A stretch of 64,000 nucleotides of DNA, from NCBI RefSeq assembly GCF_947259345.1, contig NZ_CAMYLS010000013.1:1-64000 (forward strand), written 5' to 3'. Of the stretch, positions 1 to 64,000 are shown one piece after another (within the stretch, counting starts at the first letter, position 1; each line of letters opens with the position of its first letter). Origin of the DNA: an uncultured Maricaulis sp. Its GTDB lineage: Bacteria; Pseudomonadota; Alphaproteobacteria; Caulobacterales; Maricaulaceae. The notes under the pieces were generated by a model, which searched no databases, had not been told where the DNA came from, and worked only from the letters and a program-made list of their open reading frames with translations. The translations under genes were made by a program, and so were the position numbers.

Positions 1-259
1 CCCGCTTGCGGAGTTTTCCCGGGCTGTCTCCACCCCGATTCCAATGCGCCAGGTAGATGGGGTCGGTCGTTTAGTGCCCCGCGACCCGGTCGCACGCCCT
101 GCCGGAGCATCGGGATGTCATCCCCGACACGCGGACAGGCTCCGCTCGTTTCCGGGCACAAGTGACAGGGCCCGTGCCTCCCATCCCGAAAACCGAGGGC
201 ATTATCGCTTGGGATGGAGGGGCGGGGATAAGTTTTGTGAAAATTTCCGCCCCACCCAC
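1..259. other. gene-free left edge with imperfect inverted repeats
   Basis: I see no convincing coding frame here. The stretch carries two short inverted repeats: GGGATG-T-CATCCC at 112-124, and an imperfect pair at 177-187 and 211-221 (arms built on CCATCCC and GGGATGG). Both resemble arms of the REP-like element that follows at 260-363, so this may be decayed repeat DNA. The window edge prevents knowing what lies upstream. Confidence 0.5.
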
Positions 260-363
260 CGTCATCCCGGCGAAGGCCGGGACCCAGTCTTCGACGCAAG
301 CTATTGCCAAGATTGGCGAAATCGGGCCTGCGAAACTGGGTCCTGACTTGCGTCAGGATGACG
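260..363. repeat. REP/BIME-like paired palindrome
   Basis: Two palindromic units face each other. The first (260-288) begins CGTCATCC, contains the internal stem CCGG-CGAAGG-CCGG, and ends GGACCCAGT. The second (335-363) begins ACTGGGTCC, contains TGACTTGCGTCA, and ends GGATGACG. The outer arms of the two units are exact complements, so the 104-bp element folds as one long structure with two inner hairpins. Elements starting GTCATCCCGGC are familiar interspersed palindromes in alphaproteobacterial intergenic DNA. It lies just downstream of the stop codon at 395, a typical position for REP units that stabilise or end a transcript. Confidence 0.75.
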
Positions 364-394
364 TTTGTGGAGCACGCAACAGGGATAAGTTGCC

Positions 395-1351
395 CTATTC
401 CGCCGCCTCGGGCGCCGTCGGGGCCTTGCCACTCTCCACTTCACCCACCCCCTGCCGCGCTTTCCAGCGGGCGAGGATCTGGGATGAGGTCTCCCGCGAG
501 CCATCCGGCGACCAGCCGGGCGGCGCGACCAGATACATCACGGCATGCTTTGCCGACTTCGCGCCCGCCATGTCCTTCACGATCGCCAGCCATTCATGCA
601 GGCAGATCTTGAGCGGGTTGTAGGTGCCCAGATTCTTGACGATGCCATAGCGGCAGGGCTCATCCTCCAGCTCGGCCTGGAATGTCCCGAACATCTTGTC
701 CCAGATGATGAAAATGCCCGCATAATTGCGGTCCAGATAGAGCGGATTGGTGGCATGATGGACCCGGTGATGCGAGGGCGTGTTGAACACCGCCTCGAAC
801 CAGGCCGGGCATTTCTTGATCGCCTCGGTATGAATCCAGAACTGGTAGATCAGGTTCAGCGCGCCAACAAAGGCGACCAGGGCCGGATGGAAGCCGACGA
901 AGACCATGGCCGAGCCCAACCAAAGGAATTTCAGCGTGAAAGGGCTGATCCAGGGCTGCCGCAAGGCGGTGGTGAGATTGTAGTGTTGGGATGAGTGGTG
1001 AACCACATGATCGGCCCAGAACCAGCGTACGGTGTGGGCGAAGCGGTGCGACCAGTAATACAGGAAATCGTCGAGGAAGATGGCGATCACCCACACCCAC
1101 CAGGCGAAGGAAATGTCCATCAGCCGGTGCTCATAGACGAAGACCGACCAACCGCCCAGGACTAGGCCGAAAATGATGCTGGACACATTATTGCCCAGCC
1201 CCATGACAAGGCTGGAGGCCGAATCGCGGGTCTCGAACCGGGTCTTCCCCGTCAGGCGCGCATGCACCATCTCGGCAAAGACGGAAATGGTGAAAAACGG
1301 AATCGCCAGAGTGATGGGATTCCAGGTCTCGACAAACGCCGGCACGTCCAT
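395..1351 (-). CDS. sterol desaturase / fatty acid hydroxylase family protein
   Basis: The 318-aa membrane protein carries the three histidine clusters of the di-iron fatty acid hydroxylase family: HRFAH at residues 102-106, HVVHH at 115-119 and HHRVHH at 194-199. Hydrophobic segments lie near residues 11-30, 50-70, 80-100 and 140-172. The family inserts oxygen into, or desaturates, lipids at the membrane face of the cytoplasm; the substrate here is unknown. A strong GGGGAGGG ribosome site precedes the ATG. The upstream 142-aa gene ends 2 bp before the start, so the two are co-transcribed. The C-terminal 45 residues or so are hydrophilic and family-atypical. Confidence 0.9.
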   Translation of the reverse strand: MDVPAFVETWNPITLAIPFFTISVFAEMVHARLTGKTRFETRDSASSLVMGLGNNVSSIIFGLVLGGWSVFVYEHRLMDISFAWWVWVIAIFLDDFLYYWSHRFAHTVRWFWADHVVHHSSQHYNLTTALRQPWISPFTLKFLWLGSAMVFVGFHPALVAFVGALNLIYQFWIHTEAIKKCPAWFEAVFNTPSHHRVHHATNPLYLDRNYAGIFIIWDKMFGTFQAELEDEPCRYGIVKNLGTYNPLKICLHEWLAIVKDMAGAKSAKHAVMYLVAPPGWSPDGSRETSSQILARWKARQGVGEVESGKAPTAPEAAE

Positions 1352-1353
1352 GC

Positions 1354-1782
1354 TCAGGCCCTCCCCGGCTGTGCCAGTGCGCTGAGCTTGTCCTGCCAGG
1401 CACTGGCGATCTCGGCGGTTTCAAATTCCAGGTGCGCCGGCGCGAAGACGAAATCGTTCAACCGGACTCTCAGGCCCGTCTCGCCCTCGGCACTGACATC
1501 GCGGATCGTGCCCGGTGTCAGATAGCGGATCACGAAATCACTGCCGCGCGCCACGAGAAGGCCCAGGCAATCGCCATCGCGCGAGGCGACCAGGGCGCCC
1601 TGTCCGTCCTTGGCCAAAACCGCGTCAGCAGCTTCAAATCCAACCCGGTCCGCATCCAGCCGCGCGACGGCCTCATCGAGATCAGCGAGACGCGCCTGGG
1701 TACTGATACCGAGACGCGCATTGAAAAACACCATGGCGCTGACGCCGAGGATGGACCCGATCAAAAGCAGGGCAAGTCCCAT
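1354..1782 (-). CDS. single-pass membrane protein of unknown function
   Basis: I do not recognise this 142-aa protein. One N-terminal hydrophobic helix (residues 1-20) is followed by a short helical stretch rich in Asp and Arg and then a soluble domain to the C-terminus. It starts with GGAG 6 nt before the ATG. Its stop codon is 2 bp from the start of the hydroxylase-family gene, so the pair forms one operon. An accessory role for the hydroxylase is possible but is only inferred from position. A rho-independent terminator of the neighbouring receptor gene lies 20-50 bp upstream of its start, so it needs its own promoter or is fed by read-through. Confidence 0.75.
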   Translation of the reverse strand: MGLALLLIGSILGVSAMVFFNARLGISTQARLADLDEAVARLDADRVGFEAADAVLAKDGQGALVASRDGDCLGLLVARGSDFVIRYLTPGTIRDVSAEGETGLRVRLNDFVFAPAHLEFETAEIASAWQDKLSALAQPGRA

Positions 1783-1802
1783 GACAGGCTCCGTGTCACA
1801 CG

Positions 1803-1833
1803 AAAACGGGCGGGACCCAAAGGATCCCGCCCG
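1803..1833 (-). terminator. rho-independent terminator of the TonB receptor gene
   Basis: Read on the minus strand, a 12-bp stem (arms 1822-1833 and 1807-1818, one A-C mismatch) closes a 3-nt loop and is followed directly by TTTT (AAAA at 1803-1806 on the plus strand). It sits 30 bp after the receptor stop codon. It also lies in the leader of the next minus-strand gene (start 1782). Confidence 0.85.
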
Positions 1834-1849
1834 CCATCATACGCTTATT

Positions 1850-1862
1850 TGAACGCCGTTCA
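1850..1862. promoter_or_regulatory. palindrome TGAAC-N3-GTTCA (site A)
   Basis: Perfect 13-bp palindrome TGAACGCCGTTCA lying directly after the receptor stop codon and 68 bp upstream of the minus-strand gene that starts at 1782. The same architecture recurs at 4796-4808 and, with GAAC-N3-GTTC only, at 42999-43009. It is a candidate operator for the 1354-1782/395-1351 pair; its placement before a terminator makes this uncertain. Confidence 0.4.
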
Positions 1863-4583
1863 CTAGCCGCGAACACGCAAGGTGACACCGTAGGTCTGCG
1901 GATCACCCGGATAGGCGTTATAGCTGGTGCCGAGATAACCGACCGACGGGAAGCCACCCTTGGTATACTGCTCGTCAAAGATGTTCCGGCCCCAGACCTG
2001 GAGCGCCCAGCCACCGTCTTCGGCACCAAGGGTGATCGAGGCATTATAGAGCTGGAAGCCATCCTGGTTCGCGAAGGGACGCGGATCCTGGCTAGTCGTG
2101 TGGGAGAAATCCGACACATGGTTCATCTCGCCGCGCCAGGACATTTCCATGCCCTCGCCAACCGGATGGGTATAGGTCGCGGTCAGCGCGCCGAGGAATT
2201 CCGAATTGCCGCGATCACGACCGGAGAGGTCATTGAACAGGGCTGTCACGCCAGCGCCATTGGTGCGCTCGGCACCCGGGACACACAGCGCGAAGTTCGG
2301 ATCGGTCGCATCGAAGCTGTCCGGGCAAGGTGCGTAGAGATACTCGCCATACTTGCTGTCGAACAGATAGGTGAAACCACCGGTGATCAGGAGATTGTCC
2401 GACGGTGCCCACTGGCCTTCAAACTCGAGGCCGGAAACTTCGATGGAACCGGCATTCTCAAGCGCGAAGCCATTGCCGACGAAGTTATTGGTCTGGAAGT
2501 CGGTCACTTCCTGGTTGAAATACGCCATGGCATAGACAAAGCGGCCGCCATCAAGCGAGCCCTTGGCCCCGATCTCGAAGCTCTCGGCCGTTTCTTCCTC
2601 GAACTCGAAGACACCGGTGAAGGCGGCATTGGTCGAGACGTTGAAACCGCCCGGCTTGAAGCCCGTGGCATAGCTCGCATAGACGTTGAACGTATCCGAC
2701 ACGTCATAGGACAGGATGATATTGCCCGAGAAATTCGTGTCGTTCCGCGAGGTCGGGAAATTGCCCGCATTGACCGGCGGGAAATTCTGGAAGGCCGTGA
2801 AGCCCAGCAGCGGGTTCAGTGCCGGATTGGACGCCTGGGCCTCTGTCAGGGGCGAGGTCGGCGAGATACCGAGCGCCAGCAGCGTATTCAGCAGCGTTGG
2901 GTCACCACCGAGCGCCTCGGCCTGGGCCTGACCGAAGAGGATGGACGGCACCAGATAGGCACAGGCATCACCACCCACGACCGGGAAGAGACCCGGATCA
3001 CACGTGCCCGGCGTCACCAGGCGCAGATCCTGGGCCAGATCCACGAAGGAGAAGGCTGACAGCGGACCCGGCTGGTTGATCGCCGTGGTCATGTCCTTGT
3101 CTTCATCGGAATAGCGACCACCCAGAGTCACCGTGAACTGGTCGGTAACGTGCCAGTCAAACTGACCGAAGGCCGACCAGGCATTGGTATTGTACTGGTA
3201 GCTCTCGGAGATCAGACCGTGCTGGGTCGAAACGAAACCTTCTGCCGGAGTCGTCGGCAGAGCACCATTACCCGACGCGAGTGGCACGAATGCCCCGACG
3301 CCTGCGGCCTGATTCATATTGAGGAAGACTTCAAGGAGCGACACGCCACCCGTACCGGCCGGCAGGCCGAAGGAAGCAACGAGATCAGCCACTGACGGGG
3401 CCGAAGCCGCATCGAAGAAGGCCCGCGCATCGGCACCATAAGGCGTCGAGTTCGCATAGTTCAGCTCGTTATTATAGTAGAAACCACCGACCATCCAGTC
3501 GACCATATTGTCGCCGGTCGAGGTCAGGCGGAATTCCTGGGTGAAGCTGTCATATTGGTTTTGGATCGAACGCAGGCTGATCAGATCGAGGTCCGAGAAG
3601 TCGGCGTCGAAAATCTGGTCCTCGTCATAATTCCGGAACGCCGTGATCGAGGTAAAGGTAAAGCCGTCGAAATCATGCTCGATTTCAGCGGAGATACCCT
3701 GCGTGACAAGCTCGGTATTGAGATCGCCATCGATCGCGATGCGATCGCCGCCATTCGGATCGGCCGGCACCGCGGTGCCGCCAAGGCCGACCAAGGCCGC
3801 GAGATCGATCGGATCATAGAAGGCAAACGGAGCCGCACAGCAATTCTCGTTGATGTCACCCCAGTCGGCGATGATGCGGACTTCGGTATTGTCGCTCGGA
3901 TTGAAAAGCAGCTGACCCCGGAAGCTCATCCGGTCGCGGTTATTGGCCTCACGGCCATCCACGACTTCGATATAGCCGTCATTCTGGTGGACATTCCCGT
4001 CCAGGCGGAAGGCGATGTTATCGCCGAGAGGCCCGGTCACCGTGCCGCGTGCCTGACGCATGCCGAAATTGCCGACGGTCACTTCACCGGCATAATTGAA
4101 ATCGAAGTCCGGCGCCTGGGTGATGACGCTGACAACACCGGCCGGGGTGTTGCGGCCGAAGATGGTGGACTGCGGGCCACGGATGACCTCGACGCGCTCA
4201 ACCGACATCAAATCGTTGATCGCGGAGCCGGAGCGCGGGCGATAGACGCCATCGATGAAGACACCAACCGACGGCTCAAGGCCCGGGTTGAAGCTCGATG
4301 TGCCGATGCCGCGCAGGTTGAATTCGGTATTGGACGAGGTCGCGAACTCGGAAACGCGCAATGCCGGCACCAGCGTCTGAAGATCCGCAGCGTCGCGGAT
4401 CTGCGACTGCTCGATCTGCGCGCCGGTAACGACGGCGACGGAAACCGGCGTGTCCTGAAGCGTCTGCTCGCGCTTCTGGGAGGTGACGGTAATCACGTCA
4501 ACCTGAGCCATTGCACTACCTGCAAAAAGCCCGGTCAGAATCGCTGTCGTGCCCATCGCGACAGCTTTGGAAAACATTTTCAT
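1863..4583 (-). CDS. TonB-dependent outer-membrane receptor
   Basis: 906 aa, taken from the ATG at 4583 because GGGGAG lies 5 nt upstream and a clean signal peptide follows (residues 1-26, ending GSAMAQ). A TonB-box-like stretch (VITVTSQKREQ, about 29-40) leads into a plug domain with the family signatures LRGIGTS and VERVEVIRGPQ.TIFGRNTPAG (about 95-170), then a long beta-barrel. It should import a specific large or scarce substrate across the outer membrane using TonB/ExbB energy. It is divergent from a hydrolase-GMC-ALDH-SDR operon, so its substrate is probably an organic compound handled by those enzymes rather than a siderophore; that is inference. A terminator follows at 1803-1833. Confidence 0.95.
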   Translation of the reverse strand: MKMFSKAVAMGTTAILTGLFAGSAMAQVDVITVTSQKREQTLQDTPVSVAVVTGAQIEQSQIRDAADLQTLVPALRVSEFATSSNTEFNLRGIGTSSFNPGLEPSVGVFIDGVYRPRSGSAINDLMSVERVEVIRGPQSTIFGRNTPAGVVSVITQAPDFDFNYAGEVTVGNFGMRQARGTVTGPLGDNIAFRLDGNVHQNDGYIEVVDGREANNRDRMSFRGQLLFNPSDNTEVRIIADWGDINENCCAAPFAFYDPIDLAALVGLGGTAVPADPNGGDRIAIDGDLNTELVTQGISAEIEHDFDGFTFTSITAFRNYDEDQIFDADFSDLDLISLRSIQNQYDSFTQEFRLTSTGDNMVDWMVGGFYYNNELNYANSTPYGADARAFFDAASAPSVADLVASFGLPAGTGGVSLLEVFLNMNQAAGVGAFVPLASGNGALPTTPAEGFVSTQHGLISESYQYNTNAWSAFGQFDWHVTDQFTVTLGGRYSDEDKDMTTAINQPGPLSAFSFVDLAQDLRLVTPGTCDPGLFPVVGGDACAYLVPSILFGQAQAEALGGDPTLLNTLLALGISPTSPLTEAQASNPALNPLLGFTAFQNFPPVNAGNFPTSRNDTNFSGNIILSYDVSDTFNVYASYATGFKPGGFNVSTNAAFTGVFEFEEETAESFEIGAKGSLDGGRFVYAMAYFNQEVTDFQTNNFVGNGFALENAGSIEVSGLEFEGQWAPSDNLLITGGFTYLFDSKYGEYLYAPCPDSFDATDPNFALCVPGAERTNGAGVTALFNDLSGRDRGNSEFLGALTATYTHPVGEGMEMSWRGEMNHVSDFSHTTSQDPRPFANQDGFQLYNASITLGAEDGGWALQVWGRNIFDEQYTKGGFPSVGYLGTSYNAYPGDPQTYGVTLRVRG

Positions 4584-4657
4584 TGGAATTTCTCCCCTGT
4601 GGCGCGGTTTTATTAGCCAACCTTTCCGCGCATCTATCCAATATATGAACACCGCTC

Positions 4658-4669
4658 GACAGCGCTGTC
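4658..4669. promoter_or_regulatory. palindrome GACAGCGCTGTC in divergent promoter region
   Basis: Perfect 12-bp palindrome between the receptor (start 4583) and the hydrolase operon (start 4831). A degenerate TGAAC-N3-GCTCG copy of the neighbouring palindrome family abuts it at 4646-4658. Candidate binding site; no matching regulator is encoded beside it. Confidence 0.3.
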
Positions 4670-4795
4670 AGCCGGTTTATCCCAAGACCGCAAAAATCAT
4701 GCCCGGCCTGATGCACGGATACCTCACCCAGTGATTTGAATTTCCGGCGAAAATCTCACCCTTTTCTCCTGTCCCAACTCTGATACCTTATTCAG

Positions 4796-4808
4796 TGAAC
4801 AGCGTTCA
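4796..4808. promoter_or_regulatory. palindrome TGAAC-N3-GTTCA (site B), divergent operator candidate
   Basis: Perfect palindrome TGAACAGCGTTCA, 23-35 bp upstream of the hydrolase start codon and about 215 bp upstream of the divergent receptor gene. It matches site A (1850-1862) in both arms and in spacing and shares its core with site C (42999-43009). The position and symmetry fit a dimeric repressor or activator of the TetR or similar class. Confidence 0.5.
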
Positions 4809-4830
4809 AATCGCTGTCATGGGGAGAAAA

Positions 4831-6084
4831 ATGAAGAAACTTATCATCGGTTTAGTCGTGTTCTTGGCAGTGATTGCCGTGTCGGCTGCGGGCTGGTTCT
4901 ACCGCCCCTGGTCGGACTATTCACCAGCGGAGATCCAGGCAGCGACACAGCCTGAACGCCTCGTGGAAACATTTTCGAACATGGGGGAGGTTTTCCCCTA
5001 TCGCGCGATCAATCCATCCGAATCGGCCACCCATCTGGGGAGAAATCTTCAGCCGGTTTCGGTTGGCTACCGTTTCGGCGACACGGATCGCACGATCGAT
5101 GACTGGATGGCCGACAGTGATACAACCGGCCTGATGGTGCTGCATGATGGCGAGGTCGTTTACGAGACCTACCGCCTCGGGGCCGATGCCGACACACGTC
5201 ACACCTCCTGGTCGGTCGGCAAGAGTTTCGTCGCCACCCTGATCGCCATGGCCATGCAGGACGGACGCATCGCCAATCTCGACCAGAGCGCGGAAATGTT
5301 CGCGCCGCAATATGGCGGCAGCGATTATGGCGACACCACACTGCGCCACCTTCTCATGATGTCAGCCGGGATGGATTTCGAGGAAGATTACAATGCCCCG
5401 AATTCGGATATTCGCCGACTTTTCCTCGGCGCCAATATCTACGGCCAGAATATCGACCGCCTGGTCAGCGAAATCGAACGCAATCGCACTGCCGGTGAAG
5501 ACCTTCACTATGTCAGCGCCAATACCCAGGTCCTCTCCGCTGTCGTGCGCGGCGTCTATAACGACACGCTTGCGGGCGTCGTCGAAGACCGCATCTGGAC
5601 CCCGCTGGGCATGACCGGTGAGGCCTATTGGAATCAGAACATCCCGGGCCAGAACGGCATGGCTATCGGCTATTGCTGCCTCAATGCGACGCTTGAGGAC
5701 TATGCCCGCTTCGGCCAGTTCTACCTGCAGGACGGGGTCTGGAATGGCGAGCGCCTGCTGCCGGAAGGCTGGGTCCGCCAGGCCACGCGCCCCAATGCGC
5801 CCTTCCAGGAAGCCGGGCCGGACTCGGTTTACGCCCATCGCGGCTATGGCCTGCACTTCTGGGTGCCGGACAACCATGACGGCGAATACTTCATGGCCGG
5901 CGTTTACGGCCAGTATGTCTGGGTCGATGAGCGCCGCAATATCGTGATTGCCCGCACCGCGGCTGACACGGAATGGGGCGGTCGCACCGAGGAATCCATC
6001 ACCGCCATGCGCGCCCTCGCCGCCCATTACGGCGACCCGGTCAACAATGATGCCGAGATGGAGGCCGACGATGAGCAAAACTGA
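4831..6084 (+). CDS. serine hydrolase, beta-lactamase/NylB-like family
   Basis: 417 aa from the ATG at 4831, chosen over an in-frame ATG 36 bp earlier because GGGGAG lies just upstream and a membrane anchor (residues 3-22) follows at once. The beta-lactamase-fold catalytic motif SxxK is S128-V-G-K131; the second motif is Y227-V-S-A-N231. The family includes class C beta-lactamase-like esterases, carboxypeptidases and 6-aminohexanoate-dimer hydrolases. The N-terminal anchor places it in the periplasm or on the inner membrane. It overlaps the next gene by 14 bp and heads the four-gene run, so it probably cleaves the imported substrate, perhaps an ester or amide. A conserved YCCL stretch lies near residue 282. 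Confidence 0.9.
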   Translation: MKKLIIGLVVFLAVIAVSAAGWFYRPWSDYSPAEIQAATQPERLVETFSNMGEVFPYRAINPSESATHLGRNLQPVSVGYRFGDTDRTIDDWMADSDTTGLMVLHDGEVVYETYRLGADADTRHTSWSVGKSFVATLIAMAMQDGRIANLDQSAEMFAPQYGGSDYGDTTLRHLLMMSAGMDFEEDYNAPNSDIRRLFLGANIYGQNIDRLVSEIERNRTAGEDLHYVSANTQVLSAVVRGVYNDTLAGVVEDRIWTPLGMTGEAYWNQNIPGQNGMAIGYCCLNATLEDYARFGQFYLQDGVWNGERLLPEGWVRQATRPNAPFQEAGPDSVYAHRGYGLHFWVPDNHDGEYFMAGVYGQYVWVDERRNIVIARTAADTEWGGRTEESITAMRALAAHYGDPVNNDAEMEADDEQN

Positions 6085-7675
6085 TTTCGACTACATCGTC
6101 TGCGGCGCCGGTTCGGCCGGCTGCACGGTCGCGGAACGCCTGTCCCGGGATCCATCCGTCTCCGTGCTGGTCCTTGAAGCTGGTGGCAGTGACAATTCCC
6201 CGATCATCCGCACGCCGATGTTGCTGCAATATGCGGTCACCGGCGAGCAGTTCAATTGGGGCTATTGGACCGAGCCGCAAAAGCATCTCAATGACCGCAC
6301 CCTGCTCTGGCCGCGCGGCAAGACGCTGGGCGGTTCCTCCTCTATCAATGCCATGCACTACATGCGCGGCGCGCCGGAAAACTACGATGAGTGGGAGCGC
6401 GACTACGGCGCCGAGGGCTGGGGCTGGAAGAATGCCCTGCCCGCCTTCAAGGACGTCCAGCACCAGACCCGTGGCGAAAGCGAATTGCATGGCACGGGTG
6501 GTCCGCTCTGGGTCCAGGATATCAAGCCGCTGAACCCGCTGACCGAGGACTTCCTGAAAGCCGCCGATCAGCTGCAATACAAGCGCAATGACGACTTCAA
6601 CGGGCCGAGCCAGGAAGGCTTCGGGCCTTACCAGGTCACCCAGCGCGGCAATAAGCGCTGCTCGGCCGCCGATGCCTTTCTGCGACCCGCGCTGGAACGC
6701 GAGAATTGCTCGGTCCAGACCGGCGCCCTGGTGCATCGCGTGGTGATCGAGAATGGTCGCGCGACCGGCGTCGAGGTCGAGATTGAAGGCGAGATCCGCA
6801 CGCTCAATGCCGGCAAGGAAGTTATCCTCTCCGGCGGCGCGATCAACTCACCGCAAACCCTGCTCCTGTCCGGCGTCGGCCCGGCTGACGAATTGCGCGC
6901 GGCCGGTGTCAGCGTCGAACATGACCTGCCCGGTGTCGGCAAGAACCTGCAGGACCATCTCGATGTCACGGCACAGGTCTGGACCCATTCGGCGACCTCG
7001 ATCGGCAATTCGATCCGCTCCCTGCCTCATCACATGTATATGGTCGGACGCTGGGCGCTGCGCGGTGACGGCCCCTTCACGGTCAATCCAGTCCAGGGCG
7101 GCGCCTTTATCAAATCCGCCCATGCCGAAGACCTGCCCGACCTGCAGCTCGTCTTCATTCCGGCGATCTCCAATCCGCACGGGATGGAGAAGACACGCGG
7201 ACATGGCATCACCCTGCATGTCTGCCAGCTTTATCCGAAAAGCCGCGGCGAGATCACGCTGAAGAGCACGGATCCCAATGAGCATCCCGCCATCCAGCCG
7301 AACTACCTGGCCGAGGAGTTCGATCTCGACGTGATGACGGACGGACTGGCCAAGGTTCGCGACATTCTCAATGCCCCGGCCTTCGACCATGATCGCAAGG
7401 AAGAACGCTATCCCGGCGCCCATGTCACGACGATGTCGGACCTGCGCGATGATGTCCGGGCACGGGCGGAGACGCTCTATCACCCGACCTCGACCTGTGC
7501 GATGGGATCAGGTGAGCTGGCCGTCACCGACAGCCGTTGCCGGGTCCGGGGCGTTGACGGCCTGCGCGTTGTAGACGCCTCGGTCATGCCGCGCCTGATC
7601 GGCGGAAACACAAATGCCCCGACCATCATGATTGCGACCCGGGCGGCCGCCATGATCGCTGAAGACAATTCCTGA
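6071..7675 (+). CDS. GMC-family FAD-dependent alcohol oxidoreductase (choline dehydrogenase-like)
   Basis: 534 aa from the ATG at 6071 (an upstream extension in the same frame has no family character). The FAD-binding motif GAGSAG is at about residues 11-16, followed by the second GMC signature GGSSSINAMHYMRG and the C-terminal active-site segments YHPTSTCAMG (the His is the presumed base) and GGNTNAPT. GMC enzymes oxidise primary alcohols to aldehydes. Directly followed (10 bp) by an aldehyde dehydrogenase, which supports an alcohol-to-acid pathway. No signal peptide is seen, so it is cytoplasmic. Choline itself is unlikely given the neighbours; a polyether, terpenoid or long-chain alcohol is possible. 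Confidence 0.93.
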   Translation: MSKTDFDYIVCGAGSAGCTVAERLSRDPSVSVLVLEAGGSDNSPIIRTPMLLQYAVTGEQFNWGYWTEPQKHLNDRTLLWPRGKTLGGSSSINAMHYMRGAPENYDEWERDYGAEGWGWKNALPAFKDVQHQTRGESELHGTGGPLWVQDIKPLNPLTEDFLKAADQLQYKRNDDFNGPSQEGFGPYQVTQRGNKRCSAADAFLRPALERENCSVQTGALVHRVVIENGRATGVEVEIEGEIRTLNAGKEVILSGGAINSPQTLLLSGVGPADELRAAGVSVEHDLPGVGKNLQDHLDVTAQVWTHSATSIGNSIRSLPHHMYMVGRWALRGDGPFTVNPVQGGAFIKSAHAEDLPDLQLVFIPAISNPHGMEKTRGHGITLHVCQLYPKSRGEITLKSTDPNEHPAIQPNYLAEEFDLDVMTDGLAKVRDILNAPAFDHDRKEERYPGAHVTTMSDLRDDVRARAETLYHPTSTCAMGSGELAVTDSRCRVRGVDGLRVVDASVMPRLIGGNTNAPTIMIATRAAAMIAEDNS

Positions 7676-7685
7676 GGAGGCTCCG

Positions 7686-9107
7686 ATGAGTGAAGCTGAA
7701 GCCAAACAGATCGAACGCATGAAAGCCCTCCTGGCAGCCCAGAAGGCAGCGTTCCGTGCCGAGCGACATCGTCCACTGGACAAGCGCAAGGCGGATCTCG
7801 ACCGGGTTGCAAACCTGTGCCGCACCCATGCCGACGCCATCGCCGACGCCATCAGCCGGGATTTCGGCAATCGCGCCAAACAGGAAAGCGTGATCGCCGA
7901 GATCGCCTTCGTCATCCAGGATGCGGGGCATGCCAAGAAGCATCTCGGCAAGTGGGCCAAGCCCCGCAAGGTCGGCGTGCCGATGACGCTGATGCCGGGC
8001 TCGGCCACGATCCGGCGCGAGCCCAAGGGCGTCGTCGGCATCGTCTCGCCCTGGAACTACCCTTTCCAGCTCGCCATGGCGCCACTGGTCGCGGCCCTGG
8101 CCGCCGGCTGCCGCGCCATGATCAAGCCGTCGGAATATACGCCGGCAATGGCCGAGCTGATGAAGACACTGCTCGCTGAAGCCTTCGAGGAGGATCATGT
8201 CACGGTAATCACCGGCGGGCCGGCGGTCGGCGAGGCTTTCACCAAGCTGAAATTCGACCATCTCTTCTATACCGGATCGACCCAGATTGGTCGTCTGGTC
8301 GCCATGGCGGCTGCCGAGAATCTGGTGCCGGTCACGCTGGAACTGGGCGGCAAATCGCCGGCCATCGTCACGCCCGGCTATCCGACCGTCTCGGCGGCGA
8401 AGTCGATCGGCTGGGGCAAGCTTTTCAATGCCGGTCAGACCTGTGTCGCGCCAGATTATGTTCTGACGCCGAAAGGGACCGAGCGTGATCTTGGCGAGGC
8501 GATCATCAAGGTCGCCAAACACCAGTTCAAGGAGGCCGCCAGCGATGACGCCTACACCGCCATCGTGTCCGACCGTCATTATGCGCGCCTCAACGAGATG
8601 ATCGAAGAGGCCCGCGCTGGCGGCGCCGAGATTCTCCAACCGGAGCATGATGCAGAGGCGGCCAGGGCGGCCCGCAAAATCCCCGCAACCATCGTCCTCA
8701 ATCCACCAGCTGATTGCCGCCTGATGACCGAGGAAATTTTCGGTCCCATCCTGCCGATCAACGGCTATACGGAGCTGGATGCGGCCACCGATTATGTCGC
8801 GGACCACGACCACCCGCTGGCGCTCTATGTCTACTCAACCGACAGAACCCAGGCCGACCGGATTCTCGACAACACGCTCTCCGGCGGTGTCGGGGTGAAC
8901 AGCAACCTGCTCCACTTGTCGGTGCCGGACCTGCCATTCGGCGGCATCGGAGCATCGGGTCAGGGCGCCTATCATGGAGAGGCCGGCTTCCTGACCTTCA
9001 GCCATGAGCGCTCGGTCTTCCGGACCGGGAAATGGCATCCTTCCCGCCTGCTTGCCCCGCCCTATGGCAAGATGTACGAAACCGTCGCCAAGAAGCAGAT
9101 GAAATAG
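7686..9107 (+). CDS. NAD(P)-dependent aldehyde dehydrogenase, coniferyl-aldehyde-dehydrogenase type
   Basis: 473 aa, normal for the class. Active-site residues are visible: N124 in SPWNYPF, E219 in LELGGKSP and C253 in FNAGQTC. The short N-terminus and the sequence after the catalytic Cys (QTCVAPDYVL) match the class 3/coniferyl aldehyde dehydrogenase branch. GGAGG lies 5-6 nt before the ATG. It should oxidise the aldehyde produced by the preceding GMC enzyme. The gene lies 10 bp after the GMC gene and 7 bp before the SDR. Confidence 0.93.
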   Translation: MSEAEAKQIERMKALLAAQKAAFRAERHRPLDKRKADLDRVANLCRTHADAIADAISRDFGNRAKQESVIAEIAFVIQDAGHAKKHLGKWAKPRKVGVPMTLMPGSATIRREPKGVVGIVSPWNYPFQLAMAPLVAALAAGCRAMIKPSEYTPAMAELMKTLLAEAFEEDHVTVITGGPAVGEAFTKLKFDHLFYTGSTQIGRLVAMAAAENLVPVTLELGGKSPAIVTPGYPTVSAAKSIGWGKLFNAGQTCVAPDYVLTPKGTERDLGEAIIKVAKHQFKEAASDDAYTAIVSDRHYARLNEMIEEARAGGAEILQPEHDAEAARAARKIPATIVLNPPADCRLMTEEIFGPILPINGYTELDAATDYVADHDHPLALYVYSTDRTQADRILDNTLSGGVGVNSNLLHLSVPDLPFGGIGASGQGAYHGEAGFLTFSHERSVFRTGKWHPSRLLAPPYGKMYETVAKKQMK

Positions 9108-9114
9108 GCTTTTC

Positions 9115-9873
9115 ATGACGGGACAACTCGCGGGCAAGCGCGCCCTTATCACCGGCTCCAGCCATGGCGTTGGCCTCGCCGCCGCGCACATGTTTGCTGC
9201 CCAGGGCGCGGAAGTCGTGCTGCACGGCAATCAGAACATGGCCGATGCCGACAAGGCCGTCCAGGCCATCGGGCCGGCCGCTCTGGGCGCAATTCAGGCC
9301 GACCTGTCCCAGCCCGGTGCCGGGCGCGATCTCTATGATGCCGCCCTGCACATGGCCTCCGGCCGGCTCGACATCATCATCAATAATGCCGGCATCCACT
9401 GGGCCAGCCCTCTGGATTCGTCGGATGCTGACTGGGAACGCAATTGGGCGACCACACTCCAGGTCAATCTGATGGCGGTCGCTGATATCTGCCGCGCGGC
9501 CATTCCGGAGATGGTGGCGTCGGGCGGCGGTTCCATCGTCAATATCGCCAGCCGCGCCGGCTATCGCGGCGAGGACCGTGAGCACATGGCCTATGGCGCC
9601 TCCAAGGGCGCCCTGCTCTCCCTGACCAAGACCATTGCCCGGCAATGGGGCGGTGACGGCGTCTATGCCTATGCTCTCGCGCCCGGCTGGATCGATACCC
9701 GGATGGGCCCGCAGCACGAGGAAGACCGGGCCCGCGCCAAGGCGGAAATCCCGATCGGTGACCTCGCCCAGCCGGACGAGATCGCCGCCATGTGCGCCTT
9801 CCTCGCCTCCGGCGCCTGCCGCAGCGCCACGGGGAGCTGTATCGACATCAATGGCGCCAGCTACGTCCGGTAG
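9115..9873 (+). CDS. short-chain dehydrogenase/reductase (SDR)
   Basis: 252-aa classical SDR: nucleotide-binding TGSSHGVG at about residues 14-21, structural NNAG near 90, catalytic Ser (NIASRAG) and Y-G-A-S-K near 160-164. The C-terminal end (DINGASYVR) follows the usual SDR layout. It closes the four-gene run, 7 bp after the aldehyde dehydrogenase. It probably oxidises a secondary alcohol or reduces a ketone in the same pathway; the substrate cannot be read from the sequence. I see no clear terminator between this gene and the convergent gene ending at 9903. Confidence 0.9.
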   Translation: MTGQLAGKRALITGSSHGVGLAAAHMFAAQGAEVVLHGNQNMADADKAVQAIGPAALGAIQADLSQPGAGRDLYDAALHMASGRLDIIINNAGIHWASPLDSSDADWERNWATTLQVNLMAVADICRAAIPEMVASGGGSIVNIASRAGYRGEDREHMAYGASKGALLSLTKTIARQWGGDGVYAYALAPGWIDTRMGPQHEEDRARAKAEIPIGDLAQPDEIAAMCAFLASGACRSATGSCIDINGASYVR

Positions 9874-9902
9874 ACGCGTGCGCAGCCGACGAGGCCGGAT
9901 TT

Positions 9903-10283
9903 CTAGTCCGTGTCCTTTTTCTCCATGCGCGCCGCGAGAAAATCGCCCGCGACAACAACCAGCACGAACACGATGCTGACGATCGAGCGCCCCTGGGTTT
10001 CGTCACCGATCCAGCCGAGCGATTCGGCTATGCGGCTGCCCAGCGCCGAGACCAGGAGGGCGCCCCCGCCCACCATGGATGCCCGCACGGCCGCACGCCC
10101 GCGGCCGGACCCGGCGCGGCGCCGAATGCGGCGCGTTGTCGTCAGGACAAAAGCTGCCAGGGGCAGGAAAACGATGGCCAAGAGCGCGACCGGCCAGCTC
10201 GCTGGATCTACGATGATCAATGCAATCGCAAGACCGAGAATCGCCAGGGCAACCCCGGCAACAAGGCCTGAAAAGAGATTCAT
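9903..10283 (-). CDS. small membrane protein of unknown function
   Basis: 126 aa with three or four hydrophobic segments (about residues 5-27, 30-48, 68-85 and 99-117) and a strongly basic cytoplasmic loop (TRRIRRRAG...) after the second. AGGGGG lies 6 nt before the ATG. I do not recognise a family. It is 37 bp downstream of the CNNM/CBS protein gene and probably shares its transcript. Confidence 0.75.
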   Translation of the reverse strand: MNLFSGLVAGVALAILGLAIALIIVDPASWPVALLAIVFLPLAAFVLTTTRRIRRRAGSGRGRAAVRASMVGGGALLVSALGSRIAESLGWIGDETQGRSIVSIVFVLVVVAGDFLAARMEKKDTD

Positions 10284-10320
10284 GGTGTGCCCCCTGTTTG
10301 AGTATGCCCATTCGGTCGTG

Positions 10321-11397
10321 TCAGCGGGATGGATCGGCTAACGGCATGGAATCCGGGTCCAGCCCCATCGCCGTCATCCGGTCGCGCCAACGCTGGCGGG
10401 CGAGAATTTGCATGTCCTCGACTGTGTCGGCCTCGTCGGTGATCTCAAGGCCGAGCAGCGTCTCCACCACATCCTCCATCGTCACCAGTCCCCGCAGCGT
10501 GCCGAACTCATCCGCGACCATGGCAAGATGGCCCTTTGACCGGGTCAGACGATCGAAGGCCGCCGAGGCTGTCATGTCATCGCGCAAGGTCATCACCTCA
10601 CGCTGGAACTCGCCAATGCTGCGATCGAACTCATCCCGCGCCTGGGCCAGCAAAAGGTCGGATTTGAGCACATAGCCGGTAACTTGATGCACGCTGTCGC
10701 CATGCACCGGCAGACGCGAGAACGGGGTTTGCGCCTGCTGGTCGAAGAAGGTCCGCACGCTTTCGTCCGCATCCACGGAGACCATCACCGAAGCCGGCGT
10801 CATGATGTCTTCCACCTTGAGCCGGTGCAGGCGCATCAGGTTGGAGACAACGGCAAGCTCCTTGTCGTCGAGCACCCCCTCGCGCGCACCGATCTCCGCC
10901 ATGGCACGCATTTCGTCACGTGAGAAGGTAAAGGCGCTCTCTCCGGACCGGGCGATCGCGCCGGTCAGTTTTTCGGACAGCCAGACGAAGGGCGCCATCA
11001 GACGCGTCAGCCACATCACCATCGCGCCTATCGACGGCGCAAGGGCCTGCCAGTGAACCGCGCCCAGCGTCTTTGGAATGATCTCGGAGAGGATCAGAAT
11101 CAGGAGCGTTAGTACCGCCGAAGTCAGGCCGACATAGGCATTCCCGAAAACCAGGGACGCCTGGGCACCGACGCCGGCCGCGCCGACCGTGTGGGCGACG
11201 GTGTTGAGGGTAAGAATGGCCGCCAGCGGTCGGTCGAGATTTTTCTGAAGCGCACCCAATACCTTGCCGGCGGGGTGTTTCTTGCGCCGCAATGCCTCGA
11301 CATGGGCTGGCCGCACAGACAAGAGCACGGCTTCAGAGATGGAGCAGACGAAGGATACGACAAGCGCCAGCGCCAGATAGGCGAAGAGAAGGATCAT
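10321..11397 (-). CDS. CNNM (DUF21) transmembrane / CBS-pair protein
   Basis: 358 aa: an N-terminal CNNM membrane domain of four hydrophobic segments (residues 1-130, with the typical SEA.LS start and LNTVAHTVGAA), then a linker with MTPASVMV leading into two CBS motifs (about 195-320, ending EDVVETLLG). Relatives (CorB/CorC, HlyC-like, eukaryotic CNNM) are linked to Mg2+ efflux or homeostasis, with the CBS pair binding ATP. The usual C-terminal CorC_HlyC domain is missing: only about 35 residues follow the CBS pair. No strong ribosome site is seen. Confidence 0.9.
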   Translation of the reverse strand: MILLFAYLALALVVSFVCSISEAVLLSVRPAHVEALRRKKHPAGKVLGALQKNLDRPLAAILTLNTVAHTVGAAGVGAQASLVFGNAYVGLTSAVLTLLILILSEIIPKTLGAVHWQALAPSIGAMVMWLTRLMAPFVWLSEKLTGAIARSGESAFTFSRDEMRAMAEIGAREGVLDDKELAVVSNLMRLHRLKVEDIMTPASVMVSVDADESVRTFFDQQAQTPFSRLPVHGDSVHQVTGYVLKSDLLLAQARDEFDRSIGEFQREVMTLRDDMTASAAFDRLTRSKGHLAMVADEFGTLRGLVTMEDVVETLLGLEITDEADTVEDMQILARQRWRDRMTAMGLDPDSMPLADPSR

Positions 11398-11467
11398 GAA
11401 CGGTCTCGGCGAGATGGCTTCAGCATGGACATGATACGGGTCTAGCCTGTTTCGTCATCCATGCCGA

Positions 11468-11487
11468 GCGGGCGCATGCGCGCCCGC
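11468..11487. terminator. perfect GC-rich hairpin downstream of serine hydrolase gene
   Basis: An 8-bp perfect stem (GCGGGCGC/GCGCCCGC) with loop ATGC lies 31 bp past the stop of the minus-strand hydrolase gene. There is no T-tract on either side, so it may be an mRNA-stabilising hairpin or a factor-dependent end rather than a classical intrinsic terminator. Confidence 0.45.
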
Positions 11488-11517
11488 CTGCCATCTCGCA
11501 TTGCCCCGTCCGGCAAC

Positions 11518-13248
11518 CTACTCCAGCGGCAACGCCCGCACGCGCACTGCGAGACCGGCATGACCGTTCTCATCAAGTCGGGCCGCAAGCTTGTCGAGGA
11601 TGGGGCCGGTGGGGAGATCATGGATGGACACATCACCCTCCATGAAGGCACTGGTGCTGGCCCTGGCCTCGACCGCCCAGTGCTCGGCCCCATCCGCATT
11701 GATGAGGGCGACGGCATCAATCTGGGGCCAGCCGGGCGTCTGAGCGGTGTCCAGCATCAGCCGCACGCGAGCCGGTGACGTTTCATCCGGAAGAGCGAAG
11801 CGCAAAACGGGCGCACCGTCTTGCGAGACACGGCGCACCGCTGACGCGGCCAGCAGAACAGTCCCGGATTCGTCCAGACGCACACGAGTCAAGGCATCCG
11901 GGATCTGGGTGAAATACACGTCGAGGAAACGCGCGCCGGAGACCGGAGCAAAGCCCAGTTCCAACCATTCCTCGCCCGCATCGGCGGTCGCTGGCGCCCA
12001 CGCGTAGGCCGTCTCCCCTACCCCGCCATCAGGCTCACCCAGGGCCTGGAAAGCCGCCGCGCTTGCCACCGGCACGTCCGAGAAATCGAAGCTGTCTCGC
12101 AGCGCGAGGGCAGCCTCCGGACCATCCGACTGCAGGGTCGACAGAAAGTCGGCCATGGGTGTTGCCGGAACGCTTGCAGCCTGTGGGCTGTCGAGGAGTT
12201 CATGAAAGAGGATACCCCGCAGCAAGGCGACGGACCCGACGCGCCCCGGCCGCGTATTGTTCTGCAATGCGGTCGCGACCAAATCCGGTGCCATATTGTC
12301 GATGAGGAGCATGGAGAGATAGCCGTCCGACGCGCCTGTCGCGACCCAGACAGTGTCTGTCTCGCCGAGCGGCACCCGCATCCAGCCCATGGCATTATCA
12401 CCGTCACTGCCCTCCGCCTCGATCGGCGCCAGCATGAGATCGACGCTGTCCGGCGAGATCAGCTGACCGGCTTCCAGGGCTCGTCCAAAACGGGCCAGAT
12501 CGCCCGATGTCGAGAAGACGCCGCTAGCGCCCATCAAGCCACCGCGGAAACGCTCAACCGACACCGGCACGCGCGTTACAATGTCGGGCATATCGACACC
12601 GATGGCCATGTGCGACCGGTCTTCCGGCGCACCGACCGTCGTCCGGGTCATGCCCGCCGGATCCAGCACATCTCGCTGCAGGAGGGCGGCATAGGTCTCG
12701 CCCGTTGCGCGCTCCAGCGCGATGGCGAGCAACATGTACCCACTATTGGAGTAGTTATAGCGCACGCCGGGCCGTGACTGCAGGCCTACCGCGTTGAGAG
12801 CCTCATACATCGCGCCAGCCCCCGACTGCCCTGGCAGCAGCGCTTCGGTGTGATCGCGCACCACGCCGGATGTGTGACGCAGCAAGTGACCGACCCGGAC
12901 CTCACCATAGATGGACCCATCCAGCTCGGGCAGCCAGTCCGTGATGGCGTCCTCAAGGTTCAACTCGCCGCGCTCGGCCGCGCGCAGTACAAGGGTCGCG
13001 GTCAGCGCTTTCACGATGGAGGCGATGTGGAAGCGGGTCTCGGTCGTATTCGCGCGACCGGTCTCCGCGTCGGCCACGCCAAAGGCCCGATCCAGCGTGA
13101 CCCCGTCGGCGGTCCCGATGCGCACCGCTCCTTCGAACTGGCCGCTTGCGACCATCGCCTCGACAAAATCCTCGAAATCCGGCTGTGGCACCGACGCAGC
13201 CGGCTGCAGTGCGGCCAATCCCAGTGCCGCAAGAAAAATCATACTCAT
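11518..13248 (-). CDS. secreted serine hydrolase, beta-lactamase family, with extra C-terminal domain
   Basis: 576 aa from the ATG at 13248, where a signal peptide begins (MSMIFLAALG..., cut near residue 20). The catalytic SxxK is S77-I-V-K80 and the second motif is Y166-S-N168, as in class C beta-lactamase-fold enzymes, D-aminopeptidases and esterases. The hydrolase fold spans about residues 25-370; a further 200-residue C-terminal region follows that I do not recognise, reminiscent of the beta-barrel or lipocalin-like tails of D-aminopeptidase-type proteins. It probably acts in the periplasm on a peptide or ester. It stands alone: divergent from a short gene at 13491 and separated from 11397 by a hairpin. 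Confidence 0.88.
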   Translation of the reverse strand: MSMIFLAALGLAALQPAASVPQPDFEDFVEAMVASGQFEGAVRIGTADGVTLDRAFGVADAETGRANTTETRFHIASIVKALTATLVLRAAERGELNLEDAITDWLPELDGSIYGEVRVGHLLRHTSGVVRDHTEALLPGQSGAGAMYEALNAVGLQSRPGVRYNYSNSGYMLLAIALERATGETYAALLQRDVLDPAGMTRTTVGAPEDRSHMAIGVDMPDIVTRVPVSVERFRGGLMGASGVFSTSGDLARFGRALEAGQLISPDSVDLMLAPIEAEGSDGDNAMGWMRVPLGETDTVWVATGASDGYLSMLLIDNMAPDLVATALQNNTRPGRVGSVALLRGILFHELLDSPQAASVPATPMADFLSTLQSDGPEAALALRDSFDFSDVPVASAAAFQALGEPDGGVGETAYAWAPATADAGEEWLELGFAPVSGARFLDVYFTQIPDALTRVRLDESGTVLLAASAVRRVSQDGAPVLRFALPDETSPARVRLMLDTAQTPGWPQIDAVALINADGAEHWAVEARASTSAFMEGDVSIHDLPTGPILDKLAARLDENGHAGLAVRVRALPLE

Positions 13249-13490
13249 GGTCTCACAATCCCCTGATCCAGACCCGCGTCGTGTGCCGCGCAAGTCATCT
13301 CACACTGCCCGGATGCTTGATGCAGCAGCGCTCGTATTTGGATGCAAGCGTGGATCAAAAACCCGCGCCAGCATCGAATATGAGGCCGTTCGGGGTTGTG
13401 TGCGCCGTTCGGCAAGGGCAGTAAGGGGCCGAGCGTCATTGCTGGCAGCCTGCCGAGCTGGCGTTTCACAGTCTCAAGGACGACAATCGT

Positions 13491-13838
13491 TTGAAAAACT
13501 ACGCAAACCCGAGCTTCGCCGACCGCAACAAGAACGCCGCTGAAGCCAAGAAAAAGCTTCTGGAAAAATTCAAGGCCAAACCGGCCGCCGACGATCCGCA
13601 GCGCGCTGCCAAGCGCGCAGAGCGCGTCGCCGCCGCTGAAGCGCGCGAAGCGCGGCGCGTCGAACGTGAGCGCCTGAAGGCCGAAACCCAGGCCCGCAAG
13701 CTCGCCGAACAGGCTGAAGCCGAAGCCGCTGCCCTCGCCGCCGAAAAAGCTGCTGCCGACGCTCTTGTTGCCGAAGCCGCTGCCAAAAAAGCCGAACGCG
13801 ACCAGCGCTACGCCGCCCGCAAGGCCCGCGCGCGCTAG
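13491..13838 (+). CDS. DUF6481-like Ala/Lys/Arg-rich coiled protein
   Basis: 115 aa starting at TTG (13491), with AAGGA about 10 nt upstream; no ATG is available in frame near the N-terminus. The start (NPSFADRNKNAAEAKKKLLEKFKA) resembles the alphaproteobacterial DUF6481 family. The rest is a highly charged, almost uninterrupted helix of Ala, Glu, Lys and Arg (residues 25-115). Function unknown; very basic, so nucleic-acid contact is possible. The composition repeats Ala-Glu-Ala units, which could be mistaken for low-complexity noise, but codon use and start context support a gene. Confidence 0.75.
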   Translation: MKNYANPSFADRNKNAAEAKKKLLEKFKAKPAADDPQRAAKRAERVAAAEAREARRVERERLKAETQARKLAEQAEAEAAALAAEKAAADALVAEAAAKKAERDQRYAARKARAR

Positions 13839-13898
13839 ACGACCAAGCTGAGCGCAAAGCGGCAGCGGGACATGGACCTTGCGTCCGTGCCCGCGCGC

Positions 13899-15671
13899 TT
13901 ACTCTGCCGCCAGCGCCTGTTGGCCGGCACGATAGATCGTGCCCGGCATGGCGCCTGTCAGCTCGCCCTCTTCCATCACCACCTCGCCTGCGACGATGGT
14001 CGCGGTGTAGCCGGTGGCGCCCTGGAGCAGGCGTTGGCCGCCGGCGGGCAAGTCGCGCTCCATATGCGGCGGTTCCATCTGAAGGCGGTCGAGATCGATG
14101 ATATTGATATCGGCCTTGAGGCCGGCGCGCAGATAACCGCGGTCGGTCATGCCCATATAGTCAGCCTGGGCGCCGGTCAGCATGCGCACTACGTGCGGCA
14201 GGTCGAGCTTGCGGCCGCGGGTGCGGTCGCGGGTCCAGTGGGTGAGCATGAAGGTCGGCATCGAGGCATCGCAGACCGTTCCGACATGAGCACCGCCATC
14301 GGACAGGCCATACAGCGCCTGGGGATGCTCCATCATCTTGAGCACATTGTCGTAATTGAGCTCGGTATAGTTATAGAGCGGCAGATAGATCAGCTCATGG
14401 CCATCGCGTTCCAGCAGGGTGTCATAGATCATCTCCATCAGTGACACGCCCTTGGCGCGGGCCCGCGCCGCCAGCGAGTTCTCGCCGGATTGCTCATAGT
14501 CCGGTGGATTGCCAAGCTGGAAGAATTTCTCGGCGACCAACTCGATATGCTCCATCAGGAGATCGGCGAGCGGCGGGACTGACGAGCCCGGGCCGGACAG
14601 TTTGTCAGTCGTCTCGGACAGGATCTGCGCCTTGAATGCCGGCTCTTTCATGCGCGCGACGCGCTCGGCCAGCGGCAGATCGGCTATGGTCTTGTAGGTC
14701 GGATAGCCCATGAAGGGATGGAAGGTGCAATTAAAGCCGAGGAAGACGCCAATCGCGCGCGGGGCGACCTGCATGCGGGCATCCACGCCCTCGTCTTTGA
14801 GTTTCTCCGTGCGCTCGATCAGTTTCAGCCACTGATCCGGCGCGAAATCGCGCTGCATCAGGGAGAAGGAGAAAGGCCGGCCGGACGCCTTGGCGTAATC
14901 GGCGATGATTGCCCATTCCTCGTCGAAATCCTGCTCGCCGCGCTCCAGATTGAAGTCGGACACGGCCTGCACGACGCCATAATCGAGCCCGTCAAACGCC
15001 TTTGCGATCCCGGTCAATTCCTCGCGGGTAGATTCCGAAGACGGCGTCCACTCACCATCGGCGGTCTTGTGGACATCCGAACGCCCGGTCGCAAACCCGA
15101 CCGCGCCGGCCTCTAGGGCCTCACGGGTCAGGCGGCGCATTTCAGCGATATCCGCATCATTGGCCGGCTCGGAATGGACGGCACGATCGCCCATCACATA
15201 AACGCGCAGCGGGTCATGCGGGACCATGGCGGCGATATCGATGGTACGCGGGATCTTCGCCAGCGCATCGAGATAGTCCGGAAAACTTTCCCAGTCCCAG
15301 GTCAGCCCCTCATGCAGGGCCGTGCCGGGGATGTCCTCGACGCCTTCCATCAGCTTGATCAGCTTGTCGTGATCGGCCTCGCGCACCGGCGCAAAGCCGA
15401 CGCCGCAATTGCCCATCACCGCCGTGGTCACGCCATGATCGATCGAGGGGCGCAGCTCGCCGTCCCAGCTGGCCTGGCCGTCATAATGGGTGTGGATGTC
15501 GATAAAGCCCGGAGTCACCAGCTTGCCGCTCGCATCCAGCGTGCGCTCGGCCGCACCGAGATCCGGACCAATGGCGGCGATGCGGCCATCCTTGACGGCA
15601 ATATCGGCGCGAACCGCCTGCCCGCCTGATCCGTCATGGATTTCGCCGCCGGTGATCTTGAGATCGTACAT
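13899..15671 (-). CDS. amidohydrolase, N-acyl-D-amino-acid deacylase family
   Basis: 590 aa. The metal-binding HTHYDGQ (H60, H62, D64) after the strand PGFID and the NCGVGFAP signature (about residues 92-99) are typical of D-aminoacylases and related deacylases. A C-terminal SDGGAHVG segment and a GLKADINIID end complete the amidohydrolase layout. It is longer than classical D-aminoacylases (about 480-500 aa) and belongs to the larger branch that is common in marine and soil proteobacteria. It hydrolyses N-acyl groups from amino acids or a related amide; the substrate is not certain. Only 12 bp separate it from the upstream symporter gene, so transport and hydrolysis are coupled. Confidence 0.9.
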   Translation of the reverse strand: MYDLKITGGEIHDGSGGQAVRADIAVKDGRIAAIGPDLGAAERTLDASGKLVTPGFIDIHTHYDGQASWDGELRPSIDHGVTTAVMGNCGVGFAPVREADHDKLIKLMEGVEDIPGTALHEGLTWDWESFPDYLDALAKIPRTIDIAAMVPHDPLRVYVMGDRAVHSEPANDADIAEMRRLTREALEAGAVGFATGRSDVHKTADGEWTPSSESTREELTGIAKAFDGLDYGVVQAVSDFNLERGEQDFDEEWAIIADYAKASGRPFSFSLMQRDFAPDQWLKLIERTEKLKDEGVDARMQVAPRAIGVFLGFNCTFHPFMGYPTYKTIADLPLAERVARMKEPAFKAQILSETTDKLSGPGSSVPPLADLLMEHIELVAEKFFQLGNPPDYEQSGENSLAARARAKGVSLMEMIYDTLLERDGHELIYLPLYNYTELNYDNVLKMMEHPQALYGLSDGGAHVGTVCDASMPTFMLTHWTRDRTRGRKLDLPHVVRMLTGAQADYMGMTDRGYLRAGLKADINIIDLDRLQMEPPHMERDLPAGGQRLLQGATGYTATIVAGEVVMEEGELTGAMPGTIYRAGQQALAAE

Positions 15672-15683
15672 CGATGCCTCCCG

Positions 15684-16622
15684 TCAGGTTTTGCGCTCTT
15701 TGGCGTTTGCCCGGAGTGTCCGCGAATCGGACCAGCGGAACAAGCCCGCGAGCAGCGAGCCGCCTATCAGGTGCCAGATACTCCAGGTTCCGATAATGGC
15801 TGCGGCGCCACCGACCCCGTCGAACTGGCTGAGCAGGATGACCAGGCCGAGGCCGGCATTTTGAATCCCGACCTCGAAAGTCAGCGCACGGCGCCTTGCA
15901 GCCTCCATGCCCATGGCGCGACCGCCGAGCCAGCCAAGCGCGAACGCGGCGCTGTTGTGCAGAACGACAATTGGAATGATGACAGCCCCGGCGGCCAGAA
16001 AGATCGGCCAATTCTGAACGATGCCAACCAGGACCAACAACGCGATGCAGGACAGCCCCAACGGGCCGAGCACGCGGCCCATCCGCTCCGCCAGAACCGG
16101 CTTCCAGGCATTGAGCGCCATACCCAGCGCCAGCGGTACAGCCAACAGAAGCGCCGTTTGAACGAAAAAGGGCATTGGGTCGACATGCAGCGCTTCGACC
16201 AGCGCATCCACCGGCGGATAGAGGCGTGACCAGACCAGGATGGAAACCGGCGTCATGACCGCTGCGGAGACGCTCGAGATCGCCGTTAAAGTTACTGAGT
16301 AGGCAGTATTCCCACCAGCAGCGCGGGTCAGCAGATTGGAGATGTTTCCGCCCGGGCAGCTCGCCACGACCAACATGCCCAAGGCGATACTGGCGGGCGG
16401 CGAAAGCATCAGGATCAGCCCCAGGGTGAGCAAAGGCAGGCCGATCAACTGCGCCAGCACGCCTCCCAGCACCCGGACCGGTTGTTGTCGCACCAGCGCG
16501 AAGTCCGTCAGCCGCAGGGTCAGGGCGACGGAGAACATCATTACAAAGAGAATTGCAGCGATCCCCAACCGCGATTGGTCATCAACTATTACCTGCAATT
16601 GGTCGATCGCGGCAGCATCCAT
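15684..16622 (-). CDS. bile acid:sodium symporter family (SBF) transporter
   Basis: 312 aa with nine or ten hydrophobic helices and the family motifs SCPGGNISNLLT (about residues 88-99) and the second crossover-type segment FEVGIQNAGLGLVI (about 249-262), both part of the Na+ and substrate sites of SBF proteins. It should bring an organic anion into the cell with sodium. It is the promoter-proximal gene of the pair with the N-acyl-D-amino-acid deacylase-like protein, which suggests the solute is that enzyme's acylated substrate or a product. It is divergent from an HxlR-type regulator across 282 bp. Confidence 0.92.
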   Translation of the reverse strand: MDAAAIDQLQVIVDDQSRLGIAAILFVMMFSVALTLRLTDFALVRQQPVRVLGGVLAQLIGLPLLTLGLILMLSPPASIALGMLVVASCPGGNISNLLTRAAGGNTAYSVTLTAISSVSAAVMTPVSILVWSRLYPPVDALVEALHVDPMPFFVQTALLLAVPLALGMALNAWKPVLAERMGRVLGPLGLSCIALLVLVGIVQNWPIFLAAGAVIIPIVVLHNSAAFALGWLGGRAMGMEAARRRALTFEVGIQNAGLGLVILLSQFDGVGGAAAIIGTWSIWHLIGGSLLAGLFRWSDSRTLRANAKERKT

Positions 16623-16766
16623 AAAAACCTGTCCTGTCAGTAAGTTGGGCGATCGAACATCAGTCGGGAAAATTGGTGGGCGCGCGGTGAACCAGTTGTA
16701 ATGTCAACATAAGGGTCGCCAAATTCATCTCAGCCTGTATCCTGATACCGGACACTTCCGTGCGCC

Positions 16767-16782
16767 GTGAACGTTGTTTCAC
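16767..16782. promoter_or_regulatory. inverted repeat GTGAAC-GTTGT-TTCAC between symporter and HxlR genes
   Basis: A 16-bp imperfect palindrome (GTGAA...TTCAC arms) lies about midway between the divergent symporter (start 16622) and HxlR regulator (start 16905). The position fits an operator for the adjacent HxlR-type repressor. It resembles the TGAAC-N3-GTTCA sites elsewhere, with one extra T in the right arm. Confidence 0.4.
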
Positions 16783-16904
16783 ACTCTCGCGCGTTGGGAT
16801 TAAACGCACAATATCCGACCGCTGCGGTCCGGGTGCTGCGGGTGATCCGGTATTTTGTATAAGCGGGCCGCACGGGCAGCGGTCTGGTGTTTGGGGGACC
16901 GGGA

Positions 16905-17372
16905 ATGGGTCGAAAACGTTTCGATGAAATGTCCTGCGCCATCGCGCAGACTTTGAACCAGGTGGGTGATTGGTGGACACTCCTCATCGTCAGGGATGCC
17001 ATGAAGGGCGCGCGCCGCTTCAGTGACTTCCACGAGAGCACCGGCATTGCCAAGAATATTCTTACCGACCGCCTCAACAAGCTTGTCCAGAACGGTATCA
17101 TGATCCGTGAAGAAGTTGGCGTTCGTGGTCAGCGCCAGGAATACGTGCTGACCGAGCGCGGTGAGGCCCTGTTTCCCATCCTCATGGCGATGCAACAATG
17201 GGGCGACAAATGGGTCTATGGCGAAGATGAGCTTCCTCTGGAAGTCTATGATGCGCGGACCGGCGAACAGCTCGCACCGATGAGCGTGGCCAATCAGAGC
17301 GGCGAAGAAGTCACCCATCGCGACATCGCCGGGCGCGATCCGCGCGGCCGTTCGATCCGCGAAGCCGGATAG
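16905..17372 (+). CDS. HxlR-family winged-helix transcriptional regulator
   Basis: 155 aa from the ATG at 16905 (GGGGGA 6 nt upstream); an in-frame GTG 18 nt earlier is less likely. The HxlR core is visible: C11 in MSCAIAQTL, the W(T)LLIVRDAMKG.RRFSDF block (24-42), the recognition-helix region IAKNILTDRLNKL (48-60) and a wing with Y-L-TERG near 85-90. C11 could be a redox or electrophile sensor as in some relatives. The C-terminal 45 residues extend beyond the core. It probably controls the divergent symporter-deacylase operon and itself. Confidence 0.9.
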   Translation: MGRKRFDEMSCAIAQTLNQVGDWWTLLIVRDAMKGARRFSDFHESTGIAKNILTDRLNKLVQNGIMIREEVGVRGQRQEYVLTERGEALFPILMAMQQWGDKWVYGEDELPLEVYDARTGEQLAPMSVANQSGEEVTHRDIAGRDPRGRSIREAG

Positions 17373-17620
17373 CAAGTCCGCGCCGCCCGGATCGACCCGC
17401 GCGATTCTCAGACCATAGAACCCGGCAACAATCACGCGGGGCAGCACAGGCGCCTGCCTGCAATTCCGCGCGATCGCGCAAATGCCTGCCATCCCCTGTC
17501 AGGGGAATCGCTTCGACACATGTATTGAGACAGGCGAATTTGCCGCCTATGGTCACACCAAGTGCTGGAAACGGCGATCCTGCCGCAATCAATCAAACGC
17601 ACCGACCAGGGGAATCCATC

Positions 17621-17935
17621 ATGCTGATCAGTTCACTTCTTCTCGCCACCGCGTTGCAGGCCTCGCCTGTCGACACGCTTGTCGCCAATGCACTGCAAGT
17701 CTCCACGGCCCAGGGCAGCTACATCACCTATTTCGAAGCGGACGGGACCTACACCACGAATATCGGGATCTCCGGAACCTGGTGGGTTGACGGCAATGAG
17801 CTTTGCGTCGAGCGCAGCACTGGCGAAGGCGGGTGCGCGCCTCTCGGTGACGCGGAGGAAGTCGGTTCGAGCTGGACAGGCGAGAATGCCGCCACCGGGG
17901 AAATGGTGACCTACACCATCGTCGCACGCGACTAG
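17621..17935 (+). CDS. small secreted protein of unknown function
   Basis: 104 aa from the ATG at 17621, preceded by AGGGGAAT. A short signal peptide (residues 1-14) is followed by a compact all-beta-looking domain with paired cysteines (C67 and C77 region) and an FEADGTYTT.IG..GTWW motif that resembles lipocalin-like or 'META/DUF' beta-barrel proteins in which the substrate-free signal is GTW. I do not assign a family. It probably works in the periplasm. Confidence 0.7.
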   Translation: MLISSLLLATALQASPVDTLVANALQVSTAQGSYITYFEADGTYTTNIGISGTWWVDGNELCVERSTGEGGCAPLGDAEEVGSSWTGENAATGEMVTYTIVARD

Positions 17936-17947
17936 ACAGACCTGTCT

Positions 17948-17974
17948 TGACGGGCAGGCCCGCCCTGCCCGTCA
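17948..17974. terminator. stem-loop between convergent genes
   Basis: An 11-bp perfect stem (TGACGGGCAGG with its complement) and a 5-nt loop fill the gap between the convergent genes ending at 17935 and 17976. There is no T-tract, so it may serve both directions as a weak or RNA-protecting end. Confidence 0.5.
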
Positions 17975-17975
17975 C

Positions 17976-18539
17976 TCACTCGGCAAGCGGAACCGCTTCG
18001 CCGCGATCGATCAGGAACCAGTCCGTGCCTGGATAGCGCCGCTCGATCGTCCAGCCATAACTGCCGTCGGCATTGTATGTGGTTCGCGTCCGCGCATCGA
18101 ACGCGCCATAGCCATCCTCACCGGAAAACGCCGACCCATGCCCGTCCGGCTCAAAACGGACGGTCTGTCGGGTCACAGACCATTCGCCTCGCGCCGCAGC
18201 ATACCAGTGCTGCACGACCTCGCCTGTATCAGAATCGAGCACACGGGTCAGCTCGCCAAAAAAGGCGCCGTCCGCCGCATCCCGCCAGATCGTGCGCACC
18301 CCCTCACCGCCCAAGGCACGCCCGGTTTCGACGGTGAAGTGAAGCACCGCCATTTCTCCGGGACCGCTCAGCACCCAATTCGTGACGGCAAAATGCCCAA
18401 GCTCGGGTGCGACATGAGCTGCCAGATCTGGCATGGCCGTCTCGGCTTGCTCCGGTGGCGCTTCCCTTGCGTTGGAGGTTGCGCCAGGGGCGAGCGCCAG
18501 CACGCCGGCGGCGAGAAGACCTGTGATCATGGTCAGCAT
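17976..18539 (-). CDS. secreted protein of unknown function (DUF1579-like context)
   Basis: 187 aa with a signal peptide (residues 1-24; an alternative ATG three codons in would shorten it slightly). The mature part has repeated W/Y-rich strands (TIWRDAADGAFFGEL, HWYAAARGEW, RTTYNADGSYGWTIERRY) that suggest an all-beta lipocalin-like fold as seen in small secreted proteins that bind or modify lipids. No catalytic motif is visible. Periplasmic location is inferred from the signal peptide. It may be read after the M28 peptidase, but an 86-bp gap with a palindrome separates them. Confidence 0.7.
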   Translation of the reverse strand: MLTMITGLLAAGVLALAPGATSNAREAPPEQAETAMPDLAAHVAPELGHFAVTNWVLSGPGEMAVLHFTVETGRALGGEGVRTIWRDAADGAFFGELTRVLDSDTGEVVQHWYAAARGEWSVTRQTVRFEPDGHGSAFSGEDGYGAFDARTRTTYNADGSYGWTIERRYPGTDWFLIDRGEAVPLAE

Positions 18540-18581
18540 CCAGTTCTGTCAGACGCGACAGAGCATGCCCCGGCGCCGCGA

Positions 18582-18600
18582 CGTGCACCATCGGTGCACG
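18582..18600. promoter_or_regulatory. 19-bp perfect palindrome, operator-like
   Basis: CGTGCACC-ATC-GGTGCACG, eight-base arms and a three-base centre, lies 43-61 bp upstream of the secreted-protein gene starting at 18539 and just past the M28 peptidase stop (18626). There is no T-tract, so a binding site is more likely than a terminator. The regulator is unknown. Confidence 0.35.
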
Positions 18601-18625
18601 CCACAGCTGGGATGAATGACCGGAT

Positions 18626-19996
18626 CTAATTGCCGAACGAGCCGGCCGCGCCCGGGAAGACAACCGGCGTTTCGGAACCATCCAGCGCAACTGCCGAGAC
18701 GCCGAAGAAATAATTGTCGATCACGACATTCTCCAGCGTGTGGCTGTCGGTGCGACCGACAAAGCGGCTCCACTGCCATTGCGGCTGATCGGTCAGGCGC
18801 CAGTAGATCCGGTAACCGGAGAGATTCGCCGCAGCCTCACCCTCGGCCATGTTCCAGCTCAGCGTGGTCGACGGCTGAACGGCCCCCTCGATGGTGACAT
18901 TGGACGGGAAAGGCGGAGCACCAGCCATCTGGGCGAGAACCGCGACATTGAGCGCGGTCAGACGGGCCGCATGGTCAAAGTCGACGCCCTCAATCGTATC
19001 GCCATAGGGTCGACCGTCTTCGGTGCGCAAATCCTGATGCTGGCGGTCATAATGCTCATTGGTCTCCATGATCCGGACGCCGGGATAGCCCACCGCATTG
19101 AAGGGCCGGTGATGGCCGCCACGGCGGAAACGGTCGAGCCGGTAGACCATCATCACATCGAGATTGGGGATGTACTGATCGGCCGTGCGATCGACAAAGC
19201 GGGCCAGATTGCGCGATGCGCTATCGACCTCGCCACCGCGGAAACGACGGTTTATGGCCTCTTGCTCAGTCTCGACCGCACGCGTGCCTTCGGAAAAAAC
19301 TCGGGCCGTGGTGTTGTTGATGACGCCATTGATGCCGGCGATATTGCCGATCATGTCATTATTGAGCACGCCCTTGATCCGCCAGCCATTTTCGATGGCG
19401 TGCGCCGCCACGATCTGCCCACCAAACAGGCCCTGCTCCTCGCCGGACAGGCCAGCATAGATGATGGACCCGTCGAACTCATGCTGGCTCAGGACACGCG
19501 CGGCCTCGATCACGCCGGCCATGCCGGAGGCATTGTCATTGGCACCGGGACTGTCGGAACTTCCGTCAAGCGCGTCGGTGACGCGGCTGTCGATATCACC
19601 GGACATCATCACATAGCGGCCGGGGTCAATACGACCCCGCTGGATGGCGATCACGGAAACCACTTCGACCGGGTCGGGAATGCGCTCCGTCCCGGAAATC
19701 GTGTCGGAGATATACATGACCTCGAGGCAACCACCGCAATCCGCCGAGATGCGTTCAAACTCCTCGAATATCCAGCGGCGGGCGGCGCCAATCCCGCGTG
19801 TATCGCTTTCGGTTTCCGACAGGGTGTGGCGGGTACCGAAATCGGCCAGGGTGCGGATATCCGACTCGATCCGGTCGGCTGACACCGCGCCGACGTAGTC
19901 ATGGACGGCCAGGACTTCAGACGGCGGCGCATGCTCCTGGGCCAAGGCCGGTGCGGCGATCAGCGCTGACAGGGCGGCTGCGATTACGAGTTTCAT
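18626..19996 (-). CDS. secreted M28-family metallopeptidase with C-terminal Fn3-like domain
   Basis: 456 aa from the ATG at 19996 (GGGGGAGGG upstream); signal peptide residues 1-19. The peptidase domain (about 40-355) shows the M28 zinc/catalytic pattern: G-A-N-D154-N-A-S-G, S-G-E186-E187, N-N-D214-M-I-G-N and a late His in RRGGHHRPF (H295/H296). The first zinc ligand, normally His in GHxDS, is replaced by Asp (SGD134IDSR). A fibronectin type III-like segment follows (about 365-450, with SGYRIYWR and YFFGVSAV). M28 enzymes are aminopeptidases or carboxypeptidases of the periplasm or medium. It stands alone, with its stop near an operator-like palindrome. Confidence 0.9.
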   Translation of the reverse strand: MKLVIAAALSALIAAPALAQEHAPPSEVLAVHDYVGAVSADRIESDIRTLADFGTRHTLSETESDTRGIGAARRWIFEEFERISADCGGCLEVMYISDTISGTERIPDPVEVVSVIAIQRGRIDPGRYVMMSGDIDSRVTDALDGSSDSPGANDNASGMAGVIEAARVLSQHEFDGSIIYAGLSGEEQGLFGGQIVAAHAIENGWRIKGVLNNDMIGNIAGINGVINNTTARVFSEGTRAVETEQEAINRRFRGGEVDSASRNLARFVDRTADQYIPNLDVMMVYRLDRFRRGGHHRPFNAVGYPGVRIMETNEHYDRQHQDLRTEDGRPYGDTIEGVDFDHAARLTALNVAVLAQMAGAPPFPSNVTIEGAVQPSTTLSWNMAEGEAAANLSGYRIYWRLTDQPQWQWSRFVGRTDSHTLENVVIDNYFFGVSAVALDGSETPVVFPGAAGSFGN

Positions 19997-20102
19997 AGGT
20001 CCCTCCCCCGGGATTGGGTACAAACTGGGTCTGATGATGGTCCGACTGTCGGCGCGGTCAAGCCTTGCTCGCGCCGAGCCCCCTTCGCAAGGCGCAAACC
20101 AA

Positions 20103-20134
20103 AAGCGGCGCGACAGATTTCCGCCGCGCCGCTT
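20103..20134 (-). terminator. rho-independent terminator of the acyl-CoA operon
   Basis: On the minus strand a 10-bp stem (AAGCGGCGCG/CGCGCCGCTT) with a 12-nt loop is followed by TTGGTTT, 24 bp past the stop at 20158. It fits the end of the eight-gene operon 20158-28727. Confidence 0.75.
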
Positions 20135-20157
20135 GATGTTGAAGTGATATACGGCGC

Positions 20158-21132
20158 CTACGGCACCAGGATCACTTTTCCGATCGCCTTGCGACCAGAC
20201 AGGGCGTTGAAACCCTCCAGGAAGTCTTCCAGCTGGTAGGTCCCGGCCACATGCGGCTTGATCTTGCCGGCTTCGAACATGTCGAAGAGCTCCGACATAT
20301 TCTTCTTGTGCTCGGCCGGAACAGCGCCAGCCCAGGCGCCCCAGAACACGCCCACCACGCTCGCCATTTTCAGGAGCGGGAGGTTGAGCGGGAGTTTGGG
20401 AATGTCGCCAGCGGCAAAACCGATGACCAGGTGGCGTCCACCGGCGGCGATGCCGCGGAAGGCGGTCTCGGCATAATCACCGCCGACCGGATCGTAGATT
20501 ACGTCGACGCCCTTGCCGCCGGTCAATTCCTTGATCCGGGCCTTGAGGTCCTCGGTCGAGTAGTTGATCAGCTCATCCGCGCCATGTTGCTTGCAGACCG
20601 CCAGCTTCTCGTCGCTGGATGCTGCGGCGATCACGCGCGCGCCCATCGCCTTGCCCAGCTCGACCGTGGCCAGGCCGACACCGCCGGCTGCACCCAGCAC
20701 CAGCAGGCTTTCACCCGGCTTGAGCAAGGCGCGCTGCTTGAGCGCGTGATAGGAGGTGCCATAGACGATCGTCAGACCGGCCGCCGCCTCATAGGGCATG
20801 GCATCCGGGATCGGCGTCACCGAGGCCGCAGGCACCACGGCCTGTTCGGCAAAGGCGCCGACCGGCGTGTTGAACAACACCTTGTCGCCCACCGCGATGC
20901 CCTCGACACCCTCACCCAGCTCCGACACTACACCCGCGCCTTCCGTGCCCGGCACGAAGGGCAATGGCGGCTTGAACTGGTATTGCCCGCGCACACACAG
21001 GAGGTCGGGGAAGTTCAGTCCGCCCGCCTTTACGTCAATGCGGACATGACCGGGTTGAATGGCCGGCGCGTCGATTGTCTCGACAACCAGCTGGTCCTCG
21101 GGACCAAATTCCTTGCAGATAAGTGCTTTCAT
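20158..21132 (-). CDS. NADPH:quinone oxidoreductase-like medium-chain dehydrogenase
   Basis: 324 aa, the normal length for zinc-free MDR proteins of the quinone oxidoreductase/enoyl reductase group. Visible are the N-terminal PDLLCVRGQY and PFVPGTEGAGVV blocks and the nucleotide-binding LGAAGGVGLA (about residues 146-155). No structural zinc cysteines are seen. In acyl-CoA clusters such proteins often reduce an enone or act as enoyl-CoA reductase. It is the last gene of the eight-gene minus-strand operon, 26 bp after the MFE2-type SDR, and is followed by a terminator. Confidence 0.92.
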   Translation of the reverse strand: MKALICKEFGPEDQLVVETIDAPAIQPGHVRIDVKAGGLNFPDLLCVRGQYQFKPPLPFVPGTEGAGVVSELGEGVEGIAVGDKVLFNTPVGAFAEQAVVPAASVTPIPDAMPYEAAAGLTIVYGTSYHALKQRALLKPGESLLVLGAAGGVGLATVELGKAMGARVIAAASSDEKLAVCKQHGADELINYSTEDLKARIKELTGGKGVDVIYDPVGGDYAETAFRGIAAGGRHLVIGFAAGDIPKLPLNLPLLKMASVVGVFWGAWAGAVPAEHKKNMSELFDMFEAGKIKPHVAGTYQLEDFLEGFNALSGRKAIGKVILVP

Positions 21133-21158
21133 GATTTTGGCGTCTCCTTTTGCGGGGG

Positions 21159-22079
21159 TCAGCCCAGTTTCACACCGGCATGCGCCGCCGCCTTGGTCAG
21201 GAATTTGATGGTCTGCTCGCCGCCGGCCTTGAGTTCTTTCTGGTCGGCCTCATCAGCGATCTCGGTGAAACGTGCTGCGACATTCTCTGGCGTCTGCTCG
21301 TCCGGAGGCAGGAAGATGCCATCCGTCTCGTGGACCTTGGTGACCGCATAACCACCCGCGCCGGCACACAGGATGGTACGGCTCGGTCCGTCCTCGCTGA
21401 CGAGATAGACAAGGCCTGTGGACACCGATTCCGGTGTCATCAGATCGAGCGCGGCTGGCGGCAGAAGCCCTTCGGTCATCCGCGTTGCCGCGGTCGGCGA
21501 CAGGGCGTTGACCCGAATATTGTATTTGGCACCTTCCAGGTGGAGCGTGTTCATCAGCCCGACCACGCCAAACTTGGCAGCGCCGTAATTGGACTGGCCG
21601 AAATTGCCATACATGCCGGAGGACGAGGTGGTCATGGCGATGCGGCCATATTCCTGCTCGCGCATGATGTCCCAGACCGCCTTGGTGCACACGGCCGAGC
21701 CGTTGAGATGGACATCGACGACGGCCCGGAAATCATCCAGCTCCATCTTGGCGAAGGACTTGTCACGCAGGATGCCGGCATTATTGACCAGAATATCGAC
21801 CCGGCCCCATTTGGCCTTGGCCTGCTCGACCATATCGGCCACTTCATCGGCCTTGGTGACATTGGCGCGGTGCGAAATCGCCTCGCCGCCGGCGTCGCGG
21901 ATTTCAGCCGCGACATCCTCGGCAGCCGAACCGGATCCGGTGCCGTCCAGCGACCCGCCGAGATCATTAATGACCAGTTTGGCACCGCGTGATGCCAGCG
22001 CCAGGGCGTGCGTCCGGCCCAGCCCCTGGCCAGAGCCGGTGACGATGGCGACGCGGCCGTCGAAACGAAGTTCACTCAT
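21159..22079 (-). CDS. MFE2/HSD17B4-type (3R)-hydroxyacyl-CoA dehydrogenase (SDR)
   Basis: 306 aa. Cofactor motif TGSGQGLG (about residues 14-21), the MFE2-typical NDLGGSLDG.G.GS stretch (38-52), NNAGILRDKSF and the catalytic Y-G-A-A-K block. This N-terminal pattern is characteristic of the dehydrogenase part of peroxisomal multifunctional enzyme type 2, here as a free-standing protein. It should oxidise a (3R)-hydroxyacyl-CoA made by the adjacent MaoC hydratase (34 bp upstream). About 60 extra residues follow the SDR core, as in MFE2 proteins. Confidence 0.9.
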   Translation of the reverse strand: MSELRFDGRVAIVTGSGQGLGRTHALALASRGAKLVINDLGGSLDGTGSGSAAEDVAAEIRDAGGEAISHRANVTKADEVADMVEQAKAKWGRVDILVNNAGILRDKSFAKMELDDFRAVVDVHLNGSAVCTKAVWDIMREQEYGRIAMTTSSSGMYGNFGQSNYGAAKFGVVGLMNTLHLEGAKYNIRVNALSPTAATRMTEGLLPPAALDLMTPESVSTGLVYLVSEDGPSRTILCAGAGGYAVTKVHETDGIFLPPDEQTPENVAARFTEIADEADQKELKAGGEQTIKFLTKAAAHAGVKLG

Positions 22080-22113
22080 GACGTCTCAATTCCTTGTTTG
22101 ATTGGCGGGTCGG

Positions 22114-22575
22114 TCAGCCGAGGATCTGGAGGGTCAGCCATTGCGCCATCAGCGCGGGCTTGTCCTCGCCCTCGATCTCGACCGTCACATCATATTTGAG
22201 CATCCACTGGCCCGGATTGCGTTCGACCGCATCGGCGAGCGAGAAGCGGCCGCGCACGCGCTTGCCAGCCCGGACCGGGGTGAGAAAGCGGACTTTCTCG
22301 AAGCCGTAATTAATCCCCATGACAATGCCATCGATCACGATCGTCGTGCCCGCTGCCATCGAGGACAGCATGGACAGGGTCAAAAAGCCGTGCGCGATGG
22401 TGCCGCCGAAGGGCGTTTCTCTAGCCGCCCGCTCGGGATCGATATGGATGAATTGGTGGTCATCCGTGACATCGGCGAAGGTGTTGATCTGGTCCTGGCT
22501 GATCTCGATCCAGTCGGACACGCCGATCTCGGTCCCGACCGCCGCTGCGAGTTCGTCTTTCTTGAGTATCGGCAT
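22114..22575 (-). CDS. MaoC-family (R)-specific enoyl-CoA hydratase
   Basis: 153 aa hot-dog-fold hydratase. The hydratase-2 motif is recognisable as D-D-H-Q-F-I-H (about residues 38-44), giving the Asp/His dyad, followed by PFGGTIAHGFLTLSML. It adds water to trans-2-enoyl-CoA to give (3R)-hydroxyacyl-CoA. Its start codon overlaps the stop of the upstream acyl-CoA synthetase by one base (TGATG), a sign of translational coupling. Together with the following SDR it forms the separated equivalent of the eukaryotic MFE2 enzyme. Confidence 0.93.
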   Translation of the reverse strand: MPILKKDELAAAVGTEIGVSDWIEISQDQINTFADVTDDHQFIHIDPERAARETPFGGTIAHGFLTLSMLSSMAAGTTIVIDGIVMGINYGFEKVRFLTPVRAGKRVRGRFSLADAVERNPGQWMLKYDVTVEIEGEDKPALMAQWLTLQILG

Positions 22576-24287
22576 CAGGCCGTCTCCCCGTCTTCCAAAA
22601 GCATCTTGCGAAGGCCCGGCTTGTCGATCTTGCTGGTCCCGCCACGCGGCAGGGGACCGTCCATGCGCCAGACGCGATCCGGTATCTTGAATGGCGCCAG
22701 ATGCGGCTTGAGGAAGGCCTTGAGATCATCGTCGGACAGGCTCGCCCCATCGCGCAGCAAAATGGCCGCACCGACACGCTCGCCAAGGCGTTCATCGGGA
22801 ATGCCGATCACCGCCGCCTCGAGAATATCCGGATGGTGGGCCAGCGCGCCCTCGACTTCCAGACAACTCACATTCTCGCCGCCGCGCAGGACCATGTCCT
22901 TGATGCGGTCAACGATGAAGAGGAATCCATCCTCGTCGATAATGCCGACATCACCGGTCTTGAACCAGCGATCCTTGGTCAGGACGTCGGCGGTCGCCTC
23001 GGGCTGGTTGAGATAGCCGCGGAAAACGCCGGGCGACTGGATCCACACCTCGCCCGGCTCACCGGTCGAGGTCTCATTGCCGTCGGCATCGACCGTCTTG
23101 ATGAAGGTGACAGCCGGCAGCGGCGCGCCGCAGGAGCCCGGCTTGGCCTGGTATTCCCCCAGCCCGTTATAGGTGCCCAGGGCATTGGTCTCGGTCAGGC
23201 CATAGCCCGAGGACGACCAAGCCTGCGGGAAGACTTCATTGATCTTCTCCACATGGGCCTCGGGACGCTTGGCGCCGCCCGTGCCCATCGATTGCAAGGT
23301 CTCAAGGACCTCACCGCGGCGTTCGGCCTCCAGGGTCAGCTCGTGCGACATGGTCGGCACGCCCACCATGTCGGTCAGCTTCTCGGCCTGGATGAGATTG
23401 ACGGCATCGCCGGCATCCCATTTGCGCATCAGCGCCATCTTCCGCCCGGCGAAGACGGACAACATGAACACGGCATGCGACCCGGTGCAGTGGAAGAGTG
23501 GCAGACAGACCAGAACCCCCGGATCGCCATCGACGAATTCATTATCGCCATTGGCCAGTTTGAGCGCTGCACCGAGCAGCGCGAAAGAGAGGATGGTGGT
23601 CACCGCCCCGCGATGGGTCAGGACCGCGCCCTTCGGCTTCCCGGTGGATCCGGACGTGTAGAAGATCGCAAAGTCGCTGTCGGTATCGATCACAAGTTCC
23701 GGCGGCGCCTTGCCGGCACTGGCCGCGACCATGTGATCGAACGTGTCCGCGACCCCATCGATCTCGCCGCGACCGGCGATCAGGGTCAGGCCCAGCCGAT
23801 CGGCATGCGGGCGGATGCGTTCGATCTGGCGCGCCCCGGCGATCACGATCTTGGCGCCGCAATCCTCCAGGCCGAAGGCCATCTCTTCGCTGGTCCACCA
23901 ACCATTGAGCGGGACGATAACCCCGCCGGCCGCAATGACACCGAGGAAACAGGCCATCCACTCCGGACAATTGCGCAGGGCCAATGCCACCCGCGTGCCC
24001 GGTTTGACGCCATGACGGTCGATGAGTGTGTTGGCGATCGCGACAGACCGGGCTGCCAGATCGGCAAAGGACCAGCGCTGGCTCTCGAACACCACCGCCG
24101 TCTTGTCACCATGCTCCATCGCCTTGAGGAGAAGAAAGCGCAGATCGGCCGGCGCGTTGACATAGGCCTTCTGGCGTACGCCCAGCACGTCAGTCTCGCC
24201 GACATTGAGCACCTCTTCCGCCTCGGTGACCTGACGGGCAATCTGCTCGAGAAGGGCCCGCGGCGGGGCCGGTTTACGCTCGGCCAT
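22575..24287 (-). CDS. acyl-CoA synthetase / AMP-dependent ligase
   Basis: 570 aa adenylate-forming enzyme. The P-loop YTSGSTGKPKG lies at about residues 210-220, the adenine motif GYGLTETNALGTYN near 360, the hinge DRIKDMVLRGGENV near 460 and the catalytic Lys in GGTSKIDK near the C-terminus. It activates a carboxylic acid to its CoA thioester, the entry step for the operon's beta-oxidation. The first 45 residues are an extension before the usual domain. It starts 2 bp after the acyl-CoA dehydrogenase stop and overlaps the MaoC gene start by one base. Chain specificity cannot be read. Confidence 0.93.
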   Translation of the reverse strand: MAERKPAPPRALLEQIARQVTEAEEVLNVGETDVLGVRQKAYVNAPADLRFLLLKAMEHGDKTAVVFESQRWSFADLAARSVAIANTLIDRHGVKPGTRVALALRNCPEWMACFLGVIAAGGVIVPLNGWWTSEEMAFGLEDCGAKIVIAGARQIERIRPHADRLGLTLIAGRGEIDGVADTFDHMVAASAGKAPPELVIDTDSDFAIFYTSGSTGKPKGAVLTHRGAVTTILSFALLGAALKLANGDNEFVDGDPGVLVCLPLFHCTGSHAVFMLSVFAGRKMALMRKWDAGDAVNLIQAEKLTDMVGVPTMSHELTLEAERRGEVLETLQSMGTGGAKRPEAHVEKINEVFPQAWSSSGYGLTETNALGTYNGLGEYQAKPGSCGAPLPAVTFIKTVDADGNETSTGEPGEVWIQSPGVFRGYLNQPEATADVLTKDRWFKTGDVGIIDEDGFLFIVDRIKDMVLRGGENVSCLEVEGALAHHPDILEAAVIGIPDERLGERVGAAILLRDGASLSDDDLKAFLKPHLAPFKIPDRVWRMDGPLPRGGTSKIDKPGLRKMLLEDGETA

Positions 24288-24289
24288 CC

Positions 24290-25519
24290 TCAGACCTCAT
24301 TGGCGTAGGGCTTGAGTTCCTTGCGACCGATCACCATACGGTGCACGGCATCGGGACCATCAGCGAAGCGCAGCGTGCGCAGTCCGGTCCACATGGCGGC
24401 CAGTGGCGTGTCCTGGGAGACGCCGGTTCCGCCATGCATCTGCATGGCCTCATCAACCGTCTCCAGCGCTACGCGCGGCGCGACGACCTTGATCTGCGAA
24501 ATCCAGGGCGCGGCCGCGCGCGGATCGCCCTGGTCCATCATCCAGGCCGCTTTGAGGCAGAGCAGACGCGCCTGTTCGATCGCCATTCGGCGTTCGGCAA
24601 TGATGTCATAATTGGCGCCCAGCTTGGCCAGCGGCTTGCCGAAGGCGGTCCGGCTCACGGCGCGCCGACACATCAGCTCGAGCGCTCGCTCGGCCTGGCC
24701 GATAGCGCGCATGCAGTGATGGATCCGGCCCGGCCCGAGACGGCCCTGGGAAATCTCGAAACCACGACCACGGCCGAGGATAAGACAATCCTTGGGCACG
24801 CGCACATCGGTAAAGCGGATGTGCATATGGCCGTGCGGCGCGTCATCATGGCCAAACACGGTCATGGGCCGAAGAATCTCGATACCCGGCAGGTCCGACG
24901 GGATGAGGAATTGCGAGTGGCGACCATGACGCGGCGCATCATCACCCTCGGTCTTGGTCATCAATACGTAGACAGCACAGCGCGGATCGCCGGCACCGGA
25001 GGCCCAGTATTTCTCCCCATTGAGCACCCATTCATCACCATCCTCGACGGCGGAGAAAGCGATATTGGTGGCGTCCGACGAGGCGACATCCGGCTCGGTC
25101 ATCAGATAGGCCGAGCGCATCTTCCCCTCGAGCAGAGGCTCGAGATATTTCTTCTTCTGCTCGGCATTTCCGTAGCGTTCGATGACTTCCATATTGCCCG
25201 TATCCGGCGCGGAGCAATTGAACGTCTCCGCAGCCAGCTGGGACCAGCCCATTTCCTCGGCGAGGAAAGCGTATTCGACGGTGGTCAGCCCATAGCCGCG
25301 ATCGGACCCGGTGAGCCAGAAATTCCACAGCCCGCGCTTGCGGGCCTCGGCCTTGAGGCTTTCCAGGATTTCGGTCTGGCGGTCGGTGAAGGCGAAGCGA
25401 TCACCAGCCTTGCCGATCTCCGCGTGGTATTCTTCCTCCACCGGCATGACGACATCGCGCACCATGGCGCGAACCTGTTCGATGAGCGGCTTGACGCGCT
25501 CTGAAACACCGAGATCCAT
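24290..25519 (-). CDS. acyl-CoA dehydrogenase, ACAD10/11-like
   Basis: 409 aa FAD enzyme. MTEPDVASSDATNI (about residues 138-151) binds the FAD/acyl region, and the C-terminal MQMHGGTGVSQDTPLA and RFADGPDAVH blocks are typical of the ACAD10/ACAD11 branch, which in animals acts on 4-hydroxy or branched long-chain acyl-CoAs. It introduces the alpha-beta double bond. 50 bp after the SDR at 25570 and 2 bp before the acyl-CoA synthetase. Cytoplasmic. Confidence 0.93.
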   Translation of the reverse strand: MDLGVSERVKPLIEQVRAMVRDVVMPVEEEYHAEIGKAGDRFAFTDRQTEILESLKAEARKRGLWNFWLTGSDRGYGLTTVEYAFLAEEMGWSQLAAETFNCSAPDTGNMEVIERYGNAEQKKKYLEPLLEGKMRSAYLMTEPDVASSDATNIAFSAVEDGDEWVLNGEKYWASGAGDPRCAVYVLMTKTEGDDAPRHGRHSQFLIPSDLPGIEILRPMTVFGHDDAPHGHMHIRFTDVRVPKDCLILGRGRGFEISQGRLGPGRIHHCMRAIGQAERALELMCRRAVSRTAFGKPLAKLGANYDIIAERRMAIEQARLLCLKAAWMMDQGDPRAAAPWISQIKVVAPRVALETVDEAMQMHGGTGVSQDTPLAAMWTGLRTLRFADGPDAVHRMVIGRKELKPYANEV

Positions 25520-25569
25520 GTCTCTCCCCTTTGATCTTCTAACCGTTGTGACTGTTCTTTACTGCCGCT

Positions 25570-26361
25570 TCAAACCGGGCGCCCGCGCGCACCGACCATC
25601 ATGCGACGAAATTTGCGCATCCCGCCGAGCCAGCGATCGCGTTCATTGGCGCGCGCCTGCTCATAGGCCGGGACATTTTCGTGCGGCAAAGCCAGGAAGC
25701 GCTTCTCCGCAATCGCCGCGAGCGTCTCCGCGGCGACGTCGGCGGGTTCGACGATACCATCGGCGCCGGCAATACCGCCATCCTCACTCCCGCCCAGCAT
25801 GTCGGTCCGGACCGCTTGCGGGCATACGCACACGACCTGCAGGCCCTCATCGCCATGAGCGATGGCCATGCTTTCCGCGAACGACACCGCGGCATGCTTG
25901 GATGCGGTGTAGGAGGACGCTCCGATCTGGGCGAGCAATCCGGCAGCCGAGGCGACGATCACGAAGACACCGCCGCCGCGCGGTTTCATGCGCGGCCAGA
26001 CCTGACGGGCGCCGCGAACCGCGCCCATCACATTGACCTCGAAACTGTCATGCCAGGCCTTGTCGTCGGCACCGGCCGCATCCCAGCTCGGTTCATCCGT
26101 GCGCAGGATGCCGGCATTGGAGACATAGACATCGACCGGACCCAGCGCGACTTCGGCCTTGTCGAGGAAGGCGCCGATTTCCGCTTCCCTGGTGACGTCG
26201 ACCCTCATGCCGATCCCGCCGAATTCTGCCGCAGCTTCTTCGGCCCCGGTCAGATCAGCCAGCGCGACCTTCGCGCCCTGCGCATGGAAGGCCCGCGCCA
26301 TGGCGAGGCCAATTCCGCGCGCACCGCCGGTGATCGCGACCACCTTGCCTTGATAATCCAT
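25570..26361 (-). CDS. short-chain dehydrogenase/reductase
   Basis: 263 aa: cofactor-binding TGGARGIG (about residues 11-18), SNAG (about 81-84), catalytic S in VASAAG and Y-T-A-S-K. A distinctive C-terminal tail (GGMRKFRRMMVGARG) is basic. It oxidises or reduces a hydroxy/keto group on the operon's substrate; side-chain hydroxyls of a terpenoid or sterol-like acid would fit, but that is inference. It lies 32 bp after the acyl-CoA dehydrogenase at 26394. Confidence 0.9.
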   Translation of the reverse strand: MDYQGKVVAITGGARGIGLAMARAFHAQGAKVALADLTGAEEAAAEFGGIGMRVDVTREAEIGAFLDKAEVALGPVDVYVSNAGILRTDEPSWDAAGADDKAWHDSFEVNVMGAVRGARQVWPRMKPRGGGVFVIVASAAGLLAQIGASSYTASKHAAVSFAESMAIAHGDEGLQVVCVCPQAVRTDMLGGSEDGGIAGADGIVEPADVAAETLAAIAEKRFLALPHENVPAYEQARANERDRWLGGMRKFRRMMVGARGRPV

Positions 26362-26393
26362 CCGTTTCTCCTCCGCCGGATCGGTGTCGCTGA

Positions 26394-27533
26394 TCAGTAA
26401 TTCCGCATACGCGCGAATTTCTCGGCGTGATAATTGGCATCGCCATAGAGCGCTTCCGCGACCCGGACCCGCTTCATGAAAAAGCCGATATCGAATTCGT
26501 CCGTCATCCCCATGCCGCCATGCATCTGCACGCCCTCCTGGGCCGCCAGCTGCGCGACCTGGCCAAGCTTTGACTTGGCCGCCGACACCATCATCGCCGC
26601 GTGATCCGGCGCGGCATCCAGGGTCTGAAGCGCCTTCAGCACGATCGACTTGCCCAGCTCGACCTCGGAATAGAGATGCGCGGCGCGGTGCTGCAGCGCC
26701 TGGAAGCTGCCAATGATCTGGCCGAATTGCTTGCGTTCCTTGATATAGCCAACCGTGCTCTCAAGGCATTGCTGGGCCGAGCCCGACATTTCCGCCGACA
26801 GGCCGGCACGACCGGCATCGAGCACGGCTTCCAGCGCCGCAAGGCCGCCATCGACCTCGCCGAGCACCGCGTCAGCGGTCACCTCGACCCCATCAAGGGT
26901 CACAGTCGCGAAATTGCGGCTATCGACTGTCTTGATCCGGTCCACGGTCAATCCGGCTGCATCGATTGGCACCAGGAAGAGCGAGACACCCTCGGCCTCG
27001 GCTTCGCTGCCGGCGGTCCGCGCCGAGACAATCATCATGTCGGCGACATGACCTTCGACCACGAAGCTCTTGCGACCGGAGAGTTTGAACCCGTTCCCTG
27101 AACGCTCGGCCTTTGTGGCGACGCTGGACGGGTTGTGCTTGCGGCCTTCATCGACAGCGATGGCGGTGATGGCCTCGCCCGCGGCAATCCTTGGCAGCCA
27201 TTCCGACTTCTGTCCGTCCGAGCCAAACCGTGTGAGCGCCGTCGCGCCCATGATCGCCGTCGACAGGAAGGGTGAGGCCGTCAGCGTGCGCCCCATTTCC
27301 TCGGCGATGACGCCGGCGGCGACATGACCCATTTCGACGCCGCCCTGGTCTTCAGGCACCAGCACACTGGTCCAACCCATCTCGGCCATCGCGGCCCAGG
27401 TCTTGCGGTCGAACCCGTCAGCGGAATCCGTGTCACGCAGCTTGCGCAATTGTGCGACCGGCGCACTGTCCGCGAGAAATCCGCGGGCGGCATCCTTGAG
27501 CATGCCGGCTTCTTCATTGAGCACCATGGCCAT
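26394..27533 (-). CDS. acyl-CoA dehydrogenase (possible subunit of a heteromeric ACAD)
   Basis: 379 aa. The FAD-binding core and the C-terminal MQMHGGMGMTDEFDIGFF motif are present; the mid-region is more divergent than in the other two dehydrogenases of the cluster. Adjacent acyl-CoA dehydrogenase pairs of this kind often form alpha2beta2 enzymes in steroid or bile-acid side-chain degradation; the partner would be the gene 27 bp upstream (27561-28727). The heteromeric state is inferred from gene pairing only. Confidence 0.9.
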   Translation of the reverse strand: MAMVLNEEAGMLKDAARGFLADSAPVAQLRKLRDTDSADGFDRKTWAAMAEMGWTSVLVPEDQGGVEMGHVAAGVIAEEMGRTLTASPFLSTAIMGATALTRFGSDGQKSEWLPRIAAGEAITAIAVDEGRKHNPSSVATKAERSGNGFKLSGRKSFVVEGHVADMMIVSARTAGSEAEAEGVSLFLVPIDAAGLTVDRIKTVDSRNFATVTLDGVEVTADAVLGEVDGGLAALEAVLDAGRAGLSAEMSGSAQQCLESTVGYIKERKQFGQIIGSFQALQHRAAHLYSEVELGKSIVLKALQTLDAAPDHAAMMVSAAKSKLGQVAQLAAQEGVQMHGGMGMTDEFDIGFFMKRVRVAEALYGDANYHAEKFARMRNY

Positions 27534-27560
27534 GATGGTCTCTCCCCTGTGGTGCGGCGT

Positions 27561-28727
27561 CTAGGCCGACGGCAATTCGAGAATGCGTTTGGAAATGATG
27601 TTGAGCTGGACCTCGGACGTCCCGCCCTCGATCGAATTGCCCTTGGTGCGCAGCCAGCTGGCCGCCACATCATCATCCGCGCCCCATTCCAGTCCGTCCT
27701 GGCCGGCCGAATCCATCATCAATTCCAGGCGGCGCTTGTTGAGCTCGGTGCCGTAGTATTTGAGCACGGAGGAATTGGCTCCCGTGCCCTGCCCCGCCTT
27801 CGCCTCGTCGGCAACGCGCTCCATGGTCGACATGAAGGCGAGACCGTCGATCTCCATCCGCACGACATCGGTGCGCAGGAAAGGATCGGCGAGACGACCG
27901 TTTTCATCCTTGCCCAGCATCTGTACCGCTACATCACCGGCCGGGCGCATGGCGCCGGAGCCCATGCCGCCAATCATCTCACGCTCATGGGTGAGCAGAT
28001 ATTTGGCGACGGACCAGCCCTTGTTGAGCTCGCCGACCACCTGGCGCTTGTCGGCCTTCGCATCGTCGAAGAAGGTCTCGCAGAAGGGTGACTTGCCGGA
28101 AATCAGCTTGATCGGCTTGGTGGTCACGCCGGGCTGGTCCATGTCGACCAGAATGAAGGAAATACCTTCATGTTTCTTGGCTTCGAAATCGGTCCGCACC
28201 AGCGCAAAAATCCAGTCGGCCTGGTCGGCATAGGAGGTCCAGATCTTCTGGCCATTGATCAGATAGTGATCACCCTTGTCCTCGCACTTGGTCATCAGCG
28301 CGGCCAGATCCGACCCGGCATTGGGTTCCGAATAGCCCTGCGCCCAGCGAATCTCACCGCGGGCGATCGGGGGCAGGTGCTCGAGTTTCTGCTCGTGCGT
28401 CCCGTATTTCAGCAGGGCTGGTCCAAGCATCCAGATACCGAAGGATTGCAGCGGCGAGCGCGCCTTGATGCGCTGCATTTCGGAGCGCAGCACCTTGGCC
28501 TCCTCCTTGGTCAGGCCACCGCCGCCATACTCGGTTGGCCATTCCGGAACGGTCCAACCCTTGGACGCCATTCGCTCAAGCCACAGTAATTGCGGTTTTG
28601 AGTACTGGCCTTTCTTGCCACCCCAGACCGCGTCAGCCTCGCTCTCCATGGGCTGGCGCATTTCCTCGGGACAACTGGCCTCAAGCCAGTCCCGGACCTC
28701 GTGGCGGAAGCTTTCCAGATCGGACAT
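27561..28727 (-). CDS. acyl-CoA dehydrogenase (possible partner subunit)
   Basis: 388 aa from the ATG at 28727, which follows AGGGGAG; an in-frame ATG 30 nt earlier lacks a ribosome site. Motifs: GYSEPNAGSDLA (FAD/acyl site) and the C-terminal IEGGTSEVQLNIISKRIL signature. It is the first gene of the eight-gene operon that runs to 20158. Its upstream neighbour (28913, desaturase) ends in its own terminator at 28860-28886, so the promoter must lie within 28728-28859. Confidence 0.93.
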   Translation of the reverse strand: MSDLESFRHEVRDWLEASCPEEMRQPMESEADAVWGGKKGQYSKPQLLWLERMASKGWTVPEWPTEYGGGGLTKEEAKVLRSEMQRIKARSPLQSFGIWMLGPALLKYGTHEQKLEHLPPIARGEIRWAQGYSEPNAGSDLAALMTKCEDKGDHYLINGQKIWTSYADQADWIFALVRTDFEAKKHEGISFILVDMDQPGVTTKPIKLISGKSPFCETFFDDAKADKRQVVGELNKGWSVAKYLLTHEREMIGGMGSGAMRPAGDVAVQMLGKDENGRLADPFLRTDVVRMEIDGLAFMSTMERVADEAKAGQGTGANSSVLKYYGTELNKRRLELMMDSAGQDGLEWGADDDVAASWLRTKGNSIEGGTSEVQLNIISKRILELPSA

Positions 28728-28858
28728 GATCTCCCCTTTATCGACATTATCGAGCATTCGGTATGATGCACTTGCGAAGACGCTAGCGCCGAACCGGGGT
28801 CAGGTCCATGGCTGAGAGCGGCGATTTCAGTGAAATCCGCGCATACAGGGACGTATGA

Positions 28859-28886
28859 AAAAGCCCCGGTCGATGACCGGGGCTTT
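28859..28886 (-). terminator. rho-independent terminator of the desaturase gene
   Basis: On the minus strand, AAAGCCCCGGTC and its complement form an 11-12-bp stem around loop ATC, followed by TTTTT. It lies 27 bp beyond the desaturase stop codon at 28913. Confidence 0.9.
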
Positions 28887-28912
28887 GAAGGTGCAGTGCG
28901 GTAGTTTGCGGG

Positions 28913-29824
28913 CTAATCCGCAAACTGCGGAGCGATCTCCAAATTCTTGGCAATGCCGAGACGGCGCATCACCAGAAGCGCAGTGCCGTTATAGTCGACG
29001 ACCCGGTTCCAGAACCCCTTCTTGGGCAAGTGCAGAGCGGAACGCGGGAAGTCATGGTGATGGTCATGAAGCGCCTCGCCTCCGGTCAGGAGCGCGAGCA
29101 GATAGTCGAACCATTTCGGCGTTTTCATATGACCGAACACATTCACGCCGAGTGTCGTGGCATGGAATTGCAGGCCACGGCCAATGATCACGCTGGCATG
29201 GATCAGCGCGGTCAGGATCAACGATCCACCGCTCAGCGCCACGGCCAGGTAAATCACAGCCGGAATCACCAGATGCATCACAAGGGAGAGCGTGATGTGG
29301 AACTGGTCGGCAAAGCGCACGACCGGGTTTTCCTTCAGCCATAACGGCATCGGCCGGGCGAGGTCTTTCTCGTCGCGCCACAGGATCCAGCCAACCCAGG
29401 CCCAGACCTTGGACTCGAACGGATTGTGCGGATCACCCGGCTTGTCGGCGAAACGATGATGCTGGGAGTGGTAGTTCACCCAATCCTTTAACGTGCCCTG
29501 CATGGCCAGGATGCAATTGATCATGATGATGACCTGGCCCGGCCATTTGATCTCGCCGGCGCGGTGCTGCCAGATCCGGTGCAGCGGGCCGATCCCCATA
29601 TTGCACAGGAAGATGGTCAGCGCGGTCACGCCCAGGCAAAGCGGGGCATACCACCAGCGCAGGGTAAGGCCGTTGAGAGCCAGGCCGAGGATAATCATCG
29701 TGGTGATCAGGGCCACGCCAAGGGCCGGGTAAATGATGGCAGAAAAGGCGCTCGCCCAATTCAGCGTTCGCCAGGATTTCAGGATTGCTTCGGAGCGCGC
29801 AAGAATGCGGGATTCAAGGGTCAT
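28913..29824 (-). CDS. membrane fatty acid (acyl-CoA) desaturase
   Basis: 303 aa from the ATG at 29824. The three His boxes of the Delta9-type desaturases are present: H82-R-I-W-Q-H87, H119-S-Q-H122-H123 and the late HDHHHDFP (253-260), with hydrophobic pairs at about 25-50, 60-80, 95-112, 175-200 and 203-215. It introduces a double bond in an acyl chain at the cytoplasmic membrane, needing a ferredoxin or cytochrome b5-like electron donor that is not encoded nearby. Monocistronic: a terminator follows and the next gene upstream starts in the same direction 95 bp away. Confidence 0.92.
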   Translation of the reverse strand: MTLESRILARSEAILKSWRTLNWASAFSAIIYPALGVALITTMIILGLALNGLTLRWWYAPLCLGVTALTIFLCNMGIGPLHRIWQHRAGEIKWPGQVIIMINCILAMQGTLKDWVNYHSQHHRFADKPGDPHNPFESKVWAWVGWILWRDEKDLARPMPLWLKENPVVRFADQFHITLSLVMHLVIPAVIYLAVALSGGSLILTALIHASVIIGRGLQFHATTLGVNVFGHMKTPKWFDYLLALLTGGEALHDHHHDFPRSALHLPKKGFWNRVVDYNGTALLVMRRLGIAKNLEIAPQFAD

Positions 29825-29919
29825 GAAAGGCCACTCGCAATAAGAACAAAAGAACCGGTACGGAACTGGCACCGAGTTTCAGCTGCCCTGCCCCGATCGT
29901 CAAACATTCTATGTATGGA

Positions 29920-31950
29920 TCAGCTCGGGTCGCTATCGCCAGTCATAAGCGAATAGCGATCAACCGGCTCCTTCGGTAAGGAAATTGTAAAACACGCGCC
30001 CTCTCCCGGGCGTCCCTCAGCGCGAATCGCGCCGCCATGGCGCTCAACAATCCGCTGACACAGGGCGAGCCCGACACCGCTGCCGGGATAGTCGCCCCGG
30101 CCATGGAGGCGGCGGAAGACTTCGAAGATCCGTTCGGCATGCTTGGAGTCGAAACCAATCTCGTTATCACTCACGCTGATGCAGCAATCCCCCCCGGCCT
30201 CCTCCACCCGTATGACCACGCGTGGCGGGCGACCTTCCGCTCGGTATTTCAGCGCATTGCCCACCAGGTTGACAAAAAGCTGGCGCAGCAGGATCCGGTC
30301 GCCGACCACGTCCACATCATCGGACCACTGGATGTGTCCGTGACAATCGTGGACCGCGAGCTCGAGATCCTCGCAAACCTCACCCATCAAATCGTCAAGG
30401 GCCAATTTTTCGAGCTTCAGTGGTACATGTGAGGAGCGCGAGTATTGCAGCAGGTCGCGGATCAACCGCTGCATGCGCTGAGCGGCGTCCACCATGGTGT
30501 TGACCATGCCGCTGCCACGGGCATCCAGGGCATCGCCATAATCTCTCAGCACGAGCTCGCCGAAAGCGGAAACCTTGCGCAGCGGTTCTTGCAGATCATG
30601 CGACGCGACCGAGGCGAAATGCTCGAGCTCCGTATTCGATCGCTTCAGCTCGGCCGTCTGCTGGCGCAGCCTTTGCTCATTGGCACGCTGGACCGTGACG
30701 TCCTGGATGACACCGAAGAAGCGCGACGTCTCACACCGCGCGGCCTGGAGCGCCTGCACCCAGAGCTGAATGACGCGTTCCGCCCCGTCATTCGCCCGGA
30801 CGAAACGCAGCACTTGCGACGTCAGGCGCCCGGAGCTCAGCGCCTGACGGACCAGCCGCCGCGCCTCAGCTTGGTCTTCCGGATGGACGCGAGCGAGCAG
30901 ACCCTCGAGTGAGAGCTCGAACGCGGTCCGGTCAAGGCCGAGGATTGTAAAAACCTCGTCGCTCGCCATACCGCGCCGGGCCGTCGGATCGATGTCAACA
31001 TAACCGACCTCTGCGGCCTCACCGGCCATTTCCATCATGCGAAGGCGGTCGCTAGCCCTCATTTCTGCATTCTTGCGCTCGGTGATGTCATCGATGGAGC
31101 CGGCCATGCGAACGGCAGGACCGTTGATGCTCCACTCCGCCTGGCCGCGTGCGCGTACCCAAAAATAATGGCCGCTTTCATGCCGCAGGCGGTATTCGAT
31201 ATCGAAGGGTGTTTTCTGGGCCAGATGTGCATTGACGGCACGCAATACTGCGTCCTGATCGTCCGGATGAACGCGATCAACAAAATCATCGAATGTCGGC
31301 TTGAAGTCCGAGTCCGTGATGCCGACCAGCTCGAGAAAACGGGGGGACCACACCAAGACGTCGGTTCGGACGTCCCACAACCACAAACCCACGGCCGACC
31401 CCGTCACGGCAAGCGACAGGCGCCAGTCGGCTTCCCGCAGGGCGAGGTGGTGGCTGATCAGGGCTCCTGCCGTCTCGAAGACAGTGATTTCGGCGGTCGA
31501 GAACGGGCGATCACGCCGCTCAGGCGCCGTCAGGTTCAGCGTGCCGTATACCTCACCATCAACAAAGAGGCGAACGCCCAAATAGGTTTCCAGCGACAGT
31601 TCGCGATAGCAGGGGTGATTGGCAAAAATGCTGTCTGCAGCCAGGTGCACATAGAGCGGCCGCGCAAGCGCAATCACCCGTTCGCAATAGGTCTGCGGCA
31701 GTTCGAAGGTCTGACCGACCCCGATTTCGCCGCTCTCGTCTCGCACGAATTCGACATCATAGCGCTCACCATCGATCCGCGAGATGATGGCAAGCGGTAG
31801 CTGAAAATAATCGGCTACGACCTGCAAAAGCGCGTCAATGCGCGTCTCATGATCACCCTTACCCTCAGAACTGGATTTCACCAGTTTCAAAAGGGTTTCC
31901 TGCGCGTACGCATCATGCGCTGCGCGGCCTTCACTGATCGGCTGGTCCAT
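29920..31950 (-). CDS. cytoplasmic sensor histidine kinase (GAF-PAS-PAS-HisKA-HATPase)
   Basis: 676 aa without membrane segments. Order: GAF-like domain (about residues 35-170), PAS with PAC (about 178-295), second PAS (about 308-425), HisKA with phosphoacceptor H451 in ASHDLQEPLRK, and HATPase_c (about 545-660, N-box NLVGNALKY). The G1 box, normally DxGxG, reads D595-N-E597-I-G599: Glu replaces the first Gly (codon GAG). The second glycine box GSGVGLALC is intact. No response regulator is next to it. The GAF domain resembles those of light- or small-molecule sensing kinases; no chromophore Cys is evident. Confidence 0.92.
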   Translation of the reverse strand: MDQPISEGRAAHDAYAQETLLKLVKSSSEGKGDHETRIDALLQVVADYFQLPLAIISRIDGERYDVEFVRDESGEIGVGQTFELPQTYCERVIALARPLYVHLAADSIFANHPCYRELSLETYLGVRLFVDGEVYGTLNLTAPERRDRPFSTAEITVFETAGALISHHLALREADWRLSLAVTGSAVGLWLWDVRTDVLVWSPRFLELVGITDSDFKPTFDDFVDRVHPDDQDAVLRAVNAHLAQKTPFDIEYRLRHESGHYFWVRARGQAEWSINGPAVRMAGSIDDITERKNAEMRASDRLRMMEMAGEAAEVGYVDIDPTARRGMASDEVFTILGLDRTAFELSLEGLLARVHPEDQAEARRLVRQALSSGRLTSQVLRFVRANDGAERVIQLWVQALQAARCETSRFFGVIQDVTVQRANEQRLRQQTAELKRSNTELEHFASVASHDLQEPLRKVSAFGELVLRDYGDALDARGSGMVNTMVDAAQRMQRLIRDLLQYSRSSHVPLKLEKLALDDLMGEVCEDLELAVHDCHGHIQWSDDVDVVGDRILLRQLFVNLVGNALKYRAEGRPPRVVIRVEEAGGDCCISVSDNEIGFDSKHAERIFEVFRRLHGRGDYPGSGVGLALCQRIVERHGGAIRAEGRPGEGACFTISLPKEPVDRYSLMTGDSDPS

Positions 31951-32178
31951 TTAGTCTCAAACACCGACCGACTCCCCAATCAAGCCAATCGGTCTCACCT
32001 CGCCCTATCGCGCAAGGTTAAAGGCAGGACCCGCAGGGGACAAGCAACCTCAGGGAGCAAGAAAGCCCGCCAAGTCAGCCAAAAACAGAATGTTTATCGT
32101 TTCTCGGGATGGACGCACGGCGTTTCTTACGCTTTCGTAACGATACTGGCTATTCGATTCATCGCTGGGGAGCTGTTG

Positions 32179-32394
32179 ATGAGAACGAGAGCGATCATTC
32201 TGGGGAGTGCAGCGACCGCTGCGCTTGTTGTCGCAAACTTCCTGCCGAGCGTGGGCAGTGCTGTCGCGGAACGCACGCAGATTCCGGACCATGTTTATGA
32301 AGAGGCGGAGCGTCAGCTCGATGTCTTTGTGTCCTGGGCTCGCAATGAAGCCGCTGTTCCGGACATGGACAACCGCGAAATTCCGGCCTCCTGA
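32179..32394 (+). CDS. small secreted protein of unknown function
   Basis: 71 aa from the ATG at 32179, with GGGGAG 6 nt upstream. A clear signal peptide (basic start, hydrophobic stretch to about residue 25, cut after SAVA at about 30) leaves a 41-residue acidic mature peptide. I do not recognise a family. It is divergent from the histidine kinase across 228 bp, so the kinase could regulate it; this is only positional. It faces the convergent ccm operon. Confidence 0.65.
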   Translation: MRTRAIILGSAATAALVVANFLPSVGSAVAERTQIPDHVYEEAERQLDVFVSWARNEAAVPDMDNREIPAS

Positions 32395-32424
32395 GGCCTG
32401 ACAGGGTTAATCAAGCGGCATGCC

Positions 32425-33261
32425 TCAAGGTGTGCCGCTATCCGTTTGCGCCGCCTCACGCGCGGCGTTCAGACGGGCTTCGATCATGCCGCGATAGGCA
32501 GCATCCGGTTCCGCGCTGTCAAGAATGTCCTGCCAGGCCGCCAGCGCTTCTGTTTCCTCGCCATCCTGATAACGCGCCTCCGCCATGAAGAAGCGCGCCC
32601 GGACATCGTCCGGATCAACATCAAGCGCCCGGGCAAACGCCTCACGGGCGGCCGGCGTCATGTCCCCACCCGCCTCGAACAGGCGGGCCTGACCGAGTGA
32701 GGAAAACAGAAAGGCGGACCCCGTCTCCCAATCGATCGCATTCTCGAAGGCGTCGGCGGCAATAGAGTAGCGACCGATCTGCATATTGGCCTGACCGAGT
32801 ACGGCCCAACCCTGCGGATTGTTCGGATTTTCCTCGAGGCTGGCGCGCAGATTGGCCAGCTCGGTCATGATCGCCTGAGCCTCTTCGGGAAGCTCCGGCG
32901 CCCGGGCCGGCTCCATGCCGACAAGGAAAGGGCTTCCCAGCGTCATGTAAAGTGCCACTGCCGCAATCGCCGCCACGCCTGATCCGGCGATCAGGCCCTG
33001 TCGCAAACGGGTAGAGGCGGCCCCCTCTTCGGACTCACTGGTTGAGGCGACCTGACTCATCCGACGGCGAATATCCAGCTCGGCCTGCCGGGCGGCCTCG
33101 GCATCGATGAAGCCGAGTTCGCGATCCCGCGCGAGTTCGGCCAGCTGACCGGCAAACACGTCCTGGCCGTCAGATATTCGTTGCGACCCACCACGCAGAA
33201 CCGGCAGGACAAGGACAAGCACGACGATGCTGGCGATCGCGGCCACCAGGAACCAGATCAT
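32425..33261 (-). CDS. ccmI: cytochrome c maturation protein CcmI (CycH-like)
   Basis: 278 aa: two N-terminal transmembrane helices (about residues 3-20 and 90-108) with a basic cytoplasmic loop between them, then a periplasmic TPR region (about 150-270). CcmI holds the apocytochrome c C-terminus and feeds it to the CcmFH haem lyase in the periplasm. The protein overlaps CcmH by 4 bp (ATGA) and is the last gene of the ccmFGHI run. Confidence 0.92.
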   Translation of the reverse strand: MIWFLVAAIASIVVLVLVLPVLRGGSQRISDGQDVFAGQLAELARDRELGFIDAEAARQAELDIRRRMSQVASTSESEEGAASTRLRQGLIAGSGVAAIAAVALYMTLGSPFLVGMEPARAPELPEEAQAIMTELANLRASLEENPNNPQGWAVLGQANMQIGRYSIAADAFENAIDWETGSAFLFSSLGQARLFEAGGDMTPAAREAFARALDVDPDDVRARFFMAEARYQDGEETEALAAWQDILDSAEPDAAYRGMIEARLNAAREAAQTDSGTP

Positions 33262-33734
33262 GACTGCCCTTCCTCATCTCGCAAGCGTGCCAATTCGGCC
33301 TCGTCTTCGCCATCCATCCTGATCCCGGCCTGCCTGGCTTGCCGGCGCACGAAACTGACCAGCACGGCACCCCCGCCAATCAGTGCGATAAAAGGCAGGA
33401 GCCACAGGAACAGGGTGTTGGCCTGCAATGGCGGGGTCATCAAGACATAATCGCCATAACGCTCACGAACCCAGGCCAGAACCTCGGCATTGCTGTCACC
33501 AGCCAGAAGTCGCTGGCGCACCTTGTCCCGCATGTCCGCCGCAAGTGCCGCATTGCTCTCATCAATGCTCTGACTCTGGCAGACCACGCACCGCAAGTCG
33601 CGATACAGTTCGCGGGCCCGGATTTCCATACCGGGATCCACCATCTGCTCGTCCGGCGGCGGCGAGGCCAGGGCGACCGGGGAATAAGTCAGCACGACCA
33701 GAAAAATGGTCAGTATCAGCAGATCGGGCCTCAT
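33258..33734 (-). CDS. ccmH: cytochrome c maturation protein CcmH (apocytochrome thiol reductase)
   Basis: 158 aa: signal/anchor (residues 1-22), the redox motif LRCxxC with C49 and C52 (LRCVVCQSQSI), and a transmembrane helix at about 103-123. CcmH reduces the haem-binding cysteines of apocytochrome c in the periplasm. Overlaps ccmG and ccmI by 4 bp each, so all four genes are translationally coupled. Confidence 0.95.
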   Translation of the reverse strand: MRPDLLILTIFLVVLTYSPVALASPPPDEQMVDPGMEIRARELYRDLRCVVCQSQSIDESNAALAADMRDKVRQRLLAGDSNAEVLAWVRERYGDYVLMTPPLQANTLFLWLLPFIALIGGGAVLVSFVRRQARQAGIRMDGEDEAELARLRDEEGQS

Positions 33735-34264
33735 TCGACTTCCAGCGCCTCAATCATGGGCAAAAGCGTGTCGCGCCAGACAGTCTCGTCAATCACGCCG
33801 ACATGGTGAAAACGGACCCGGCCCTGACGATCAATGAGAAAGGTTTCCGGTGCACCGGTAATGCCCAGTTCGAAAGCCAGATCGCCTTCGGGATCATCCC
33901 CGACGCGCTGGTAGGGATTGCCATTGCGCGCCAGCCAGGCCGCCCCGGCACCCGGCTCGTCCCGCCAGTCCACACCAAAGATCGGAACGCGCCCGGACCG
34001 ACTGATCTGCATCAGCATCGGATGCTCGATCTCGCACGGCGGACACCAGCTGCCAAAGACATTGACCAAGGCCACCTGCCCGTCCAGATCGGCATTCGAA
34101 AAGCCCGGCTCGCCCTCGGCAATGCCTGGCAAGTCGAAGACTGGCAATGGCCTGTCAATCATCCGACTTGGGATCGAAGACGGGTCTTCGCGAAGGCCCA
34201 ACGCAAAATAAACGCCCATCACGATGAAAATTGCCAGGGGCAGAAAGAGAAAGACGCGATTCAT
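33731..34264 (-). CDS. ccmG: thiol:disulfide interchange protein CcmG/DsbE
   Basis: 177 aa from the ATG at 34264, which overlaps the ccmF stop by 4 bp (ATGA). N-terminal membrane anchor (residues 4-22) and a periplasmic thioredoxin fold with W-C74-P-P-C77-E and cis-Pro region GAPETFLID near residue 140. It keeps the CcmH/apocytochrome thiols reduced, receiving electrons from CcdA/DsbD (not in this window). Confidence 0.95.
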   Translation of the reverse strand: MNRVFLFLPLAIFIVMGVYFALGLREDPSSIPSRMIDRPLPVFDLPGIAEGEPGFSNADLDGQVALVNVFGSWCPPCEIEHPMLMQISRSGRVPIFGVDWRDEPGAGAAWLARNGNPYQRVGDDPEGDLAFELGITGAPETFLIDRQGRVRFHHVGVIDETVWRDTLLPMIEALEVE

Positions 34265-36243
34265 TCCGCTGGCTCCGGATTGGCGGCCCTGGCTTTCGGC
34301 TTCGCGGCCAGGGCACGGCGTCCCCGGTCCGAGAGCGACAACAACCCGCCCAGGCCGAGCACCGCCGATCCGATCCACAGCCAGACGGCAAACGGGTAGA
34401 GATAGACATGCACCGGCCAGCCATGCTCCGGGCTGGGCTGCCCGATGGTGACATAGACATCGCCGCTGGCCCGGGCATGAATGGCGGACTCGGTCGTCGA
34501 CATGCCGCGCACCGGATAGAGACGTCGCTCGGCGGTCATGTTGGCCACCACGCGCTGCCCGCGCCGAACCGTGAACTCGCCCCGCTCCGCGACATAGTTC
34601 GAGCCTTCATATTGCTGCACATCGTCCAGCGTGATCGCAAGCTCGCGGATATCGAGATGCTGACCCGGCATCAGGAAGGCACTCGCCTCCTGCTTCCAGG
34701 CGCTCACACCGGTAATGGCGAAAACCACGATGGCAACCCCGAAATGGGCGACCGCCATGCCCCATATACCCAGCGGCAGTCTCGCCGCTCGGGCGAGAGA
34801 GGCAGAAAAGGCGATCTCTCCAAGTTTGAAGCGCTTGGCGAGGTCGGTCAGCACGCCGAGCGCGATCCAGATTGCCAGTGCGGTACCCAGCGCGCCCGCG
34901 ACCAGACCGCGATCGGCGATCCAGAAGGCGGCAATCGCGCCGGCCAGCGCGGCCATCCCGGCCGGCGCCAGATCCTTGAGGACGGGCATCAACTTGCCGC
35001 GCTTCCAGGCCAGCATGCCGGAGATCGGTACGAGGATGAGCAAGGCCCCGACCATGGGGTTGAAGGTACTGTTGTAGAAGGGCGCACCGACCGTCACGGT
35101 CTCATCACTCACCGTGGTGATGAAGAGCGGATAGAAGGTGCCGAAAAAGACCAGCGCACACGACGCGGCCAGAACCAGATTATTGACCAGCAACGTGCTC
35201 TCGCGACTGATCTCCGAAAACAGGCCGGTCGGTTTGAGCAGATTGGCCCGCAGGCCGTAGATCAGCAAAGAACCACCGATCAGCGCGACCAGGATGGCCA
35301 GGATGAACACGCCGCGCTCGGGATCGACGGCAAAGGCGTGCACCGAGGTCAACACGCCCGAGCGCACCAGGAAGGTTCCGACCATGGACAGCGCGAAGGT
35401 CAACAGGGCGAGGAGGATCGTCCAGGCCTTCAACGTGTCGCGCTTTTCCATCACCCGCAGGGAATGGATGAAGGCCGTTCCGGCCAGCCACGGCATGAGC
35501 GAGGCATTCTCGACCGGGTCCCAGGCCCACCAGCCACCCCAGCCCAGCTCGTAATAGGCCCAGCTGGCGCCCAGAGCGATACCGATGGTGAGAAAGGTCC
35601 AGGCCGCCAGCGCCCAGGGGCGCACAATGCGGGCCCAGCGGGCATCGACACGCCCCTCGATCAGGGCCGCAACAGCAAAGGCGAATGTGATGGAAAAGCC
35701 GACATAGCCCGCATAGAGCATGGGCGGGTGCGAGGCGAGACCGGGGTCCTGGAGTAGCGGATTGAGATCCTGGCCATTCTCCGGCCCGGGCCACAGACGG
35801 GCGAAGGGGTTGGAGGTGAAAAGCAGGAAGGCCGTGAAGGCGGCGGTGATCAGCGACTGGACCGCAAAGGTCAGCGAGATCAGACGCGCCTCGACCGGCT
35901 TGGCCGACCAGGCCAGCGCCGCGGTATAGGCGGTCAGGATCAGCGCCCAGAGCAGCATCGAGCCTTCGTGATTCCCCCACACCCCGGTCAGCTTGTAGAG
36001 GAAGGGTTTGTCGGTATGGGAGTTCTCGGCAACCACGAGCGCGGTGAAGTCCGATTGCGCGAACAGCACGGTCAGGCAGGCAAACGCCGCCAATACCAGA
36101 ACAAACTGCGCGATCGCCCCGGTGCGTGCAAAGCCGTGCACAACGGCGTCGCCGGTCCGCAGCCCGGCAAAAATGGCCACCGACTGGAAGAGCGCGACCA
36201 CGAAGGCCAAGATGAGGGCAAACTGCCCGAGTTCTGCAATCAT
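34261..36243 (-). CDS. ccmF: haem lyase subunit CcmF
   Basis: 660 aa, the expected length, with about 14-15 transmembrane helices. The haem-handling tryptophan-rich motif WGGWWAWDP is at residues 235-243, and VWGNHEGSMLLW lies at 88-99. Together with CcmH and CcmI it attaches haem to CxxCH cytochromes c in the periplasm. First of the ccmFGHI run on the minus strand. The haem chaperone gene ccmE, usually just upstream of ccmF, is not here: the next gene in that direction is a sodium symporter. No strong ribosome site is seen before the ATG. Confidence 0.96.
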   Translation of the reverse strand: MIAELGQFALILAFVVALFQSVAIFAGLRTGDAVVHGFARTGAIAQFVLVLAAFACLTVLFAQSDFTALVVAENSHTDKPFLYKLTGVWGNHEGSMLLWALILTAYTAALAWSAKPVEARLISLTFAVQSLITAAFTAFLLFTSNPFARLWPGPENGQDLNPLLQDPGLASHPPMLYAGYVGFSITFAFAVAALIEGRVDARWARIVRPWALAAWTFLTIGIALGASWAYYELGWGGWWAWDPVENASLMPWLAGTAFIHSLRVMEKRDTLKAWTILLALLTFALSMVGTFLVRSGVLTSVHAFAVDPERGVFILAILVALIGGSLLIYGLRANLLKPTGLFSEISRESTLLVNNLVLAASCALVFFGTFYPLFITTVSDETVTVGAPFYNSTFNPMVGALLILVPISGMLAWKRGKLMPVLKDLAPAGMAALAGAIAAFWIADRGLVAGALGTALAIWIALGVLTDLAKRFKLGEIAFSASLARAARLPLGIWGMAVAHFGVAIVVFAITGVSAWKQEASAFLMPGQHLDIRELAITLDDVQQYEGSNYVAERGEFTVRRGQRVVANMTAERRLYPVRGMSTTESAIHARASGDVYVTIGQPSPEHGWPVHVYLYPFAVWLWIGSAVLGLGGLLSLSDRGRRALAAKPKARAANPEPAE

Positions 36244-36302
36244 GCCGCCGACTTGTTACGGGATGGCGCGCAGGTCAAGGCGCGAGGTGTCGCAGGGTGG
36301 CA

Positions 36303-37772
36303 TCACGCACGCACCCGCATCCGCCCGAACCACAGGATCAGCAGCGCCGGCATCCACGGGAAGACTCGCTCGAACGGATCACCGGGCAATTGCGCCCATT
36401 GCGTTGCCATCGCCGCCGGGCCTCGCAAGCTGGCCGGGTCGAGGGCACCCATCGCATTGAAGAAGACGGTGAGACCGAAGCCGACAATCATCGCCGCGAG
36501 CACCGCCAAATGGCCCGATTGCACGCCGACCACCCGCATCACGATGACCGGACCGAAGGCCGCACCGAGCGCCGCCCAGGCGAACAGGACGCGCGCAAAA
36601 ATCGTGGATGGCAGGGCCAGCGTCATCCAGACAGCAATCAGCGCGATTGCCACCATGACCACACGCGAGACCAGGACTTCCCGTCCGGCAAAACGCCGCG
36701 ACACGCCCAGATCCCGGCTGACCGCCGCGGCGGCTACCAGGAGGATGGAGTCCACCGTCGACATCACCGCAGACAACACCGCCGCGATCACCAGCCCGCC
36801 GATGATCGGCGGCAGGTAGTCACGCGCGACCTGGTAGAAGAGCGCTTCACCATTGGATCCGGCGCCAACCAGGGCGCGGCCGGAGAGGCCGAGAATGGTC
36901 ATGCCGGCAAAAACGAGAACCGCCCAGACAATCGCGATCTGGAAGCCGCGCATTCGGGCTGCCTCATCCTTCACCGCCATCAAACGCGTGATCAATTGCG
37001 GCTGACCCAGCGCGCCCAGACCGACACCCCAGACACCGATCACGAAACCGGCCAGCAGCATGACCGGCATGTCCCCGCCGAAGCTGAGAAAAGCGGAACT
37101 CTCATTGGCTGCGAGCGTGGCCAGGACTTCGGATGGTCCACCCGCCGCCATGAGCGCGGCGATGGGCAGAAGAATCGCGACCACCAGCATTAACGCGCCC
37201 TGCAGCATATCGGTCACGCTGACCGCCCAGAATCCACCAAGCAGGGAGTAGAGCAAAACGATGCCGGCGCCGACCAGGACGGACTCCATTTGCGGCAGGG
37301 CAAATTGTGTCTCGAAGGCCTGGGCGGCAGCACCGAACTGCGCCGCGATATAGAAGATGAAACAGAACAGGATCATCGCCGCCGCGACGGCACCAATCAG
37401 TCGCTTGCCGCCGACGGATTGCCCCCCGGACAGGAAATCCGCCGTCGTCACATGCCCTTCCCGCGCGGTCTCCTCGCGCAGGCGCCGGCCGAACCACAGC
37501 CAGATGGCGACATAGCCGGCCCAGATTCCCGGCACCATCCACAGGGCCGACAAGCCGTTGAGATAGACGAAGCCGGAAAAGCCCAGCAACACCCAGGCCG
37601 AGGAGGTCGATGCGGCGTAGGACAGGCCAGCCACCCAGGGACCCAGCCCCTGCCCGGCAATGAAAAAATCGCTCTCGGTCGTGTTTCGGGACGACGCCCA
37701 GACACCGACGCCGACAAGTACGAGCTTGTAGGCAATCAGTGTGGCCAGAACGATCAGGCTTTCCTGCGACAT
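36303..37772 (-). CDS. sodium:solute symporter (PutP-like)
   Basis: 489 aa from the ATG at 37772, preceded by GGGGAGGG; the in-frame 26-residue upstream extension is not membrane-like. Twelve to thirteen hydrophobic helices, with the SSS-family ADFF.AG..LG..V.G.S..AS..SAW block (about residues 33-60) that matches PutP/SSF Na+ sites. Probable sodium-driven uptake of proline or another small organic solute. Upstream of ccmF in the same direction with a 59-bp gap; divergent from glutaryl-CoA dehydrogenase. Confidence 0.92.
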
Positions 37773-37947
37773 CCATCCCTCCCCGAACGGTGCCCTGCGA
37801 GCCGCATTCGCCTCGCTTTGCACTACCTCTAGCCGTGTTTGCGATATCACGCCAAGTCGAACGGCGCCGGCGACTTGCTCCGCGCTCCGTGCCCGGCTAA
37901 TCCGGCATCAAAGTGAAACACAAACTGCCCGAGGAAATGGAGACATC

Positions 37948-39168
37948 ATGACCGACAAGCCGACGCTGAAAGCCAAGGATGCTCCGGATCTGGGTTCGTT
38001 TGATTGGCAGGACCCCTTCCGCCTCGATGACCAGCTCACCGAGGAAGAGCGCATGGTGCGCGATACCGCCCACAGCTATGCCCAGGGCAAGCTGCAGCCG
38101 CGCGTGATCGACGCCTATCGCGAGGAAAACACCGACCCCGCCATCTTCCGCGAAATGGGTGAGCAGGGCCTTCTGGGCTGCACCCTGCCGGAAGAATATG
38201 GCGGCGCCGGGCTTGGCTATGTCGCATACGGTCTGGTGGCGCGCGAGGTTGAGCGGGTCGATAGCGGCTATCGCTCCATGATGTCGGTCCAGTCCTCCCT
38301 CGTCATGTATCCGATCTATGCCTATGGCTCGGAAGAGCAGCGCCGGAAATACCTGCCCAAGCTGGCCTCGGGCGAATGGATCGGTTGTTTCGGCCTGACC
38401 GAGCCGGATGCCGGCTCGGACCCGGCCGGCATGAAAACGCGCGCCACCAAGACAGCGACGGGCTACACGCTCAACGGCGCCAAGATGTGGATTTCCAATT
38501 CGCCCATCGCCGACGTATTCGTTGTCTGGGCCAAGTCGGACGCCCATGACGGCAAGATCCGCGGCTTCGTTCTGGACAAGGGCATGAAGGGCCTCTCAGC
38601 TCCGAAAATCGGCGGCAAGCTATCCCTGCGCGCCTCGATCACCGGCGAAATCGTAATGGACAATGTCGAGGTCGGCGAAGACGCCCTCCTGCCACATGTC
38701 TCTGGCCTCAAGGGCCCGTTCGGCTGTCTCAACCGCGCCCGCTACGGCATTTCCTGGGGCGCCATGGGCGCGGCGGAATTCTGCTGGCATGCAGCGCGCC
38801 AATACGGGCTCGACCGGCACCAGTTCAACAAGCCGCTGGCCCAGACCCAGCTCTTCCAGAAGAAGCTGGCCAACATGCAGACCGAGATCACGCTGGGCCT
38901 GCAAGGCTCCCTGCGCATCGGTCGCCTGATGGACGAGGCGAAGGCCGCACCGGAAATGATCTCGATCATGAAGCGCAATAATTGCGGCAAGGCGCTGGAT
39001 ATCGCCCGCATGGCGCGTGACATGCACGGCGGCAATGGCATTTCCGAGGAATTCCAGGTCATGCGCCACATGGTCAATCTGGAAACGGTCAATACCTATG
39101 AAGGCGCCCACGATGTCCACGCCCTGATCCTCGGACGGGCGCAGACCGGCTTGCAGGCGTTTTTCTAG
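37948..39168 (+). CDS. gcdH: glutaryl-CoA dehydrogenase
   Basis: 406 aa from the ATG at 37948. Acyl-CoA dehydrogenase fold with [15 protein letters not shown] (about residues 150-164) and the diagnostic C-terminal block [20 protein letters not shown]; the Glu of YEG (E385) is the catalytic base of glutaryl-CoA dehydrogenases. The enzyme oxidatively decarboxylates glutaryl-CoA to crotonyl-CoA at the end of lysine, tryptophan and some aromatic degradation. It stands alone on the plus strand; no CoA-transferase is next to it. Confidence 0.95.
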
Positions 39169-39282
39169 GGCCCGCGCGCTCGACCGGGAATTTGCCCACA
39201 GGCACGCCACTCCCGCCTTGCGGGCTGTCTTGCCCCTTGCAACTCAATCGCTTACACCGGTGAGACTGGCGGGGGGACATAC

Positions 39283-40017
39283 ATGCCGATTCTGATGGGA
39301 CTTCACATCCTGGTGGCGCTGGCCTGCGCGGTTCACGTCATTCGAACGCAGCGCCAAATGTACTGGATCATGATCCTGTTCATCTTCCCGGCCCTGGGGT
39401 CACTGGTCTATGTGCTGGCAGAAGTCCTGCCTTCTCTGGCTGGTAGCCCCTCGGCCCGCAAGGCCGGCTCGGTGGCAAGCAAGGCGCTCGACCCCGGCCG
39501 CGAGGCGCGCGACGCGCTGGTCCAGGTGGAGATCAGTCGGACACCGGGGAATATGCGCCGGGCCGCCGATGCGCTGCTCGCCAGCAATCGCCCGGCGGAC
39601 GCCCTCGTCATGGCGAGGGAAGCGGCAACCGGCGCTTTCGCGGAAGATGGCGCGATGATGTTCACCCTCGCCCGCACGCTCTACGAGACCGGCGAATTCG
39701 GCGAAGCCCTCGATCAGCTCGAAGCCATGCAGGCCGCTCATCCCGATATCCGCCACCCCGAGGCGCATCTGCTCTATGCCCGCACGCTGGAAGCGCTGGG
39801 ACGCCTGGACGAGGCCGCGGCCACCTATGCCAGCGTCTCCGACTATTTCCCCGGTCCGGAAGCCCGCGCGCGCTGGGCCATGCTGCTGGAAGCCAGTGGC
39901 GATCAAGACAATGCCCGGGCCCGCTGGAACGAGATTCTCGCCGCCGCCCGCCATGCGCCCAAATTCGTCAAACGCACGCATCGTCGCTGGCTCGACATGG
40001 CCCGGGCCCGCGCCTGA
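39283..40017 (+). CDS. membrane-anchored TPR protein of unknown function
   Basis: 244 aa: two close N-terminal transmembrane helices (about residues 4-20 and 26-46) and three or so TPR-like helical repeats (about 90-225; EDGAMMFTLARTLYETG, HPEAHLLYARTLEALG, ARWAMLLEASGD). The same layout is found in unassigned alphaproteobacterial membrane proteins that are often annotated as cardiolipin-synthase N-terminal (PLDc_N)-like. The function is unknown; scaffolding of envelope proteins is possible. It precedes tRNA-Ser. Confidence 0.8.
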   Translation: MPILMGLHILVALACAVHVIRTQRQMYWIMILFIFPALGSLVYVLAEVLPSLAGSPSARKAGSVASKALDPGREARDALVQVEISRTPGNMRRAADALLASNRPADALVMAREAATGAFAEDGAMMFTLARTLYETGEFGEALDQLEAMQAAHPDIRHPEAHLLYARTLEALGRLDEAAATYASVSDYFPGPEARARWAMLLEASGDQDNARARWNEILAAARHAPKFVKRTHRRWLDMARARA

Positions 40018-40108
40018 GCGTCGCTCTCTTCCGCCAGCCTGCAATCCATGCGGCAATTGCCGCAACTCGCACTTGATGCCCGCGCCGCCGCATTCTAAAC
40101 CCGTCAGT

Positions 40109-40199
40109 GGAGAGGTGGCCGAGTGGTCGAAGGCGCTCCCCTGCTAAGGGAGTGTGCGCCAAAAGCGTACCGTGGGTTCGAATCCCATCCTCTCCGCCA
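40109..40199 (+). tRNA. tRNA-Ser (anticodon GCT)
   Basis: 91 nt including an encoded CCA (40197-40199). The acceptor stem GGAGAGG (40109-40115) pairs with CCTCTCC (40189-40195) and G40196 is the discriminator. The anticodon loop CT-GCT-AA reads AGC/AGU serine codons, the long variable arm of serine tRNAs is present, and the T-loop is GTTCGAATC. No integrase or direct attachment-site repeat is seen beside it. Confidence 0.98.
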
Positions 40200-40276
40200 C
40201 TTCCTTACCCTTTGAATCCAGTCGACTTATCACGCCAACCGCGGCCCAAGCGGGTTGTGGGCTGGCGGATTGTCGA

Positions 40277-40777
40277 TCAATCCCGATTGGGCGTGGTGCG
40301 GGCAGGAGTCGGATTTCGCGGCGATCGGGGCGACGGCCTTGACTGGCGGACCGGAGTTCGGGCCCCGTTTTCGGCCTCTGACTGCGGCGCGGTCTGCACC
40401 TCCCAGCCCGGATCACCACCGCCCAGTTGCGGATTATCGGCGCCATCCTGGTCGGCTTGACGGACTTCCCAACCTGGATCACCCCCACCGAGCTGCGGGT
40501 TGGCAGGCCGCTCGAGACCGACTGGACGCCCAGACGGGTTGGCGCGGCCGTCTTGCCGGTCAGGCGAGGCATCGCCGCCACTGGTCTCATTCTCGATTTC
40601 GGCCTGCTCGCGCATGACGTCCACATCGGTAACGCGGGCGCTTCCAGTCTCTTGCGTCAGTCGGCCATGATCGGCCAAGGAGGAGCCCGCAGGCGCTGCC
40701 GGCTTGTCGCCGTCCTGAGCGTTCAGCGCAAAAGCGCTCCCGGATAACACGGCCAATATTGCGAACGTGACCCGCAT
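40277..40777 (-). CDS. secreted low-complexity protein with two 22-residue repeats
   Basis: 166 aa from the ATG at 40777, which starts a signal peptide (residues 1-20; GGGGA lies upstream). The mature part is Pro/Gly/Asp/Arg-rich and probably disordered. Residues 93-105 and 115-127 carry the identical motif NPQLGGGDPGWEV, spaced 22 residues apart; the tail is Ser/Pro/Arg-rich. I do not recognise a family. A periplasmic or extracellular, possibly cell-wall- or ligand-binding, role is only a guess. It is convergent with tRNA-Ser. Confidence 0.7.
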   Translation of the reverse strand: MRVTFAILAVLSGSAFALNAQDGDKPAAPAGSSLADHGRLTQETGSARVTDVDVMREQAEIENETSGGDASPDRQDGRANPSGRPVGLERPANPQLGGGDPGWEVRQADQDGADNPQLGGGDPGWEVQTAPQSEAENGARTPVRQSRPSPRSPRNPTPARTTPNRD

Positions 40778-41306
40778 ATCGAATTCCCCATCCCGCTTCA
40801 CCTTAAGGCGGAACTGTACCAATCATCGAGCCCTTTGCCATCTAAAACCAATGAGCCGCGCGGTTCGACCAAAGCCATGCCCGAGCGACCCTCACCGACC
40901 TGCGTCAGACGCTTTCGAATAAACAGGGACACCTTGGATTCAACCGATCCGCTACAACACCCAGAGTGTTGCGCTCACCGGTTAAATCCAAGCACGCACA
41001 ATTTCGGGTGTTGAAAAACCGCGGAAGGCGCAATGGCGCCGCTAAACGTCTGCGCCACCGGCACAAATCCCACCATAAATCGCTTGCCGAGAGGTCGCCG
41101 TATCCGGTTCTTCAGCTCAAGGGCGCCGCTGGCGGCGCTTCGCGGTTGCACGGGGCGCAGGGCGGCGTCTGCTCGATACCGCCCTCCGCGACAGCCTGTC
41201 TCAGCCATTTTGACGCAGCGAAAAGGCGGCGTGCCCGCCTAAGTCCTGTGTCATAGCCGGACGCATCCTCCCTGTTTCGCGTCCGACAACTGATAGGAGT
41301 AACAAG
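40778..41306. other. 529-bp gene-free region with several hairpins
   Basis: No convincing gene. The left part holds the large alternative structure at 40933-41013 (separate entry). Further hairpins follow: a perfect GCGCCGC-TG-GCGGCGC stem near 41127-41142, AGGGCGG/CCGCCCT around 41160-41185, and AGGCGG-CGTGC-CCGCCT at 41224-41240. The pseudoazurin promoter must lie in the last 100 bp. The density of GC stems suggests a structured leader or non-coding RNA, but no known RNA family signature was recognised. Confidence 0.4.
40933..41013. ncRNA. nested inverted repeats with two exclusive folds; attC-like box layout
   Basis: Outer 14-bp stem: CTTGGATTCAACCG (40933-40946) pairs with CGGTTAAATCCAAG (40979-40992), one mismatch. 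Inside it CAACAC (40955-40960) pairs with GTGTTG (40966-40971). But CAACACCC (40955-40962) can pair instead with GGGTGTTG (41006-41013), which would break the first fold, like an RNA switch. The sequence also satisfies the integron attC layout: RYYYAAC (40938-40944) and GTTRRRY (40981-40987) with 6-nt spacers and an inner stem with an extra base. No integrase or cassette gene is present. Function unknown. Confidence 0.35.
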
Positions 41307-41768
41307 ATGAAAAAACTCATTCTCTCCGCGGCGCTTGGCGCTATGGTGATGGCCCCGGCGGCATTCGCCGAGGAGCATGTGATCGAAATGCGCAATACTG
41401 GTTCCGATCGCCAACCCATGGTGTTCGAGCCCGCCTATCTCGAAATAGCGCCCGGCGACACCGTCACCTTTGTCAACGCCATGGGCGTGCACAACGCCCA
41501 GACGATTGACGGCATGCTGCCTGAAGGGGTGGAGGGCTTTGTCGGCGACATGAATAGCGATGTCTCCTTCATCGCCTCCGAGGAAGGCCTGTACGGCATC
41601 AAATGCCTGCCGCACTACGGCATGGGCATGGTCGCCCTGATCAAGGTGGGCGATGGCGAGGCGGCAAATCTGGAAGCGGCCGCCTCGGTGCGTCATCCGG
41701 GCCGGGCGCGCATCCGCATGGCCGATCTGCTGGCGCAGGCCGAGGCCGATCAGGACGCCGGCTCATAA
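41307..41768 (+). CDS. pseudoazurin-like blue copper protein
   Basis: 153 aa with a signal peptide (residues 1-21, cut after AFA). Type 1 copper ligands are in the pseudoazurin order: H62 in GVHNAQ, then C100, H103 and M108 in KCLPHYGMGM. It carries single electrons in the periplasm, classically between cytochrome bc1/c and nitrite or nitrous-oxide reductase; no denitrification genes are nearby, so a peroxidase or oxidase partner is possible. The C-terminal extension of about 25 residues after the cupredoxin core is acidic and alanine-rich. GATAGGAG precedes the start. Confidence 0.94.
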   Translation: MKKLILSAALGAMVMAPAAFAEEHVIEMRNTGSDRQPMVFEPAYLEIAPGDTVTFVNAMGVHNAQTIDGMLPEGVEGFVGDMNSDVSFIASEEGLYGIKCLPHYGMGMVALIKVGDGEAANLEAAASVRHPGRARIRMADLLAQAEADQDAGS

Positions 41769-41897
41769 ACGCGTGGGGGCATCGCCCCCAAAAGTTGGCA
41801 CGCCCGGCCGGGCGGTCTTTCGAGGCCGCCCAGTCGCGTTGTTTGAGTTATAGGGGCGGTTGGATTGGACGGGGACATGGCCGGTCGCCAAAGCGCC

Positions 41898-42875
41898 TCA
41901 CGCCTCCGCCAGCAGCGCCTCGCTCACCACCCACAGGCGCTCGGCCGCCTCGTCATCGCACGCATGGGCGTCGACGCCGGCATAGCGGGCGAGCGGGCTG
42001 CCCGGGTCGGTCGGTGCGGCGATGTCGCAGTTTTCGCAATAAGTGCCGGGCTTTCCGTCCAGCAAAGATGAAGTGGCAGCCCAGAGCGTGGTCGAACAGC
42101 CCTGCTCCGGCGTCTTGAAACCCTGCTTGGCCAGTTCCGACAGATCGCCATTCTCATCGAGCCAGCCCAGCGCGATCATCTCCTCCTGCGGCAGATGGCG
42201 CTGCAGCGGCGTGAAGATTCCGCCCGGATGCACCGCAAAGGCCGCGCCGCCACTCGCCCTGAGGCGGCGTGACAAGGCGTTGGCGAAGAGCGCATTCGCG
42301 GTCTTGGCCTGACCATAGGCGTGCCACTTCTCATAAGGCGTTTCGTTGAACTGGATATCGTCCCAACGAATGCCGCAAATCTTGTGCGCGGTGGAGGACA
42401 GCGCCACGACGCGTGAACCGGCTTGCGAGGTAAGGCCGGGCATCAGGGCCTGGGTCAGCGCGAAATGGCCCATATGGTTGACTCCGAACTGGGACTCCCA
42501 GCCCGGCCCGACGCGCGCTTCCGGGCAAGCCATGATGCCAGCACTATTGATCAAAAGATCAATCGAGCGTCTCCCATCCAGGACATCCTCTGCGAAGCGC
42601 CGGACCGAGGCCAGATCCGCCAGATCCATCGCGGCGGTCGTCACATCCCCGGCGATACCCGCCAGCGTTTCAGCCGCTTTCTCCGGTGAACGCACCGGCA
42701 CCAGAACCGACGCGCCCTTGGCCGCCAGCGCCCTCACCGCTTCAAGGCCGATACCACTATAGCCGCCGGTGACGATGGCGAACTTGCCCGCCAGATCGAT
42801 ATCGGCCAGCACTTCGGCCCCGCTGCTTTTGGCGTGAAAGCCCGATTGCGTCGGCACTTGGTCGGATACGGCCAT
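41898..42875 (-). CDS. SDR oxidoreductase, retinol-dehydrogenase/WWOX-like
   Basis: 325 aa: TGGYSGIG cofactor motif (about residues 36-43), NSAG (about 110), catalytic Ser in ALSSTAHK and Y-G-Q-A-K. The long C-terminal part with WAATSSLLDGKPGTYCENC is typical of the retinol-dehydrogenase-like group of extended SDRs. GAGGAG lies before the ATG. It is divergent from a cytochrome P450 across 161 bp containing palindrome site C, so both may act on one hydroxylated lipid or terpenoid; the substrate is not known. Confidence 0.9.
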   Translation of the reverse strand: MAVSDQVPTQSGFHAKSSGAEVLADIDLAGKFAIVTGGYSGIGLEAVRALAAKGASVLVPVRSPEKAAETLAGIAGDVTTAAMDLADLASVRRFAEDVLDGRRSIDLLINSAGIMACPEARVGPGWESQFGVNHMGHFALTQALMPGLTSQAGSRVVALSSTAHKICGIRWDDIQFNETPYEKWHAYGQAKTANALFANALSRRLRASGGAAFAVHPGGIFTPLQRHLPQEEMIALGWLDENGDLSELAKQGFKTPEQGCSTTLWAATSSLLDGKPGTYCENCDIAAPTDPGSPLARYAGVDAHACDDEAAERLWVVSEALLAEA

Positions 42876-42998
42876 GTCTCATCTCCTCGCGGTTTGCTCG
42901 TCAGACAAGCGCGGGATTGCCAACGAGACAACTCCAATTCTTGCGCCGTCGCGAACTTCGCTTGCCACGCCGCCCCGGCCCGCCCTAACGTCAAACGT

Positions 42999-43009
42999 GA
43001 ACATTGTTC
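42999..43009. promoter_or_regulatory. palindrome GAAC-N3-GTTC (site C) in P450/SDR divergent promoter
   Basis: GAACATTGTTC, a perfect 11-bp palindrome 28 bp upstream of the P450 start and 124 bp from the SDR start. Same arms and spacing as sites A (1850-1862) and B (4796-4808). TTTTTGACA follows at once on the plus strand and could be a -35 element or simply the leader. Confidence 0.45.
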
Positions 43010-43036
43010 GCTTTTTGACAGGAAAGCCCCGGACCG

Positions 43037-44419
43037 ATGCAACTCGTCAGTGACGTCATTCTGGAAGACCAGCCGCAGGTCGAGCCGCGCTTCGGTGCGC
43101 GATATCCGCCCCTGGAGGGTTTTTCGCTTTGGGATCCGCAGGCCTGGACAAGCGGCCATCCGCACGACTTCTTCCGGCGCATGCGCGAGGAAGCGCCGGT
43201 CATGTGGCAAAGCGCGGACCCGCGGCGAGCGGGTTTTTGGTCGGTCAGCCGCTATGACGACATCAAGACCGTCGAACTGGCCCCGGAAATCTATTCCTCC
43301 GAACGCGGCAGCATCAATATGTTCGTTATGCCGCGGAAGGAATGGAAGCCGAAGAAACTGATCCCGGCCGCCTTCAATTCGATCATCAATCTGGATCAGC
43401 CACAGCACATGCAGATGCGAATCCAGCAAAAGGATTATTTCATCCCGCGCTTCGTGGCCGAGCTGGGCGAGCGCGTTGATGCCAAGATTGACAGCCTGCT
43501 CGACGAGATGGAACAACACGGCCCGGTGGTCGATTTCGTCAATCTCTTCTCCCAGGAATTGCCGCTCTTCACCCTGTGCGAAATGCTCGGAATCGACGAG
43601 GCGGACCGGCCGAAAATCATCCGCTGGATGCATTATCTGGAACTGGCCAACCAGTATTTCGTCAATCCTTGGACCCTGCTCTCGCGGCGCCCCTGGTTCC
43701 CGATCAAATTCTATCATTATGTCAACGAAATGTTCGCCTATGGCGAGCGCGTCATGGCCGATCGCCGGGTCAATCCGCGGAAGGATTTGATGACCGCGAT
43801 CGCCAATACCGAGATGGCCGGCAAACCGCTGCCGCAGGAATATCTCGACGGCTCCTGGCTGCTGATCATTTTCGCCGGCAATGACACGTCGCGAAACTCG
43901 CTTTCGGGAACGATCCGCCTGTTGACCGAGTTTCCGGATCAGCGGGAACGCGTTCTGGCCGACCGCTCGCTTATCCCGGCCCTGACCCATGAAGCGCTGC
44001 GCATGATCTCGCCGGTCCAGCACATGCGGCGCACGGCGATGGAGGATACCGAGCTGAACGGTCAGCGCATCGCGCGCGATGAGAAGGTCGTCCTCTGGTA
44101 TCCCGCCGCCAATCGCGACCCCGACATTTTCCCTGACCCCGATCGCTTCGACATCTCGCGCGAGAATATCGACAAGCACCTCGCCTTCGGTCACGGCCCC
44201 CACAAATGCCTGGGCAGCCGGATTGCCCAGATGCAGCTCCAGCGCGCCCTGACCAAGATATTGGAGCGCTTCCCGAACATCGCCTGGACCGGCCGGCAGA
44301 CCATCTCGCCAAACACGCTGGTCCATGCGATCTCAAGCTTGGAGGTCAATCTCTACGGCAAGGACGGCCAGCGCCCGACACAGGTCGCGGTTCCGTCAAC
44401 CCACAAGGCCGCCGACTGA
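43037..44419 (+). CDS. cytochrome P450
   Basis: 460 aa soluble bacterial P450. I-helix oxygen-binding motif A280-G-N-D-T284, the ExxR motif E319-A-L-R322, and the haem loop FGHGPHKC391LG with Cys391 as the iron ligand. It hydroxylates an unknown, probably hydrophobic compound using a ferredoxin partner that is not adjacent. The divergent SDR could oxidise the resulting alcohol. The DFR-like reductase 68 bp downstream is in the same direction. The palindrome at 42999-43009 may control it. Confidence 0.95.
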   Translation: MQLVSDVILEDQPQVEPRFGARYPPLEGFSLWDPQAWTSGHPHDFFRRMREEAPVMWQSADPRRAGFWSVSRYDDIKTVELAPEIYSSERGSINMFVMPRKEWKPKKLIPAAFNSIINLDQPQHMQMRIQQKDYFIPRFVAELGERVDAKIDSLLDEMEQHGPVVDFVNLFSQELPLFTLCEMLGIDEADRPKIIRWMHYLELANQYFVNPWTLLSRRPWFPIKFYHYVNEMFAYGERVMADRRVNPRKDLMTAIANTEMAGKPLPQEYLDGSWLLIIFAGNDTSRNSLSGTIRLLTEFPDQRERVLADRSLIPALTHEALRMISPVQHMRRTAMEDTELNGQRIARDEKVVLWYPAANRDPDIFPDPDRFDISRENIDKHLAFGHGPHKCLGSRIAQMQLQRALTKILERFPNIAWTGRQTISPNTLVHAISSLEVNLYGKDGQRPTQVAVPSTHKAAD

Positions 44420-44487
44420 GGCATCGAGAAGCTGGCGCTTTTCCGGGATCGGACTAGTTTGACGGTGAATTTAGCTTGAGGCGCATC

Positions 44488-45552
44488 ATGACCCAGATCA
44501 ATCCCGAGAGCCCCATCCTGGTGACCGGCGGGACCGGCTATCTGGCCGGTGTCATCATCGCCAAACTGCTGGAAAAGGGGCACCGGGTTCACACCACGGT
44601 GCGGGACCCGGACAATCGGGAAAAACTCAAATATCTTGATGAGATCGCCGCCAGCGCACCCGGCTCGATCCAGTATTTCAAGGCCAATCTGCTCGATGCA
44701 GACGCCTTTGCTCCGGCCATGGCCCATTGCGAGCTGGTCATCCACACCGCCTCGCCCTTCATCGCCCATGTCGAGGATCCACAGCGCGACCTCATCGATC
44801 CGGCCGTGCAGGGCACCCGCAATGTGCTGGCCGCGGTCAGCGCGACCGAGACCGTGAAACGTGTCGTTCTGACATCGAGCTGCGCAGCGATTTATGGCGA
44901 TAACAGTGATATCGCCGACATGCCCGAGGGGAAGCTCACCGAAGCGGTCTGGAATACAAGCTCCAGCCTGTCCCACCAGGCCTATTCCCTGTCCAAGACA
45001 TTGGCCGAGAAGGCCGCCTGGGAAATCGTAGAAGCTCAGTCGCGCTGGGACCTGGTCGCCATCAACCCGTCCTTCATTCTCGGCCCCGGTATCAACCCGG
45101 AAGCAAGCGGCGAAAGCTATGCCATCCTGACCCAGATCGGGGACGGGACGATGGCGGCGGGCATACCGGACTTCAAGGTCGGTGCCGTCGATGTTCGCGA
45201 GGTCGCCGCGGCCCACATCGCTGCCGGCTTCACACCGGAGGCGGAAGGGCGCCATATCCTGTCCGGCCACAACACCGGATTTGTCGAGATGAGCGCCCTG
45301 CTGCGCGCGCATTTCGGCTCTTCCTACAAGTTTGGCAAGTCCACCTTGCCCAAATTCCTGGTCTGGCTGGTCGGCCCAATGATCAATCCCGGCCTGACCC
45401 GCAAAATGGTCAGCCGCAATGTCGGCATCCCCTTCCTGGCCGATAACACCAAGAGCCGCACGGCGCTGGGCGTGACCTATCGGCCCCTGTCCGAGACCCT
45501 CACCGAGCACTTCCAGCAATTGATCGAGGCGGGTCGCATCAAACCGCGCTGA
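44488..45552 (+). CDS. NAD(P)-dependent epimerase/reductase, dihydroflavonol-4-reductase-like
   Basis: 354 aa from the ATG at 44488 (TGAGG upstream; a TTG 12 nt earlier is unlikely). Extended SDR with TGGTGYLAG (about residues 13-21) and the catalytic Y-S-L-S-K (about 169-173) after TSSCAAIYG. It reduces a ketone or aldehyde of an unknown substrate, in the style of dihydroflavonol/anthocyanidin or aldehyde reductases. It lies 68 bp after the P450 gene and may share its transcript. A strong stem-loop follows at 45584-45612. Confidence 0.92.
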   Translation: MTQINPESPILVTGGTGYLAGVIIAKLLEKGHRVHTTVRDPDNREKLKYLDEIAASAPGSIQYFKANLLDADAFAPAMAHCELVIHTASPFIAHVEDPQRDLIDPAVQGTRNVLAAVSATETVKRVVLTSSCAAIYGDNSDIADMPEGKLTEAVWNTSSSLSHQAYSLSKTLAEKAAWEIVEAQSRWDLVAINPSFILGPGINPEASGESYAILTQIGDGTMAAGIPDFKVGAVDVREVAAAHIAAGFTPEAEGRHILSGHNTGFVEMSALLRAHFGSSYKFGKSTLPKFLVWLVGPMINPGLTRKMVSRNVGIPFLADNTKSRTALGVTYRPLSETLTEHFQQLIEAGRIKPR

Positions 45553-45561
45553 CATCGTCCT

Positions 45562-45621
45562 CGGACACGGGTTTCAGACATGAGCAGCCGCGGACCTGAA
45601 GGCCGCGGCTGCGTCTGTCCG
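45562..45621. terminator. nested stem-loop between convergent genes
   Basis: A perfect 10-bp stem (GCAGCCGCGG/CCGCGGCTGC, arms 45584-45593 and 45603-45612) with a 9-nt loop lies inside an outer CGGACA/TGTCCG pair (45562-45567/45616-45621). It sits between the convergent reductase (stop 45552) and RTX genes (stop 45654). No T-tract; a bidirectional, weakly intrinsic terminator is likely. Confidence 0.55.
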
Positions 45622-45653
45622 ATGATCATTGGCGATCGGCCGGAGGGATTGCG

Positions 45654-47033
45654 TCAGGCCAGCGCGAAGTCGTCGGTCGGGACGTAAATCGGTTCCTGGG
45701 TCTGGAAGTCCTTGGCGAGCGGCGCGTCATCGGCTCCGCCGACCACGGTGAGACTGTCCGATGTTGTCCAGCGATAGGTCACGTCCTCGCCGTTGATCTC
45801 GACCTCCGCGTCGGACAGTGAATATCCCTGCAATTCAAGTTCATCGGCAGCCGACATATCGAGGATGATGTCATTGCCACCATTGAAGATGAACAAATCA
45901 CCGCCCCGGCCTCCAATCAGGACATCGTCGCCGGCACCGCCATCAAGCACATCGCTCGAACGTCCTCCGTCCAGGAGGTCATTTCCGTCGCCGCCCAGCA
46001 AGGTATCGCGGCCATGGCCCGCAATCAGTGTATCATTGCCGTCGCCGCCGTCGATCACGCCATTGGTGCGGCCGTTGCCAACAGCCTGGTAGACGTCATC
46101 GCCACCGCCGAACTCGATGCCGCCATCAATCACCCCGGCATTCTCGACAACCTCGACATAGTCACTGCCTCGGATACCGACCTCACCGGAAATCCGGCCA
46201 TGATGCTCATTGATGATCGTATTGGTGGTATCGGCGGGCGGAGGCGGAAAGCCAAAGACGGCCAGGCCGGCGCCCGGATCGACTTCAATGCCGGCATCAT
46301 GATCGGATGAGATCCGCCCCGAATTGGTCACGACAGCACCGTCCCAATTGAGATAGATACCGGCCGCCGAGCCCTCATTGCCGGGCACAGACGGCAAGGC
46401 CTCGCCTGTCGCTTCGATCACGCCGGTATTGGTAATCTGGGACGCCCCCGCCGCATAAATGCCGGAAGACCCATCGCCACCACTGATGATCGACCCCGTG
46501 TTCACGACCTCACCATCGCCCGAGAAGATTCCCGTCGAATAAGCGCCACTGGTCGAGATTTCGCCGTCATTGACGACGCTGTCGCTTCGCACGGCGAAGA
46601 CAGCCGCCGCAGAGTCGCCATTCATCTCGATCGATCCACGCGCCGCGATCGCGCCATGTGCGTCCGGCTGATTGAGGACGAGGCCGTTGGAACCGTCGCC
46701 GTCCAGGACGAGCTCGCCGCTCAGGCTGATCAGCCCGTCGCGGACCGAAGCGCCAACCGAATTGGCGCCTGCGAGGTTGATGAAGCCCTCGATATCGACC
46801 GAGGTATCCGCGCCAACACTCAGAATACCGACATCGCCATCGCGGTCGCTTTCAATGCCGGCACCCGCTTCAAGGGTGACGGAGCTGCCATCTCCCACTG
46901 ACAGAATCCCGCCCGGCTGATCTCCCCCTTCAAGCTCGATGCGCTGACCGGTCTGCAGGACGATCGCGTCGCCCGGCGTAAAGGATGCAATCGGATCAAC
47001 GAACTCGATATCGTGCTTCTTCCCGCGTTTCAT
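45654..47033 (-). CDS. RTX-type calcium-binding secreted protein
   Basis: 459 aa. The N-terminal 320 residues repeat short Gly/Asp/Ser-rich beta strands with INN-like 'VVNTGSI', 'ITNTGVI', 'VTNSGRI', 'VVENAGVI' cores, as in right-handed beta-helix or autotransporter-passenger-like repeats. Residues 326-385 carry RTX nonapeptides (GGDGNDTL, GGDGNDLLDGG, GGAGDDVL), which bind Ca2+ outside the cell. No N-terminal signal peptide: such proteins leave by a type I secretion system through a C-terminal signal; no ABC exporter is in the window. It is divergent from a membrane-anchored regulator. The role is unknown, perhaps adhesion or surface-layer function. Confidence 0.88.
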   Translation of the reverse strand: MKRGKKHDIEFVDPIASFTPGDAIVLQTGQRIELEGGDQPGGILSVGDGSSVTLEAGAGIESDRDGDVGILSVGADTSVDIEGFINLAGANSVGASVRDGLISLSGELVLDGDGSNGLVLNQPDAHGAIAARGSIEMNGDSAAAVFAVRSDSVVNDGEISTSGAYSTGIFSGDGEVVNTGSIISGGDGSSGIYAAGASQITNTGVIEATGEALPSVPGNEGSAAGIYLNWDGAVVTNSGRISSDHDAGIEVDPGAGLAVFGFPPPPADTTNTIINEHHGRISGEVGIRGSDYVEVVENAGVIDGGIEFGGGDDVYQAVGNGRTNGVIDGGDGNDTLIAGHGRDTLLGGDGNDLLDGGRSSDVLDGGAGDDVLIGGRGGDLFIFNGGNDIILDMSAADELELQGYSLSDAEVEINGEDVTYRWTTSDSLTVVGGADDAPLAKDFQTQEPIYVPTDDFALA

Positions 47034-47191
47034 GACTCAACTCCCAGATAAGTCGCCGCGACGAGCCCTCCCCGCCGCAACTGCCGGGCCGACCCTGGTC
47101 CACAAGCGGTCTGAGGGTCCCGAGCGAAACCTGATAATTTTCTGAGAATGATCGCGCGGGAAATATGGCCCACCCGCTTCGATTGCGGTAA

Positions 47192-49177
47192 GTGCTTGTT
47201 GGAAAAGAGTGTGGGGCCCACGTGTCAAGACAAACCAAGGCGGACCCGAGCGTGCGCAATCCCGCGCGCCTACTTGTCAGTGACGAGTTGACACTCGACC
47301 TCACGAATCAGACAGCGCAGCTGAGGGGCAATGATCTTCCACTCCGCCCCACCCCCTTCAAACTGCTCGCGCTCCTGATGGAGCAGGCGGAAACCGTCGT
47401 CACGAAGGCAGATATATTTGCGGCAATCTGGCCCGATGTCACAGTCGGCGACGACGTCCTGACGACAGCGATCCGCGATATACGCCGCGCCCTGAATGAC
47501 GATGCTCGCGCTCCGGTCTACATTCGCACGCTGTCACGTCGCGGCTACATGTTTCAGCGTCCGGTCGTCCACGCCGACAGACCGGTTCGGCCAGAGACGG
47601 CCAGTACCGCGGTCACCGAACCGCCCGGCGCCACACCCGGCGCACGATCGCGTCTCGGTCTGATCATCGCAAGCGCGGCAATTTTCGGCGCGCTGGTCAT
47701 AGCGCTGTTGCTTTGGCGCGACCCGCGACCGCCGAACACCGTCATGGCGCAATTGCAGATATCCGACGCCGAAGCGGCCCGCCTTGACGCATTGGCTCCC
47801 GGCTTTCGATCTGCCGTCACGCCCTCGTACCTGCAGGGACATTCCCTGGTCGGACCAGATGTGCGCGGCGTCGACCTGCGTCTGGAAATAGACGCCCGTA
47901 CAGACACACCACAGCCCCGCCTGGGCCTGGCGGTTCGATACGTCGATCAGTCGGCCGCCTTGTATGAAACCGACCTCCCGATCATCGAACAGGACGGCAC
48001 TCGCCTCGCCGCCAGCGTCGCGACCTTCGCGGACAACCTGCTGCAATGCACGGAAGATCTGCTCGGCGGCATGCGGCCGGAACGCGGGCGGGACCCCCGT
48101 CTGCTCAGCCTGGTCATGATGTTGTGCGACACGACGCGCGTGGCCGGCGGCCCAGGCGCCGATATCGACGCCTCGGAGGCCCTGTTGGCCGCCTATCCGG
48201 ACGCCACGGACATCCAGGCGCTGCACGGGCTGATGCTGGCCAGCCGAACCAGCCGCTATATTTATGCCCGAAATGACCTGCGCGAAGATGCTATCCTGGA
48301 AAACGCAGCCTCGCTTCTGGCAAACGCGTCCGAGGCGGATCGGGCCTCGGCGGTGGTCGAGATGGCTGAGCGTATGCTGCAGGCCCGATCCGCACCGCTT
48401 TCCGAACGCGAAGCGCTGCTCGCGACGGCCGACACCAGGCACTGGCTTTCCTTGCGACCACTGGCCTGGCGGATCGGGCTGTTGCGCATGACCGGGCGGC
48501 TCGCCGACGCCGAATACCTGTTATCGGAGGCGCTGGATGACTGGCCGGCCCATCCCGGTCTCCATATCCAGCTTGCCCTGACGCGGGCGATGCGAGGCGA
48601 CCACGCCCGATCCCGCGCCGCGCTGGTGGCAGCTCGCGAGCTCATGCCGGAAAATCCATCCATCGCGATCAGTCAATCCATTCTTGCCCAGTTCTATGGC
48701 GATGAAGCGCGGGCCCGCGAGGTCGGGTTGAACGGCGTACCGCCCCACATTCGGGTGTGTGCAGAGACTTTTGTCGCGGCGCGTTTCGACCCGTCAATTC
48801 CGCTTGAAGGCGCCTGCGACGGTCTGGACCCCACACAGTATGCCCGCATGCTGGCCAGTCTCGGAGCGACCGCCGACGCCATCGACCTGATGGAGCAATT
48901 CGACCCTTCGGCGTCGGGCCTGGCGATCATCCTGCACTATCCGGAATTTCTCGAGGCGTGGCACTCACCGCGCATGTGGGCCATTGCCCGCAATTTCGGG
49001 CTTGTTGATTATTGGCGTGACACCGGAATCCGGCCGGACATGTGTTTTCGCGACGCGCTCAGACCCGTCTGCAGCCGCGAGCTGGAACAGACCGGCGCGG
49101 CACCGGAACCAAACCGCCTCGAACCGGCCGGCATCGAGGAAAACGAGGACTTCCCCAGCACATCAGATTCCGGTTAG
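47192..49177 (+). CDS. membrane-anchored CadC-like winged-helix regulator with large periplasmic domain
   Basis: 661 aa if the GTG at 47192 is used (a second GTG at 47222 would trim ten residues; neither has a strong ribosome site). An OmpR/CadC-type winged-helix DNA-binding domain (about residues 27-124, with TTAIRDIRRAL recognition region and R-G-Y-M wing end) is followed by one transmembrane helix (155-175) and a roughly 480-residue helical, TPR-like periplasmic region. This ToxR/CadC architecture binds DNA directly from the membrane after sensing an envelope signal. The promoter region of the divergent RTX gene lies 158 bp away and is the obvious target. Confidence 0.85.
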   Translation: MLVGKECGAHVSRQTKADPSVRNPARLLVSDELTLDLTNQTAQLRGNDLPLRPTPFKLLALLMEQAETVVTKADIFAAIWPDVTVGDDVLTTAIRDIRRALNDDARAPVYIRTLSRRGYMFQRPVVHADRPVRPETASTAVTEPPGATPGARSRLGLIIASAAIFGALVIALLLWRDPRPPNTVMAQLQISDAEAARLDALAPGFRSAVTPSYLQGHSLVGPDVRGVDLRLEIDARTDTPQPRLGLAVRYVDQSAALYETDLPIIEQDGTRLAASVATFADNLLQCTEDLLGGMRPERGRDPRLLSLVMMLCDTTRVAGGPGADIDASEALLAAYPDATDIQALHGLMLASRTSRYIYARNDLREDAILENAASLLANASEADRASAVVEMAERMLQARSAPLSEREALLATADTRHWLSLRPLAWRIGLLRMTGRLADAEYLLSEALDDWPAHPGLHIQLALTRAMRGDHARSRAALVAARELMPENPSIAISQSILAQFYGDEARAREVGLNGVPPHIRVCAETFVAARFDPSIPLEGACDGLDPTQYARMLASLGATADAIDLMEQFDPSASGLAIILHYPEFLEAWHSPRMWAIARNFGLVDYWRDTGIRPDMCFRDALRPVCSRELEQTGAAPEPNRLEPAGIEENEDFPSTSDSG

Positions 49178-49208
49178 CTCGGACTGATCACGACTGGAGG
49201 GGGATGGT

Positions 49209-50261
49209 ATGCGCCATTATCTTATCGGACTGGCCGGCCTGGCCGCGGTCTTTGGCCTGGCGGCCTACGGGCCGGGCTCCCTGGACGCCATGCATTTTGC
49301 ACCACCTGCGCCCGACCCGGCCCTGGCCGCACGCTTCGAGATCGAGCGAATGCCAGTCCGGACGGAGCGACCGGACTTTCACGGCGCCGAAGACCTTGAA
49401 CCCGGCCCGGACGGCCGTCTCTACGCGTCTCTGGCTGATGGGCGCATCATGGCGCGCTCCCGGGACGGTAACTGGCAGGAAGTGGGCAATACCGGCGGTC
49501 GCCCACTTGGACTGAGCTTCGGACCGGATGGGCGGCTTTATGTGGCGGATGCTCTCATGGGGTTATTGGCCCAGAGCCCGACCGGCTGGGATGTCTGGCT
49601 CGCCGCGGCGCCAAATGGCGGGCCGCTGGTCTTTGCCGATGATCTCACCGTGCTCGAAGACGGCCGCATCATCCTGACCGATGCCTCGCTGCGACATGCT
49701 TATGGCCATCACATGATGTCATTCCTCGAAGCTGAACAGACCGGCCGCATCCTGTCCGTCACGGCACCGCAGGAATTCACCGTGCTGGCGGACGGGCTCG
49801 GCTTCATCAATGGGGTGGATCACGACCCCGCCACCGGGCAGGTCTTTATCAACGAGACTTGGGCCGGGCAGATCTGGACGCTGAATCCGGACAGTGCCGA
49901 ACTCACCCTTCTCATCGACGGCCTGCCCGGTTATCCCGACAATCTGGAATTCGACACGGAAACCGGCCTGATCTGGAGCGCCATGCCCTCGCTTCGATCC
50001 GAGGAGCTGGAAGCCCTGCATCCCCGCCCCCTGCTCAAGCGGCTGGTCTGGCGCTGGCTGCAGATCGCCGGCCTGCCGCCCCTGCCCGAACGCCCGGCCA
50101 TGGCGATTGCGCTCACGCCAGAGGGCGAGACCGTTCACACCCTGCGCGGGCAGATCGAGGATGCCGATGGCATCACCACTGTACTGGTCTGGAATGACGA
50201 ATTGTGGACAGCGGGCCTCGCGCGTGACGGAATCACGGTGTTCGGCACGCTTGGCGATTAG
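49209..50261 (+). CDS. SMP-30/strictosidine-synthase-like beta-propeller protein
   Basis: 350 aa with an N-terminal hydrophobic segment (residues 4-21, anchor or signal) and a beta-propeller with repeated GPDGRLY-type strands (EPGPDGRLYAS, FGPDGRLYVAD, FADDLTVLEDGRIILTDAS, YPDNLEFDTETGLIW). The pattern fits the SMP-30/gluconolactonase and strictosidine synthase-like/APMAP superfamily, which hydrolyse lactones or esters. The substrate is unknown. It stands 31 bp after the CadC-like gene and may be co-transcribed. Confidence 0.85.
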   Translation: MRHYLIGLAGLAAVFGLAAYGPGSLDAMHFAPPAPDPALAARFEIERMPVRTERPDFHGAEDLEPGPDGRLYASLADGRIMARSRDGNWQEVGNTGGRPLGLSFGPDGRLYVADALMGLLAQSPTGWDVWLAAAPNGGPLVFADDLTVLEDGRIILTDASLRHAYGHHMMSFLEAEQTGRILSVTAPQEFTVLADGLGFINGVDHDPATGQVFINETWAGQIWTLNPDSAELTLLIDGLPGYPDNLEFDTETGLIWSAMPSLRSEELEALHPRPLLKRLVWRWLQIAGLPPLPERPAMAIALTPEGETVHTLRGQIEDADGITTVLVWNDELWTAGLARDGITVFGTLGD

Positions 50262-50282
50262 GCCGCACCGCAAATAACACAG

Positions 50283-50301
50283 CTGCATGCGCGGCATGCA
50301 G
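50283..50301. promoter_or_regulatory. perfect palindrome CTGCATGC-GCG-GCATGCAG
   Basis: Eight-base arms around a three-base centre lie 22 bp after the SMP-30-like stop and 76 bp before the alpha/beta hydrolase start. There is no T-tract. It may be an operator for the downstream hydrolase-crotonase pair or a weak hairpin end. Confidence 0.35.
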
Positions 50302-50376
50302 ACAAGTCTGCTCACGCTGGTCGAACCGGATCGCGGCTGCGCCTAGCTTGGGCAGATCAAGCATCGGAGTCGCGGT

Positions 50377-51264
50377 ATGAACAAGACGAGCGATGACAGC
50401 GCCAGCCCGATCCGGTTTCGGCACACGCTGCCGGACGGAGAGATGGGCGGCCTCGCCTGGCCTGGTCCCGGCAAGCCCCGCCTCGTCTTCATTCATGCCA
50501 ACGGTTTCTGCGCGGGCGCGTATCGGCAAATGCTCGGCCGCTTGTCTCCCTTCTTCGACATCCTCGCACCCGATCTTCGCGGGCACGGGACGACGCGGCT
50601 GCCAGCAGAGCCCGAACACCACCACAGCTGGGAGATTTATGCCGGCGACATGACCCGCTGGGTAAACACACTGGCCCCGGCACCGGAGTTCTTCGCCGGG
50701 CATTCCATGGGCGCCATAATCTCACTGCTCGCGGCGAGCCGACTGCCCAGGCCCGTTTCCCTCGCCCTTGTCGAGCCGGTTATCCTGCCACCACTCGTCT
50801 ATCTGATGGCGCGCGGCCCGTGGAAAGGCCTGATGCGGGGCCGGATCGGTATCGCCAAGGCGGCCCGCAAACGCTTCGATGGCTGGGCAGAGAGATCCGA
50901 CGCCGCGAGGCGCTATGCGCGCCATCGCACATTCCGAAACTGGGCACCGGGAGTTCTGGACGATTACCTTGAGGACGGGCTGAACCAGACCGACACAGGC
51001 GAGATACGTCTGTCTTGCAACCCATACTGGGAGGCGGCCAATTACGAGGCTCAAGGGCATGACATTGGCGCCGCGTTGCAAAGGCAGACCGGACCGCTCA
51101 GCGTGCTGAAGGCGGAACAGGGCTCGACCATTGTCAATCCACGGGCCCTGACGGGTCGAGGCTTCGGCATCGATTTGATGACCGGTGCCGGGCATCTGGC
51201 ACCGATGGAGGCCCCGGAGCGGGTCGCCGACTGGATTGCCGGAAAATTGATATGCCGGGTCTGA
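50377..51264 (+). CDS. alpha/beta hydrolase
   Basis: 295 aa. Nucleophile elbow F-A-G-H-S110-M-G-A, oxyanion strand FIHANGF near residue 38-44, and the late catalytic His in GAGHLAPMEAPE near residue 278. Family members act as esterases, lipases, epoxide hydrolases or thioesterases; the substrate cannot be read. The next gene, a crotonase, begins 20 bp downstream with a perfect ribosome site, so the pair may form one acyl-ester/acyl-CoA step. Confidence 0.9.
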   Translation: MNKTSDDSASPIRFRHTLPDGEMGGLAWPGPGKPRLVFIHANGFCAGAYRQMLGRLSPFFDILAPDLRGHGTTRLPAEPEHHHSWEIYAGDMTRWVNTLAPAPEFFAGHSMGAIISLLAASRLPRPVSLALVEPVILPPLVYLMARGPWKGLMRGRIGIAKAARKRFDGWAERSDAARRYARHRTFRNWAPGVLDDYLEDGLNQTDTGEIRLSCNPYWEAANYEAQGHDIGAALQRQTGPLSVLKAEQGSTIVNPRALTGRGFGIDLMTGAGHLAPMEAPERVADWIAGKLICRV

Positions 51265-51284
51265 TCAGATTGGAGGAGATCGAC

Positions 51285-52094
51285 ATGACACAGGAAGAAC
51301 GTTTCGCCGATCGGGTCGTCGTCACGATTTCCGGTCATGTGGCCGAGGTCCGGCTGGATCGGCCGGACAAACTCAATGCCATCGACCCGGCCATGTTCGA
51401 AGGTCTGCTGCAAGCGGGCCAATTCCTCTCCGAACAGGACCGGGTGCGCGCCGTCGTGCTGAGCGGCGAAGGCCGCATGTTTTGTGCCGGGCTGGACTTT
51501 GCGAGCTTCGCGGCCATGGCGGGTGACGCAGCGGCGATGGAGCCACTGGAAACGCGGACCCATGGCTTGAGCAATCGACCCCAGCATGCCTGTTTGCAAT
51601 GGCGAGAGCTGCCCATGCCTGTGATTGCTGCCATTCAGGGCGGCGCACTGGGTGGAGGACTGCAAATCGCCCTGGGCGCAGACATCCGCCTTGTGACACC
51701 GGATGCCCGCCTGGCCATCGCCGAGATTCGTTGGGGCCTCGTACCCGACATGGGTGGCTGTGTCGTCTTGCCGGGCCTGATGCGCGATGACCGGATTCGC
51801 GATCTGACCTATTCCGGTCGCGATGTGACAGGCGACGAGGCTGTTCGTCTGGGCCTCGCCACCCGTGTCGAAGCGGATCCGCGCGCCGCCGCCCTGGACA
51901 TGGCTCGCGCGATTGCCGGGCGCAGCCCGTCCGCGATGCAGGCGAGCAAGCGGCTCCTCAATCAGGCCGCGTCGGATGATACCGCCGCGGTCCTCCTCGC
52001 GGAGTCGCGCGAGCAGGCCGCCTTGATGGGCGGATCGCACCAGGTGGAAGCCGTCATGGCCCAGATGGAAAAGCGTCCGCCGATCTTTGACTGA
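51285..52094 (+). CDS. enoyl-CoA hydratase/isomerase (crotonase family)
   Basis: 269 aa from the ATG at 51285, with GGAGGAG 7 nt upstream. CoA/oxyanion motifs R-P-D-K-L-N-A, F-C-A-G-L-D-F (about residues 66-72) and GGALGGGLQIAL (about 125-136). Of the two catalytic Glu residues of canonical hydratases, the first position (CEL in the type enzyme) reads L-Q here, while the second (AEIRWGLVP) is kept, so a hydratase, isomerase or other crotonase reaction is possible. It follows the alpha/beta hydrolase in the same direction. Confidence 0.88.
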   Translation: MTQEERFADRVVVTISGHVAEVRLDRPDKLNAIDPAMFEGLLQAGQFLSEQDRVRAVVLSGEGRMFCAGLDFASFAAMAGDAAAMEPLETRTHGLSNRPQHACLQWRELPMPVIAAIQGGALGGGLQIALGADIRLVTPDARLAIAEIRWGLVPDMGGCVVLPGLMRDDRIRDLTYSGRDVTGDEAVRLGLATRVEADPRAAALDMARAIAGRSPSAMQASKRLLNQAASDDTAAVLLAESREQAALMGGSHQVEAVMAQMEKRPPIFD

Positions 52095-52200
52095 CACATT
52101 GCGGGTCGCGCCGCTCAAGTGGAGGCACTGTCTTTCCGAACCGCGCGGTAATCGCGCCGCAAAGGCTTCCCATATGACAGCTCACGAAAGCGAGGCTGTC

Positions 52201-52347
52201 ATGCGATTTCTCGGTATAATCCTGTCCCTTCTGATCCTGGCCGGCACCGGCGTGCTTGTCTGGCAGGATGGTTTGCGTGGCGATGAGCTGGTTGTGCGCC
52301 CTGCCCCGGCCATCGATAGTTCCGACCCCACCCGATCCCGGGCGTGA
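52201..52347 (+). CDS. 48-aa single-pass membrane peptide
   Basis: A short reading frame starts at 52201 with GCGAGG upstream (an in-frame ATG 27 nt earlier is an alternative). Residues 2-20 are a hydrophobic helix (RFLGIILSLLILAGTGVLVW), followed by a short hydrophilic tail rich in Asp, Arg and Pro. It ends 19 bp before a GNAT gene with a strong ribosome site. No family is recognised. The codon use fits a gene, but its small size keeps confidence moderate. Confidence 0.55.
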   Translation: MRFLGIILSLLILAGTGVLVWQDGLRGDELVVRPAPAIDSSDPTRSRA

Positions 52348-52366
52348 GCGCGAAGGAGACCCACCA

Positions 52367-52669
52367 ATGACCATCACGATCACCCGCGAGGAAGACGGCG
52401 CAAAAGGGCGCTTCATTGCACATGTCGAAGGCCAGTCAGAGACGGGCGAAATGACCTGGTCGCGTCTCTCATCCAGCCGCGTCATCGTTGATCATACAGG
52501 TGTGCCAGATAGTCTGCGCGGGATGGGCGTCGGCGCAGCGCTTGCCCGTCACGTCGTCGAAACCGCGCGGGCCGAGGGCTTTACGATTCTGCCCCTTTGT
52601 CCGTTTCTGAAAGCTCAGGCTGAACGCCATTCGGATTGGTCAGACGTGATCGAGCTAATTGGACGCTGA
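52367..52669 (+). CDS. GNAT-like N-acetyltransferase (GCN5-related, CG family)
   Basis: 100 aa from the ATG at 52367 with AAGGAG upstream. The short acetyltransferase layout of the Acetyltransf_CG group: DHTGVPDSLRGMGVGAALARHVVETA (acetyl-CoA binding, R/Q-G-x-G-x-G/A) and the characteristic LPLCPFLKAQ segment. It acetylates an unknown small molecule or protein. Downstream, the PKHD dioxygenase is convergent, ending 14 bp past this gene. Confidence 0.88.
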   Translation: MTITITREEDGAKGRFIAHVEGQSETGEMTWSRLSSSRVIVDHTGVPDSLRGMGVGAALARHVVETARAEGFTILPLCPFLKAQAERHSDWSDVIELIGR

Positions 52670-52683
52670 CGCGCCAATCGCGC

Positions 52684-53343
52684 TCAGTCCTCGGCCCATT
52701 GACGCAGAAGATTGGCCTTGGTCTTGAGGATCAGGTCGAGCTCACGCGTCTTGCCCTCGCGCTCGAAAAGGCGGTTCGAGACCTGATCGAGATCGAAAAG
52801 GATTTCGCGCTGGTCCGCGCGGCGCACAAGTGACCGGACCCACCCGACAACCGCCAGCCTCTCGCCGCTGGTGACCGGGGCGACATGATGAATGGCCGAA
52901 GTGGCGTAGAGGACGGCATCGCCAGGATCGAGCTTGATTTCGGTCTCGCCCTCCGTTCCGTCCATGACCAGCTCACCGCCCTCATAACTGTCCGGCGCGC
53001 TGAGAAAGAGGGTGAAAGAGAGATCCGCCCGGCGCCCCCCCATGAGCGCATCATCAATATGGGGACCGTATTCCATACCCTCACGATAGCGCGAGACCAG
53101 AATGCGCGAGAGCGCCTTGGGACGGGCAAAGCTGACAAAGCCGGCATGGGTCATCAAGGCCTTGCGGACCTCGCTGCGGACCGTATCGACACGGGCGCCG
53201 GTCTCCAGCTGTTCATTGTCCTTCACATCGCGGGCGACGCGGCCCGCCGTCTTGCCACCATCCCTGAACACCCCCTCACCGATCAGCCTGCGGAGATGAT
53301 CGACTTGCTCAGGCGAGCAGACATTTTGCAGATGAATGAGCAT
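52684..53343 (-). CDS. Fe(II)/2-oxoglutarate-dependent PKHD-type dioxygenase (PiuC/YbiX-like)
   Basis: 219 aa. Facial-triad residues H95-I-D97 and H152 in the IHHV-A-P-V-T-S-G motif, with the 2-oxoglutarate arginine at about R162 (SGER). Close relatives (YbiX, PiuC) are encoded next to catecholate-siderophore TonB receptors and are made under iron limitation. Here the divergent neighbour, 93 bp away, is an EG-repeat lipoprotein instead; no receptor is adjacent. AGGATGG precedes the ATG. Hydroxylation target unknown. Confidence 0.93.
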   Translation of the reverse strand: MLIHLQNVCSPEQVDHLRRLIGEGVFRDGGKTAGRVARDVKDNEQLETGARVDTVRSEVRKALMTHAGFVSFARPKALSRILVSRYREGMEYGPHIDDALMGGRRADLSFTLFLSAPDSYEGGELVMDGTEGETEIKLDPGDAVLYATSAIHHVAPVTSGERLAVVGWVRSLVRRADQREILFDLDQVSNRLFEREGKTRELDLILKTKANLLRQWAED

Positions 53344-53436
53344 GAGCCATCCTGCGACTAATTGTCATTTGCTTGAAAAGCCATTAGGCCTTTATCGCAT
53401 TGATGAGAGTGAAATCCATCCGCGAAAGGAAGTCTC

Positions 53437-54306
53437 ATGGGGATCAAGCGTCGCACGCGTGTCTGGACATCGGTTGGAACCGCCGCACTCCTGGGCGGCT
53501 TGGCCAGTTGCAGTGACCCCGCGGAAGCCCCGGTCGGACCGGACACCCATGAAGACAGCCGGGCGGCGAGCGCTGCGGCCTTCTCGGAAGGAGAAGGTGA
53601 AGGTGAAGGTGAAGGTGAAGGTGAAGGCGGCGGCAGCGGCGGCGAATTCGGCATCGATCCGCTCGAGGCTGAAACCAATCCGGTCATTTACCTGACAGCC
53701 CTGGAAGTCATGCGCGCTCACTACCTGGCCGGTATTGATGCTTTTGAAGCCGGCGAACGCACTGCGGGTGCAGAGATGTTCGCGCACCCGATTTCCGAGA
53801 TTTATATCGATTTCGAACCTGTTCTGGATGCCCGCGGAGCGCCCCTCTTCGGCGACATCATGACGGATGCGTCGGTCGCGCCCTATTCCGGTGAAAGCGA
53901 TGACGCCATTGCGGCGCGCGTGGACGACGTCATCACGGCAATCGACACCGCCTCCGATTTCGCGCCACGCAATCACCTCTCTCCTGCCGGTGTCCATGCC
54001 CGGGTCATGACCGATCTGATTGAGCGCGCCGCCCTGCAATTCGAGGTGCTCGCCACCAATCCGGATGCACAGGAAGCCTATCTCGACGGCTATGGCTTTG
54101 CCCGCGCTGCGGAACGCTATGCCGGCCATCACCTCGAACAGATTGCCGATGGCGATGCCGACCTCGCCCTGCTGCTCGGACGTGCGGTTGGTGCCATACA
54201 GACCGCCTTTCCAACGGCAACACGGCCAACCGTGCTCGCAGGCGACAGCACCAATCTTCTCGCTCTGGCTGGCCAGGTTCGCGCCGGAGCCGACGCGCTG
54301 CGCTGA
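53437..54306 (+). CDS. lipoprotein with (EG)7 tract, function unknown
   Basis: 289 aa starting at 53437 (AAAGGAAG upstream). The lipobox L-A-S-C25 marks a lipoprotein. Residues 51-64 are seven Glu-Gly repeats, encoded by seven tandem 6-bp units (53587-53628) that could expand or contract without a frame shift, then a Gly/Ser linker. The rest (about 75-289) is helical with HYLAGIDAFEAGERTAGAEMF and two later His clusters, which looks like a metal- or haem-binding helical bundle but not a family I can name. Divergent from the PKHD dioxygenase, so iron regulation is possible; inference only. Confidence 0.8.
   Translation: MGIKRRTRVWTSVGTAALLGGLASCSDPAEAPVGPDTHEDSRAASAAAFSEGEGEGEGEGEGEGGGSGGEFGIDPLEAETNPVIYLTALEVMRAHYLAGIDAFEAGERTAGAEMFAHPISEIYIDFEPVLDARGAPLFGDIMTDASVAPYSGESDDAIAARVDDVITAIDTASDFAPRNHLSPAGVHARVMTDLIERAALQFEVLATNPDAQEAYLDGYGFARAAERYAGHHLEQIADGDADLALLLGRAVGAIQTAFPTATRPTVLAGDSTNLLALAGQVRAGADALR
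53587..53628 (+). repeat. hexanucleotide tandem repeat (GAAGGT/A/C)7
   Basis: Seven direct copies of GAAGGN inside the lipoprotein gene; copies 2-6 are identical (GAAGGT). Loss or gain of a unit would change the linker length by two residues. Slipped-strand variation is a reasonable expectation for such a tract. Confidence 0.85.
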
Positions 54307-54517
54307 CGACCGACATCCAAGTGTGATAGCCGACACATCGGCGCTGACCTGCGGACTTTATAGTCGCTGAATGTCAGAACCGGTCAGCCCTCACGACGCA
54401 CACATCACGCCCCGCATAATTTTACCCGACACGCAGGACACGAATCGACGTTGAGGTTGGGGTTGAGGCGCAAATTGTAGCATGGTCGCGCCAAACGGGC
54501 TGAACTGGAGATTTCTG

Positions 54518-54901
54518 ATGGGATATTTCGACATCAATAACTTCATGCCCCATGGCATGTGTTTTCTCTGGCGGCCTGAATTGGTGGGCATGCATGTCAT
54601 CGCCGACCTGGCCATCGCCCTCGCCTATTTCTCCATTCCGATCACCATCATGATCTTTCTGCGCCGTCTCGAGCAGGCCCTGCCTTTTCGCTGGGCGTTC
54701 ATCATGTTTGGCATTTTCATTTTGTTTTGCGGCATCAATCACGTGATGAATATCGTCGTGCTTTGGTACCCGCTCTATTATGTCGAAGCGGTGCTCAAGC
54801 TCTTTACCGCCGCCGCCTCCATTGCGACAGCGGTGCTGATGCTCCCCTTGGTTCCGGTTCTTCTCGACCGGTTTACGCGGATTTCGGAATCGGAAGGATA
54901 G
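54518..54901 (+). CDS. stand-alone ethylene-receptor-type membrane sensor domain
   Basis: 127 aa from the ATG at 54518 (TGGAG 8 nt upstream; in-frame extension upstream is not membrane-like). Three transmembrane helices match the ETR1 ligand domain: D30 and Y37-F-S-I-P41 in helix 1, and the copper-binding pair C71-G-I-N-H75 in helix 2, with K94 in helix 3. The N-terminal MPHGMCFLW motif is the typical start of bacterial relatives of this domain, which are normally fused to PAS/GAF histidine kinases. Here the domain is a separate protein; a different membrane histidine kinase begins 8 bp downstream. Ligand could be ethylene or another small molecule bound by Cu(I). Confidence 0.9.
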   Translation: MGYFDINNFMPHGMCFLWRPELVGMHVIADLAIALAYFSIPITIMIFLRRLEQALPFRWAFIMFGIFILFCGINHVMNIVVLWYPLYYVEAVLKLFTAAASIATAVLMLPLVPVLLDRFTRISESEG

Positions 54902-54909
54902 GCCCGCCC

Positions 54910-56616
54910 TTGTCGCAACCAGCTGACGCGTCGACACCGTCCCGGCCCGAAACGGAGAGCGAGTATGAGACGCTCTCCGGCCTGCTGCACGCCTATCGAA
55001 CCCCCGTTGCGATCATCCTGTTCGGGATCATGGTCTCGCTGATCCTTTTCTTCGCGACACTGGTCGGACAGACCCGCGACAAGGAAAACGCCTTTCGTAG
55101 CTACGCACTCGCACGGGTCGTTGAACTGGACGGCGCCATGGCGACCCTGGACGTCGAGTTGCGTCAACTCGCCCAGGTGATCGATAGCGGCCTCACGCCA
55201 GACGACGCGTTGAACATTTTCAGGACCGCGGGAGTACGCAATCATATCCCGGTGGTCCGTGATATGGGGATTGTCGAGGGTGGCCGCCTACGCGGCGCCC
55301 TGGACAGCGAGATCGGCCAAACCGTCGCCCGGGAGATCGGCGCCCAGATGGCCCGCGATGTTGTGCCAACCGGTTCAGCCATTCTGCCGCTCCCGGGTGA
55401 TGACAGGAGCAATAGCCGCTTTGCCATTATCTTGGGCCTGCCGGAACGCCCCGAGCTGTTTGCTTATGTAGCCTCTGATCTCGATGTCATGCTGGCGAGC
55501 CCCGCCGGCCCCGCTGACCCACTTTGGGTGGTCATCAACATCGCCGACCGCGCACCGACGCACGCGCTTGTCGATACTGCGCAAATGCAAGTCCGGGGCG
55601 ATCGACCCGATATGGACATCCAGTTGGCGCTCGATAGCGCGCCCTTCATGGTGCGCTGGGCGGCTGCCGCGCCCTTCTCCGAAATTCGCGCAACCATCCT
55701 GCCTCGCCGATCCTTTTTGATGCAGCCGGGGGCACTGCCCTGGGTGGTGCTTGCCTCCGCCCTCTTTGCCACCCTGACTATTGGCGCCATCTCGCTGAAA
55801 GACGCCCGCCGGTCCGACGAGATACGCCGCGAAGTGACCCGAAAGACCGCAGAGCTGAGCCGTTCCAACGCCATAATCGCAGCCAAAAATGCCGAGCTGG
55901 ACCGATTTGCCGCGCACGCATCGCACGATTTGCAAGCGCCGCTCAGGGCCATGAAGGGAATTTCCTCATTGCTGGTCGAGCGCCAGCTCGATCTGGATGA
56001 ACGGTCGCGGGATATGCTCGAGCGCATCAACCGGGGCGCGGATCGCGCTCAACGTCTGGTCCAGGATCTGTTGACCTATACCCGCGCGGATCGCCAGGAA
56101 GCCCGCGTGAAATTTATCGAGCCCGAGGCGCTCATCAGCGAAATCGAGGAATTGCTCGGCGCCGCGATCACCGACTCCAACGCCCAACTGAATTGGCAAT
56201 TGGACACGCCAATCTACGGCGACCCCTTCCTTTTGGTCCGCATGCTTCAGAATCTGGTCGGCAATGCGATCAAATATTGCGGAGACGCCGAACCAGAGGT
56301 TCATATCCACGCCCGTCGGGTCGGCGATAACGTCCTGATCAGCGTTACCGATAACGGGATCGGAATCGACAAGGCGTATTTCGGGCGCATCTTCCAGGTC
56401 TTCGAGCGTCTGCATGGTGGCGATACCTATGAAGGCACCGGGATAGGCCTGGCCTTGTGCCAACGAGCCGCGGAACTGCATGGCGGCGACATCGCGGTAA
56501 CCTCAACACCCGGAGAAGGGTCATGCTTTACCGTGCGCCTTCCGGGAAACCTCGCAACAAAGGTCGAGGATTATGACAACTCGACGCCGCAGCGCGCCGT
56601 GTCAAATGATCGCTAG
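54910..56616 (+). CDS. membrane sensor histidine kinase partner of the ethylene-type sensor
   Basis: 568 aa from a TTG start at 54910, 8 bp after the preceding gene (GGAAGGA lies about 11 nt upstream); no other start fits the frame before the first membrane helix. Transmembrane helices at about 32-54 and 275-296 enclose a periplasmic sensor region of CHASE-like size. Then a coiled linker, HisKA with phosphoacceptor H339 (AAHASHDLQAPLR), and HATPase_c with N-box NLVGNAIKY, an intact DNGIG box and GTGIGLALC. The co-encoded 127-aa membrane protein suggests a two-part receptor. No response regulator is adjacent. Confidence 0.9.
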   Translation: MSQPADASTPSRPETESEYETLSGLLHAYRTPVAIILFGIMVSLILFFATLVGQTRDKENAFRSYALARVVELDGAMATLDVELRQLAQVIDSGLTPDDALNIFRTAGVRNHIPVVRDMGIVEGGRLRGALDSEIGQTVAREIGAQMARDVVPTGSAILPLPGDDRSNSRFAIILGLPERPELFAYVASDLDVMLASPAGPADPLWVVINIADRAPTHALVDTAQMQVRGDRPDMDIQLALDSAPFMVRWAAAAPFSEIRATILPRRSFLMQPGALPWVVLASALFATLTIGAISLKDARRSDEIRREVTRKTAELSRSNAIIAAKNAELDRFAAHASHDLQAPLRAMKGISSLLVERQLDLDERSRDMLERINRGADRAQRLVQDLLTYTRADRQEARVKFIEPEALISEIEELLGAAITDSNAQLNWQLDTPIYGDPFLLVRMLQNLVGNAIKYCGDAEPEVHIHARRVGDNVLISVTDNGIGIDKAYFGRIFQVFERLHGGDTYEGTGIGLALCQRAAELHGGDIAVTSTPGEGSCFTVRLPGNLATKVEDYDNSTPQRAVSNDR

Positions 56617-56687
56617 GCTGCGACACCACCTGACAGACCTGATGATCGGCTGGTATAGGCGGGACAACTTGTTTGCTACGGACCGCC

Positions 56688-57623
56688 ATGCCCTCCTTCC
56701 TGGTTGCCGCCCTCTATAAATTTGCGCCGTTGAACGCGGATGCGACACTGCAAGACGACATTCGCACCTTGTGTGTGAGTGAGCATGTCTTCGGCACGCT
56801 TCTGCTCGCCAGCGAGGGAATAAACGGCACGATTGCCGGTCCGGACAACGGTGTTCGGGCCGTTCTCGCCCGCCTGCGCGCTCTGCCTGGTTTCGCGGAT
56901 CTGGAGCACAAGGAGAGTCGCGCCGAGACCCAGCCTTTCCTGCGCATGAAAGTCCGGCTGAAGCGTGAGATCGTCACCATGGGTATCACCGATATCGATC
57001 CGGTCGGTGCCGTCGGGACCTATGTCGAACCGGAAGACTGGAATGACCTCATCACCGCACCCGATGTGGTGACTATTGATACGCGGAATGATTACGAGGT
57101 CCGGATCGGACAATTCGCCGGGGCGATCAATCCGAAGACCGTCTCATTCCGCGAATTCCCCGACTGGTTCCGGACCTTCCGTGAAACCCGCCCCAACGCC
57201 CGCATCGCCATGTATTGCACAGGCGGCATCCGCTGCGAGAAAGCAACGGCGTTCGCGCGGATGGAAGGCGTAGACGAGGTTTTTCATCTCAAGGGCGGCA
57301 TTCTGAAATATCTTGAGCAGATTCCGGAGGCCGAAAGTCGATGGGAAGGCGAGTGCTTTGTCTTTGATCGCCGTGTGGCTGTCACCCACCGGCTGGAAAT
57401 CGGCACGCACACACTTTGCCATGCTTGCCGGGAACCTCTGGGTCCCGAAGACCTGCGATCACCGGACTATCTTCCTGGCCACGCCTGTCCGCATTGTGTC
57501 GAGATCCGCACCCCGGAACAACGTGAACGTTATGCCGAGCGCCATCGCCAGGAAGAGCTGGCCCGCGCGCGCGGCGAACGCCATCTCGGCCAGCCGGGAG
57601 CGCCGCGCGAGGCCGACGCATGA
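56688..57623 (+). CDS. trhO: tRNA uridine(34) hydroxylase TrhO (rhodanese-related)
   Basis: 311 aa from the ATG at 56688. UPF0176 family: N-terminal ferredoxin-like part (about residues 1-95), rhodanese domain with the catalytic loop Y-C177-T-G-G-I-R-C183 and the [11 protein letters not shown] block, and a C-terminal region with two CxxC-like pairs (about C250/C253 and C274/C277). The enzyme inserts a hydroxyl at tRNA wobble uridine (ho5U). It overlaps the GST gene by 4 bp (ATGA), an operon sign. Confidence 0.94.
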
Positions 57624-58258
57624 GCACCGACCGGCCCATCCTCTGGTCCTTCCGGCGCTGTCCCTATGCGATGCGCGCGCGGCTCTCGCTGCACGTCGCC
57701 GAAATCGAGATCGAGCACAGGGAAATCCTGCTGCGCGACAAACCGGCGGCGATGCTGGACGCGTCGCCGAAAGGCACAATCCCGATTCTCGTCCTGCCTG
57801 ACAGGACAGTGATTGATGAAAGCCTGGACATCATGCTTTGGGCGCTCAGGCGGCATGACCCGGAAGCCTGGCTGCGCAATGAAGCCGCCGCACTGGCGCT
57901 GGCCCACGCCTGTGACACCGAATTCAAGCCGCATCTCGACCGCTACAAGTATGCGACGCGCTATGACGGTGCCGACCCCGATGCGCACCGGACCGCCGCC
58001 GCCGAATTCGTGTCCGAGCTGGAAGCCCGGCTCAAACGCTCCGCATCGCTCGATGGCGAGCATGACGGGCTTGCCGATCACGCCATCTTCCCCTTTATCC
58101 GGCAATACGCGCACACTGATCGGGACTGGTTTGCTGGGCAGGATTGGCCCGCAGTCCAGGCATGGCTGACGCGTCACCTCAACTCTGGTCGATTTGCTGA
58201 AATCATGCGCAAATACCCCTTGTGGACGGCCGCTTCAGACACTCACGATGCCACGTGA
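57620..58258 (+). CDS. glutathione S-transferase-like protein
   Basis: 212 aa. N-terminal thioredoxin fold with the SFRRC14PYAMRARL active-site start, cis-Pro strand IPILVLPD and E-S of the glutathione site (DESLDIMLW), then a helical C-terminal domain. The start overlaps the trhO stop by 4 bp. GST-type proteins of this kind (DUF952-like or stringent-starvation-like) conjugate or bind thiol compounds; the substrate is not known. Confidence 0.9.
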
Positions 58259-58289
58259 TGCAATGAATCCACAATCGTGGACAGACTTC

Positions 58290-58304
58290 TGCTGCGGCGC
58301 AGCA
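58290..58304 (+). promoter_or_regulatory. small hairpin in receptor leader
   Basis: TGCTGC-GGC-GCAGCA, six-base stem and three-base loop, in the 163-bp leader of the second receptor gene. With the downstream stem at 58337-58368 it makes a structured 5' region. Confidence 0.3.
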
Positions 58305-58336
58305 TAAAGCTGTCACAGAACCGAATTATCCGTTAT

Positions 58337-58368
58337 CGGAGAGTCCATCCTCGTTGTGCCACTCTCCG
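58337..58368 (+). promoter_or_regulatory. 8-bp inverted repeat in receptor leader
   Basis: CGGAGAGT (58337-58344) pairs with ACTCTCCG (58361-58368) across a 16-nt loop, 54-85 nt before the receptor ATG. It could be an operator or a leader RNA hairpin. I see no B12-box or other known riboswitch signature. Confidence 0.35.
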
Positions 58369-58421
58369 TGAAGCCCACTTCGCTGGCACAGCCCAAACTG
58401 GTTGGCTCGAAAGATCTCCTC

Positions 58422-60644
58422 ATGACCCATGCATCCACCGCCCGCAAACGCGTGCAGCTCGCCGGCGTCAGCGCCCTCGCGCTCACCGCCCTCATCCCGA
58501 CCATGGCTGCCGCTCAGTCCGCACCGACATCGACCACCACGGTCGAAACGATCATCGTGACGACGACACGTCGCGAGGAGAACGTCCAGGACATTGCCAA
58601 TTCGGTGACGGCTCAGTCCGGCGAAGCCCTCGCCCCGCTGACCGAAGGCGGCGCCGACATCCTCAGCCTCGCCGCCCGCATCCCGTCGGTCTATGCGGAA
58701 AGCTCCAATGGTCGCGTCGCCCCGCGCTTCTATATCCGCGGCCTCGGCAATACAGATTTCGACCTCGCCGCCTCGCAGCCAGTCTCGGTGATCATGGACA
58801 ATGTGGTGATGGAAAACGTCATCCTGAAATCCTTCCCGCTGTTCGACGTCGCCCAGGTGGAAATCGCCCGCGGCCCGCAGGGCACGCTGTTTGGCCGCAA
58901 CACGACGGCCGGTACGATCAAGTTTGACTCGGTCCGTCCGACCCAGGAAACCGACGGATATGTCAGCGTCTCGGCCGGCTCCTACGGCACGACGAATCTG
59001 GAAGCCGCAATGGGCGGTGCCCTGGTCGAGGACGTTCTGAGCGCCCGGCTCTCGCTGCTCTCACAGCACCGCGATGACTGGATCGACAATGGCTTCACCG
59101 GCGAGAACAACGCGCTCGGCGGCTTTGATGAGCAAGCCGGCCGCGCCCAGCTACTCTACACGCCGACCGAGTCCTTCGAGGCGCTGCTGAACGTGCATGC
59201 CCGATCGCTGGTCGGCACCTCGGCCGTCTTCCGCGCCAATATCCTGACCCCGGGCGGCAATGCGCTGAACGGCAATTATGTGCGCGACGAAGTCTATTTC
59301 GACAGCACCTTCAACAATCCGCAGGCCTATGACAGCTGGGGCACCAGCGCGGCGCTGAACTACTACACCGATACCGGGGTAACCCTGACCTCGATCACCG
59401 GCTACGAGACCGCCGAGGGCTATTCGCTCGGCGATATTGATGGCGGCAATCTGGTCACCGGACCGGGCGTCATTCCCTTCCCGTCTGAAACCCAGGACGG
59501 CATCGACACGCTCGAGCAATTCACCCAGGAATTCCGCGTCGCCTTCAGCGACGACCAGGCGACCACCTGGCAGCTTGGCGCCTACTATTTCGAAGGCGAG
59601 TTCGACATCACCACAGTTGGCCCGAATGGCGGCTTCCCGCCCTCAACCACCGTGCGCCACGACAACACACTGTGGTCGGCCTTCGGGCAGGTCAGTCATC
59701 AGCTGAATGACAATCTCGAGCTCTCCGGTGGCCTGCGTTTCACGCATGACGCCAAGTCGCTGATCGGCGTGGTGACCTCCATACCGGTCACGCCGGTCTC
59801 CGTGTCGGATGACCAGTTCAGCTGGGACCTGTCGGCCTACTACGATCTGGATGACCGCCAGGCCGTGTTCGCACGCCTCGCCCGCGGTTTCCGCGGCCCG
59901 TCAATCCAGGCCCGTGACGTGGCTTTCTTCAACCCGCCCTCGATCGCCAACAGCGAAACATCGACCTCGTTTGAAGTTGGCTACAAGTCCGAGCCGCTTG
60001 ATGGTCGCGCCCGCTTCAATGCGACGGCCTTCTACTACCAGGTCGACGACCTGCAGCTTTCCGCTGTTGGCGGCGGCGGCAATCTTGTCCAGCTGGTCAA
60101 CGCCGATCGCGGCGTTGGCTATGGCTTCGAGATCGACAGTGAGATGTGGGTGACCGACAATCTCTTCGTCACCGCGGGCCTGTCATGGAATGAGACCGAG
60201 CTGCAGGACAATGACCTGGAAGTCGGCGTGTGCGCCCAGTGCACAGTGCTCGATCCGGATGCGGACAATGATGGTTTCGTCGAAGTCGACGGCAATCCCT
60301 TCCCGCAGGCCCCGGATTACATCCTCTCCTTCACCGCCCGCTACTCCATCCCGGCCGACAATGGTGGCGAATGGTTCGCGTATACGGACTGGTTCTACCA
60401 GGGACGCACCAACCTCTTCCTGTACGAGTCCGAAGAGTTCTACTCGGACGGCAATTTCGAAGGGGGTCTGCGCCTCGGATATGCCGGTGAGCTGGACGGC
60501 GGCCAAGATTACGAACTGGCCGTCTTTGCCCGCAATATCACCGACGAAGACAATCTCGTGGGTGGCATCGACTTCAACAACAATACCGGCTTCGTCAATG
60601 AGCCGCGCATAGTGGGTGTCTCCTTCCGAGCCAGCCTGAACTAG
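58422..60644 (+). CDS. TonB-dependent outer-membrane receptor
   Basis: 740 aa from the ATG at 58422, which starts a signal peptide cut near residue 32 (TMAAAQ). TonB-box region VETIIVTTTRREEN (about residues 41-54), plug with FYIRGLGNTDFD and VEIARGPQGTLFGRNTTAG, and a C-terminal barrel ending in the usual hydrophobic strand (GVSFRASLN). The strands contain many aromatic girdle residues. It imports an unknown substrate; its neighbours (trhO/GST before, amidohydrolase after on the other strand) do not define it. A bidirectional terminator follows at 60671-60702. Confidence 0.95.
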   Translation: MTHASTARKRVQLAGVSALALTALIPTMAAAQSAPTSTTTVETIIVTTTRREENVQDIANSVTAQSGEALAPLTEGGADILSLAARIPSVYAESSNGRVAPRFYIRGLGNTDFDLAASQPVSVIMDNVVMENVILKSFPLFDVAQVEIARGPQGTLFGRNTTAGTIKFDSVRPTQETDGYVSVSAGSYGTTNLEAAMGGALVEDVLSARLSLLSQHRDDWIDNGFTGENNALGGFDEQAGRAQLLYTPTESFEALLNVHARSLVGTSAVFRANILTPGGNALNGNYVRDEVYFDSTFNNPQAYDSWGTSAALNYYTDTGVTLTSITGYETAEGYSLGDIDGGNLVTGPGVIPFPSETQDGIDTLEQFTQEFRVAFSDDQATTWQLGAYYFEGEFDITTVGPNGGFPPSTTVRHDNTLWSAFGQVSHQLNDNLELSGGLRFTHDAKSLIGVVTSIPVTPVSVSDDQFSWDLSAYYDLDDRQAVFARLARGFRGPSIQARDVAFFNPPSIANSETSTSFEVGYKSEPLDGRARFNATAFYYQVDDLQLSAVGGGGNLVQLVNADRGVGYGFEIDSEMWVTDNLFVTAGLSWNETELQDNDLEVGVCAQCTVLDPDADNDGFVEVDGNPFPQAPDYILSFTARYSIPADNGGEWFAYTDWFYQGRTNLFLYESEEFYSDGNFEGGLRLGYAGELDGGQDYELAVFARNITDEDNLVGGIDFNNNTGFVNEPRIVGVSFRASLN

Positions 60645-60670
60645 GCCTCGCAAGGAAAGTTAACAAATGA

Positions 60671-60702
60671 AAAGCTCCGGGAATTTTCCCGGAGCTTTTT
60701 TT
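60671..60702. terminator. rho-independent terminator, usable in both directions
   Basis: A 12-13-bp stem built on AAAGCTCCGGGAA with a tiny loop is followed by a seven-T tract on the plus strand (60696-60702) and, read on the minus strand, by TTTT. It ends the receptor transcript 26 bp after its stop and could also stop the convergent amidohydrolase transcript. Confidence 0.9.
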
Positions 60703-60787
60703 ATTCGGTGAAATCTGCGGCCGGTGATGGCAAGGTGATCCTGACGCTGCTCAAGGCAGTTTGTTCACCTGATTTCCCCCCGAGACT

Positions 60788-60821
60788 GAGGGCGCTCCCG
60801 TTGAGCGCCCTCTTTCTTTTT
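60788..60821 (+). terminator. second plus-strand rho-independent terminator without an obvious gene
   Basis: GAGGGCGCTC-CCGTT-GAGCGCCCTC (60788-60812) followed by TTTCTTTTT. It lies 85 bp after the receptor terminator and 22 bp before the stop of the convergent amidohydrolase gene. Either it is a backup terminator or it ends a short separate transcript of the 60703-60787 interval. Confidence 0.7.
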
Positions 60822-60842
60822 CGCGGTCCAGCCCATGCGCCA

Positions 60843-63800
60843 CTACTCCCAGAAATAGGGTTCGCGCACGCGATCGCCGGTGACTGTCTCATTCATCGTA
60901 TCGGCCTCGTAAAGGCGGCCATTGAGCATGACGTATTCGATCTCGTCCGTATTGCCGATATCGTCGAGCGGGTTCGCCGTCATGACAACAAGGTCGGCCA
61001 GCTTGCCGACTTCCAACGAACCGAGATCCGCGTCGAAGCCAAGATGACGGGCCGGCGCCATGGTCGCTGTCTCAAGGGCCTGGAGCGGCGTGAAGCCGCC
61101 GCGGACGAAGGACCACATCTCCCAATGGGCAGCGAGACCCTGCTGCTGACCATGCGCGCCGATGGAGACATCGACACCCCGATTGCGCAACTGAAGCGCC
61201 GTGCGGGCATTGTCGTCGTCGACGAAATCCTCCTCCGGCGCCGTGGTGCGACGCACCGAGCCAGCCTGCAGGATACGCGGCGGGGCATGACGGGACAGGA
61301 TCGGGTGCAGCCAGACATCCGTCGCCTGGCGCCAATATGGATCACCAGCCAGACCGCCATAGGTCACCACGATGGTCGGCGTGTAAGCGACCTCGGTCTG
61401 CGAATACATCTGCAGCACATCCTCATAGATCGCGGAGAGTGGCAGATTGTGTTCGATCGAAGTATTGCCGTCGGCGACCATGGCCATGTCCATGTGATAG
61501 TTGGACCCGCCTTCGGCGACGACTTCGACGCCGGCCTCTATGGCCGCCGCAACGACCTGCTGGCGCTGGTCACGACGCGGTTGGTTGTAGTTCTTGATCG
61601 AGTGAGCGCCTTGCGAAGCCAGGCGGAAGACGTGTTCCTGCGCGTCCTCGTAATTGTCGATCTGCGCATAGACGGAGGCCGCCCGCGCGCCATAAACAAT
61701 CTCGCCCGTGGAGTAGATACGCGGCGCCAACAGGTTGCCAGCACGCTGATACTCGCCGGCCGTGAAGATCTGGCTCGCCCGGTTGGACGGGTCGTGAATG
61801 GTCGTCACACCCAGAGCGAGATGAGCGATGACCGCCCAGTTCTGCTCCGGAATGATATCGCCCGTGCCCTGCGGCCCGTGCGCGTGCGCGTCGATAAAGC
61901 CCGGGGTGATCGTGCGACCGGACATGTCGACGGTCCGCGCGCCCTCCGGAACCGCCACATCAGCACCCACGGCGGCAATGCGATTGCCGTCGATCACGAT
62001 CGTACCGCTCTCGATCACACCGCCATCTTCGCCCGCCATTGTGATGATGCGGGCATTGGTCAGGGCGACCATTCCGGCCGGCCGGTCAGACGTGGCCGTG
62101 ATTGACAGATCTAGCCCCTCGGTCGGCGGCGTATACTCGCGCTCGCCGGTCGGGTCGGGCCGGAAATCAGCCACATCGGCCGTGTAGAACGTCGGTCCCA
62201 TCGACCAGTGGACGGCATCACCGCTGCCACTCCAATGAAAATAGCTGCCGCCATTGCCGGACACTTCCACGGTGGGAAGCGCGGAACTGCCGCGACCGCC
62301 GGACACCGATTGCGGTCCGGGCAGAAGCGGTTGGACGAAGACATCGTAATTCTGGCGGAAGGCGACATGGGTGCCGTCCGGCGAGACCTGATAACCCGTG
62401 ACCAGATCACCGGTCACATGGGTGCGCTCATTGGTGCCGTCCAGATCCATGGAGACCAGGCTGGCGCCACCGCCGCCACGCGTCACGAAGATGCGGTCAT
62501 TCGAGCTGCCGAAATGCGGGTCGGATCCGCTATCGCTGACGCGAACCATGTCACCGCCATCAGCCGGGACGCGATAAACCCCTTCATTCTCGGACCATTC
62601 CGGCGCGGTCAGGAAACCGCCCGAGCCCTTTTCGAAGACCACGGTCTCGCCATCGGGCGAGAAGCGCGGATTGCGATAATGACCCGGCTCGTCCGTCAGC
62701 ACGCGCTCGCGACCACCCCGGGCGGAAATCGTGCGGATCGAGCCCAGTTCTTCATCATCCCAGGTCACGAAAGCGATCGTGCGGCCATCGACCGACCAGG
62801 TCGGCATCATCTCGCGGCGCGTACCGTCATCGCGCGTCAAACGGCGCGGTTCGCCTCCATCCGCACTGCGCACCCAGAGCTGACCGAGTGTCTCATAAAC
62901 AACCTGGCTGCCATCGGGGGATGCCGTGGCGAAGCGCGGCATGCGAGTCTGGAAAGTGTCGGGCGCCACCTCGACCGACGGGCGCGGCGGGTCGATCACA
63001 TCGCGCGTATCATTGACGCTGAAGGGGATATTGGTGACTTCGCCGGTCTCGACATCAACCCGCTGGATACCGCCCTCGGCCCAATAGACGATGGAGCCGC
63101 CATCCGGCATCCAGTCCATATTGGGATACATGCCGGTCACGCCCCAGGTTTCCTGCATGTCCTGATCGACAGCATCGACGAGGCGACGCTCCTCTCCGGT
63201 CTGCAGATCCTTGATCCACAGGCCGGACTGGATCCGGTCACGACGCACAAAAGCCATGTAACGGCCATCCGGCGATGGTGCGGGCCGCACCGCGCCGCCA
63301 GCCCCGGACACAGCCGTGTCGGTCTCGCCGGTTTCCATGTCATAGCGACGGATATTGAACAGGTCGGTGTTGGAGTCCTGGGCGTAGATGAAGGTGTTCC
63401 CGGAGGTCACATTCTGCGTGTAGTAGAGATATCGGCCATCCGGCGAGAAGATCGGCTCGCCAAGCTCTTTCTGGAAATTCTCATTGGGACGCTCGACCAG
63501 CTGGACGCCGCCGCCACCCAGGACGTGATAGAGCCAGATTTCACCGGTACCCGCCGAACGCGTCGTGGTGAAATGCTTGCGCGCCGCGATATAGCGACCC
63601 GACGGATGCCAGGCGCCATTATTGAGAAGGCGGAAACTTTCCTCGGTGAGCTGGCGCGCACCCGAGCCATCGACATTCATGATCCAGATATTGTCACCGC
63701 CGGCGCGATCGGAGGTGAAGGAAATCTGGCTGCCATCCGGCGAAAAGCGCGGCTGGATCTCCCAGGGCAGGCCGGAGGAGATATTGGTCGCCTCACCGCC

Positions 63801-64000
63801 TGTGATCGGCATGGTGTAGATGTCACCCAAAAGATCGAAGGCGATCGTCTGACCGTCCGGACTGACATCCAGCGACATCCAGGTGCCTTCGGTGACATTG
63901 ATGTCGATCGCGCGCGTCTCGAGCGGTGGATTGGCAACATCCCAGCCCTCGGCGGCCTCGTCCTGCATGGCAAAGGCCGGCGCAGCGGAAAGCATTGTAC
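60843..64000 (-). CDS. beta-propeller/amidohydrolase fusion protein, 5' end beyond window
   Basis: At least 1050 codons; the frame is open to the right edge and the first ATG seen (63995) begins inside a signal peptide (SAAPAFA cut), so the true start is probably outside. The first 640 residues or so hold many TolB/PD40 propeller repeats (SPDGQTIAF, SPDGSQISF, SPDGRYLYY, VDGRTIAFV and others). The last 400 are an amidohydrolase with metal-binding HAHG in FIDAHAHGPQ, a Lys in IKNYNQ, an H-bearing SIEHNL segment and GKLADLVVM at the end. Periplasmic. Such fusions often cut dipeptides or cyclic imides; the substrate is unknown. Confidence 0.92.
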   Translation of the reverse strand, partial: TMLSAAPAFAMQDEAAEGWDVANPPLETRAIDINVTEGTWMSLDVSPDGQTIAFDLLGDIYTMPITGGEATNISSGLPWEIQPRFSPDGSQISFTSDRAGGDNIWIMNVDGSGARQLTEESFRLLNNGAWHPSGRYIAARKHFTTTRSAGTGEIWLYHVLGGGGVQLVERPNENFQKELGEPIFSPDGRYLYYTQNVTSGNTFIYAQDSNTDLFNIRRYDMETGETDTAVSGAGGAVRPAPSPDGRYMAFVRRDRIQSGLWIKDLQTGEERRLVDAVDQDMQETWGVTGMYPNMDWMPDGGSIVYWAEGGIQRVDVETGEVTNIPFSVNDTRDVIDPPRPSVEVAPDTFQTRMPRFATASPDGSQVVYETLGQLWVRSADGGEPRRLTRDDGTRREMMPTWSVDGRTIAFVTWDDEELGSIRTISARGGRERVLTDEPGHYRNPRFSPDGETVVFEKGSGGFLTAPEWSENEGVYRVPADGGDMVRVSDSGSDPHFGSSNDRIFVTRGGGGASLVSMDLDGTNERTHVTGDLVTGYQVSPDGTHVAFRQNYDVFVQPLLPGPQSVSGGRGSSALPTVEVSGNGGSYFHWSGSGDAVHWSMGPTFYTADVADFRPDPTGEREYTPPTEGLDLSITATSDRPAGMVALTNARIITMAGEDGGVIESGTIVIDGNRIAAVGADVAVPEGARTVDMSGRTITPGFIDAHAHGPQGTGDIIPEQNWAVIAHLALGVTTIHDPSNRASQIFTAGEYQRAGNLLAPRIYSTGEIVYGARAASVYAQIDNYEDAQEHVFRLASQGAHSIKNYNQPRRDQRQQVVAAAIEAGVEVVAEGGSNYHMDMAMVADGNTSIEHNLPLSAIYEDVLQMYSQTEVAYTPTIVVTYGGLAGDPYWRQATDVWLHPILSRHAPPRILQAGSVRRTTAPEEDFVDDDNARTALQLRNRGVDVSIGAHGQQQGLAAHWEMWSFVRGGFTPLQALETATMAPARHLGFDADLGSLEVGKLADLVVMTANPLDDIGNTDEIEYVMLNGRLYEADTMNETVTGDRVREPYFWE

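Follow-up and report, generated by a model that had tools for sequence, protein, structure and literature searches.

An uncultured Maricaulis species carries a stand-alone ethylene-receptor-type sensor gene directly upstream of a membrane histidine kinase gene, and the two products probably form a split receptor, in which a Cu(I)/olefin-sensing membrane protein would control a separate kinase; physical contact between them, ethylene as the ligand and the direction of signalling are what we infer for this pair. The genes lie in the window, the stretch of 64,000 nucleotides that was analysed (Table 1). An initial annotation of this DNA had already proposed a split receptor, and that reading is well supported by genomic and evolutionary evidence, including a single clade of stand-alone sensors, found in three lineages, with related kinase partners.

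Table 1. Coordinates of the sensor-kinase pair and its flanking genes in the window.
Feature	Coordinates	Strand	Description
Upstream flanking gene	53437..54306	+	289 aa; Pfam negative at E 0.01; synteny marker only
Stand-alone ethylene-receptor-type sensor	54518..54901	+	127 aa; Pfam ETR1_N; three predicted membrane helices; no output domain
Gap from sensor stop to kinase start	54902..54909	+	8 bp; -4 to +13 bp across eight Maricaulis pairs
Membrane histidine kinase	54910..56616	+	568 aa; TTG start; N-terminal segment, TM1, predicted periplasmic alpha/beta domain, TM2, HisKA, HATPase_c
Kinase juxtamembrane stretch and TM1	54958..55065	+	Conserved; face Y29-P32-I35-G39-S43-F47-L51
Downstream flanking gene, UPF0176/rhodanese	56691..57623	+	Used as synteny marker only

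The stand-alone sensor

The sensor ORF runs from an ATG at 54518 to a TAG at 54899–54901, and its 127 aa product begins MGYFDINNFMPHGMCFLW. Although an alternative, longer in-frame ORF opens at 54482, the start at 54518 is considered correct because the open frame of a relative (G065) begins at the equivalent methionine. The coordinates in the initial annotation (sensor start at 54518, kinase 8 bp downstream and ending at 56616) are correct.

The single Pfam family in the protein is ETR1_N (PF25487; 116 bits, E 9e-34, residues 22–116 of 127), well above the curated cut-off of 27 bits, and the same profile gave no match in any of 14 control genomes. The match is far beyond chance. The profile search proposed in the initial annotation agrees with its statement that the protein has no kinase part. 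The structure search, proposed alongside, came back empty: the sensor model had no match at E 0.001 in a fold search of solved structures, and a sequence search of the PDB likewise gave none at E 0.001 (best E 0.88).

Three transmembrane helices, as in ethylene-binding domains, are predicted both by hydropathy (residues 30–48, 64–82 and 98–116) and in a weak AlphaFold2 model (pLDDT 68; helices 20–50, 55–83 and 87–108). The ligand-domain residues read from the ORF are D30, Y37-F38-S39-I40-P41, C71 (codon 54728–54730), H75 (54740–54742) and K94, exactly as first annotated. In sequence, C71 and H75 correspond to the Cys and His ligands of Cu(I), D30 to the helix 1 Asp and K94 to the helix 3 Lys. 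All seven residues required for ethylene binding by ETR1 are present (D30, Y37, I40, P41, I68, C71 and H75), and they are invariant in the eight Maricaulis sensors. Y37, I40, P41 and I68 are taken as the Y, I, P and I of the ETR1 set reportedly defined in Wang 2006. Excerpts of two papers report that seven residues are needed for binding in ETR1 (PMC6682694, PMC11819568). Residues D35, C75, H79 and K98 of an Azospirillum brasilense homologue (L187) are in register with D30, C71, H75 and K94; this homologue is taken as AzoEtr1 because its start agrees with the published primer. The sensor domain of AzoEtr1, produced in yeast, binds ethylene by experiment (excerpt of PMC11819568).

The histidine kinase

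The downstream protein has the phospho-acceptor and ATPase domains of a sensor histidine kinase (HisKA, 55 bits; HATPase_c, 98 bits) and an SHDL motif, while no receiver domain was found in it by Pfam. The TTG at 54910 is the sole ATG, GTG or TTG codon within the first 60 codons of its open frame. The two membrane segments and the periplasmic domain described initially are recovered by hydropathy (hydrophobic stretches at about 38–56 and 278–305) and in an AlphaFold2 model that is weak overall (mean pLDDT 63.5), with a helix at 22–92, an alpha/beta region at about 97–265 and a second helix at 275–316. In a fold search with the kinase, the 50 matches listed were led by kinase-domain matches, which give the predicted periplasmic fold no name. 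The predicted layout of transmembrane segment, periplasmic alpha/beta domain, transmembrane segment and kinase resembles that of CHASE and Cache sensor kinases. The window kinase matches no CHASE or Cache profile at E 0.01 in Pfam, and its relatives in a second order (see below) reach sub-threshold scores only (dCache_1, 27 bits against a cut-off of 45; CHASE, 14 against 25).

Gene layout

Regions of 16–18 kb around the pair (12 kb for one contig) were compared with those of seven other Maricaulis carriers. All eight share the order 2OG-oxygenase (opposite strand), 289-aa gene, sensor, kinase, UPF0176/rhodanese and GST. Relative to the sensor stop, and counted to the nearest start codon, the kinases begin at -4, 6, 7, 8, 8, 9, 9 and 13 bp. 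All three reading frames, counted from the sensor, are represented, and the sensor stop codon is TAG, TGA or TAA. The single polypeptide of ethylene receptors of the ETR1, SynEtr1 and AzoEtr1 type is replaced by separate ORFs in all eight Maricaulis genomes and in nine other split systems.

These varying gaps, frames and stop codons make a frameshift or read-through mechanism an unlikely origin of the layout. A normal fused receptor, broken by sequencing error, programmed frameshift or recent mutation, might be suspected from the family and order relatives that carry the domain in frames of 358–650 aa, taken as fused, and the survey did contain one fused receptor whose frame is broken (G196, L138). 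This explanation has next to no probability left: eight genomes show starts from -4 to +13, three frames and three stop codons, the kinase has an N-terminal segment and TM1 of its own, and the stand-alone sensors group together in a separate clade. The initial annotation had argued against a simple frameshift from the kinase architecture, and the same layout in seven other genomes now rules out a fusion interrupted by frameshift or sequencing error.

The sensor and kinase genes overlap or almost touch. No regulator or copper gene was found by Pfam beside the Maricaulis pair, among the seven proteins tested at 52684–60641, and a promoter scan found no promoter.

Presence and absence in Maricaulis

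Homologues of the 127-aa protein occur in six named relatives: Maricaulis maris, whose strain DSM 4734 carries the pair (L037), M. parjimensis, M. alexandrii and three Maricaulis MAGs. Counting the window genome, 8 of 19 Maricaulis genomes have the sensor. In each of the eight it is adjacent to the kinase gene, with a full-length kinase match (at least 46% identity) beside it. The other 11 genomes, two of which are incomplete (G068, 65%; G079, 69%), have neither the sensor nor a full-length kinase, and their partial kinase matches score 188 bits at most. The co-occurrence on which the initial annotation had staked its reading is thus seen in every carrier among the 19 genomes. In none of the 11 is either gene found beside the downstream marker gene (the contig of G079 ends there). 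In three pair-less genomes (G078, G064 and G068) the upstream and downstream markers are neighbours, about 100–150 bp apart; in the remaining eight the upstream marker is not next to the downstream one, and an empty site is unreadable there.

In a tree built from four flanking proteins (16 genomes, 1490 columns; G067, G074 and G079 left out), the eight carriers group with G078, G064 and G068 in one clade (100/100). Within it, G078 is sister to the window genome (100/100), G064 to G065 (97/98) and G068 to G062 (100/100). Since each of these pair-less genomes is sister to a carrier, the pattern takes four changes, one gain and three losses of both genes. As far as this tree goes, the history of the pair fits one gain and three joint losses, and repeated gains at the same site are less likely. 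Judged by gene content and flanking proteins, sensor and kinase are co-inherited.

Split systems beyond the genus

Wider surveys were made with PF25487 on samples of the order (249 genomes), class (385) and phylum (398); frames of at least 358 aa were called fused, a minority of them at most after a Pfam check for the kinase. A family survey of 137 genomes gave 24 above the cut-off, sensor-only in the eight Maricaulis genomes and with frames of 371–573 aa in the other 16. In the order sample there were 27 above the cut-off, and sensor-only genes were confined to Maricaulis (seven in the draw). The phylum sample gave 28, its short frames being the window gene and a 48-aa fragment in G761. The class sample also gave 28, with short frames in G000, G269, G373, G196, G140 and G331.

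Reading of the loci showed that G269 and G373 carry true split systems. Two other candidates were rejected: G196 (L138) is the broken fused receptor mentioned above, and G331 (L142-L143) has a 394-aa frame with kinase sequence and a 101-aa frame near a contig end. A further locus (G140, L141) was set apart and left uncounted, as its short sensor is weak (47 bits) and the sensor half of the kinase that follows is unrelated (hhalign at most 0.1%, against both the Maricaulis and the second-order set); it is possibly an independent split case.

The order of G373, perhaps the Micavibrionales, was surveyed as a second order. Thirteen of its 142 genomes were above the cut-off, and eight have a sensor-only gene (G373, G922, G935, G939, G970, G971, G972 and G998), G935 having a fused one too. 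In all eight loci, read by eye, the sensor is followed by a membrane kinase; behind it come one or two receiver genes and then a longer gene with a receiver. By Pfam this longer gene encodes a receiver-kinase in G373, and by eye it does so in G939, G971 and G972; in the remaining four loci only part of it was seen. An SCO1/SenC gene (134–148 bits) lies directly upstream of the sensor in three of the eight loci (G373, G922 and G939). A plasmid search returned 19 records, all below 60% identity; seven carry a product name (three ATP-binding protein, three PAS and one sensor histidine kinase).

Probable shared origin of sensors and kinases

For a sensor tree, 141 hits were reduced to 99 rows by removing those below 75 bits, domains shorter than 100 aa and duplicates. 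All 17 stand-alone sensors (eight from Maricaulis, eight from the second order and that of G269) fall on one side of a branch that separates them from the 82 others, with support of 100/96. When the tree was limited to core columns (residues 10–110), chosen so that the region behind TM3 cannot drive the grouping, the branch had support of 92/90, which by the rating of the tool is neither shown nor rejected. In the first sensor tree, Maricaulis lies inside the second-order group (92/86, not strong), which suggests a possible transfer of the module into Maricaulis.

The sensor halves of the partner kinases are related as well. By hhalign, the Maricaulis set matches seven second-order kinases at 98.1% (E 7e-13, 301 columns) and the kinase of G935 at 94.4%, and the seven match G935 at 99.7% and G269 at 98.1%; a direct comparison of the Maricaulis set with the single G269 kinase gave no match (0.2%). 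A profile of the kinase sensor half had strong matches (at least 268 bits) in 3 of the 385 class genomes (G000, G269 and G373) and in 8 of the 142 second-order genomes, exactly those with a stand-alone sensor of the clade, and the next best match scored 52 bits. The strong matches are expected by construction, as the profile was built from the same kinases, so that the absence elsewhere is the informative part. None of the 16 second-order genomes with weak matches has PF25487; in the class sample, one of the two genomes with weak matches (G207) has a fused sensor at another locus. These comparisons strengthen the view that the stand-alone sensors and their kinases represent one module rather than repeated accidents.

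Sequence conservation

In all seven Maricaulis relatives no other neighbouring product that was compared is as well conserved as the sensor, which has 80–94% identity to the window protein, against 45–70% for the kinase. Nei-Gojobori dN/dS values for the same four pairs are 0.03–0.12 (sensor) and 0.13–0.35 (kinase), rough figures because dS is high and near saturation. D30, Y37, I40, P41, I68, C71, H75 and K94 are invariant in the eight Maricaulis sensors, and loss of the Cys/His pair in close relatives, which the initial annotation had named as evidence against its reading, was not seen in any of these carriers. In the second order the site is damaged in two of eight sensors: G998 has lost the Cys and G970 both Cys and His, while the kinase is retained. 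The pair can therefore persist without the metal site, and the sensor may also play a structural part.

Among the eight Maricaulis kinases, mean pairwise identity is 0.78 in the juxtamembrane stretch, 0.79 in TM1, 0.34 in the periplasmic part, 0.71 in TM2, 0.80 in HisKA and 0.66 in HATPase_c. A single control was available, a two-TM kinase of about 790 aa from the same genomes (a second set lacked two TM segments and was dropped), with 0.82–0.87 in TM1, 0.50–0.92 in the periplasmic part and mostly above 0.8 in the kinase part. A conserved TM1 is thus not unusual; what stands out against this single control is how variable the periplasmic part is. Seven second-order kinases show a weaker contrast than Maricaulis (TM1 0.50, periplasm 0.35, HisKA 0.70). 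Across the 17 kinases of split systems, Y29, G39, F47, L51, F62 and W278 are invariant (window kinase numbering, alignment number plus 17), P32 and P277 nearly so, and I35 is kept in 15 and S43 in 14. Residues Y29-P32-I35-G39-S43-F47-L51 lie on one helix face, which is the best candidate for a contact with the sensor; alternatively, the conserved face could serve dimerization of the kinase.

The two proteins might be merely co-transcribed or translationally coupled, with separate work, or the small gene might mainly set translation of the kinase, as reported for cbrX, a small upstream gene that is translationally coupled to the kinase gene cbrA of Pseudomonas putida (excerpt of PMC6591292). 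Such coupling is known, and genes that overlap or nearly touch would suit it, but a leader peptide would keep no ligand site, and here the small product is the most conserved one and has low dN/dS. At three points in the flanking tree, moreover, both genes are gone from the same site, and the distribution of one kinase sensor family follows that of the stand-alone sensor clade. We regard coupling alone as a rather improbable account, and prefer the split receptor.

Proposed signalling

As the sensing half of a split receptor, the 127-aa protein would be a bundle of three helices in the inner membrane, presumably dimeric. C71 and H75 would hold Cu(I), with D30 and K94 placed as in ETR1 and AzoEtr1, and the protein would detect ethylene or some other small olefin-like gas. 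Lacking an output domain, it must act through a partner, for which the kinase is the candidate because this one gene is always beside the sensor. From the sensor the signal would travel laterally within the membrane to the kinase, at its TM1 and juxtamembrane segment, and the periplasmic domain of the kinase may take a second input. Phosphate would then be passed to a response regulator, encoded away from the pair in Maricaulis and presumably next door in the second order.

The same site could also belong to a Cu(I) sensor or copper-holding subunit, so that the pair reports copper or redox state and not ethylene. In ETR1 the Cys/His site is where copper is bound (excerpt of PMC6586836), and the SCO1/SenC gene directly upstream in three of eight second-order loci points in this direction; the same gene also counts in favour of the split olefin receptor. 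Against this, AzoEtr1 binds ethylene with the same residues (excerpt of PMC11819568), invariance in Maricaulis extends beyond the metal ligands to D30, Y37, I40, P41 and I68, and no copper gene was found beside the Maricaulis pair. A copper or redox sensor is thus an unlikely reading, though somewhat less so than coupling alone, and sensing of an olefin remains preferred.

Taken together, we lean towards a distinct two-protein class of gas receptor that may integrate a gas with a second signal. It would have one origin, occur in at least three alphaproteobacterial lineages, sometimes with its own SCO1 copper-loading gene, have been gained by Maricaulis possibly through transfer, and have been lost as a unit several times. 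These alphaproteobacteria would then gain a candidate olefin sense.

Relation to known receptors

In excerpts of PMC7700396, PMC6682694 and PMC11819568, the ethylene receptors of bacteria are fused proteins whose outputs vary. AzoEtr1 shares the three-helix sensor domain, with D, Y, I, P, C, H and K at matching positions, but is one protein of 525 aa with PAS and kinase parts behind the sensor (excerpt of PMC11819568), whereas the Maricaulis sensor is separate and the Maricaulis kinase has membrane and periplasmic parts of its own. SynEtr1 (slr1212) of Synechocystis and plant ETR1 likewise share the sensor domain and ligand-site residues with a kinase behind; they are fused, through cyanobacteriochrome or GAF and kinase parts, while in Maricaulis the signal would have to pass between two proteins (excerpts of PMC6682694 and PMC6586836). 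No stand-alone or split ethylene sensor with a separate kinase is described among the open-access matches listed, as far as their excerpts go, a weak sign of novelty because it covers open-access papers and listed matches only.

How the membrane sensor communicates with the output is described as unsettled for ethylene receptors (excerpt of PMC6586836). The Cys/His copper site of ETR1 has been modelled in the dimer interface, and one copper per monomer was measured (excerpt of PMC6586836). ETR1 has resisted crystallization (excerpt of PMC12643061). With the sensor isolated as a protein of 127 aa, the natural split allows the step from sensor to kinase to be tested on two small parts, and it suggests that the signal can pass between membrane proteins. 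Separate membrane or envelope proteins that adjust a histidine kinase are known in QseG-QseE (PMC12691602) and LiaF-LiaRS (PMC3543457); the excerpts of these papers describe no ethylene-receptor domain, whereas the accessory protein of Maricaulis carries a ligand site.

Gene neighbourhoods of the split sensors

In three genomes of the second alphaproteobacterial order (loci L140, L180 and L181), the stand-alone sensor gene is adjoined upstream by a SCO1/SenC copper-chaperone gene. Two other sensors of this order have lost predicted Cu(I) ligands while retaining the kinase operon: the Cys is missing in one (L184, genome G998), and both the Cys and the His in the other (L185, genome G970). The split sensor of G269, from a further lineage, is preceded by the genes listed for it below.

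Features near ethylene-receptor-type sensors
Feature	Coordinates	Location	Basis
SCO1/SenC copper chaperone	L140:3788-4351	directly 5′ of sensor, second order	
SCO1/SenC copper chaperone	L180:4399-5007	directly 5′ of sensor, second order	
SCO1/SenC copper chaperone	L181:4749-5336	directly 5′ of sensor, second order	
ABC-transporter ATPase	within L139:1854-4228	5′ of split sensor, G269	by eye
FtsX-like permease	within L139:1854-4228	5′ of split sensor, G269	by eye
DUF3299	within L139:1854-4228	5′ of split sensor, G269	Pfam
Kinase C-terminal end	window:56596-56613	Maricaulis	
289-aa protein	window:53437-54306	upstream of Maricaulis pair	
Sensor-like protein and kinase	L141:4296-6175	G140	

The Maricaulis kinase ends in SNDR in all eight Maricaulis (SNDH in one), and its last six residues show a mean identity of 0.71, compared with 0.16 for the unconserved 17 preceding them. 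The 289-aa protein encoded upstream of the pair has no Pfam match, and carries a run of Gly-Glu repeats (GEGEGEGEGEGEG) encoded by a simple DNA repeat.

Related proteins elsewhere

Genome G140 encodes a short ethylene-receptor-like membrane protein (weak match, 47 bits), followed immediately by a kinase with a sensor part of a different kind; this pair is possibly an independent split system.

Maribacter phage Colly_1 (NC_062752.1) encodes, immediately upstream of its endolysin gene, a 289-aa hypothetical protein (L228:2935-3804) with a domain of the ethylene-receptor type (59.9 bits against Pfam ETR1_N). Its Cys-Gly-x-x-His motif is retained and, by eye, the helix-1 Asp is replaced by Asn and the Pro by Ser. 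Eight Maribacter phage records matched.
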